From Gammaproteobacteria bacterium (GTDB lineage: Bacteria > Pseudomonadota > Gammaproteobacteria > Xanthomonadales > SZUA-5), in contig JAUIFV010000030.1 in assembly GCA_030430155.1 (NCBI GenBank), positions 1-36,235 on the forward strand: DNA of 36,235 nt. The letters are read 5' to 3'. Both the position numbers and the translations under genes were made by a program. Below are positions 1-36,235 of this stretch, piece by piece. Position 1 is the first letter of the stretch. Each line of letters starts with the position of its first letter. The notes below the pieces were generated by a model. That model ran no database searches and had not been told where the DNA came from. It worked only from the letters and a program-made list of their open reading frames with translations.

Positions 1-448
1 GCAAACCTGGTTTGATCGTCAACGAGGCATCGATCTGCCTGCGCATCGACGCCGGGTTGGCTATGTGTTTCAGGATGGCCGGTTGTTTCCGCATCTACGA
101 GTTGCGGCCAATCTGGATTTCGGTAGCCGTTACTCTCGCCACCTGCAGTGTGGTTTTGAACGGGATACGGTTGTCGAGCTGCTGGCGCTGGCCCCGCTGC
201 TGAATCGACCGGTGGGTGGGCTGTCTGGGGGTGAACGCCAGCGGGTGGCGATCGGCCGAGCGCTGCTGGCACAGCCACAGCTGTTGCTGCTGGACGAGCC
301 GCTGAGCAGCATTGATCGTGGCCACGCTGAGCAGCTGCTGCCCTATCTGATTCGTCTACGCGACGACATCGGGGTACCAATGATTTACGTCAGTCATGAC
401 CGTGATGAGGTCGCGAGACTGGCGCAGGACGTCTTTGCGCTGGGATGA
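1..448 (+). CDS. modC: ModC-like molybdate ABC transporter ATP-binding protein, 3' part
   Basis: This is the C-terminal part of an ABC transporter ATPase; the 5' end, including the Walker A motif, lies outside the window. The open frame runs from base 2 without needing the internal GTG at 65. Visible in order are the Q-loop YVFQDGRLFPHL, the ABC signature LSGGERQRVAIGRALL, the Walker B stretch LLLLDEPLS and the H-loop SHDRDEV. The R-R-V-G-Y-V-F-Q-D-x-R-L-F-P-H-L block is typical of ModC, which powers molybdate uptake through ModB. Many ModC proteins continue into a TOBE/Mop molybdate-binding domain. Here the stop comes about 15 residues after the H-loop, and no TOBE-like sequence appears in the other two frames up to about 600. 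It may be a natural short form or a truncated gene. Another importer ATPase of the same subgroup cannot be excluded. Confidence 0.78.
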   Translation, partial: QTWFDRQRGIDLPAHRRRVGYVFQDGRLFPHLRVAANLDFGSRYSRHLQCGFERDTVVELLALAPLLNRPVGGLSGGERQRVAIGRALLAQPQLLLLDEPLSSIDRGHAEQLLPYLIRLRDDIGVPMIYVSHDRDEVARLAQDVFALG

Positions 449-524
449 TAGTGGCAGCTTAGAATGGCGCGGTTGCGCTTTTGCCTGGGCGGACGCGGAA
501 ACGACACTACGCGGGCGCGAGGGA

Positions 525-1130
525 GTGCGATTGGCCGATTCGCAGGACAATGTCGAAGCCGAGGCGAGTTCGGCCGAGATCGAAATGGAAGCGATCGCGC
601 GGCGGATCATGGCTGGCGACCAAGCCGCGGAGGGCGAACTGGTACAGCGCAGCCGTTTCGCACTGTGGATGATCCTGGTCAAGCGCGGCTGCCCGCGTGA
701 GGAGGCAGAGGACCTGGTCCAGGAGGCCCTGATCGTCGCCATAGCTCGTCTGCGTGCGGGGGAGATAGACGACCCGGGGCGTATCAACGGCTATCTGCTG
801 CGAACGGCTTTGTACATGCGGCGGGGCACCCAGCGGCGTCTGGCCGAAACGCGCACGGTCTACGACGCCGAGTCCCTGGACAGCTACGCCGATGACCGGG
901 CCGACCCGCTGGCCGAGCTCGATCGCAATCAGCGTGAAGACCTGCTGCGGCGTGCCTTGAGCTGGCTGCGGCAGTCGCGTGATCGCGATTTGATACGGCG
1001 TCATTGCTTGCTGCAGCAGGATAAACAGGAGATCTGCCGCGACATGGATTTGTCATTGGACCATTTCGACCGCGTGCTGCACCGGGCGCGTCGTCGTCTG
1101 GCGGATTTGCTGCGGCCATTGCTGGATTGA
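525..1130 (+). CDS. ECF-type RNA polymerase sigma factor (first locus)
   Basis: A sigma-70 family factor of the extracytoplasmic-function type, which directs RNA polymerase to a small regulon. The region 2 helix contains GCPREEAEDLVQEALIVAIA, with the usual acidic D/E residues of region 2.2. Region 4 ends in a helix-turn-helix, KQEICRDMDLSLDHFDRVLH, followed by an Arg-rich helix RARRRLADLL. The frame is open from 396, but the upstream part overlaps the modC end and looks non-native. GTG at 525 or TTG at 531 follows GAGGGAG; TTG 531 has the better spacing. ATG 585 is a shorter option. The next genes encode a membrane anti-sigma-like protein and a TPR-CHAT protein, so this factor is probably held inactive by the former. 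The exact start is uncertain; the family call is secure. Confidence 0.85.
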   Translation: MRLADSQDNVEAEASSAEIEMEAIARRIMAGDQAAEGELVQRSRFALWMILVKRGCPREEAEDLVQEALIVAIARLRAGEIDDPGRINGYLLRTALYMRRGTQRRLAETRTVYDAESLDSYADDRADPLAELDRNQREDLLRRALSWLRQSRDRDLIRRHCLLQQDKQEICRDMDLSLDHFDRVLHRARRRLADLLRPLLD

Positions 1131-1208
1131 GCGCCGGGAACTCTGAATGAGAGGATTGGTACGCAAAGCACAGTGTTGTCATCGAAACCCAACTGTGCGA
1201 GCGACGTG

Positions 1209-1946
1209 ATGAAGATGAAAATTGTCAGTTCCCAAGCCAAGTCCGGCCCGCCAGATGCGGAGAGCGAGTTCCGCGACTGGGTCGATCCCTATTTGCGCGA
1301 CGAGCTCGATCCGGGGCAGACCGAGCGATTCGAGCATGCCTTGATCAGCGATCCGAAGTTGCAGCAGCTGACGCGGGAGGCCTATGTCCTGAACGAGCTA
1401 AGCCGGGAATTTCCCGAGCAGCTCGCGGTACGGGACAGGCTTTGGCAGCGCCCGCTGTTTGGCTACGCGATGGCGGCCAGTCTGGGCGCGGCTGTGGTTG
1501 CAGCGCCGGCGTGGTGGGTCCAGGACTCGCTGCGCGATCAACACAGCGAACTCGCGCTGCAGCTGCAGCAGGCTCAAACCAGTTTAGCCGAGATCGCCAC
1601 GCCGCAAGCTGGACTTGCGGTATTGCGATTGGGGACGACTCGCTCGGGAGAGACCAATGATGCGCTGTTGCGGCAGTCGGCGCAGGTGCGGTGGGCGCAG
1701 CTGATACTGCCCCAGGTCGCGCCCGATGGGAGCCCGTGGCCTAGCGATGCGCAAGTGTTGCTGCAGACCGAGCAGGGCGCCACGATCAACAGCTTCAGCC
1801 TCGGTGCAATGGATATGGTCGGCGGACCCAGCCTGCTGTTGCCCATCCAGTCGCTGTCGGCCGGCCGCTATACGATCGCGGTCGTCGAAATAGATACGCT
1901 CTTGGGTGCATATGCCTTTCGCCTTGCAGCCGAGTCGAATCAATGA
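1209..1946 (+). CDS. membrane-anchored anti-sigma-like protein (zinc-less ASD, single TM)
   Basis: About 245 residues if started at ATG 1209 (MKMKIVSS); the frame is open to a GTG at 1173. Residues about 20-62 resemble the anti-sigma domain of FecR/RskA-type regulators: FRDWVDPYLRDELDPGQ, then a helix ending in ISDP. The CxxC zinc motif of classical ZAS proteins is absent. One transmembrane helix follows (about 83-104, FGYAMAASLGAAVVAAP). The periplasmic part then has a short Gln/Ala-rich coiled-coil-like stretch (ELALQLQQAQTSLAEI) and a beta-rich domain with the pattern LSAGRYTIAVVEI, similar in style to RskA C-termini. It lies 78 bases after the ECF gene on the same strand and is the obvious candidate inhibitor of that factor. 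The family match is by pattern, and the anti-sigma function is inference. Confidence 0.7.
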   Translation: MKMKIVSSQAKSGPPDAESEFRDWVDPYLRDELDPGQTERFEHALISDPKLQQLTREAYVLNELSREFPEQLAVRDRLWQRPLFGYAMAASLGAAVVAAPAWWVQDSLRDQHSELALQLQQAQTSLAEIATPQAGLAVLRLGTTRSGETNDALLRQSAQVRWAQLILPQVAPDGSPWPSDAQVLLQTEQGATINSFSLGAMDMVGGPSLLLPIQSLSAGRYTIAVVEIDTLLGAYAFRLAAESNQ

Positions 1947-2167
1947 GACCGACGGCTGTGTGGCCAATGTGCTGTGAACCCTGTCCTCGATAGACAATTA
2001 TTTACATTAGCGTCGCTGTCGCTACAGTCTGCGCCGTTCGCTTCTTAGTCCGCGCGGGAACGCGCCTGGGAGGACTTCGCTGAGCTTCGTCTGAGCCGGC
2101 TCGGTCGGCAGCTTGGGCCGGGATCAGCATAAGGTCACTTTCGGTCTGCAGCGCCTTGGGGCAAGCT

Positions 2168-5100
2168 GTGGCGGTGAACGTCCACACGCCGTCCATCAAG
2201 CGCTTGCGACCAGTTCTGGCGAGCTGGCTGTTGGCCTTTGCAATGCCTTGCTCACTGGCCGGCAATGCCGCCCCGGAGCCGGAGCGCGGCGTCATTGCCG
2301 GCGGGCAGTCGCTACGTGTGGCGATCCCACAGCCGGCCGACGCCTTCGCGCTGGAACTGCGCGAGCGCGGCGTCGACCTAGTGGTCGACCGACCGGACCT
2401 GGGACCCCAAGCTTTCGCCAATTTGCCCGGCCGGCGCTGGGGTGGCCAGGTATTGGCCGCATGGCGGCTGCCGGCTGGGACAGCCGAGTTGGTGGTACGA
2501 CCGCTGTTGATCAATGCGCCCGCTGGCGAGTACGAACTGCGCTGGCATCGATTGGAAACCAACCAGTCTGCGCAGAAGCTGGTGCTGGACGCGCTCAGCG
2601 CAGCGGCCGATCTGGCACCACAGCGCGACCGCGAGTCCACTCAAGCAACCTTACAGAGGCTGCAGCTGGCGCAGGAGGGCATCGCGGCGCTGCGGCTCAG
2701 CAGTTCAATGGCTGCAGACGACAACTTGAGTTGGCTGGATCCGGCCGAAATCTGGTTTCGCATAGGACAGCTGCACGGGCGTGCTGGTGACGTGGGTGCG
2801 GCGCAGTCGGCCTATGAGGCGAGCTTGGCCCTGTTGCAAAACAGAACGGACAGCGCGCTGGGATTAGCCCACGTGCTCGACGCTATAAGCATGAACCAGC
2901 TGCGCCAGGGGCGACTGCAGGATGCGGTAAAAAGCAGTGCGCTGGCCGCACGCGCGGCCATGCATTCCGAGGAGCCCTACCAGCAGGCCGTGGTTAGTAA
3001 CAATGCCTGTGTGATTTTGCGGGCAGGTGCCGACATGCGCGCGGCTGCAGCCTGCTTCGAGACCGCGTTGGCGCAGTATGAGCAGGCGGGATTGGTCGAA
3101 CACCAAAGCGCGGTCCTGACCAATCTGGCCGCGGTTCACACCAACCTGGGCAGCGGGCATGAGGCACTTGCCGCTTTGCAGCGTGCGCTGGCCTTGCGCA
3201 GCGGTGCGGCGGGCGAGGACGATGACATTGCCCGAGTGGCGACTCTGGTACATCTGGCGCAAACCCAGGCTCGGCTGGGCCGTTATCAACAGGCCCTGCG
3301 CTCGGGTCACCAGGCGCTCACCCTAGCGACTGAATTGGGCAACGATGCATTGCAGCAGCAGGCCGTGCGCGTGCTGGCGAGCAGCCACCTGGATTTGGGG
3401 CAGGTGAATCGGGCCCGGGAACTGCTGCGGGCGGCGCAATCCGAACCGAATGGCGCCTCTGAATTCGGCTCTTTGCGGATGGCGCTGACTGCGGCGCTGG
3501 CGACCGCCAGCGTTCAGGAGCGAGTGCGGTTGCTGGCGCAGGTGACCGAAGCTGCCGCTGCTGCCGGCGACGATCTGGCCCTCGCGCGCGGGCAGCTGCA
3601 TTGGGCAGCCGAGGCTGATGCCGCCGCGTTGGAAGAGCGGGTCAGTGCACTGCGCAGTGCGCTGGCCCTCGCCGAGCGACACGGTCTGCTTTCGCTGCAG
3701 ATTCGCGCCAATCTAGGCTTGGCTGAACTGCTTCCGGCCCGCGCTGACGGGCTGCTGGAGCGGGCGCAGGCGCTGGCGCGAAGTGCGGACTTTGCCCCAG
3801 AGCAGCACTCGATTTACTACGCCAAAGCAAGACTGGCGGCCGCTCACGGTCAGCTGCCGCAGGCGCGGCGCTGGATACAGGCGGCCGATCAGTTGGAAGA
3901 TCAGCTGAGCCTGCGCATGAATCGCGCTCAGCGTCATCAGTTCCAGCGCTCACTGCGGCAGCGACAACAATTCGCCCTGGGTTTGGTGGCCCTGGATGAT
4001 GCCAGCGTAGTGGTCGCGGCCGATTGGGTGTTGCAGCGCCTGTTGCGCAACCGCGCTCAGCTGTGGCGAGAGCAATCCAGGCAGCAGTTGGCCGCAGCAA
4101 GGGCCGAGTACCGTCACGCGCTGGAGCGGGTTGAGTATCTGACCAACGCCATCGATGCGGTGGCGCCCTCTGCAGCGGCGGAGCTCACCCTGCAGCGCGA
4201 AGCGGCAATGGCTCAGGTCGAGGCGCTGGAGTCTGCACAGCCGAAACGCCGCGAACGACTCGATCTGACTCAGATCCAGGGGCAGTTGGACGGCGCTGAT
4301 CGATTGCTGCTGCTCGCACTGGGCAGCCCGCATTCGGTGGCAGTGAGTATCTCCAAGGCGGGCGTGGCGTTGATCCCATTGCCTGAATCGGCAGTCCTGG
4401 AAGCCGCCGCTGGCAGCGTGCGCGAGGGCTTGAGTCGTCAGGATCCCATGGGCCAAAAGGCGCTAGCGCGGCGCTTCGCATACTTGAGTGGCATGCTTGC
4501 ACCGGCCTTTGCGGATGCTGAGGCGCCGGCCAGCACCTATGTGCTAAGTGATCCCGAACTGGACGCGGTGCCCTTGGAGGTACTCGCAGGCGCTGATCCG
4601 CGCTCGTCCGAATCCGCCGAGCGCCTACTGCGCTGGGGCATCGGCAGCGGCGACGACTGGTTTCCGCCGCGGCCTGCGCTGCCGCTCAACGCGGAGCTGG
4701 TGTTACTGCATGATCAACGTCGCAAGCTCGATACTGATCAATCGCTGGCGCCATTGCCCTATGCCGCTGCTGAGATCGAGCGCATCGCGGCGCAGTGGAC
4801 GCCATCGAGCACGCTGCGCTTGGCTGGACCGGAAGCGGCCGCTTGGCTGACTGATCATCAGCTGCGCCGCATCGGCGTGCTCCACGTCGCCGCGCACGTG
4901 GTCAATGATGAGCTGCTGGACGCAAGCAGCGTACTGGCAATGGGTAGTGCGGCCAATGAGGCCAGAGTCAATCTCGGACTGTTACGCCATCAATCACTAC
5001 AGACCGAATTGACCGTGCTGAGCGGGTGCAGCTCAGGCGTAGGTGCGCAGGGGGAGTTTCGGCAAGGATTTGCCGAGGCCTTCATAGACTCCGGATCCAG

Positions 5101-5341
5101 GCGCGTGCTGGCCACGCTGTGGCCCGTGGATGACGAGGCCTCCGCTGCCTTCATGGACGAGTTCTATAGGCACCTCATTGCCGATTTGGAGCGCTCGCCA
5201 GCGACAGCGCTGGCCAAGGCCAAGCGCACCTTCGCCAGCAGCGCGCGTTGGCGTGACCCTTACTGGTGGGCAGGCTACCAGCTTTGGAGCAGCCACTTCG
5301 GCGCTGCTCGATTGGACCAGAGCATCGCCAGCAATCGCTAG
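2168..5341 (+). CDS. exported TPR-CHAT domain protein, putative caspase-like peptidase
   Basis: A protein of about 1057 residues. The N-terminus RLRPVLASWLLAFAMPCSLA, ending before GNAA, looks like a signal peptide. TPR-type helical repeats fill roughly residues 200-560 (for example ALGLAHVLDAISMNQLRQGR and SAVLTNLAAVHTNLGSGHEA), followed by a helical, coiled-coil-like stretch. The last third is a CHAT domain, the caspase/separase-like fold. The catalytic His is in LHVAAH (about 910), the catalytic Cys is in VLSGCSSG (about 954), then come RRVLATLWPVDDEA and the closing WRDPYWWAGYQLW. Both catalytic residues are present, so activity is plausible. GTG 2168 or 2174 fits the signal peptide best; TTG 2156 also lies in frame. 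It follows the ECF and anti-sigma-like genes with a 221-base gap. CHAT proteins are known as proteases, but the substrate here is unknown; the anti-sigma-like neighbour is a candidate. Confidence 0.85.
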   Translation: MAVNVHTPSIKRLRPVLASWLLAFAMPCSLAGNAAPEPERGVIAGGQSLRVAIPQPADAFALELRERGVDLVVDRPDLGPQAFANLPGRRWGGQVLAAWRLPAGTAELVVRPLLINAPAGEYELRWHRLETNQSAQKLVLDALSAAADLAPQRDRESTQATLQRLQLAQEGIAALRLSSSMAADDNLSWLDPAEIWFRIGQLHGRAGDVGAAQSAYEASLALLQNRTDSALGLAHVLDAISMNQLRQGRLQDAVKSSALAARAAMHSEEPYQQAVVSNNACVILRAGADMRAAAACFETALAQYEQAGLVEHQSAVLTNLAAVHTNLGSGHEALAALQRALALRSGAAGEDDDIARVATLVHLAQTQARLGRYQQALRSGHQALTLATELGNDALQQQAVRVLASSHLDLGQVNRARELLRAAQSEPNGASEFGSLRMALTAALATASVQERVRLLAQVTEAAAAAGDDLALARGQLHWAAEADAAALEERVSALRSALALAERHGLLSLQIRANLGLAELLPARADGLLERAQALARSADFAPEQHSIYYAKARLAAAHGQLPQARRWIQAADQLEDQLSLRMNRAQRHQFQRSLRQRQQFALGLVALDDASVVVAADWVLQRLLRNRAQLWREQSRQQLAAARAEYRHALERVEYLTNAIDAVAPSAAAELTLQREAAMAQVEALESAQPKRRERLDLTQIQGQLDGADRLLLLALGSPHSVAVSISKAGVALIPLPESAVLEAAAGSVREGLSRQDPMGQKALARRFAYLSGMLAPAFADAEAPASTYVLSDPELDAVPLEVLAGADPRSSESAERLLRWGIGSGDDWFPPRPALPLNAELVLLHDQRRKLDTDQSLAPLPYAAAEIERIAAQWTPSSTLRLAGPEAAAWLTDHQLRRIGVLHVAAHVVNDELLDASSVLAMGSAANEARVNLGLLRHQSLQTELTVLSGCSSGVGAQGEFRQGFAEAFIDSGSRRVLATLWPVDDEASAAFMDEFYRHLIADLERSPATALAKAKRTFASSARWRDPYWWAGYQLWSSHFGAARLDQSIASNR

Positions 5342-5344
5342 CAC

Positions 5345-5503
5345 GGATATTTTGCGGCCGCCAGAGAGTTACCTTGGCGCGACCAGCTCCCCACGATCGA
5401 CCTGCCGTACTGTTCAAGTACGCCTTCGCCGATCTCCAGTCCGCGGACCGCACCACTGCGGCTCACCAACGCCCTCGTAACGAACATGCAAGAAATTCCG
5501 GGA
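5345..5503. repeat. palindromic dispersed repeat, copy 1 (diverged)
   Basis: Matches the central and right parts of the copy at 11016-11197. Shared blocks include GTCCGCGGACCGCACCAC, CTCGTAACGAACAT and a degenerate right end, AAATTCCGGG. The centre folds as CGTACTGTTCAAGTACG, inside a larger GATCG/CGATC pairing. The left arm is poorly conserved. It begins within a few bases of the stop codon of the TPR-CHAT gene. The edges are approximate. Confidence 0.65.
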
Positions 5504-5555
5504 TGGCCGGTCGAGAAGGCCAGACTTTCCCTGCGGCGGTCGCCAGTCCGCCCGA

Positions 5556-5584
5556 TTGCATGAGAGAAATCCTCAGTTGATAAC
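5556..5584 (+). promoter_or_regulatory. possible sigma-70 promoter for the 5619 gene
   Basis: TTGCAT (5556-5561) and GATAAC (5579-5584) are separated by 17 bases and sit about 35 bases before ATG 5619. Each box matches the consensus at about four of six bases. This is a weak call made by eye. Confidence 0.3.
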
Positions 5585-5618
5585 AGTTGCTCACTGAATC
5601 CCCAATCAGGAGCAACAG

Positions 5619-6113
5619 ATGAACTTTCGCAACTTTCTCGTCGTAACGATGGTCCTTTGCTGCGCGGCTGCCGGGCAGGTATCGGCAGCGCCGAGCAAGG
5701 GGAGCAGCGGAGAGCAATGCCCCATCGGCAATCAGCTGGCGAATGCAAAAACGCCATTGGCCGGACTTTGGCGCGTCAACGCATACAGGGAAATCAATGG
5801 CGTGAAGAACTACGCCACGGCGGGAGACGCGGTACTGATCGTCCCCACTCTGATTCCGGGCGAGGTGTGCGTGGAATTTACCTCGCCGGTGGAAGGGAGC
5901 CAGCACTACTACCTCGCCTTGGAGCCCGACGGCAAGACCATTGATGAAACCGTCTACACCGAATACGGCGGTGAGTTGCGCATTCTGTTTCGCTATCGCT
6001 CGGCCGACTCGGTGACCTTCGTGCTCTACCACCGGCCCCTCGGTGGGACGACTGCGGCCAAGGGTGGTCCGGATGAGGGCGGTGCGGTAGGCGAGGTAGA
6101 GAGCTGGGATTGA
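5619..6113 (+). CDS. small exported protein of unknown function
   Basis: 164 residues. It begins with a clear signal peptide (NFLVVTMVLCCAAAGQVSA, cleavage probably after SAA or nearby), so it should be periplasmic or secreted. The mature part has two Cys, in EQCPIGN and GEVCVEF, which could form a disulfide. It is predicted to be beta-rich from alternating patterns such as HYYLALEPDGKTIDETVYTE, and has a Gly-rich acidic tail. AGGAG lies 7 bases before the ATG, which settles the start. It stands alone, after a repeat copy and before another unknown gene on the same strand. I do not recognise the family. Confidence 0.75.
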   Translation: MNFRNFLVVTMVLCCAAAGQVSAAPSKGSSGEQCPIGNQLANAKTPLAGLWRVNAYREINGVKNYATAGDAVLIVPTLIPGEVCVEFTSPVEGSQHYYLALEPDGKTIDETVYTEYGGELRILFRYRSADSVTFVLYHRPLGGTTAAKGGPDEGGAVGEVESWD

Positions 6114-6220
6114 CTGGGCATGGAGCACGGATGCCGCAGCCGAGAATCTAGCTCTTGCGTGATCGAAATATCTGCGCTTCTACGCGTCTTGTGGATATGG
6201 CGATCAACAGGAAGGGAAGC

Positions 6221-7159
6221 ATGAACATGATTTGGTCTCAACAGGCGGACAGCGACATAGCTGAAACGTTGGCAGGCCTGCACCATTGTCTGGCACCGAG
6301 CAGCCGTGGCAGCGACAGCGAGTCCTTCAGTGGCCTGTTGTGTGGGGCTTGGGATCTGCGTTTGCTGCTGTTGGAAGTGGGCAGCGGCGTCGATGGCGCG
6401 CACGGACCTTGGCCGTCGAACTGGTTTGACGCCAGCAATGGGCCGGTCGTCGCTGGACTGCGCCTGCGCGCCGAGCGCTGGTCACCGCAACAGGTGGATC
6501 TGGACGAATTGGACGAGCGATTCGAAGGTGTAGGAGGGATCTGCCTATGGTTGGGTGAAGACTCCGACGATTCGGCACACGCCGAGTTGGTCGTCGACAT
6601 TGCCCGCCGCGCCCACGCCATGGGCTTGAGCGTGCTGACCAGTGGGCCGCGCAGCGCGGGCCTGACGATGGGCAACGCCGGCACCGAGGACTTGAGCAAG
6701 ATCTCTCAGATCTACGCTGGAGACATTCCGGTCGATGCGGTTGCCACGCAATCTGCGGAGTCCAAAACCTTGGCGCCGGTGAAACGCCTGCTCAGCGATT
6801 TGCCTAGCGATCAGCGTTTCCAGGCTCGCGTGGCGGTGCTCTCGGCGTTGGGCTGGGAAATGCAGCAAAGCGGCAGCTGCCTGCACGGGCTGGAACGACG
6901 ACGCGCGTTGGCCGTCGGAGAGCGTCTGCTGATTGCGATGGCCGAGGCCACCACGGTGGAGTGGGCAACCGAGACGATGACCCTGCTGATCGCCGCGGTT
7001 CGCGCCAAGAACACTATGGATACGCGGCTGCGCAACATGGCCAATGATCGGCTGGGGCTGCTGGTGCTGCTGGCGACGGCGCGGCTAGGCCTACGCTGCC
7101 GCAGCTTTACAGTTCGAGAAATCTGCCGCGAACTGGGCGCGGTGGCGACCGGAATGTAA
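6221..7159 (+). CDS. cytoplasmic protein of unknown function
   Basis: 312 residues from ATG 6221 (MNMIWSQQADSDIAET). The frame is open further upstream (TTG 6155, ATG 6197), but GGAAGGGAAG directly before 6221 is a strong ribosome binding site and decides the start. There is no signal peptide and no transmembrane segment. The first half has an alpha/beta look (GICLWLGEDSDD, VVDIARRAHAMGLSVLTSG). The second half is mostly helical, with VAVLSALGWEMQQSGS and an Arg/Leu-rich C-terminal region that includes a possible winged-helix-like end, FTVREICRELGAV. I do not recognise the family. It is followed by the heptamer repeat tract that precedes guaB. Base composition is like that of its neighbours, so there is no sign of recent transfer. 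Confidence 0.7.
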   Translation: MNMIWSQQADSDIAETLAGLHHCLAPSSRGSDSESFSGLLCGAWDLRLLLLEVGSGVDGAHGPWPSNWFDASNGPVVAGLRLRAERWSPQQVDLDELDERFEGVGGICLWLGEDSDDSAHAELVVDIARRAHAMGLSVLTSGPRSAGLTMGNAGTEDLSKISQIYAGDIPVDAVATQSAESKTLAPVKRLLSDLPSDQRFQARVAVLSALGWEMQQSGSCLHGLERRRALAVGERLLIAMAEATTVEWATETMTLLIAAVRAKNTMDTRLRNMANDRLGLLVLLATARLGLRCRSFTVREICRELGAVATGM

Positions 7160-7165
7160 GCGGGA

Positions 7166-8887
<1,722 letters not shown>

Positions 8888-8951
8888 TCACCGTCAAGCG
8901 GGTGGGCGGTTGCTTGATAGGCGAGTTCGATTCCCATAAGGAGGCCTGTAA

Positions 8952-10514
8952 GTGGATATTCATGCCCATCGGCTGTTGATCCTGGATTTCGGCTCGCAAT
9001 ACACGCAGCTGATCGCGCGCAAGGTGCGCGAACTCGGCGTCTACTGCGAGATTCTGCCCTGGGATATGCCAGTCGAGGAGTTGGTGGATTTCGCCCCGCG
9101 CGGGGTCATACTCTCCGGCGGCCCGGAATCAACCACCCAGGCCGACGCGCCGCGCATTCCCGACTGCGTGCTCAACATGGGCGTGCCGCTGCTCGGGATC
9201 TGCTACGGCATGCAGTCGCTGGCCATGCAGTTGGGTGGCCGAGTGGTCGGCGCCGATGAGCGGGAGTTCGGCTACGCCGAGGTGGAAGTCAGTGGTTCCA
9301 GCCGCCTACTGGGCGATCTGAGTGATCACCTCGACGCCAAACGTCTGGACGTGTGGATGAGTCACGGCGACCGGGTCGAGGTACTGCCCAGCGGCTTTTC
9401 CAGCGTCGCCCGCACCGAGCATGTGCCCATCGTCGCCATGGAGCACGCCAGCCAGCCCTGGTTCGGCATCCAATTCCATCCCGAAGTGACTCACACCCGC
9501 CAAGGCAGCGAGATACTGCGTCGTTTCGCCGTCGACATTTGCGGCTGCGAGGCGCTTTGGACGGCCGAGGGCATCATCGAGGACCAGATCGCCCGGGTCC
9601 GCGCCCAGGTCGGCAATGCGCAGGTACTGTTGGGACTCTCCGGCGGTGTGGATTCCTCCGTGGTCGCCGCACTGCTGCATCAGGCGATCGGTGATCAGCT
9701 GACCTGCGTCTTCGTCGACACCGGTTTGCTGCGCTATCAGGAAGGCGATCAGGTGATGGAGACCTTCGCCCGCCACATGGGCGTGAAGGTGATCCGGGTC
9801 AATGCGCGCGACGAGTACTTCGCCGCGCTGGCCGGCGTCGACGACCCGGAAGCCAAGCGCAAGATCATCGGCGGCTTGTTCGTGGAGATCTTCGAAGATG
9901 AAGCCGGCAAGCTCAGCGACGTGCAGTTCCTGGCTCAGGGCACTATCTATCCGGACGTAATCGAGTCGGCCGGCGCGCGCACCGGCAAGGCCCACGTGAT
10001 CAAGTCCCACCACAACGTCGGCGGCCTGCCCGAGCACATGAAGCTGGCCCTGGTGGAGCCGCTGCGGGAGCTGTTCAAGGACGAGGTTCGGCGTCTGGGC
10101 GACGCGCTGGGATTGCCGCACGAGATGATCCATCGGCACCCCTTCCCGGGCCCCGGGCTGGGTGTGCGCGTACTCGGCGCGGTCAACGCCGAGGCGGTCA
10201 GCGTGCTGCAGAAGGCCGATCACATCTTCATTCAGGAGCTGCGCGCGGCGGGATGGTACGAGCGCACCTCGCAGGCCTTCGCGGTGTATCTGCCGGTCAA
10301 GTCGGTTGGCGTGGTCGGTGACGCTCGGGCCTACGAGCCGGTTATCGCGCTACGCGCGGTGGAGACCATCGATTTCATGACCGCGCGCTGGGCCGAGTTG
10401 CCCTACGCGCTGCTCGACCGGGTTGGTCGGCGCATCGTCAACGAGGTGCGCGGCGTGTCGCGCGTGGTCTACGACGTCACCGGCAAGCCGCCGGCGACGA
10501 TTGAATGGGAGTAG
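8952..10514 (+). CDS. guaA: GMP synthase (glutamine-hydrolysing)
   Basis: Converts XMP, ATP and glutamine to GMP. It has 520 residues, the normal length. The N-terminal class I glutamine amidotransferase domain (about 1-200) shows [14 protein letters not shown] with the catalytic Cys, and QFHPEVTHT with the catalytic His. The ATP pyrophosphatase domain has the P-loop [17 protein letters not shown]. The C-terminal dimerisation domain contains [14 protein letters not shown] and ends in KPPATIEWE. It starts with GTG behind a strong AAGGAGG. Its last 46 bases overlap the 3' end of the minus-strand gene 10469-11026, so the two genes converge and share coding sequence. It works with guaB just upstream. 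Confidence 0.98.
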
Positions 10515-11026
10515 GGCGAGGGCTCGTCACTCAGCCTGACCCTGCCGGTGGGGTTCCCGCTGGCGTCGATCAATCCGTGAGCGCGCAGCCAGGCCCGGGC
10601 ATCGTCGGCGTCCTCCTCGAACCAGGCGCGCGCTGAGCCAAGTCTGAAGCTGTAGCCCCAGGCATCCATGTCCGTTAGCGCCCTGTCCAGGCCGAACTGC
10701 GGTAGCCGCGCGGCCAACAGCAGCTGCAGATAGCAGGTGGCGTCTTCCTCAGCCAGGCAGTCGGAGGCATCGGTGTGCACGCTGGGTCGCTTGGCCGGAT
10801 CCATGACGATCCAGTGGCAGGCCTCATGCAGCAACGAGTGCAGCGGCGTATCGGCACGCACGAACAGCTCCCCGCCAACCAGACCGGCTTCGGGCTCGCC
10901 CCAATAGCTGCCGGGCAGCTTGGCGTCCGCTTCCAGGATCCTCAGCTGCAGTCCGTAGGCGCGGAGCATGGTTGCGATGGGGGCGGCGTCGACCTCGCTC
11001 AGGCGCAATACGTCGCTAGCCCGCAT
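10469..11026 (-). CDS. small HExxH protein, putative zinc metallopeptidase-like
   Basis: 185 residues, no signal peptide or membrane segment. The motif [10 protein letters not shown] (residues 66-75) is a HExxH zinc site. A second acidic cluster, LAEEDATC, about 22 residues on could supply the third ligand, as in gluzincins; this pattern is seen in short conserved proteins of unknown role. The apparent ATG (11024-11026) lies inside the right-hand terminal sequence of the palindromic repeat, with AAGG 10 bases upstream that also belongs to the repeat. TTG at codon 7 or ATG at codon 20 are alternatives. The C-terminal 15 or so residues ([15 protein letters not shown]) come from the complement of guaA and the guaA end, so the tail may have been extended after loss of an earlier stop. 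It is in line behind minE. Protease activity is not shown. Confidence 0.72.
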
Positions 11027-11197
11027 TATTCATGAACCTTCTACTGCGGCTTCCGCAGGCGCGCTGTGGCGCGGCTTGCTCCCTCCAATCGACTCGACGT
11101 ACTGCGAGTACGCTTTCATCGATTTCCGGTCCGCGATCCGCACCACAGCGCGCCTGCGAAAGCCTCGCTACGAACGTACATAAATAATGCGGGCTAG
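11016..11197. repeat. palindromic dispersed repeat, copy 2 (most complete)
   Basis: 182 bp with inverted ends. The left end begins CTAGCCCGCATTATT and the right end finishes AATAATGCGGGCTAG; over the outer 22 bases the arms differ at two positions. Further in, the arms share GCAGGCGCGCTGTGG. The centre has its own hairpin, CGTACTGCGAGTACG, within AATCGA/TCGATT. The whole element could form a long stem. It abuts the minE stop (two bases between) and reaches 11 bases into the HExxH gene. No transposase is encoded. Confidence 0.9.
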
Positions 11198-11199
11198 AC

Positions 11200-11460
11200 T
11201 CACTCATCCGGTCGGTCGGGAAGCACCACGCTGAGCTCGAGCATCTCCTGCTCGCCTTCCTTCTGCAGATTGACCTGCACCGCGCCGGGATCGACGTTGA
11301 CGTATTTGCGGATCACTTCCAGCAGTTCCACCTTCAGTCGCGGGATATAGTCCGGCGTACCGCGCTCGCCGCGCTGCTGGGCGACGATGATCAGCAGGCG
11401 TTCCTTGGCGGTTTGCGCGGACTTCTGCGGGCGCGACTTGAAGAAATCGAAGATACCCAT
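11200..11460 (-). CDS. minE: cell division topological specificity factor MinE
   Basis: 86 residues, the usual size. The N-terminal membrane and MinD-binding part reads MGIFDFFKSRPQKSAQTAKE followed by RLLIIVAQQRGE. The C-terminal dimerisation domain has DYIPRLKVELLEVIRKYV. MinE stimulates the ATPase of membrane-bound MinD, and pole-to-pole oscillation keeps the division inhibitor MinC away from midcell. Its ATG shares one base with the minD stop (TGATG), so translation is probably coupled. The palindromic repeat begins two bases after its stop. Confidence 0.97.
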   Translation of the reverse strand: MGIFDFFKSRPQKSAQTAKERLLIIVAQQRGERGTPDYIPRLKVELLEVIRKYVNVDPGAVQVNLQKEGEQEMLELSVVLPDRPDE

Positions 11461-12272
11461 CAGCTGCCCCCGAAGAGCCGGTTCAGCAGACCCTTCTTCT
11501 TCAGCTCGGTAAAGCGCATTGGCCGATCATCGCCGCACATTCGCGCGACCGCATCGTCATAGGCCTGCCCGGCCTCACTGGCTTCGTCCAATATCACCGG
11601 CACGCCGGCGTTGGATGCGGCGAGCACGCTTTGTGACTCGGGAATGACGCCGATGACCTTCAGCCCGAGTATTTCTTCCACGTCTGACACGCTCATCATG
11701 TCGCCAGTGCTGACTCGCTCCGGTGAGTAGCGGGTTAGCAGCAGATGCTCGGCAATGGAGCCATCACCCTTTTCGGCGCGGTTGGTCTTGCTCGCCAGCA
11801 GTCCCAGCACGCGATCTGAATCGCGCACGCTGGAGACTTCGGGGTTGACCACCACCACGGCGCGGTCGGCGTAGTACATCGCCAGATGCGCACCGCGCTC
11901 GATGCCTGCAGGGGAATCGCAAATGATGATCTCGAATTCCCCGCGCAGTTCCTTGAGCACGCGCTCGACGCCGTCCTGGGTCAGCGCGTCCTTGTCGCGG
12001 GTTTGCGAGGCCGCCAACACCGACAGGTTGTCGAAGCGCTTGTCCTTGATCAGCGCCTGCTTGAGGCTGCAGTCGCCGTTGATGACGTTGACGAAGTCGT
12101 AGACCACGCGCCGCTCGCAGCCCATGATCAAATCCAGATTGCGCAGCCCGATGTCGAAGTCGACCACCGCGACTTTCTTGCCGCGGCGTGCATAACCGCA
12201 GGCGATGGACGCACTCGAGGTGGTTTTGCCTACCCCGCCCTTGCCCGATGTAACGACGATGACCTCACTCAA
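11460..12272 (-). CDS. minD: septum site-determining ATPase MinD
   Basis: 270 residues. It is a ParA/MinD-type P-loop ATPase with the deviant Walker A motif VTSGKGGVGKTTSSASI at the N-terminus, DFDIGLRNLDLIMGCERRVV (switch I and Walker A' region) and IICDSPAGIERGAHLAM. The C-terminus ELKKKGLLNRLFGGS is the amphipathic membrane-targeting helix. ATP-bound MinD dimerises on the inner membrane, recruits MinC and is released by MinE. It lies 95 bases after minC and overlaps minE by one base. Confidence 0.98.
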   Translation of the reverse strand: MSEVIVVTSGKGGVGKTTSSASIACGYARRGKKVAVVDFDIGLRNLDLIMGCERRVVYDFVNVINGDCSLKQALIKDKRFDNLSVLAASQTRDKDALTQDGVERVLKELRGEFEIIICDSPAGIERGAHLAMYYADRAVVVVNPEVSSVRDSDRVLGLLASKTNRAEKGDGSIAEHLLLTRYSPERVSTGDMMSVSDVEEILGLKVIGVIPESQSVLAASNAGVPVILDEASEAGQAYDDAVARMCGDDRPMRFTELKKKGLLNRLFGGS

Positions 12273-12367
12273 GAAAACTACTCCCCACTAACACACTGCG
12301 TTGATAAAGCGGGACAACCCCAAACCGCCGACGCCGCCTTCCCTCCCCAAAGGCCTTGTCGCAGCGG

Positions 12368-13252
12368 TCAGCGTGCGCCTATGGACCTCAAGTCCAGGCG
12401 TTCGTTGTCCAGCACCACTTCCACCGCCAGACCGCGCAAGGATTCGGGTATCGACTCCATCAATCGATACTGACCGGCAATGCTCACCAGCTCCGGCTGA
12501 AAATTCAATGCGTAGATGCGCGCATGCTCATTGCCCTGTGCGCCGGCCAGAGCCTTGCCAGCCAGGCGCGCGTAGACATGGATGCAGCCGTCAGCAATGA
12601 CTTCGGCTCCGGCGCTCACTGCCGCGGTAATGACCAAATCGCGACCCTTGGCATAAATTTGCTGGCCAGATCGTACAGGCGTGTTCACATAAAGAGAACC
12701 CGGCGCGGGCGCTGGCGCCGATGCGGCAACAGAACTGTGCTCCGCGTCGTCGTCGAAGTCTGTTGTTGCGGCTGTCTGGGCCGGCGGCGTCGAGGCTTCA
12801 GCGGCCACCGGCAAGGCGCCGGATGCTCCGACTTCGGCGGCCTCCGCTACCGATTGCGACGGGCTCTGCTCAGCAGCGTCAGGCTCCTCGCTGGTAGCGC
12901 TCTTGCGCAGCGGCGTCGCCGCAATCACCGGCAGGCCGAACAGCTGCTGCAGCGAGTCCGGGTCAGCATCGGGGCCCTGGGCCACCGCCAACGGCTGCAG
13001 ACCTGCGGCACGCAATCGCGCCAGCAGGTCTGCGGTCTGCTCGGTGTCTGGCAGCTTCTCCAGCAGACCCGGGTCGATCACCACCGGCGCGTTCTCCAGC
13101 AGTCCGGGCGCGTTGCCGACCTGGTCGGCAAGGTGCGCCTGAATCTGATAGAGGTCCAACTTGAACAAACGAACAGTGAACAGCCCATAGCGGCCCTGCC
13201 GCAGTTCGCACGGCGCTGTCGCCGTGTTCTGGCCAAGCTGAGCCGCGCTCAC
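12368..13252 (-). CDS. minC: septum site-determining protein MinC, with long linker
   Basis: 294 residues, longer than the roughly 230 common in enterobacteria. The N-terminal FtsZ-inhibiting domain runs to about 120 and ends near LFGLPVIAATPL. A linker of about 65 residues rich in Ala, Pro, Glu and Ser follows (for example AVAEAAEVGASGALPVAAEA). The C-terminal MinD-binding beta-helix has VRSGQQIYAKGRDLVITAAV, GAEVIADGCIHVYARLAGKA and NEHARIYALNFQPELVSIA. MinC blocks FtsZ ring assembly at the poles. The first codon overlaps the stop of the upstream acetyltransferase gene (ATGA), so the four genes from 13863 to 11200 probably form one transcript. Confidence 0.96.
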   Translation of the reverse strand: MSAAQLGQNTATAPCELRQGRYGLFTVRLFKLDLYQIQAHLADQVGNAPGLLENAPVVIDPGLLEKLPDTEQTADLLARLRAAGLQPLAVAQGPDADPDSLQQLFGLPVIAATPLRKSATSEEPDAAEQSPSQSVAEAAEVGASGALPVAAEASTPPAQTAATTDFDDDAEHSSVAASAPAPAPGSLYVNTPVRSGQQIYAKGRDLVITAAVSAGAEVIADGCIHVYARLAGKALAGAQGNEHARIYALNFQPELVSIAGQYRLMESIPESLRGLAVEVVLDNERLDLRSIGAR

Positions 13253-13863
13253 GCGGTTTTTCGCTCCGACCAGCCGTTGCCGCGTTTGCTGAGCCGATCC
13301 TCGCGGGCGTAGGCCGGCAGCTGCGAGCGCATGCCGTTGTCCAAATAGCTCTCCCTGACAAACTCAAAAGGCTTGAGCGGTTTGGTCATCAGGCTGACCT
13401 GGCGCTGATTGGGCAAGACCTGCTGTCCGACTTCGGTGAAGTCGTTGGTTCCAAAGAAGATCAGCGAGACGTCGTCGCGAGGCTCGATGAAGACCTCGCA
13501 ACTGAGCACCGGAAAGCGCACCTCGGCGAAGCTGAGCACGTCGCAATAGAGCACGCGGCCGATGCCGTGGCGGCGAAAGCGCGAGGAAACGACCACCCGG
13601 TCGATGTACAAAAAGCCCTCATCGGCACAGTGGCCCTTGAACCAGCTGAAGTTTGGGCTGTCGTAGTCGGCTTCTCGAGTCAAACCGACCAGAAAGCCGG
13701 CCAACTGCCCGTCCACCTCGGCGACCCGGAAATAGCGCGCCACCTGCTCCAACTGGGCAAGCCGCTCTGCGCTGATAGGGACGATGGATTTACCGGCTTC
13801 GTTGTTCAGACCGAGGACCTGTTCCAAATCCCCGGTTTCAATGTCGCGCAATGCGATGGTCAT
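13249..13863 (-). CDS. GNAT family N-acetyltransferase
   Basis: 204 residues. GNAT enzymes move an acetyl group from acetyl-CoA to an amine. Motif A is visible as LYIDRVVVSSRFRRHGIGRV, with the R-R-H-G-I-G pyrophosphate-binding turn (about 92-110). The N-terminal ALRDIETGDLEQVLGLNNEA and the beta strand VDGQLAGFLVGL are also typical. The substrate cannot be told from sequence. The stop overlaps the minC start by four bases (ATGA), which points to co-transcription and translational coupling with the min genes. A role in division, or acetylation of Min proteins, is not supported by anything seen beyond this position. Confidence 0.88.
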   Translation of the reverse strand: MTIALRDIETGDLEQVLGLNNEAGKSIVPISAERLAQLEQVARYFRVAEVDGQLAGFLVGLTREADYDSPNFSWFKGHCADEGFLYIDRVVVSSRFRRHGIGRVLYCDVLSFAEVRFPVLSCEVFIEPRDDVSLIFFGTNDFTEVGQQVLPNQRQVSLMTKPLKPFEFVRESYLDNGMRSQLPAYAREDRLSKRGNGWSERKTA

Positions 13864-13950
13864 GGACGCTTAGCCCTTGTTTGATAGGCGCACAGTACCG
13901 GCCGCGCGTCTGGAGCGATGTCGGCGAACGCAGGAAACGCATTTTGGACG

Positions 13951-13971
13951 CTGGGAGTTTGCCGCTCCCAG
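13951..13971. promoter_or_regulatory. perfect 7-bp hairpin in the divergent intergenic region
   Basis: CTGGGAG (13951-13957) and CTCCCAG (13965-13971) pair perfectly around a 7-base loop. There is no following T-run, so it does not look like an intrinsic terminator. It lies between the divergent GNAT and flavin reductase genes. It could be an operator or a leader hairpin; the role is unknown. Confidence 0.4.
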
Positions 13972-14080
13972 TCCCTATAGGCGCTGATCCAGTCGCTGTT
14001 TTGGCGGACCGCTCTGATTCGGAACTGGCCAGGCCACGGTCCGCTTGCCGACGTGTACTTGCTGCGGGATTATCGCACGA

Positions 14081-14124
14081 CCGACCCCCCATCGGCATAC
14101 CGCAATGCGTCATGGGGGTGTCGG
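14081..14124 (+). promoter_or_regulatory. stem-loop directly upstream of the flavin reductase start
   Basis: CCGAC followed by CCCCCAT (14081-14092) can pair with ATGGGGG followed by TGTCGG (14112-14124), with one internal irregularity and a loop of about 19 bases. The 3' arm ends 10 bases before ATG 14135, where the ribosome would bind. It could affect translation or be a protein site. No riboswitch class is recognised. Confidence 0.4.
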
Positions 14125-14134
14125 CCTGGCCCAA

Positions 14135-14629
14135 ATGTTGAGCACCGCCTTGCCTACCGATGCGCGATGCAAAAGCGTGCTAATTGTCGTCCATCGGCCC
14201 TCGACCAACCTTGGCCGGCTCGCTGAAGCGACCTTAGCGGCGACAGCCAATCCGCTGATCGATAGCGTGCAGGCGATTCTGAAAACACCGGCGCAAACCG
14301 ACGCTGAGGCGGTGCTCGCCTGTGATGGGCTGATCCTGGGTACGAGTGAGAACTTCGGCTACATGGCCGGCGCCCTGAAGGACTTCTTCGAACGTATCTA
14401 TTACCCGTGCCTGGAGCGGACTCGCGGTAAGCCCTACGCGCTTTGGGTGCGTGCCGGGCAAGACGGCCAGGGCGCCAAGCAAAGCGTGGAGCGTATCGTC
14501 ACCGGTCTGGGCTGGCATGCGGTGCAGCCGGCGCTGATCATGCGCGGGGAGTGGCGGGAGGAATTTGTCGATCAGGTGAGCGAACTCAGCCTTACTGTCG
14601 CGGCCGGACTGGACGCGGGAATTTATTGA
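14135..14629 (+). CDS. flavodoxin-fold NAD(P)H-dependent oxidoreductase
   Basis: 164 residues from ATG 14135; the frame is open further upstream (ATG 14105 is possible). The fold pattern is that of flavodoxin/NADPH-dependent FMN reductases: strand SVLIVVHRPSTNLGRLAEA with an FMN phosphate-like loop, then ACDGLILGTSENFGYMAGAL with the aromatic FMN-contact loop, then KDFFERIYYPCLERTRGKPY and the strand ALWVRAGQDGQGA. It probably reduces FMN or a quinone-like substrate with NAD(P)H in the cytoplasm; the substrate is unknown. There is no good ribosome binding site, and a stem-loop lies just upstream. It is a single gene facing away from the GNAT-min cluster. Confidence 0.78.
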   Translation: MLSTALPTDARCKSVLIVVHRPSTNLGRLAEATLAATANPLIDSVQAILKTPAQTDAEAVLACDGLILGTSENFGYMAGALKDFFERIYYPCLERTRGKPYALWVRAGQDGQGAKQSVERIVTGLGWHAVQPALIMRGEWREEFVDQVSELSLTVAAGLDAGIY

Positions 14630-14709
14630 TTCGATGCGCCGTCTGTGCTGAGCCGACGGGCGCCGACCCAGCGTGCCGGGTCGGCGCGGTTTTCAGACCC
14701 CACAGGCGC

Positions 14710-15063
14710 TCAACAAAAGAAGCGCTCCTCAACGATCTTGCCGTCGGCGACGGTGTAGACGCCGACTTCATCCATTTGCATCCGCTCGCCGCTCTCCTTG
14801 ACGGTGACGTCGATGTAGAAGCGCAACGCAAACTGATCGCCGTTGACGTAGGGGCCGTGGGCCTGCGTTTCGTGCACCTCATGGGCGCCGTACCACCACT
14901 CCGCCTTGGCCTTCACTGCCGCCGTGCCGCGGACTTCGGCCATCGGCCCCTCCATTGCCTCGACACTGACAATGTCCGGGTCATTGAACTGGGCCGCGGC
15001 TTCCTCATCCCGGCCGGCCTTGAGCAGTTCAGTGAATGCGTTGGCGATTTCACGCGTGTCCAT
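14710..15063 (-). CDS. SnoaL-like/NTF2-fold protein
   Basis: 117 residues. The open frame reaches 15144, but ATG 15063 (MDTREIANAFTELLKAGRDE) has AGGGAGACC eight bases upstream and gives the usual family start. The pattern is that of small SnoaL/ketosteroid-isomerase-like cone-fold proteins: an N-terminal helix pair, AAAQFNDPDIVSVEAMEGPM, then KAKAEWWYGAHEVHETQAHG, then beta strands ending QMDEVGVYTVADGKIVEERF. Members bind small molecules or act as isomerases and hydrolases; none can be assigned here. No signal peptide. It is monocistronic, convergent with the reductase gene and divergent from the APH-type kinase gene. Confidence 0.82.
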   Translation of the reverse strand: MDTREIANAFTELLKAGRDEEAAAQFNDPDIVSVEAMEGPMAEVRGTAAVKAKAEWWYGAHEVHETQAHGPYVNGDQFALRFYIDVTVKESGERMQMDEVGVYTVADGKIVEERFFC

Positions 15064-15191
15064 GATGGTCTCCCTATGCTGTTGAGTGGATGTCGCTTTA
15101 CGCGGCCCGACTGTAAGTCTTTTACGGTCCCTCGGCCCATCCAATACGCATTCGTTGTGACAGGGTTATGGCAGGAAGTCTGACCGGCGGG

Positions 15192-15223
15192 CTGGCCCGC
15201 ATTATTCATGAACGTTCGTAGCG
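15192..15223. repeat. palindromic dispersed repeat, copy 5 (single arm remnant)
   Basis: CTGGCCCGCATTATTCATG followed by AACGTTCGTAGCG matches one outer arm of copy 2 (and of copy 4). No centre or opposite arm follows. It lies about 50 bases before the phosphotransferase gene and in the 5' region of the SnoaL-like gene. Confidence 0.75.
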
Positions 15224-15272
15224 TGGACCGGTGTAGCATCGGCGCCCATCGATCGAGCAGCAGCGAGCGGGT

Positions 15273-16334
15273 ATGAACAAGGCAGTGATTGATCGCGGCG
15301 GCGCTGTGCGCGCAGGGGAAGAGTTGGACCTGAGCCGTCTGCAGCCGTGGTTGGCCGAACAGATCGAGGGTTTGGAGGGCACTCCGGAAGTGACCCAGTA
15401 CTCCGGCGGGGCCTCAAACTGGACCTATCGCCTGAAGTACCCGGGTCACGATCTGATCCTGCGCCGCGGCCCGGCGGGGACCAAGGCCAAGGGCGCCCAC
15501 GACATGGGCCGGGAGTTTCGTCTGCAGCAGGCGCTGCGACCGGTGTTCCCCTACGTGCCGAAGATGTTTGTGTGGAGCGATGACGAAAGCCTGATCGGAG
15601 CCGAGTTCTATCTGATGGAGCGAATGGCCGGGATCATCCCGCGCAAGAACCTGCCCAAGGGTCTGGAACTGTCCACTGATCAGATCAAGGCGCTCTGCAT
15701 CAACGCACTCGACGCGCTGATCGCGCTGCATTCGGTGGATGTGGAAAAGGCGGGCTTGAGCGGATTGGCCAAGGGCGAAGGCTACACACAGCGCCAGATC
15801 AGCGGCTGGAGCAAGCGCTACCGCCAGGCCCGGACCTGGAACGTGCTGCGCGGGGAGAAGATTATTCGCTGGCTGGAACGCAATCTGCCCAGCAAAGAGT
15901 GGATCAGCCTGACCCACAACGATTATCGCTTCGACAACCTAGTGCTGGACCCGGAGGACCCCACGCGGATCATCGGCGTGCTCGACTGGGAGTTGGCCAC
16001 GCTGGGTGATCCGCTGATGGATCTGGGCAACTCGCTGGCCTACTGGGTGGAGGCCGGCGATGATTTCCTCGCTCAATCCACCCGCCGCCAGCCCACCCAT
16101 CTGCCCGGCATGCTTACCCGCCGCGAGGTGATGGAGTACTACTGCGACAAGCGCAACATGGACGTCGCCGACTGGCGCTTCTATCAGGTCTACGGCTTGT
16201 TCCGCCTGGCCGGCATCGCTCAGCAGATCTACTACCGCTATCACCACGGCCAAACCGACAACCCGGCCTTCAAGCGCTTCTGGCTCTTCGTCAACTACCT
16301 GCTATGGCGATGCAATCGGGTGATCAAAAGCTAA
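15273..16334 (+). CDS. aminoglycoside phosphotransferase-type kinase (ACAD10-like phosphotransferase family)
   Basis: 353 residues. It has the protein-kinase-like fold of the APH/choline kinase superfamily. The N-lobe shows QYSGGASNWTYRL and DLILRRGPAG with the ATP-lysine-equivalent region, then a conserved MERMAGIIP linker. The catalytic loop is SLTHNDYRFDNLVL (H-N-D-x-R-x-x-N) and the metal site is GVLDWELATLGDPLMDLG. The DWELATLGDPL sequence is typical of the subgroup often found with acyl-CoA dehydrogenases and related to human ACAD10/11, rather than of antibiotic resistance enzymes. The substrate is unknown but may be a hydroxy-acyl compound. ATG 15273 is chosen because it follows a GAGCGGG. 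No acyl-CoA dehydrogenase gene lies beside it here. Confidence 0.88.
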   Translation: MNKAVIDRGGAVRAGEELDLSRLQPWLAEQIEGLEGTPEVTQYSGGASNWTYRLKYPGHDLILRRGPAGTKAKGAHDMGREFRLQQALRPVFPYVPKMFVWSDDESLIGAEFYLMERMAGIIPRKNLPKGLELSTDQIKALCINALDALIALHSVDVEKAGLSGLAKGEGYTQRQISGWSKRYRQARTWNVLRGEKIIRWLERNLPSKEWISLTHNDYRFDNLVLDPEDPTRIIGVLDWELATLGDPLMDLGNSLAYWVEAGDDFLAQSTRRQPTHLPGMLTRREVMEYYCDKRNMDVADWRFYQVYGLFRLAGIAQQIYYRYHHGQTDNPAFKRFWLFVNYLLWRCNRVIKS

Positions 16335-16367
16335 GCTGGCACGGCGGCGCGTCCTCTTGCTCTTCCT

Positions 16368-16395
16368 CAGCCCTCAGCCCTCAGCCCTCAGCCCT
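16368..16395. repeat. short heptamer tandem repeat (CAGCCCT x4)
   Basis: Four perfect CAGCCCT units lie between the converging phosphotransferase and ExoD genes. Rotated, the unit is GCCCTCA, one base from the GCCCTGA unit at 7166-7331. It is likely a member of the same repeat class. Confidence 0.8.
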
Positions 16396-16404
16396 GGGTC
16401 CTTG

Positions 16405-17049
16405 CTACCCCCAACTCGGCAGATTGGTCTGTATCCACTCCACCGCCTCGCTGCCAAAGATAAAAAACAACGCGAAGATCAAGGTGAAGTAGCAGACCGT
16501 GGCGATCTGCCAGAAGATGCTGACCAGGATCATCAGTCCGTCGCGCTCCAGTATCGCCACCGCGGCAAAGATCATCGCCAGCGCCGGCAGGGTGTTGTTG
16601 AACGGCGCAATCGGCATCGGAATGGCCAGCAGCACGCCACCCAGCGCAATCAGCCCGCCGCAAAGGCGCATGCCACGGCGACCGTCGGTCCACTTGGTCA
16701 GCCGCACCCGGGTGATCTTTGACAGCAGGTTGACCAGCCAGCGACAGACGCCGAGCAGGGTCTTCCAGGTCTTCACTCCGGGCTGGATCTTGTAGATGCG
16801 CTCGGGCAGCCAGGGTTTTTCGCGCCCCTGCCACATCTGCCAGCCCAGCGAGGCGAGTACGAAGCCGCCGACGCCCGACAGCGGGCCCAGCGTCAATGGC
16901 TGCATGAAGGGTAGGCATAGCACCAGCGCCACCAAGCCAAAGCTGGACTGTTCCAAACGATCCAGCACTGCGCCAAGCGATAGCGGTTCGCGTTCGGCGC
17001 GTTCCACACAGTCGGTCAGCAGCCCTATCAGGGCGTCGCGATGGCGCAT
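16405..17049 (-). CDS. exoD: ExoD-family inner-membrane protein
   Basis: 214 residues. The family was named for ExoD of Sinorhizobium meliloti, linked to exopolysaccharide synthesis and alkaline tolerance; the molecular role is unclear. Key features are the N-terminal helix with SLGAVLDRLEQSSFGLVALV, the hydrophobic PFMQPLTLGPLSGVGGFVLA, then GGLIALGGVLLAIPMPIAPF and NNTLPALAMIFAAVAILERD, the signature of the family. A last membrane helix is WQIATVCYFTLIFALFFIFG. Four or so transmembrane segments place it in the inner membrane. ATG 17049 (MRHRDALIG) suits the family length. It converges with the phosphotransferase gene. Confidence 0.9.
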   Translation of the reverse strand: MRHRDALIGLLTDCVERAEREPLSLGAVLDRLEQSSFGLVALVLCLPFMQPLTLGPLSGVGGFVLASLGWQMWQGREKPWLPERIYKIQPGVKTWKTLLGVCRWLVNLLSKITRVRLTKWTDGRRGMRLCGGLIALGGVLLAIPMPIAPFNNTLPALAMIFAAVAILERDGLMILVSIFWQIATVCYFTLIFALFFIFGSEAVEWIQTNLPSWG

Positions 17050-17119
17050 GCTCGGGCTCGGCAGTCACAACAGGCGGCGAAGGCTAGCCAGTTGTCGCTC
17101 GCAACGCCAGTGTTGGGGA

Positions 17120-17974
17120 CTATCGGTACAGCGCTTGCGCGTGAAAATTCAGATGATCAGCGACGAAGCTCTGTATGAACCAATAGCTATGGTCATAACC
17201 GGGTTGCATGCGCAATCGCAGTGGCTGTCCGGCCTGCTCACAGCTGCGCTGCAGGCGTTCGGGCTGCAGCTGTGATTGCAAAAAGGGATCAGCCTCGCCT
17301 TGGTCGACCAACAACTCGGCGGGGAAGCGATGGCCAGCACCAATCAGCGCGCAGGCGTCGTGTCTGAGCCAGCTTGCGCGGTCGTCGCCGAGATAGCGCG
17401 GCAGGGCCTTCTCTCCCCAGGGCACCTGACTAGGAGCGACGATAGGGGCGAAAGCCGAGATGGATCGATAGCGCTGTGGGTTGTTCAGGCCAATGGTCAA
17501 CGCGCCGTGGCCGCCCATGGAGTGCCCGCACAGGCTCTGCCGTTGCGCATCGCCGGCCAGCTGTTCGGCGACGATAGTCGGTAGCTCATCGCGCACGTAG
17601 CTGTACATGCGGAAGTGCGCCGACCAGGGTGCCTGGCTGGCGTCCAGATAGAAGCCCGCCCCGGCGCCGAATTCCCAGTCATCGGCTTCGCCGGTGATGC
17701 CGGTATCGCGCGGGCTGGTATCGGGCGCCACCAGCATCAGCCCGTGACGAGCGGCCAGTGCCTGGGCGCCCGCCTTGATCATGAAGGTCTCTTCATTGCA
17801 GGTCAGCCCAGCGAGCAGATAGAGCACCGGCAGCGGCCGCTGCGGGTCACCCGGCGGGCGATAGACGGAGAAGCGCATCGGTCCGTTGCAGCAGTCGGAA
17901 TGATGGCTGTAGACACTCTGGGTGCCGTCAAAGCAGCGCTGCTCGCTGTGCTTAGTGAGTTCGCTGGCCGGCAT
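17120..17974 (-). CDS. fghA: S-formylglutathione hydrolase
   Basis: 284 residues, an alpha/beta hydrolase of the esterase D family. It hydrolyses S-formylglutathione to glutathione and formate, the second step of glutathione-dependent formaldehyde detoxification. The nucleophile is in SLCGHSMGGHGAL (Ser about 152). The acid is in LVDQGEADPFL (Asp about 229) and the His in GYDHSYWFI (about 262). The N-terminal block FSVYRPPGDPQRPLPVLYLL and LTCNEETFMIKAGAQ are typical. The open frame extends to 18100, but ATG 17974 gives the family start and shares one base with the adhC stop (TGATG), so the pair is co-translated. Confidence 0.96.
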   Translation of the reverse strand: MPASELTKHSEQRCFDGTQSVYSHHSDCCNGPMRFSVYRPPGDPQRPLPVLYLLAGLTCNEETFMIKAGAQALAARHGLMLVAPDTSPRDTGITGEADDWEFGAGAGFYLDASQAPWSAHFRMYSYVRDELPTIVAEQLAGDAQRQSLCGHSMGGHGALTIGLNNPQRYRSISAFAPIVAPSQVPWGEKALPRYLGDDRASWLRHDACALIGAGHRFPAELLVDQGEADPFLQSQLQPERLQRSCEQAGQPLRLRMQPGYDHSYWFIQSFVADHLNFHAQALYR

Positions 17975-19083
17975 CAGTATTGCACCACCGCGCGGATGGA
18001 CTCGCCGCGGTGCATCAGGTCGAAGCCCTCGTTGATTCGCTCCAGCGGCAGGGTGTGGGTGATCAACTCGTCGATGCGAATCTTCCCGTCCATGTACCAA
18101 TCGACGATCTTCGGTACATCAGTGCGACCACGGGCGCCGCCGAAGGCGCTGCCGCGCCAGTTGCGTCCGGTGACCAGCTGGAAGGGGCGGGTGCTGATTT
18201 CCTGACCAGAACCGGCCACGCCGATAATGATCGAGGTGCCCCAGCCCTTGTGACAGCACTCTAAGGCCTGACGCATCAGCGTGGTGTTGCCGACGCACTC
18301 GAAGCTGTAGTCGGCGCCGCCCTTGGTCAGGGACACCAGATAGGGCACCAGATCGCCCTCGACCTCCTTGGGATTGACGAAGTGGGTCATGCCGAACTCC
18401 TCGGCCAGTGCCCGCTTGCTGGGATTGATGTCCACACCGACGATCATTTCCGCGCCGACCAGGCGCAATCCCTGGATCACGTTCAAGCCGATGCCGCCCA
18501 GGCCAAAGACCACGCAGCGCGAGCCGGCTTCCACTTTGCCGGTGTAGATCACCGCGCCAATGCCGGTGGTCACGCCGCAGCCGATGTAGCAGACCTTGTC
18601 GAAGGGCGCGTCGGGCCGGATCTTGGCTACCGCGATTTCCGGTAGCACCGTGTATTCGGCAAAGGTGGAGGTGCCCATGTAGTGATAGAGCGCTTCGTTG
18701 CCGATGGAGAAGCGGCTGCTACCGTCAGGCATCAGGCCCTGGCCCTGGGTGCTGCGGATGGACTGACAGAGGTTGGTCTTGGGGTTCAGGCAGTACTCGC
18801 ACTGCCGACACTCTGGCGTGTAAAGCGGAATCACGTGATCGCCTTTGCGCACGCTGGTCACGCCGGGACCGGTGTCGACGACAATGCCGGCGCCTTCGTG
18901 TCCGAGGATAGACGGAAACAGCCCCTCGGGGTCGTCGCCGGAAAGCGTGTAGGCGTCGGTATGGCAAATCCCGGTGGCCTTCAGCTGTACCAGGACCTCG
19001 CCCGTTTTGGGGCCTTCCAAATCAACCGTCTCAATGCTCAACGGCGCGCCAGCCTGGTGCGCAACGGCAGCTCTAACCTTCAT
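17974..19083 (-). CDS. frmA: S-(hydroxymethyl)glutathione dehydrogenase / class III alcohol dehydrogenase
   Basis: 369 residues, the usual length. It oxidises S-hydroxymethylglutathione (formaldehyde plus glutathione) with NAD+ and in this family also reduces S-nitrosoglutathione. Catalytic zinc ligands are visible in ATGICHTDAYTLSG and LGHEGAGIV. The structural zinc site is ECRQCEYCLNPKTNLC. The Rossmann loop is FGLGGIGLNVIQG followed by GVDINPSKRALAEEFG. The start has GAGG about 10 bases upstream. The fghA gene follows with a one-base overlap, so substrate passes between adjacent gene products. No FrmR-type repressor is in the window. It diverges from fumC. Confidence 0.97.
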   Translation of the reverse strand: MKVRAAVAHQAGAPLSIETVDLEGPKTGEVLVQLKATGICHTDAYTLSGDDPEGLFPSILGHEGAGIVVDTGPGVTSVRKGDHVIPLYTPECRQCEYCLNPKTNLCQSIRSTQGQGLMPDGSSRFSIGNEALYHYMGTSTFAEYTVLPEIAVAKIRPDAPFDKVCYIGCGVTTGIGAVIYTGKVEAGSRCVVFGLGGIGLNVIQGLRLVGAEMIVGVDINPSKRALAEEFGMTHFVNPKEVEGDLVPYLVSLTKGGADYSFECVGNTTLMRQALECCHKGWGTSIIIGVAGSGQEISTRPFQLVTGRNWRGSAFGGARGRTDVPKIVDWYMDGKIRIDELITHTLPLERINEGFDLMHRGESIRAVVQY

Positions 19084-19175
19084 CTATCCGTACCTCAAGT
19101 CGGGAAGCCGTTTTAGTCTAGTCGATGGATGCGCGTCGGTTTCCACGGCGGGGATCAACCAATGAGGAGATCGTG

Positions 19176-20552
19176 ATGAGTGAGTTTCGAACGCTGCGCG
19201 ACAGCATGGGTGAACTGCAGGTCCCGCTTGCGGCGCTGTTTGGCGCCCAAACCCAGCGTGCAGTGGAGAATTTCCGCATATCTGGCAGACCCATGCCGGC
19301 GGACTTCATCCACGCGCTGGGCTTGATCAAGGCCGCAGCGGCACAGGCCAACGGACAGTTGGGTCACCTGCACTCCGACATTGCCGCGGCGATCGCTGCA
19401 GCCGCCTTGGCGGTGGCCGAAGGAGGTCATGATGAGCAATTCCCGGTCGACGTGTTTCAAACCGGATCGGCGACCTCCTCAAATATGAACGCCAATGAGG
19501 TGATTGCCACTTTGGCGTCCAGTTCGGGGCTGTCGGTGCACCCCAACGATCACGTCAACTTCGGGCAGTCCAGCAACGATGTGGTCCCTACCGCGATCCA
19601 GGTTGCCGCATGTCTGGCCGTAGAGCATCGGCTGCTGCCGGCGATTGCTCATCTGCGCGCGGTCATCGAAGGACGTGCCGCAGACCTTGCCGACGTGGTC
19701 AAAACCGGTCGCACCCACCTGATGGACGCCATGCCGATCCGCATGGATCAGGAGTTGGGCGCCTGGGCAGCGCAGCTGGGCGCCGGCGAAGCGCGACTCA
19801 GCGATAGCCTGCGCCGAGTACGCCAGCTGCCTCTAGGCGGCACCGCAGTGGGCACCGGGATCAATGCCGACCCGAAATACTCCGCTCTTGCGGTGGCCGA
19901 GCTGAGCCAGATCAGCGGTTATCGATTTGAGGTGGCGGAGAATTTGTTTGCCGGCATTGCGGCCAAGGACGAAGCGGTGGAGCTTTCCGGCCAGCTCAAA
20001 GCCGTGGCCTGCAGCGTGATGAAGATCGCCAATGACCTGCGCTGGATGAATTCCGGTCCGCTGGCCGGATTGGCCGAGATCGAGTTGCCCGCGCTGCAGC
20101 CTGGCTCGTCGATCATGCCCGGCAAGGTCAATCCGGTCATCGCCGAAGCGGTTGCGATGGTGTGCGCCAAGGTGATGGGCAACGACGTCGCCATCGGTAT
20201 TGCCGGGCAGTCGGGGAATTTTCAGCTCAATGTGATGTTGCCGCTGATCGCCGATGCGCTGCTGGAGAGTATCAACCTGCTGGCCAACAGCCTGCCCCTG
20301 CTGGCGGACAAGGTGGTGGCAGGAATCCAGCCCAATCGCGAGCGTCTGAGCGAACTGCTGGCGAGCAATCCGGTGCTGGTTACCGCGCTGAACGCGAAGA
20401 TTGGCTACGAGCGTGGCGCAGAAATTGCCAAACGGGCCTACGCGGAGGGTCGACCCATATTCGAGGTCGCCTGCGAATCGCTAGACTTCGAGGCTGAAGA
20501 ACTGCGCACGCTGCTGGATCCGCGGCGGCTGACTCGCGGTGGGTTAAGCTGA
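19176..20552 (+). CDS. fumC: class II fumarate hydratase
   Basis: 458 residues. It interconverts fumarate and malate in the TCA cycle without an iron-sulfur cluster. Signatures are the tetramer active-site segments GQSSNDVVPTAIQVA, KTGRTHLMDAMPIRMDQELG (catalytic His in the T-H-L-M-D-A block) and the lyase signature GSSIMPGKVNPV with the catalytic Ser. The frame is open to 19125, but ATG 19176 (MSEFRTLRDSMGELQVP) has GAGGAGA seven bases upstream. Aspartase and argininosuccinate lyase share the fold; the SSND and HLMDA blocks and the length favour fumarase. It complements the succinate dehydrogenase cluster at 31-35 kb but is not in its operon. Confidence 0.95.
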   Translation: MSEFRTLRDSMGELQVPLAALFGAQTQRAVENFRISGRPMPADFIHALGLIKAAAAQANGQLGHLHSDIAAAIAAAALAVAEGGHDEQFPVDVFQTGSATSSNMNANEVIATLASSSGLSVHPNDHVNFGQSSNDVVPTAIQVAACLAVEHRLLPAIAHLRAVIEGRAADLADVVKTGRTHLMDAMPIRMDQELGAWAAQLGAGEARLSDSLRRVRQLPLGGTAVGTGINADPKYSALAVAELSQISGYRFEVAENLFAGIAAKDEAVELSGQLKAVACSVMKIANDLRWMNSGPLAGLAEIELPALQPGSSIMPGKVNPVIAEAVAMVCAKVMGNDVAIGIAGQSGNFQLNVMLPLIADALLESINLLANSLPLLADKVVAGIQPNRERLSELLASNPVLVTALNAKIGYERGAEIAKRAYAEGRPIFEVACESLDFEAEELRTLLDPRRLTRGGLS

Positions 20553-20782
20553 TCTGAGTTATACGATAAGCAGATCGTGCAACTGCCGCGGCGGCCATTC
20601 ATACTCCTACTGGAGGCCGCAGAGTCGCACAGATTGTCACGATTCTCCCTGCGAGGACGGTTCTATCCGGGTCTGTAGGTATGATCGGGGCTGCGAGGCT
20701 GAGTTTGGTTCGCAGCACAGCTGCACGTCGCTGACGGCGCTGGCAGCAACGTGGTGAGCAATAAAGGGTTGGGAGGATCACT

Positions 20783-21703
20783 GTGAAACGAGTCTTCACG
20801 TTCGTTGCCATGCTCTGCATGCCGCTGGCGCTGTGGGCGCAGACGGTGGATATCACCGGAGACGATCTGCTCGGTGGGGACGCCGACAATCGGCTTCGTG
20901 CGATCGCCGGAGAGGCTGCGCAATCGGGGCGTGGGCTGCAGGTCAGCGCACCGGAATATTGGCACGACATCATCGCCGGTCAGCTGCGACAGGGTGCGGC
21001 CGGATTGAATGTCCCGATCAGCTACCGGGATACCACCATCGAGATGGTCACCGTGCGTCTGGTGGATGCCGAGCCTGCGGAGCCGGAGCCCGAGCCGGCT
21101 CCAGTCGTCGCTCCGGCACCCGCGGCAGCGCCGGCTCCAGAGCCTGCACCTACGCCACCACCGCCACCGCCACCACCACCGCGCCCGGAACCGACGCCGG
21201 TTGCGCCGCAGCCCGCACCACCGCCGCCGCCAGAGCCGGAGCCAGAGCCCGAACCCGAACCCGAGCCAGAACCCGCGCCGCCACCGCCGCCGCCAGTGGT
21301 TGAGCCAACGCCGCCGCCGGTCGCTGCGCCGCCACCGGCGCCCGAGCCGCCGCCGGCTGTGGCCGCGACAGTTGCGGATGAACAAGGCGCCGACGAGTCG
21401 GCCGAGGACGAAGCGACCGAAGCGGAGCCCATCGGAGTCGTGAACGCCATCGTGCCGGCGCCGAACTCGCCGCTGCGAGCGCGCCTGGAGCGCCGATTCA
21501 ACAAGAATTCGCCGATCATCGAAACGCTGTCGGTCAGTTCTTTGGCGCGCCGAGATCAGCTCTATGTGACTGACGATGCGGTGGTCGTACTGCGTCGCAA
21601 CAAGGGCGGCACGCTGGACCGTTATTGGCTGGTGGGCGAGATCGACTTCGGTAATCGCGACTACGCTTCCCGCGGTGGACGGGCTTTCGTGAAGCGGCGC
21701 TAG
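20783..21703 (+). CDS. exported proline/glutamate-rich protein of unknown function
   Basis: 306 residues starting at GTG 20783. A signal peptide (RVFTFVAMLCMPLALWAQ, cleavage near AQ) is followed by a compact region of about 75 residues (ITGDDLLGGDADNRLRAIAG and VPISYRDTTIEMVTVRLVDA). A long low-complexity region then follows, about residues 93-200, made of Pro, Glu and Ala, including a (PE)n run and poly-Pro blocks. An acidic stretch comes next, then a C-terminal domain rich in Arg and beta residues (DQLYVTDDAVVVLRRNKGG, DRYWLVGEIDFGNRDYA). Pro/Glu-rich rods of this kind span the periplasm or cell wall in proteins such as TonB, so a periplasmic spacer is plausible. I recognise no family. A palindromic repeat copy lies 80 bases downstream. 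Confidence 0.75.
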   Translation: MKRVFTFVAMLCMPLALWAQTVDITGDDLLGGDADNRLRAIAGEAAQSGRGLQVSAPEYWHDIIAGQLRQGAAGLNVPISYRDTTIEMVTVRLVDAEPAEPEPEPAPVVAPAPAAAPAPEPAPTPPPPPPPPPRPEPTPVAPQPAPPPPPEPEPEPEPEPEPEPAPPPPPPVVEPTPPPVAAPPPAPEPPPAVAATVADEQGADESAEDEATEAEPIGVVNAIVPAPNSPLRARLERRFNKNSPIIETLSVSSLARRDQLYVTDDAVVVLRRNKGGTLDRYWLVGEIDFGNRDYASRGGRAFVKRR

Positions 21704-22185
21704 TTTGGCTGCCAAAGAGAATGAAGGGCACGACAGCTTTGGCGCGCGAAGGGTTCTGTAAAGGCTCAACGATAGGCGGAATCAATTCGTGAACCCTCTA
21801 CTGCGGCATCCGCAGGCGCGCCGTGGCGCGGTTTGCTCCCTCCGATCGACTCGACGTACCTCAAGTATGCCTTCGTCGATCCCCAGTCCGCGAACCACAC
21901 CACAGCACGCATGTGAAACCTTCGCTACGAACGTTCGTGAACGATGCGGGCTAAGGAGCCTGCGCGTCAGAAGCGGTCGGGCTACGACGGCGCCCTAGCG
22001 ATTGACGCCGCCTATTGTCGCGCATACATAGAACAATTCAGGCTCGTGCGGTGAGAATCACAAGGTAATCGCGGATTTGGATTGAAGACAATGAGCTCGC
22101 GCGAAAAACGCGGTCGTGGCTGCAGTGAAAACGGCGGGCTGATGTGGTATCGCTGTGGCGAATCGCGTTTTGGTGCAACGCTGAA
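21704..22185. other. 482-base intergenic region between convergent genes
   Basis: It lies between the proline-rich gene and the ADYC-type gene. It holds palindromic repeat copy 3 (21784-21953). The remaining 230 bases on the right show no convincing gene, RNA or terminator on either strand. Confidence 0.6.
21784..21953. repeat. palindromic dispersed repeat, copy 3
   Basis: Closely similar to copy 2 in the same orientation. It shares CTACTGCGGC, CCGCAGGCGCG, TTTGCTCCCTCC, GATCGACTCGACGTAC and TTCGCTACGAACG, and ends GATGCGGGCTA. The centre is TCGACGTAC/GTATGCCTTCGTCGA. The left end (CAATTCGTGAAC) has lost the CCCGCATTATT terminus. Confidence 0.88.
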
Positions 22186-22983
22186 TTAGCGCTTGGACCG
22201 ATTGAACAATAGTGCGCCGCGTGCAGTGGCTGATTCCTCAGTGCAGATTTGTTCAGCTCCACGCAGTCCTGAGCACCGCTCCGTCAAGTCCGTGAGGGAA
22301 AGAATCTCCGTTACTCGAGTGTGTGCCACGCAGACCGCGCCGTCGCTATTCCAGCCGGCTTCAAAACTGAGTTCTCCTGCCTGATTCTCGGATTGCTGCA
22401 CGCCGACTTGGTCGTATACATCGATCAGAGTGCCGTCCCGGGTGTTGGGCCGACCATCGCCACAATAGTCTGCGCGGGCCAGGCGTATGCAGGACTCGAA
22501 GTACTTGCCCAGCGGTTCGCCGCTGAATGGTGCGCTGCGCCATGGCGTGTAACCCCAGCGCAAGCACTTGGCTTCTACGCCGCTGACGCAGCTCATGCTG
22601 AATCGGTCGGGATCAGCCACGTAGCGACCGGCGTTGTCTAGGTAGCCTGGATACAGCACGACCCGTTCATCGCCTGCGGGGTCCGGCTCGCAAAATCCGT
22701 TGTACAGAGTCTCGCCAGGGCCGCGCAACTGCAGCGTGTGCAGCCAGATATCATCGAAGCGGGCCGTGCTATCACGTTCGACGGCGAGAATGCGAATGCT
22801 GCCGAGGTCGCTCAGCTCCAGTTCGGCCCCAAGCAGCTGACTCGCGCTGCGGTATTCACCGCTGGCATCCAGCAGCTGCAGCTCAGTCCCGACCACTCGC
22901 AGGCCGGTTGCGCTCAGCGAGCTTGCGTAGAGCAAGCTCGCTGTGACCACCAATGTGGCGATCGTGCGTTGGCCGAAACTCAT
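22186..22983 (-). CDS. exported ADYC-type domain protein
   Basis: 265 residues. The signal peptide is ATLVVTASLLYASSLSATG. The mature protein has eight or so Cys. The motif ARADYCGDGRPNTRDGTLID (about residues 168-187) marks the ADYC domain, a family of exported proteins of unknown function known mainly from myxobacteria and other proteobacteria. Around it are YNGFCEPDPAGDERVVLYPG, KCLRWGYTPW and a Cys-rich end, ERCSGLRGAEQICTEES. The Cys pattern suggests disulfides outside the cytoplasm. Its ATG overlaps the stop of the repeat-peptide gene upstream (ATGA), so the two are co-translated. The family assignment is from memory of the motif; the function is unknown. Confidence 0.8.
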   Translation of the reverse strand: MSFGQRTIATLVVTASLLYASSLSATGLRVVGTELQLLDASGEYRSASQLLGAELELSDLGSIRILAVERDSTARFDDIWLHTLQLRGPGETLYNGFCEPDPAGDERVVLYPGYLDNAGRYVADPDRFSMSCVSGVEAKCLRWGYTPWRSAPFSGEPLGKYFESCIRLARADYCGDGRPNTRDGTLIDVYDQVGVQQSENQAGELSFEAGWNSDGAVCVAHTRVTEILSLTDLTERCSGLRGAEQICTEESATARGALLFNRSKR

Positions 22984-23279
22984 TCCGGCAGCCGAACTTG
23001 GACCTGATCGAGCTGGATCCCACTCAACGGTCGCTGCGCAGAGAGCACCAGACTACCGGTTCCCTCGCTGCCGTTGAGCCGCTTTCCGTTGAGCCGTTTT
23101 CCGTTCAAGCGAAAACCGTTCAAGCGAAAACCGTTCGATTGCAATCCGGCCTGTTGCTGATGTTTGTCGATGACGGAGCGCAGCCCGGCATGGTCCCCGT
23201 TGAGGGCATCTTGCGCGGCAGTGCTTTCAAACGCGGACATCAACAACAGTGCGACGGTGACTTGGTAAATTGTCTTCAT
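22980..23279 (-). CDS. exported small protein with N-G-x-R-L pentapeptide repeats
   Basis: 99 residues from ATG 23279 (MKTIYQVTVALLLMSAFEST). AGGAGG lies five bases upstream of it; the adjacent ATG at 23282 is too close to that site. The longer open frame to 23468 runs into repeat DNA and is not used. After the signal peptide the protein carries consecutive NGFRL, NGFRL, NGKRL and NGKRL units, then NG (about residues 48-70), and a short beta tail, GIQLDQVQVRLPE. Similar L-N-G repeats accompany ADYC-type proteins elsewhere, as I recall. It overlaps the ADYC gene by four bases, so the two products probably act together at the cell surface or in the periplasm. The function is unknown. Confidence 0.75.
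   Translation of the reverse strand: MKTIYQVTVALLLMSAFESTAAQDALNGDHAGLRSVIDKHQQQAGLQSNGFRLNGFRLNGKRLNGKRLNGSEGTGSLVLSAQRPLSGIQLDQVQVRLPE
23071..23145. repeat. 15-bp tandem repeat, 5 units, in frame
   Basis: Five 15-base units beginning CCGTT. Units 3 and 4 are identical (CCGTTCAAGCGAAAA) and units 1 and 2 differ at one base (CCGTTGAGCCGCTTT and CCGTTGAGCCGTTTT). They encode the N-G-x-R-L pentapeptides on the minus strand. The near identity in pairs points to recent duplication. Confidence 0.88.
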
Positions 23280-23383
23280 CATTACCTCCTGCAAGCTCGC
23301 CAGTGCGAGCGGTGATAAAGACATACGTCGAATGCAATGCGCAGGGATCATCGCCACGCGCTGACGCACGATCCGCGCAGCTG

Positions 23384-23513
23384 ACCCGCATACTTTATGA
23401 GCGTTCATCGCGAGGGTTTCGCTGGCGTGTTGTGGTTCGATCTGCTCACTACGTTCGACTCGCAGCACTGTCCAAGTACGCCTTCAACGATCTCAAGTCC
23501 GCGGATCGGCTCC
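23384..23513. repeat. palindromic dispersed repeat, copy 4 (truncated)
   Basis: It starts ACCCGCATACTTTATGAGC and GTTCATCGCGAGG, matching the outer arm of the family. The centre AAGTACGCCTTCAACGATC and the block GTCCGCGGATC follow. The second arm is missing, because the stop codon of the kinase gene follows directly. Confidence 0.75.
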
Positions 23514-26219
23514 TCACCGATACAATTGCAGCCATTTGCGCCGAGCCGATTGAGTTGGCTGCGCATCGAGCGCCTGTTGCAATGCTTGATCCAGGTCTGC
23601 CCCGGCGCTGAGGCCGTTGTGGGCCTGACAGACTCCGTGCAGGAACTCAGCATAGCGCTGATCGTCTGCCCGACTCATCAGCTCTACAGCTCGGGCGCTG
23701 TTCGCGCAGTCACTGGGTTGATCAAGCAACAGCTCGATCTGTGCCTGCTCCAGCGCCAGTCGGCCTTCGAGGGTACGTGGTTTGCGCGGCAACGCTGCGA
23801 ACAGCTCGGCTGCCAGGCTGGCGCGCTCTGCCGCTAGCGGCAGGTCGCCGGCTGCACGGGCGATGCTGGCAGAGATCTGCGTGCTGTAGGCCAAGTCAAC
23901 CGGGTTGGCGCTATTGCGGCGGATCGAAATCGCATCTTGGATAAGCGGCTCAGCTGCTGCAACATCGCCCAGCAGCAGCAGAATTCGCGCGTAGTTGCTG
24001 CTGCTGGAACCAATCTGGTGACTTCCGGGCGGCGTGGTTTGGCGGTAGATCTGCAGCGCTTCTGCCATCGCGTCGCGGGCTTCGACCAAACGGCCCGCTG
24101 CCACGTATGAAAAGGCCAAGTTGTTCCAACGCGTGCCGACATAGCGGTGCTGTTCGCCATAGGTGCCAATGCTCACTTGCAGCGCCTGGCGCCGAAAATC
24201 GACCGCAGTGTCGGGTTCGCCCAGCTGGCTCGCTGCGTTGGATTGGGCATCTAGCAGGTCGGCGTAAATCAAAGGGTTGATCTCGGTCCCGGCCTCAGCA
24301 GCGGCCATGATCGGGCGAATCAGCCGATCAATATCTCGATAGCGCTCTGCCTCGTCGTAGATCCACGCCAGCATGCGCGTGGCATTCAGTACCTGGTCAC
24401 TGTAGGCGCCGTGGATGAGGGCAAAAATCTCGCATGCCCGACCCATTCTTTGAGCCGCCGACTGCAGCTCTCCGTCGGCCAAATCTAGGGTCGCGCTCAC
24501 CTGGTTGAGCTGCGCCTGCACCTCTGAAGGAGGCTTCGCCGGAATCATTGGCGTTGCACGGGCCAGCAGCTGTCGAGCTCGTTCGCGATTGCGCAACCGC
24601 GTTTCGGCCTGGGCAAGCATGATCAAGACGCTCGGCAGGTTCTCGCTATTCGATCGGTGTGAGTCGATCTGTGCCAACGTGTCAGTAAGCAGATCGTGGG
24701 CGATGTCAGTCAAACCCAAAGCCATGTAGGAGTCGGCCATGATCGCCTGCAGCTCAGTCCGCGTATCGAGGTCGGTGACCGGGCTGCGTTTGATCCGCGC
24801 CAGGGTGTCGTCTAGCAAGTCGCGAGCGCTAACGTCAGTGCCGCGTGGAGCCGGCTTGGCCAGGCGAAAAATGTCGACCACGAAATCGCGCATCAGGGTT
24901 GCCTTCTGCGCTTCCGCTTGGGCCAAATCACGTTCTTCCTTGGCTTGGTTTGCTTGACTACCGGTCGCCACGATGCCGACGAGCGCGCTGACCGCGAGCA
25001 GCGCCGTCAAGGTCGCGGGGAGCTTGTTGCGCGCCAGGATCCGTCCCCATCGATAGCGCCTGGAGCCGCGACGCGCGCTCACCACGCGCTGATCCAGATA
25101 GTTGGCAATATCCAGATCCAGCGCATCGACCGAAGGGTAGCGATCGGCTGGCCGTTCGCGGAGCGCCTTCAGCAGGATCGCGTCCAAGTCGCCACGTAGC
25201 TGCTTGCGCAGCTGCGGCAGCAGCGCGCCACGGTTGTTGGCTACCTGTCGACCGCGTTGGGGGTCGGCGCTCAGCTCCTGCACAGCCCGGCTCGGCGGCG
25301 TTGCATCTTGGCTCAAGGCTTCGGCCACCGCCTGGGCGGTATTCTTTCGCCGCGCCGCTTGTGGTAGGGCGCCGGTAAGCAGCTCAAACAGCAGCAGGCC
25401 CAGCGCATACACGTCCGTGAGAGTGCTCACCGTTTCGCCGCGCAGCTGTTCTGGTGCTGCATAGGCCGGGGTTATTGGGGCCGGCCGAGTTTGCGTGAGC
25501 GCGCCATGCTCGGTCTGCCCGAGCAGCTTGGCCACGCCGAAATCAAGCAGCTTTACCTGACCGGCGTCAGAGACCATGACGTTGGATGGCTTGATATCGC
25601 GATGCACTACCAACCGCTGGTGCGAATAGGACACGGCCGCGCAGACTTGCCGAAACAACTGCAAGCGCTCGCGCAAACTGAGCTTATGGGTGTCGCAATA
25701 GGCCGAGATCGTTTGCCCGGTGCAGTATTCCAGGGCCAAATAAGGACTGCCGTCGGCATCGCAGCCACCGTCGAGGAGACGGGCTATGTGCGGGTGCTCC
25801 AGCTCCGCCAAGATCTGCCGTTCAGCCTCAAAACGGTGCAAGTACTCGGCCTCGGCCAAACCTGCACGCACTCGTTTCAAGGCAGTCAGCTGCTTGAATC
25901 CGCCTTCGACCCGTTCGGCCAGGTAGACGCTGCCCATGCCGCCCTCGCCAAGCGGTTTGAGCAGCCGCCACGGTCCGATTCTGCTGCCTTCGCCAGCCAG
26001 CTCCTGATTATCGCCTAGCAGTTTATCGGCGATACTGGAAATCGGAGAACGCGAAGAGATTTCGTCGGTCGATTCCCACTGATCTACTAGTCGCAACACC
26101 TCTGTGCACAGAGCTTGATCGGCATTCTGGCTTTGCAGCCAGAGTAGACGTTGTCGTGGCTCCAAATCGGCGCAGTGCTCAGCATATGAACGCACTCGTT
26201 TCCAGCGCTGAACCTCCAT
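23514..26219 (-). CDS. transmembrane Ser/Thr protein kinase with TPR region
   Basis: 901 residues. A short N-terminal helical region (1-80) precedes a full Hanks-type kinase domain (about 83-375). The glycine loop is LGEGGMGSVYLAER and the ATP lysine is in LTALKRVRAG. The catalytic loop is VVHRDIKPSNVMV, then LLDFGVAKL and AYAAPEQLRG; all key residues are present, so it should be active. One membrane helix follows (about 400-421, LPATLTALLAVSALVGIVATG). The conserved block TLMRDFVVDIFRLAKP and then TPR-type helices fill the C-terminal 450 residues, predicted periplasmic. It follows the ECF sigma gene by 35 bases with AGAGGG before its ATG, so the two form an operon. The sigma factor is the obvious candidate substrate. 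Its stop abuts repeat copy 4. Confidence 0.95.
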   Translation of the reverse strand: MEVQRWKRVRSYAEHCADLEPRQRLLWLQSQNADQALCTEVLRLVDQWESTDEISSRSPISSIADKLLGDNQELAGEGSRIGPWRLLKPLGEGGMGSVYLAERVEGGFKQLTALKRVRAGLAEAEYLHRFEAERQILAELEHPHIARLLDGGCDADGSPYLALEYCTGQTISAYCDTHKLSLRERLQLFRQVCAAVSYSHQRLVVHRDIKPSNVMVSDAGQVKLLDFGVAKLLGQTEHGALTQTRPAPITPAYAAPEQLRGETVSTLTDVYALGLLLFELLTGALPQAARRKNTAQAVAEALSQDATPPSRAVQELSADPQRGRQVANNRGALLPQLRKQLRGDLDAILLKALRERPADRYPSVDALDLDIANYLDQRVVSARRGSRRYRWGRILARNKLPATLTALLAVSALVGIVATGSQANQAKEERDLAQAEAQKATLMRDFVVDIFRLAKPAPRGTDVSARDLLDDTLARIKRSPVTDLDTRTELQAIMADSYMALGLTDIAHDLLTDTLAQIDSHRSNSENLPSVLIMLAQAETRLRNRERARQLLARATPMIPAKPPSEVQAQLNQVSATLDLADGELQSAAQRMGRACEIFALIHGAYSDQVLNATRMLAWIYDEAERYRDIDRLIRPIMAAAEAGTEINPLIYADLLDAQSNAASQLGEPDTAVDFRRQALQVSIGTYGEQHRYVGTRWNNLAFSYVAAGRLVEARDAMAEALQIYRQTTPPGSHQIGSSSSNYARILLLLGDVAAAEPLIQDAISIRRNSANPVDLAYSTQISASIARAAGDLPLAAERASLAAELFAALPRKPRTLEGRLALEQAQIELLLDQPSDCANSARAVELMSRADDQRYAEFLHGVCQAHNGLSAGADLDQALQQALDAQPTQSARRKWLQLYR

Positions 26220-26254
26220 TTCTGATCCCTCTTGCCGATAGTGCGCAGCAAGCC

Positions 26255-26812
26255 TTAGGCCGCCAGCGCCGCTTCCAAGAAATTTCGAATGAAGTGCGAG
26301 TCGCGCTTGATTGTAGGCACCGAAACGCCCAATGCTTGGGCGATCTCTGACAACTCAAGGCCCACGAAATAGCGCAACTCGGCAACCCGTAGCGCTCGCT
26401 CGTCGACCTCCCCCAGTGCGTCGAAGGCGCGATCCAGGCGAATCAGGTCCTCGATTCGACAGGCCTGCCCAATCTGGCCGCCTTCGACCTCATCCAGATT
26501 CAGCGCAGCCTGCCCTTGACCGCGCCTGACCGAGAGCTTGCTGCGAGCTTGGTCTACCACTACTTGGCGCATGGCCCGCGCGGCCGCGCCAAAAAAATGC
26601 CGCCGCGACTCGAATCCACCTGCCCCTTCGGGAAACAACTTCAGATAGGCCTCGTGTACGAGCGGTCCGGTACTCAGAGTCTGATCCCGGGAGCGAGCAC
26701 CGAGTTCGCGTCGAGCCAGTTGCTTGAGTTCGGCGTAGACCAATCGGAACAATTGATCGCGTTCGGCAGGGCTCGCGCCTTCGGCCAACAGCTGGGTCAA
26801 ATCCTTGGACAC
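26255..26812 (-). CDS. ECF-type sigma factor linked to a Ser/Thr kinase (second locus)
   Basis: 185 residues from GTG 26812 (MSKDLTQLLAEGASPAERDQ); AGAGG lies about eight bases upstream. The frame is open to 26917, but the added N-terminus is non-native. Region 2 reads LVYAELKQLARRELGARSRD, then TLSTGPLVHEAYLKLF, and ESRRHFFGAAARAMRQVVVD. This is the style of the ECF group found next to protein kinases (TIGR02999-like). Region 4 has ELRYFVGLELSEIAQALGVS followed by VPTIKRDSHFIRNFL, the DNA-recognition helix. The acidic residues usual in region 2.2 are replaced by Thr45, Ser47 and Thr48. It is transcribed with the kinase gene 35 bases downstream and diverges from a secreted beta-helix gene that may be a target. 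Confidence 0.9.
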   Translation of the reverse strand: MSKDLTQLLAEGASPAERDQLFRLVYAELKQLARRELGARSRDQTLSTGPLVHEAYLKLFPEGAGGFESRRHFFGAAARAMRQVVVDQARSKLSVRRGQGQAALNLDEVEGGQIGQACRIEDLIRLDRAFDALGEVDERALRVAELRYFVGLELSEIAQALGVSVPTIKRDSHFIRNFLEAALAA

Positions 26813-26901
26813 GCAACGCCTCTTTGATTGTGGGAATAGGTCCGCGAACGCTTGGGCGCGAATTCCTACGCAGTTTACGGCAAAGAGAATGATCCCCGTG
26901 G

Positions 26902-26943
26902 GCGAGAAATCTCGCATGAGGAGTCAATGCGCTCGCTGAGCGC
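26902..26943. promoter_or_regulatory. two dyad elements between the divergent sigma and beta-helix genes
   Basis: GCGAGA AA TCTCGC (26902-26915) and GCGCTC GCT GAGCGC (26929-26943) are perfect inverted repeats with centres of 2 and 3 bases. They lie in the 157-base divergent region and are candidates for operators controlling one or both promoters. GGAACT just before ATG 26970 resembles an ECF -35 box but is too close to the start. No binding protein can be named. Confidence 0.4.
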
Positions 26944-26969
26944 TGATCCTCTCGCCGTTTGGAACTGTC

Positions 26970-28934
26970 ATGACCAACCTCCATAGCCAATCGATTCTTC
27001 CGTTTGCATTCCTTGCTGGCATCGCCTTGGCAGGCTCGGTCCACGCCGGGTCGCCAAACATGATTGTGGTTTCAACAACCAGCGACACCCTGAGCGAGGC
27101 GGATGGGTTGTGCAGCTTGCGCGAAGCGGTGCGCAACGCCAATCTCAACACGGGCTCCGGCAATCCGGGTGAGTGTGCGCCGGGGTCGGCCAGCTTGACC
27201 GATGTCATCGTGTTGAGCAGTGGCCAGGAGTATCAGCTTAGCCTGCCCGAGAGCGCGGTGAACCCGCTAGAGACCGGCGACTTGGATCTGTTTCAGGCCA
27301 ATCCCATCGCCTTGGATTTGCGCATTGAGACCAGCGGCGTCGATGCGGCGACGATCAATCAAACCGTCGACCTGCAACGCGTTGTTGAGAACGCGGGAGC
27401 CAGCGTGGAGATCAGCAACGTGATCATTCGCGGCGCGATGCTGAACGAGCAAGGCGGCGGTTTGTATAACGCTGGTGGCGTCGTCGCTCTGCACGGGGTC
27501 ACCCTGATCGACAACCGCGCCGAGGAAGGCGGCGCAATTTACAACGCCAATGGGCGCGTTGATATTGCCGACAGCGAGTTGCTTCTGAATCATTCGACGC
27601 TGGGTGGCGGCGCGATCTACAACGAAGGCGAATCGGCTGTGGTGATGATCGAGAACTCGCTGCTACGAGGCAACGTTGCTGCCGCCGGTGGCGCGATCCT
27701 GCACAACGGTCAGCTATTGCTCGTCTCGGCGGGTACCCAGCTCAACTTGAATGACTCCACGGCCTCATTCGGCGGCGCAATCCAGGCTTTGCAAGGTGCC
27801 GCGGTCATTCGTGATGCTAGCTTCGACAGCAACACCGGACAATCCAGAGGCGGTGCGATCTATTATTCCGCCGGCGGCACCTTAGAAGTCAGTGATTCGG
27901 CATTCAACGCCAACATCAGCGGTGATGGCGGCGCCATCTACGCAGATCCCACTACTAGCCTTCGCCTGACCCGCTGCACGTTCACAATGAATCAGGCCAG
28001 CGGCTCTGGCGGCGCCGTGTGGAGCGGTCGCCTGCTTTCGGTCGAGACCCGGTTCATCGGCAACACGGCAGCGAGCACCGGCGGCGCAATTCGCACTCAG
28101 CTGAACGCCAATCTCTACAATCAAACGGAGGTCCGCGAAAACAGCGCGGGCTCAGGTGGCGGCGTACGCGCACAGTTTTTGAATCTGCGTGACAGTCTGT
28201 TGGCCGACAACATGGCTAGCGTGCGTGGTGGTGGAGCGGAGGTCAGCAATCGCATGTTGATCGAGCGCAGTCGGGTAATGGCCAATAACGCACCCAATGG
28301 CGCCGGGCTGTACCTAGGATCCGCCAATGTGTCGCCATCGACCGTTATCCGCTCGCTGATCATCAACAACGCAGCTACCGGCGAAGGCGGCGGGCTGTGG
28401 CTTGGCGCTGACGCCAACATCGCCAATACCACTATTACTCTCAACGATGCGATGAGCGGCGGAGGCATGCTGGTCCGTGAGGGCGCCAATGTGAGCGCAG
28501 TGAATACGACCTTGGCCGCGAACGGCACGGGGGGCGATCTGCGGCAAGAAGGCGTATTCACGATGCAAAACAGCATCATCGCGGTTGCCAATCCGCCCGG
28601 TTGTAGCTTTGGTGCGCTAAATCCCGAAATCGTCTCCAACGGAAACAACATTGCCAACGACCCATCCTGCGCCGGCCTTACCGAGCCAACCGACATGCCG
28701 AACGTCGACCCAATGCTCGACGCGCTGACCGACAGCGGCGGAAACACCCAGACCTACCCACCTTCGGCACTCAGTCCCGCGCTTGACAACGGAAATGCCA
28801 GCGCCTGTGCGAACGCTGCGTCAGGTATCGACCAACGCGGCGCGCCGCGGCCCTTCGGTCCGGGATGCGATATCGGTGCCCACGAAACGGGGGCCAGTGT
28901 GCCGTTGCAGTTGTTCGCCGATGACTTCGAGTAA
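26970..28934 (+). CDS. secreted beta-helix protein with CSLREA start and POMP-like repeats
   Basis: 654 residues. The signal peptide is PFAFLAGIALAGSVHA. Next comes the CSLREA-type motif in DGLCSLREAVRNANLNTG (about 45-62), which marks a family of large secreted or surface proteins. About 15 right-handed beta-helix turns follow, with the GGAIYN and GGGLYN pattern of polymorphic outer-membrane protein repeats (for example EEGGAIYNANGRVDIADSEL). The C-terminal part has DSGGNTQTYPPSALSPALDN and IDQRGAPRPFGPGCDIGAHE, normal endings of this family. The extreme end is LQLFADDFE, probably a secretion or sorting tail. It diverges from the ECF-kinase operon and may belong to its regulon. It probably acts at the cell surface; the ligand is unknown. 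Confidence 0.9.
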   Translation: MTNLHSQSILPFAFLAGIALAGSVHAGSPNMIVVSTTSDTLSEADGLCSLREAVRNANLNTGSGNPGECAPGSASLTDVIVLSSGQEYQLSLPESAVNPLETGDLDLFQANPIALDLRIETSGVDAATINQTVDLQRVVENAGASVEISNVIIRGAMLNEQGGGLYNAGGVVALHGVTLIDNRAEEGGAIYNANGRVDIADSELLLNHSTLGGGAIYNEGESAVVMIENSLLRGNVAAAGGAILHNGQLLLVSAGTQLNLNDSTASFGGAIQALQGAAVIRDASFDSNTGQSRGGAIYYSAGGTLEVSDSAFNANISGDGGAIYADPTTSLRLTRCTFTMNQASGSGGAVWSGRLLSVETRFIGNTAASTGGAIRTQLNANLYNQTEVRENSAGSGGGVRAQFLNLRDSLLADNMASVRGGGAEVSNRMLIERSRVMANNAPNGAGLYLGSANVSPSTVIRSLIINNAATGEGGGLWLGADANIANTTITLNDAMSGGGMLVREGANVSAVNTTLAANGTGGDLRQEGVFTMQNSIIAVANPPGCSFGALNPEIVSNGNNIANDPSCAGLTEPTDMPNVDPMLDALTDSGGNTQTYPPSALSPALDNGNASACANAASGIDQRGAPRPFGPGCDIGAHETGASVPLQLFADDFE

Positions 28935-29249
28935 GCCGAGCAGGATCACCCAAGGATGGCAAACGCCCTGAGCAGCATTACCACCGGGCAGCTTGGCGAC
29001 GATGCCTGGATGAATTCATCAGCCAACGCTTGGCTGACCATCGTCCGCAAGTCGCGTGAACCAGGGTACACGTCTCAGAGACGGGCAGACCAAAGCACGA
29101 TCCTGTACTACAGCACCAGATCTTCTTCACGCACCGGGACAGCGGTCGGCATCGGCACCGCCATGAGATATGTATGCGGGTCGGGATCGCTACAACGACC
29201 GGCGCATTCTGCTGATACGGTTCACTTCGTCGTTGAGTCGGCGCTGCAC
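28935..29249. other. 315-base intergenic region between convergent genes
   Basis: No convincing gene on either strand. A perfect dyad, CGTCTC A GAGACG, lies at 29071-29083. A minus-strand open stretch of 37 codons (about 29111-29220) ends in VPVREEDLVL and could be a C-terminal gene remnant, but nothing else supports it. No terminator with a T-run was seen. Confidence 0.5.
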
Positions 29250-30092
29250 TCAGGGCGAATTGGCCGCTGGCGCGCTGTCGTCGCCGTAGCCGTAGAAGGG
29301 CTTGAGCATCGCTTCCGAACCAGCGTACTCGTTGGCGTCGGTGGCGATGAACTCCGATACGCCCAGTTCCACCAGCACCTCGTACATCTCATCGCCTTCG
29401 TGGAGCCGCAGCAGTGCGTCGGCGACCTGCTGGACGATGGCCGGGTCCACCCGCGGAGAGGCCGAGATGGCCGAGCCGGGGAACTCTCGGGTCTGATGCA
29501 CCGGATACAGGTTGGGATAGAGATTCTGTAGCCAGGTCGGGACCATCGCGGCGTCGGCTTCACCAGCGAAGACGATTTCCACCGCGTCGCGCCAGGATGC
29601 GGCGGCCGAGCGCACGTCGGGCTGCTGCATCGGGTTGGGATACATTTCCAGCAGCATCGCGAAGCCCAGATTTGGTGCCGGCATGCAAACCACACGTCTG
29701 GCGACCAATCCGCGCAGCGGGTCACCGTCGAGCGGGTCCATGGTCAGCAACGAGTAGCTGGACGGCGCGACAGTTTTCACGAGCGGCTGATAACCGAAGT
29801 TCTGGGCCCGGTAGTCGACAAAATGCGCCTCCTCCATAGCGAAATCGATATCGCTGCGGCTGCGCAGATCACTCCAATAAAAGTGATAGTTTCTAGCCGT
29901 TACCAGCTCGAAATTATGTCCCGTGGATTTATTCAGATAATTCAGCAGTGGGCCATAAACTTCGGCCGCTCTTTCCTGCGTGTAGGTCGGCTCTACCGCG
30001 AATTTCAGATCGGCAGCAAGGGCACCATTGAATATCAGCGCTCCGCCTACAACCAGCGCATTCAACAATCCTTGGGTGATAGTCCGTTGCAT
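29250..30092 (-). CDS. PhnD-like phosphate/phosphonate-type periplasmic binding protein
   Basis: 280 residues from ATG 30092 (MQRTITQGLLNALVVGGALI), which has AGGGAGGG upstream; the longer frame to 30131 is not needed. A signal peptide ends at ALA-ADLKF. The body is a type II periplasmic binding fold of the PhnD/PtxB group: EPTYTQERAAEVYGPLLNYL, DIDFAMEEAHFVDYRAQNFG, ARRVVCMPAPNLGFAMLLEM and FAGEADAAMVPTWLQNLYPN. These proteins deliver phosphonate, phosphite or related ligands to ABC importers, or act as sensors. No permease or ATPase gene is adjacent, so it is an orphan, and transport cannot be assumed. The ligand is unknown. Confidence 0.88.
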   Translation of the reverse strand: MQRTITQGLLNALVVGGALIFNGALAADLKFAVEPTYTQERAAEVYGPLLNYLNKSTGHNFELVTARNYHFYWSDLRSRSDIDFAMEEAHFVDYRAQNFGYQPLVKTVAPSSYSLLTMDPLDGDPLRGLVARRVVCMPAPNLGFAMLLEMYPNPMQQPDVRSAAASWRDAVEIVFAGEADAAMVPTWLQNLYPNLYPVHQTREFPGSAISASPRVDPAIVQQVADALLRLHEGDEMYEVLVELGVSEFIATDANEYAGSEAMLKPFYGYGDDSAPAANSP

Positions 30093-30164
30093 GCCGATCC
30101 CTCCCTGTACGCGCCACTCATTGAATAGCATGTTCGTTGAATAAATTCTACGCCAACCAGTGCC

Positions 30165-31025
30165 TTAGGTACTGACTTGGGGTTGCGCCGTCGCAGTATT
30201 TGGCAATTGCGGCTGGTGCCAGCGTATCGCCCCTTGCTCGCTCCCCCACAACGGCGCCTGCAGCGCGTCGCTACGCACTACGGCCAGCGCGGTTCCTTCG
30301 CCTGCGATCTCGACCATCTCGCCTATCATTTGCCCGTCGAGTGTGATCTCGACGGCCTCGCTCAATTTGTGGGAGACACCTTCACAAACCACCAATGTGC
30401 GCTTGCTTTGGCCCAAATAGTGGGTTCTAGCGACAATTTCCTGGCCGGGATAGCATCCTTTGGCGACGCTGATGGCGCGCAAGCGATCCAAACCGAGGGC
30501 GTGGGCGAGGTGGGTCTCGCTATTGCACTGATCTATTAACGCCATTCCGTGGCGCATCCTGGCAGCTTCCCATTCATCCAGATTGGCCCCTTTGGTGGCG
30601 TTCTGCGCTGGATCGAAATACAGCTCGACACGCCAGCCTGCGGGCAGCTGATCCAATACCCAATTGCCCGTTTCGCTCACCTGCAGACGTTGCAATTGTT
30701 CATCAAGGCCTGGGGCATCGGGTACGCTTTCGGCCCGTATGCAGGTCGGCTCGATTCGCTCTATGGTGAGCTTTCTGCGCAGCACATAGAGACTCAGGTG
30801 CTGCACCAGTCTAGGCGCCACGCTGGCCGCGATCAGCCAGCGCCAGCGCTGTTGATCAAAACGCATCAAGGCGCCGGTGGCGATCACCCGGCCCTTGACT
30901 GAGCAGAGCGCTGCCCAGCGCCAGCTCGAATCGATCATCGGGCGCAGATCGGTGGCCAACTGGGCTTGCAAAAAGCTCATTGCCTCGGGGCCAGCGAATT
31001 CGATGAGGGTGTAGCGGAGATTCAT
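30165..31025 (-). CDS. ygfZ: YgfZ/GcvT-like folate-binding protein
   Basis: 286 residues. YgfZ proteins use tetrahydrofolate to support maintenance or repair of iron-sulfur cluster enzymes such as MiaB in the cytoplasm. The N-terminal EFAGPEAMSFLQAQLATDLR and the signature SVAKGCYPGQEIVARTHYLG (K-G-C-Y-x-G-Q-E, with the essential Cys) are clear. The C-terminal barrel-like strand part ends with GEGTALAVVRSDALQAPLWG. It diverges from the succinate dehydrogenase cluster with 73 bases between starts. This is sensible, because SdhB in that cluster carries three Fe-S centres. Shared regulation cannot be seen. Confidence 0.94.
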   Translation of the reverse strand: MNLRYTLIEFAGPEAMSFLQAQLATDLRPMIDSSWRWAALCSVKGRVIATGALMRFDQQRWRWLIAASVAPRLVQHLSLYVLRRKLTIERIEPTCIRAESVPDAPGLDEQLQRLQVSETGNWVLDQLPAGWRVELYFDPAQNATKGANLDEWEAARMRHGMALIDQCNSETHLAHALGLDRLRAISVAKGCYPGQEIVARTHYLGQSKRTLVVCEGVSHKLSEAVEITLDGQMIGEMVEIAGEGTALAVVRSDALQAPLWGSEQGAIRWHQPQLPNTATAQPQVST

Positions 31026-31098
31026 ATGATTGGCCTTGCCTTGACCTGCTCGTCGTATTCGCCTTGCGGCGTATCCCTGGGAATATTACGCTTGAGAA

Positions 31099-31275
31099 AT
31101 GAACAAACAGTATCCGCCGTCCACGGATCAGGACGCGCCGAATTCTGGGCGCGCCGGGGCTGACGCTGGGGAGCAAGAGCAGCCGTCTCTACCGGATGAA
31201 GTAGGTGGCCGTGCGGGTCCGGAGCCGACCCGCTACGGAGATTGGGAAAAGAACGGACGTTGCATCGATTTCTAG
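31099..31275 (+). CDS. SdhAF4-like succinate dehydrogenase assembly factor (DUF1674)
   Basis: 58 residues, MNKQYPPSTDQDAPNSG at the start and PEPTRYGDWEKNGRCIDF at the end. The C-terminal R-Y-G-D-W-E-x-x-G-R-C-x-D-F block is the hallmark of the SdhAF4/DUF1674 family. In mitochondria and alphaproteobacteria these proteins bind flavinated SdhA, limit harmful oxidation and help it join SdhB. The N-terminal 40 residues are disordered-looking, as is normal. It lies 88 bases before sdhC on the same strand, which strongly supports the call. The ribosome binding site is weak (GAGAA), so the exact start is fairly but not fully certain. It is short enough to be missed by length-limited gene finding. 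Confidence 0.9.
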   Translation: MNKQYPPSTDQDAPNSGRAGADAGEQEQPSLPDEVGGRAGPEPTRYGDWEKNGRCIDF

Positions 31276-31363
31276 CAGCGGACGTTGCGCAAGGGGCGGA
31301 TTCGTTTTCGGGTCTGTGTCGACTACTAGGTATGTACAACCAACCGTCTGTCAGGGGTAGCAC

Positions 31364-31771
31364 ATGAGTACGACCTCGTCCCAAGGGGGCAATCGGCCCC
31401 TGTCGCCGTTCATGATCGGTCCGTACTACCGGCCGCAATTGACCTCCATGCTCTCTATCACCCATCGCGGGACTGGCGTGTTCCTTTGCGCCGGCGCCCT
31501 GCTGATGGTGTGGGGTTGTGTGGCGCTAGCCGCCGGAGCCGATCAGTTCGCCGCCTTCAGCGCCTGCATGGGCAGCACCCTGGGCACGCTGGCGGTGATC
31601 GGCTTTGTTTACTCGCTCTGGTTTCATTTCTTCAACGGGCTGCGCCATTTGGCATGGGATGTCGGTCGCGGCCTGGAGCTGTCCAGCGCCTACACCAGCG
31701 GCTATGTGACCTTGATCCTGGCACTGCTTTGCGGCAGCGCCACGCTGTGGTTGTTTTACCTGAGGAGCTGA
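31364..31771 (+). CDS. sdhC: succinate dehydrogenase cytochrome b556 subunit
   Basis: 135 residues with three transmembrane helices. With SdhD it anchors the complex in the inner membrane and forms the ubiquinone and haem b site. Features are RPLSPFMIGPYYRPQLTSML, the conserved SITHRGTGVFL start of helix 1 and the haem-ligand segment WFHFFNGLRHLAWDVGRGLE (H-x-x-x-G-x-R-H-x-x-x-D). The ATG follows CAGGGG. sdhD starts three bases after its stop. Confidence 0.97.
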   Translation: MSTTSSQGGNRPLSPFMIGPYYRPQLTSMLSITHRGTGVFLCAGALLMVWGCVALAAGADQFAAFSACMGSTLGTLAVIGFVYSLWFHFFNGLRHLAWDVGRGLELSSAYTSGYVTLILALLCGSATLWLFYLRS

Positions 31772-31774
31772 TCG

Positions 31775-32155
31775 ATGAGCCTGCAAACACCGATTGCTCG
31801 CGCCCGCGGACTGGGGTCTGCCAAGAGCGGATCCGAACACTGGATCGTGCAGCGCATAACCGCGGTGCTGCTGTTGCCGCTGACTCTTTGGTTTATCTAC
31901 TTTGCCTGCATGCTGGTTGGTGCCGACTATGCGGCCATTCGGGCTGCGGTGGGTCAGCCCTGGAATGCGGCGCTGCTGGCGACATTCCTGATCATCGTGC
32001 TCTACCACGCGCAACTGGGGTTGCAGGTGGTCATCGAAGACTATCTGCACGTGCGCTGGCTGGAGATCACCGCACTGGTGGCGGTCAAATTCATCGCTTT
32101 CTTCGGGTCGGTAGTGGTTCTGCTGGCCTTGGCCCGCGTGGCCCTGGGCGCCTGA
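31775..32155 (+). CDS. sdhD: succinate dehydrogenase hydrophobic membrane anchor subunit
   Basis: 126 residues, three transmembrane helices (RITAVLLLPLTLWFIYFACM; LLATFLIIVLYHAQLGLQVV; VKFIAFFGSVVVLLALARVA). The haem and quinone region is YHAQLGLQVVIEDYLHVRW, with the conserved His and D-Y pair. It forms the membrane anchor with SdhC. TGAGGAGC lies just upstream of its ATG. sdhA follows 21 bases downstream. Confidence 0.96.
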   Translation: MSLQTPIARARGLGSAKSGSEHWIVQRITAVLLLPLTLWFIYFACMLVGADYAAIRAAVGQPWNAALLATFLIIVLYHAQLGLQVVIEDYLHVRWLEITALVAVKFIAFFGSVVVLLALARVALGA

Positions 32156-32176
32156 GCGCCCAACGACTAAGGACCA

Positions 32177-33964
32177 ATGATGAGCGCTTACAAACTCATA
32201 GAGCATAAGTACGACGTCGTGGTGGTCGGTGCCGGCGGGGCAGGGTTGCGGGCCACCATGGGCACGGCGGCAAGAGGTCTCAGCACCGCATGTGTCACCA
32301 AGGTCTTTCCGACCCGCAGCCACACCGTTGCCGCGCAGGGCGGTATCAGCGCGGCGCTGGGCAACATGGGTGAGGACGACTGGCGCTTCCATTTCTACGA
32401 CACCATCAAGGGCTCGGACTGGCTGGGTGATCAGGACGCCATCGAATACATGTGCAGAGAGGCGATTCCGGCGATCATCGAGCTGGAGCATTACGGCGTG
32501 CCTTTCTCACGCACCGAGGACGGCAAGATTTATCAGCGCCCCTTCGGCGGCATGACCACGCATTACGGCAAGGGCACTGCGCAGCGCACCTGTGCCGCGG
32601 CGGACCGCACCGGCCACGCGATGCTGCACACGCTCTACCAGCAGTCGCTGCGTTACGACGCGCGCTTCTACATCGAATACTTCGCCATGGACCTGATCAT
32701 GGATGGCGATGAGTGCCGCGGCGTGCTGGCCTGGGATATGTCCACCGGCGAGCTGCACGTGTTCCGTGCCCATGCGGTGATCCTGGCCACCGGCGGTTAT
32801 GGTCGAGCCTATTTCTCTTGTACTTCCGCCCACACCTGCACCGGCGACGGCAATGCGATGGTGCAGCGGGCCGGCTTCCCCTTGCAGGACATGGAGTTCG
32901 TGCAGTTCCATCCCACCGGCATCTACGGTGCGGGCTGCTTGATCACCGAAGGCGTGCGCGGCGAGGGCGGCTATTTGACCAATTCCAAGGGTGAGCGCTT
33001 CATGGAGCGCTATGCCCCCAACGCCAAGGATCTGGCCTCGCGCGACGTGGTTTCGCGGGCGATGACCATGGAGATCCGTGAGGGTCGCGGGGTTGGCAAG
33101 GAGAATGACCATATCTTCCTGCACCTGGAGCATCTGGGTCCGGAAGTGATCAACGAAAAACTGCCAGGGATCGCCGAAACCGCGCACATCTTTGCCGGCG
33201 TGGATGTATCCAAGTCGCCGATCCCGGTACTGCCCACCGTGCACTACAACATGGGCGGCATCCCCACCAACTATCACGGCGAAGTGGTGCGGCTGAAGGA
33301 CGGCGATCCCGATTGCGTGGTGCCGGGTCTGTTCGCGATCGGCGAAGCGGCCTGCGTCAGCGTGCACGGCGCCAATCGGCTGGGCTCCAATTCACTGCTC
33401 GACCTGGTGGTATTCGGCCGCTCGGTGGCCAACCGCTGCGGCGAGATCATGAAGCCCAACCAGCGCCACAAGGATCTGCCGACCAGTCACTACGATGGCA
33501 TCCTCGGCGAGTTCGACGGCCTGCGCAACGCCAAGGGCGAGCTGCGCACTGCGGACATCCGCCTGGAGATGCAGAAGGTGATGCAGAAGGACGCCGCGGT
33601 GTTCCGCACCTCCAAGTCGCTCAAGGAGGGCTGCGAAGCGATCAGCAAGGTCTACGACAGCTTCCCACAGGTCAATGTCTCGGATCGCTCGATGGTCTGG
33701 AACTCCGATCTGGTCGAGACCCTGGAGCTGCGCAACCTGCTTGGTCAGGCGGTGGCGACCATGTATTCAGCCGAGAACCGGCATGAGTCCAGAGGTGCGC
33801 ACGCTCACGAGGACTTCCCCGATCGCAATGACGAGGAGTGGCACAAGCATTCGCTGGTGCACGTCGATGCGGCGGGCAAGGTGAAGTTCGAGTATCGGCC
33901 GGTGCACATGTACACCTTGAGCGAAGACGTCGATCCGGTTCCACCGAAGGCGCGCGTTTACTAG
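32177..33964 (+). CDS. sdhA: succinate dehydrogenase flavoprotein subunit
   Basis: 595 residues. It oxidises succinate to fumarate with covalent FAD and passes electrons to SdhB. The FAD-binding Rossmann site is [15 protein letters not shown]. The His that binds FAD lies in [17 protein letters not shown]. The substrate and active-site regions are [23 protein letters not shown] and [20 protein letters not shown]. The C-terminus [20 protein letters not shown] is typical. Two ATGs lie in tandem (32177 and 32180), with AAGGA upstream; either may be used. Confidence 0.99.
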
Positions 33965-33995
33965 AGCAACCTACCGTTAGCCGCGAGAGCAGATC

Positions 33996-34778
33996 ATGGC
34001 GCAGTTCAGACTTCCGGAAAATTCGCGTATCAGCGGTGGCAAGCACCACCCGGCCAAGAGCGGCGGCAATATCCGTCGCTTCAAGATCTATCGCTGGGAA
34101 CCGGACTCGGGGAAAAACCCCAGCACCGACACCTTCGATGTGGATCTGGATTCCTGCGGGCCGATGGTGCTCGACGCGCTGATCAAGATCAAAAACGAGG
34201 TTGATCCGACGCTGACCTTCCGTCGCTCCTGCCGCGAGGGGATCTGCGGCTCCTGCGCAATGAACATCGACGGCAGCAACACGCTGGCCTGTACCAAGGC
34301 CATTGCCGACGTCAAGGGCGAGGTGAAGATCTACCCGCTGCCGCACATGCCGGTGGTCAAGGACCTGGTCCCCGATCTGACCCATTTCTACGCCCAGCAC
34401 GCTTCGATCCGGCCGTGGATACGCACCCAAAGCGCGCCGCCACCGGACAGCGAGCGTCTGCAGTCCAAGGAGGAACGGGCCAAGCTGGACGGGCTTTATG
34501 AGTGCATCCTCTGCGCCTGCTGCTCCACATCCTGTCCCAGCTACTGGTGGAACGGCGAACGCTATCTGGGCCCGGCGATACTGCTGCAGGCCTACCGCTG
34601 GATCATCGACTCCCGTGACGAAGCCACCGGCGAGCGGCTCGACGAGCTTGAGGATCCGTTCAAGCTGTATCGCTGCCACACCATCATGAACTGCACCAAG
34701 ACCTGTCCAAAGGGTCTGAATCCGGCATTGGCGATCGCCGAGATCAAGAAGCTGATGGTGGCACGGCGCGGGCTGTAG
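33996..34778 (+). CDS. sdhB: succinate dehydrogenase iron-sulfur subunit
   Basis: 260 residues. It carries electrons from SdhA to ubiquinone. The 2Fe-2S site is [16 protein letters not shown] with a later lone Cys in NTLACTKAI. The 4Fe-4S site is [18 protein letters not shown] and the 3Fe-4S site is [19 protein letters not shown]. All Cys ligands are present. The start lies 32 bases after sdhA, and sdhE begins 19 bases after its stop. Confidence 0.98.
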
Positions 34779-34796
34779 TTTGCGCTGGCGGCGTCG

Positions 34797-35039
34797 ATGA
34801 GCGAGGGCGATCTGGGGCGAGTGCGCTGGCGCTGCCGGCGCGGCATGAAGGAGTTGGACTTCATGCTAAACCGTTTCGTTGATCGGCACTGGGAAAGCGC
34901 CAGCGAGGCCCAACGCGCGCAGCTATGGCAACTGCTCGAATGCGAAGATGATCAGCTATGGGACTGGCTGAGCGGCCGCTTCGCTTGCCCCGATGAGAGC
35001 CTGAGTGAGTTGGTCGAACGCATCCGCCAGCCGACTTGA
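34797..35039 (+). CDS. sdhE: FAD assembly factor SdhE
   Basis: 80 residues. SdhE (YgfY/CptB) binds SdhA and promotes covalent attachment of FAD. The key motif is RGMKELDFMLNRFVD (R-G-x-x-E-x-D, about residues 15-29). A second part, LLECEDDQLWDWLSGR, is also typical. Together with the SdhAF4-like gene at 31099, this cluster encodes two SdhA-directed assembly factors. The ygfX-like gene overlaps its 3' end. Confidence 0.96.
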   Translation: MSEGDLGRVRWRCRRGMKELDFMLNRFVDRHWESASEAQRAQLWQLLECEDDQLWDWLSGRFACPDESLSELVERIRQPT

Positions 35040-35421
35040 GCTGAGCACAACGGACCCCCAGCTACGCGTGTTGGTGGTCATCATCGCGGCATTGCTGGTC
35101 ATCGCGGTGGTCTGGGCCAGCGTGCTGCCGCTGGCGGCATTGGTGTTGCTGCCGTTAATCTGTGGCTGGTTATGGTTTCGCCTCGGCGCTGGCGTCGAGC
35201 GCGTCGTGCTGCTGGCCAGCGATAGCGACCAGGTCAGTGTGGACCAGCACAGTTTCACGCTGGCCAATCACGCAGCGGTAGCGGCCTTGATCGGCCTGCG
35301 TTTGCAAGATGGAAAGGGAATGCGCATGGATGTGCTTTTTGCACCGTGGAATAGCCGCGCCGAAGACCGGCGTCAGCTGCGCCTGTGGCTGGCGCGGCAC
35401 GGCAGCGGCGACACGCGCTGA
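35005..35421 (+). CDS. ygfX: YgfX/CptA-like inner membrane protein
   Basis: 138 residues from GTG 35005, which overlaps sdhE by 35 bases; a shorter start near GTG 35067 is possible. Two adjacent membrane helices (VLVVIIAALLVIAVVWAS and LPLAALVLLPLICGWLWF) are followed by a beta-rich cytoplasmic domain ending in LFAPWNSRAEDRRQLRLWLA, the usual YgfX close. In E. coli the partner gene ygfX (cptA) lies beside sdhE (cptB). It was proposed as a toxin acting on FtsZ and MreB, although later work on SdhE favours flavinylation. The assignment rests on size, topology and position; sequence identity is low. Confidence 0.72.
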   Translation: MSWSNASASRLELSTTDPQLRVLVVIIAALLVIAVVWASVLPLAALVLLPLICGWLWFRLGAGVERVVLLASDSDQVSVDQHSFTLANHAAVAALIGLRLQDGKGMRMDVLFAPWNSRAEDRRQLRLWLARHGSGDTR

Positions 35422-36235
35422 TGTTGCGCCCGCTGGAGCTATTCATCGGCCTGCGCTACACCGGGGCCAAGCGGCGTAACTTCTTCATTTCAATCATCTC
35501 TGCGTTCTCCATGCTGGGTATCGCTCTCGGCGTGGCGGCGCTGATCGTGGTGATCTCGGTGATGAATGGCTTCGAGCAGGAGCTGCGCGCGCGCATCCTG
35601 GGCATGGTGGCGCACGCCACGGTCGCCGAGTTCGGCGCCGATCTGGCCGATTGGCGCAGCGCAGAGTCCACGGTCCTGGAGCACCCGAAGGTGGTCGGCG
35701 CGGCGCCCTATGTGGAGCGTGAGGCGCTGTTTCAGGGCCGCAGGGTAAGCGGCGCAATCGTCCGCGGCGTCTTGCCGGAGAAGGAACTGGCGGTCTCCGA
35801 GCTCGGCCGCAAGATGGTGCAGGGCAGCCTGGATGATCTGCGCGAGGGCGACTTCGGCATCGTCCTCGGGCTGGAGCTGTCCTACGCGCTGGGCGCGCAG
35901 GTCGGCGACAGCGTGACCCTCTACGCGCCGCAGGCGCGGACCACGCCAGCGGGAATGATTCCCACCGTCAAGCGCTTTCGGGTGGTTGGGATATTCGAGA
36001 TCGGTATGTACGAATACGATCGCGGCACCTCGGTGATCCACATGGCCGATGCGCAGAAGCTGTTCCGCATGGGCGACGGGGTCACCGGCTTACGTCTGCA
36101 GCTGACCGATCTGTTTGACGCCTGGACGGTCAGCGACCAGCTCACCGAGCGCATGGGTGGAGACTTGCTGGTTCGCGACTGGACCCAGCAGCACGCCAAT
36201 TTCTTCCGCGCCATTCGCACCGAGAAGATGGTGAT
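35421..36235 (+). CDS. lolC: lipoprotein-releasing system permease LolC/LolE, 5' part
   Basis: The first 271 codons are inside the window and the 3' end is cut off. The protein is the inner-membrane permease of the LolCDE ABC system, which extracts outer-membrane lipoproteins and hands them to LolA. The N-terminus PLELFIGLRYTGAKRRNFFI is the family signature. The first membrane helix is SAFSMLGIALGVAALIVVIS, followed by VMNGFEQELRARILGM. The periplasmic region shows GIVLGLELSYALGAQVGDSV and IFEIGMYEYDRGTSVIHMAD. LolC and LolE cannot be told apart with certainty from this part. Its ATG shares a base with the ygfX stop (TGATG), so it may be co-translated. Confidence 0.92.
   Translation, partial: MLRPLELFIGLRYTGAKRRNFFISIISAFSMLGIALGVAALIVVISVMNGFEQELRARILGMVAHATVAEFGADLADWRSAESTVLEHPKVVGAAPYVEREALFQGRRVSGAIVRGVLPEKELAVSELGRKMVQGSLDDLREGDFGIVLGLELSYALGAQVGDSVTLYAPQARTTPAGMIPTVKRFRVVGIFEIGMYEYDRGTSVIHMADAQKLFRMGDGVTGLRLQLTDLFDAWTVSDQLTERMGGDLLVRDWTQQHANFFRAIRTEKMV

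Follow-up and report, generated by a model that had tools for sequence, protein, structure and literature searches.

Separase releases chromosomes in human cells, and, to our knowledge, most CHAT proteases of bacteria are without a known substrate. The substrates of separase share the motif [D/E/S]ΦExxR with an invariant Arg at P1 (PMC12609080). In Craspase, cleavage of an inhibitor has been proposed to free a sigma factor, and neither does its protease Csx29 display a strict residue requirement nor Csx30 an essential residue at its site (PMC10028731). In Myxococcus xanthus, the ECF factor DdvS has DdvA as its anti-sigma, the signal being described as unknown (PMC4374960). Our literature search recovered no paper on the DdvA structure; just the Craspase paper joined the CHAT domain, an ECF sigma factor and an anti-sigma, with an earlier mention of this gene neighborhood being possible.

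The stretch of DNA analyzed here (the window) comprises 36,235 nucleotides of a gammaproteobacterial contig (JAUIFV010000030.1, assembly GCA_030430155.1). The initial annotation had placed three co-directional open reading frames in it, and these are confirmed by our ORF calls and domain matches (Table 1). The product of the first matched the TIGR02937 ECF model slightly below the curated cut-off (E 2e-10) and Pfam Sigma70_r2 weakly (0.011). The profile of its relatives recovered the RpoE structure 1or7 at 3e-9 and, taken together, the RpoE, SigW and SigH structures at 1e-7 to 1e-10, with HFDRV being the family signature in region 4. With regions 2 and 4 and without regions 1.1 and 3, it can be assigned by sequence comparison to the ECF (group IV) factors.

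Table 1. Coordinates of the features of the locus within the window
Feature	Coordinates	Strand	Evidence
ECF-type sigma factor, 201 aa from GTG 525	525..1130	+	TIGR02937; relatives' profile against solved ECF sigmas
Anti-sigma-like protein, zinc-less, single-pass, 245 aa	1209..1946	+	Domain searches, TM prediction, AF2 model
Arg145 codon of anti-sigma, predicted P1, LGTTR↓SGE	1641..1643	+	Invariant 65/65, model loop
TPR-CHAT cysteine protease homologue, predicted exported, 1055 aa from GTG 2174	2174..5341	+	PF12770, TPRs, AF2
Alternative in-frame starts of the CHAT protein	2156 and 2168	+	ORF reading
CHAT protein, region of the predicted Sec signal peptide	2174..2245	+	Hydrophobicity heuristic; model helix 12-29
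CHAT catalytic His908 (HVAAH)	4895..4897	+	58/58 in family alignment
CHAT catalytic Cys952 (SGCSSG)	5027..5029	+	58/58 in family alignment
Small predicted exported protein, 164 aa, acidic Gly-containing tail	5619..6113	+	Matching slot in same-genus genome

The second protein gave two weak matches, to zf-HC2 (0.002) and to an NCBIfam anti-sigma model (0.004), and no others. It had been described as a zinc-less, single-pass anti-sigma-like protein, and this description holds: it contains no Cys and one TM at about residues 83-99, and among its relatives a hydrophobic helix is found in 65/65 and the HxxxCxxC zinc motif in 1/65. Assignment to the class I (zinc-binding) anti-sigma domains was rejected, as HxxxCxxC is missing from the window protein. 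Its AF2 model (pLDDT 85) has a helical N-terminal domain at about residues 16-75, a helix reaching to 130 and a C-terminal beta domain, and fold searches with it yielded nothing but generic Ig-like and phage baseplate matches. A sigma gene as its neighbor, the modeled helical N-terminal domain and the single TM together suggest a membrane anti-sigma.

The third protein combines TPRs with a CHAT domain (PF12770, E 7.6e-29), and its AF2 model (pLDDT 87, pTM 0.88) recovered DdvA, separase and Csx29 from the PDB in Foldseek searches. The catalytic His and Cys claimed for it are both present: His904, His908, Cys952 and Asp987 are each retained in 58/58 sequences of the aligned CHAT family, whose mean identity over the whole protein is 18%. 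The modeled CHAT fold along with the catalytic His and Cys places the protein among the separase-like CHAT homologues of clan CD. It could also be pictured that the protein senses without catalysis, binding to the anti-sigma like RseB, with proteolysis being unimportant, a role for which the long TPR arm would be suited; however, the retention of His908, Cys952 and Asp987 amidst such divergence speaks against this, and we regard it as highly improbable. At the start of the protein, basic residues are followed by a hydrophobic segment from residue 13. By a hydrophobicity heuristic (threshold 1.9; not SignalP), signal-peptide-like starts were counted in 55/64 CHAT relatives as against 2/69 sigma factors, with the window protein scoring 1.87, marginally under the threshold. 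The export of the CHAT protein, earlier predicted from this one sequence, is hence supported across the family.

Across 300 genomes of the order, the sigma factor is present in 56, of which 54 also have CHAT (genome-level Fisher p 1e-29), and 53 of the 83 sigma matches have a CHAT domain within 8 kb, where 0.8 would be expected. Loci found by the sigma motif alone tell the same: CHAT occurs in 61 and the anti-sigma in 67 of the 80 named loci, which include those of Lysobacterales, Alteromonadaceae, Marinicella, Arenicella and Steroidobacter. The distances among the three proteins covary (sigma and anti-sigma, r 0.64; sigma and CHAT, 0.52; anti-sigma and CHAT, 0.78), with 0/2000 permutations being as high. 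The search for the three-gene synteny in other genomes, which the initial annotation had proposed as a check, thus shows the trio to be kept far beyond chance and excludes its non-conservation; it is a conserved, co-diverging locus and not a chance neighborhood. A second complete set is encoded in the host genome.

Besides Met1, a single Arg is the sole invariant residue across the 65 aligned anti-sigmas (mean identity 16%, some near-duplicates being included). It is situated 16-46 residues beyond the TM helix on the predicted periplasmic side, with the Arg145 of the window protein at 46 and, in the AF2 model, in a loop of residues 141-151. The motif around it takes the form [hydrophobic]-[E/D/S]-x-x-R-[S/G/A]: among the 65, P1' is S/G/A in 64, P4 is E/D/S in 40, and P5 is L/V/F/I in 60, and the complete pattern is seen in 52/65 as against a shuffled mean of 3.2. 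The window site (GTTR↓S) has Gly at P4 and not an acidic residue or Ser; the second set of the host genome also shows the motif, as IDKMR. It further occurs in 17/18 anti-sigmas outside the alignment, these 18 not being independent by descent. Within the loci, the motif is enriched in the anti-sigmas only (35 versus 3.9 shuffled), and in the sigma, CHAT and other locus genes it is not appreciably above chance. Anti-sigmas without a neighboring CHAT keep it too, and nearly all of their genomes have CHAT elsewhere.

This motif resembles the one known from separase substrates, and on that likeness cleavage after the Arg is predicted. Separase-type specificity is not transferable from the family as such, because of the permissiveness of Csx29. 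An invariant Arg lies in a separase-like motif just outside the membrane, and therefore CHAT probably cuts the anti-sigma; the earlier proposal that the periplasmic domain of the latter is the likely target is strengthened by this motif and by its placement in a modeled juxtamembrane loop. The invariance of Arg145 could also be structural, or reflect a site for another protease.

Further genes join the trio in a wider cassette. In a same-genus genome, a 64% identical counterpart of the window's small protein takes the corresponding place; Pfam gave no match for the small protein. The position of the small protein differs between loci, and one with a conserved acidic Gly-rich tail adjoins CHAT in many of them. 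Of the large genes lying between those for anti-sigma and CHAT, 24/31 encode haem peroxidases; trypsin, papain, subtilase and trypsin-nuclease also occur as cassette enzymes. Neither these cassette members (the small protein and the haem peroxidase or trypsin) nor the second genomic copy had appeared in the initial annotation. Judged by eye, many of the haem peroxidases and small proteins are without a signal peptide, which sits oddly with all parts acting in the periplasm.

ECF sigmas often control adjacent genes, and CHAT might accordingly be a target gene: the sigma/anti-sigma pair would sense envelope stress via the usual DegS/RseP-type route and induce CHAT, the small protein and the peroxidase or trypsin, which would form an exported response or a set of conflict effectors. 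The variety of the cassette enzymes, the convergent arrangement in 11/53 linked loci and the occurrence of some sigma/anti-sigma pairs without an adjacent CHAT would agree with this. However, such a scheme predicts neither that the anti-sigma should carry a separase-like motif around an invariant Arg nor that anti-sigma and CHAT should be the most strongly co-diverging of the three pairs; moreover, a search of the regions preceding the sigma genes revealed no shared promoter motif above shuffled controls. We therefore consider it unlikely. The intergenic alignment of three same-genus loci likewise gave no promoter-motif information. Enzymes that vary in this manner also recall the effectors of conflict systems, and CHAT might cut other cassette members, as in caspase-activated conflict systems, with a different protease cutting the anti-sigma; the small protein with the acidic Gly-rich tail next to CHAT would fit such a role. 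We find this quite improbable, given that the cleavage-like motif is enriched in the anti-sigma and not in other locus proteins, that many partners lack the signal peptide that CHAT has, and that the locus has no PADLOC system match.

Our preferred reading, held with moderate confidence, is a transmembrane signaling switch in which a cut by CHAT at Arg145 releases the sigma factor; the exported CHAT protein probably serves as the site-1 protease, with the invariant Arg of the anti-sigma preceding the cut. We posit that the membrane anti-sigma would use its N-terminal cytoplasmic domain to keep the sigma factor inactive, while the TPR-CHAT protein would be exported to the periplasm. There, its TPR arm may sense some signal or else a partner, for which the small cassette protein is a conceivable candidate. 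Such sensing would activate the separase-like CHAT domain, which would then make one cut in the anti-sigma, after Arg145 in the membrane-adjacent loop, and an RseP-type site-2 protease along with cytoplasmic proteases would finish the anti-sigma, setting the sigma factor free to act on its putative target genes. An M50 site-2 protease is encoded in the host genome. More tentatively, and at somewhat less than even confidence, we propose that non-CRISPR transmembrane sigma switches of this type are widespread in Gammaproteobacteria, with an exported separase-like CHAT as the dedicated site-1 protease at a separase-type, invariant ΦExxR↓S/G site of the anti-sigma and with the switch controlling a haem peroxidase or trypsin cassette.

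If true, this would provide bacterial CHAT proteases with a class of substrates that lies beyond CRISPR and whose P1 residue is predicted, and sigma-factor signaling with a new kind of site-1 protease. It would also imply that separase-like sequence specificity is older than eukaryotic cohesin cleavage or arose in parallel, the cassette being a bacterial system in which to ask about its origin. Cassettes were found in genomes of the cultured genera Tahibacter, Aliiglaciecola, Alteromonas and Marinicella; therefore, the cleavage prediction is directly testable via one point mutation.

Set against known systems, the locus differs from each of those compared. A known anti-phage defense was rejected, as PADLOC gave just weak partial matches (BovA, LmuA, Avs1b, PDC-M71B and TPR models). 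With RseA/DegS/RseP it shares a membrane anti-sigma, a first cut proposed to be periplasmic and near the membrane, and an M50 protease that could make the second cut; however, the enzyme proposed for the site-1 cut is a cysteine protease of clan CD from the same locus and not a PDZ serine protease. Separase is one of the nearest folds to the CHAT model (9hn0, 9hm7, 5fby) and is comparable in the ΦExxR motif (P5-P1) of its substrates, but is eukaryotic, cytosolic/nuclear, under securin and CDK1-cyclin B, and has cohesin as its substrate. The initial annotation had drawn a parallel with Craspase in the absence of CRISPR. The common logic stands: Csx29, also a TPR-CHAT protein, shares the fold (Foldseek 8eey_B, E 5e-12; profile 7y9x), has a His-Cys spacing of 43 (H615-C658) as against 44 here (His908-Cys952), and is likewise encoded with an ECF-type sigma (CASP-sigma) and its inhibitor. 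Membership of the type III-E CRISPR/Craspase systems was rejected, as the host genome (assembly 97% complete) has no RAMP (PF03787) or Cas1 (PF01867) gene, and the inhibitor is a single-pass membrane protein and not a soluble Csx30. Craspase is cytoplasmic and activated through Cas7-11 by crRNA-guided target RNA, whereas here the CHAT protein has a predicted signal peptide, and the role of the inhibitor falls to a TM anti-sigma that has an Ig-like beta domain and one invariant Arg. In structure and profile searches alike, the CHAT protein was matched best by DdvA, which the PDB (8rot, 8rw5) describes as a transmembrane anti-sigma, CHAT domain-containing protein and in which the His and Cys are retained. 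A DdvA-type single-polypeptide anti-sigma was rejected, the genes being separate in the window and in the inspected trio loci. What DdvA unites in one polypeptide is represented here by two proteins, a TM anti-sigma and an exported protease. DdvA is a closer precedent for this locus than Craspase.

Sigma factors related to that of the window were sought in 300 genomes of the order with a profile (A1) built from 13 sigma factors, which recovered 83 matches in 56 genomes. CHAT domains occur in 98 of the 300, including 54 of the 56 sigma-bearing genomes (Fisher p 1e-29), and lie within 8 kb of the sigma gene in 53 of the 83 matches, as against about 0.8 expected. Phylum-wide, the sigma factor is rare, being present in 6 of 399 genomes, including the window's own, all of one class. 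A set of 80 named loci, retrieved by the sigma motif HFDRV alone with CHAT playing no part in the selection, spans Lysobacterales, Alteromonadaceae (Aliiglaciecola, Paraglaciecola, Glaciecola, Alteromonas, Aestuariibacter), Marinicella, Arenicella, Steroidobacter, and others; 61 of these have a CHAT domain within 8 kb and 67 an anti-sigma, with contig ends truncating many of the remainder. Co-variation of pairwise distances among the sigma, anti-sigma, and CHAT proteins is strong and is highest between anti-sigma and CHAT (r 0.78; 0/2000 permutations), with shared species history contributing. The search for this synteny in other genomes, proposed in the initial annotation, thus finds the trio recurring, and it constitutes a conserved unit. 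The order modC-sigma-anti-sigma-CHAT is also seen in two assemblies of the same genus, in one of which a second contig carries the CHAT end, the small protein, a 351-residue protein, and guaB. The window's 334-residue protein, located between the cassette and guaB, is conserved in the genus and had no match in Pfam or NCBIfam.

Across 65 aligned anti-sigmas (mean identity 16%), the sole invariant residue besides Met1 is Arg145 (window numbering), situated 16-46 residues beyond the transmembrane helix. It is accompanied by a hydrophobic P5 (L/V/F/I in 60/65), E/D/S at P4 (40/65), and S/G/A at P1' (64/65), as in VYLETMR|S (the bar marks the predicted cut). An alignment-free pattern recovers the site in 52 of the 65 tails (shuffled mean 3.2, maximum 11 in 500 shuffles), and with a stricter version only the anti-sigmas show enrichment (35 versus 3.9), there being no appreciable excess in the sigma or CHAT genes or in the remaining genes of these loci. 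Among anti-sigmas of the order outside the alignment, 17 of 18 have the site as judged by eye (e.g., LETMR|S, LEPTR|G, VDIMR|S, FDTMR|G, IEGVR|G), as does the second anti-sigma of the window's genome. In [D/E/S]PhiExxR, the invariant Arg is the residue after which separase cleaves (PMC12609080); with Gly at P4, the site in the window's anti-sigma is not a canonical ExxR. In the structural model, R145 falls within a loop (141-151) flanked by two strands. Based on these sequence features, we posit that the motif is probably a cleavage site. It is also kept in sigma/anti-sigma pairs lacking an adjacent CHAT (L134, L137, L106, L114, L115, L117, L088; DTLR|G, DPVR|S, DTMR|G, DDMR|A), and hence is no proof of cleavage by the neighbor; nearly all these genomes have a CHAT elsewhere, and the pairs are candidates for control by such a CHAT.

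The catalytic His908 and Cys952, along with Asp987, are conserved in 58/58 aligned CHAT proteins, with a His-Cys spacing of 44 in the window versus 43 in Csx29. The CHAT AlphaFold model (pLDDT 87, pTM 0.88) best matches DdvA, separases, and Csx29/TPR-CHAT in the PDB, and a CHAT-domain profile likewise ranks DdvA first (7e-7), followed by TPR-CHAT/Csx29 and separase. By a heuristic, a signal-peptide-like N-terminal segment is detected in 55/64 CHAT proteins versus 2/69 sigma factors. A hydrophobic helix is present in 65/65 anti-sigmas. The anti-sigma model (pLDDT 85) displays a helical N-terminal domain (16-75), a long helix (82-130) with the transmembrane segment, and a C-terminal beta domain. 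Together, these predict that the protease and the beta domain share one side of the membrane. As the likely mechanism, we infer a switch wherein a signal would reach the TPR-CHAT protein in the periplasm, which would cut the anti-sigma once, after R145; an RseP-type M50 protease, one of which is encoded in the genome, would make the second cut, setting free the sigma factor that the anti-sigma presumably binds.

In the main rival proposal, the CHAT cassette is simply a set of effectors that the sigma factor turns on. Of the 31 large proteins whose genes lie between those for the anti-sigma and CHAT, 24 are animal-type haem peroxidases (PF03098); others are trypsin, papain, or subtilase, or, adjoining CHAT, a fusion of trypsin with a DNA/RNA endonuclease. 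A small protein (100-250 residues) without a Pfam match adjoins CHAT in many loci, its tail often acidic and Gly-rich (DDEGSGEEP, GDGTGTGGNG), or Trp-rich in peroxidase loci (WRWK and similar). These peroxidases, proteases, and small proteins could be the regulon, effectors, the signal, or regulators of the protease. The peroxidases (among L165-L222) mostly lack an evident signal peptide, and their loci are mainly from Alteromonadaceae, Marinicella, and Arenicella. The window's genome carries a second complete set elsewhere.

Coordinates of features in the window and in related loci
Locus	Feature	Position	Strand	Remark
Window	ECF sigma factor	525-1130		starts past end of modC-like gene
Window	membrane anti-sigma-like protein	1209-1946		cysteine-free
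Window	TPR-CHAT protein	2174-5341
Window	small exported protein	5619-6113		conserved acidic Gly-rich C-terminal tail
Window	334-residue protein	6155-7159		then guaB, guaA
Window	CTGTGCC, 14 tandem copies	7230-7329		between 334-residue gene and guaB
L083 (contig C100)	second cassette, whole	5737-11950
L083	CHAT	5737-8697	-
L083	small protein	9421-9861	+
L083	trypsin-like protease	9821-10489	+
L083	sigma	10689-11303	+
L083	anti-sigma	11300-11950	+	site YIDKMR|D
L044	small protein	5260-5709		tail as in window
L050	small protein	7393-7839		tail as in window
L131	small protein	5784-6350		tail as in window
L133	Trypsin_2 fused to Endonuclease_NS	1749-3890		beside CHAT and sigma; resembles a protease-activated nuclease
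L168	haem peroxidase	9407-10879

Two other forms pair CHAT proteins with ECF/anti-sigma components, namely Craspase and the Myxococcus protein DdvA. We did not find the form described here in the literature searched, the coverage of which is incomplete, such that an earlier mention is possible. This form is split, exported, and non-CRISPR, with an invariant separase-like site in its membrane anti-sigma.
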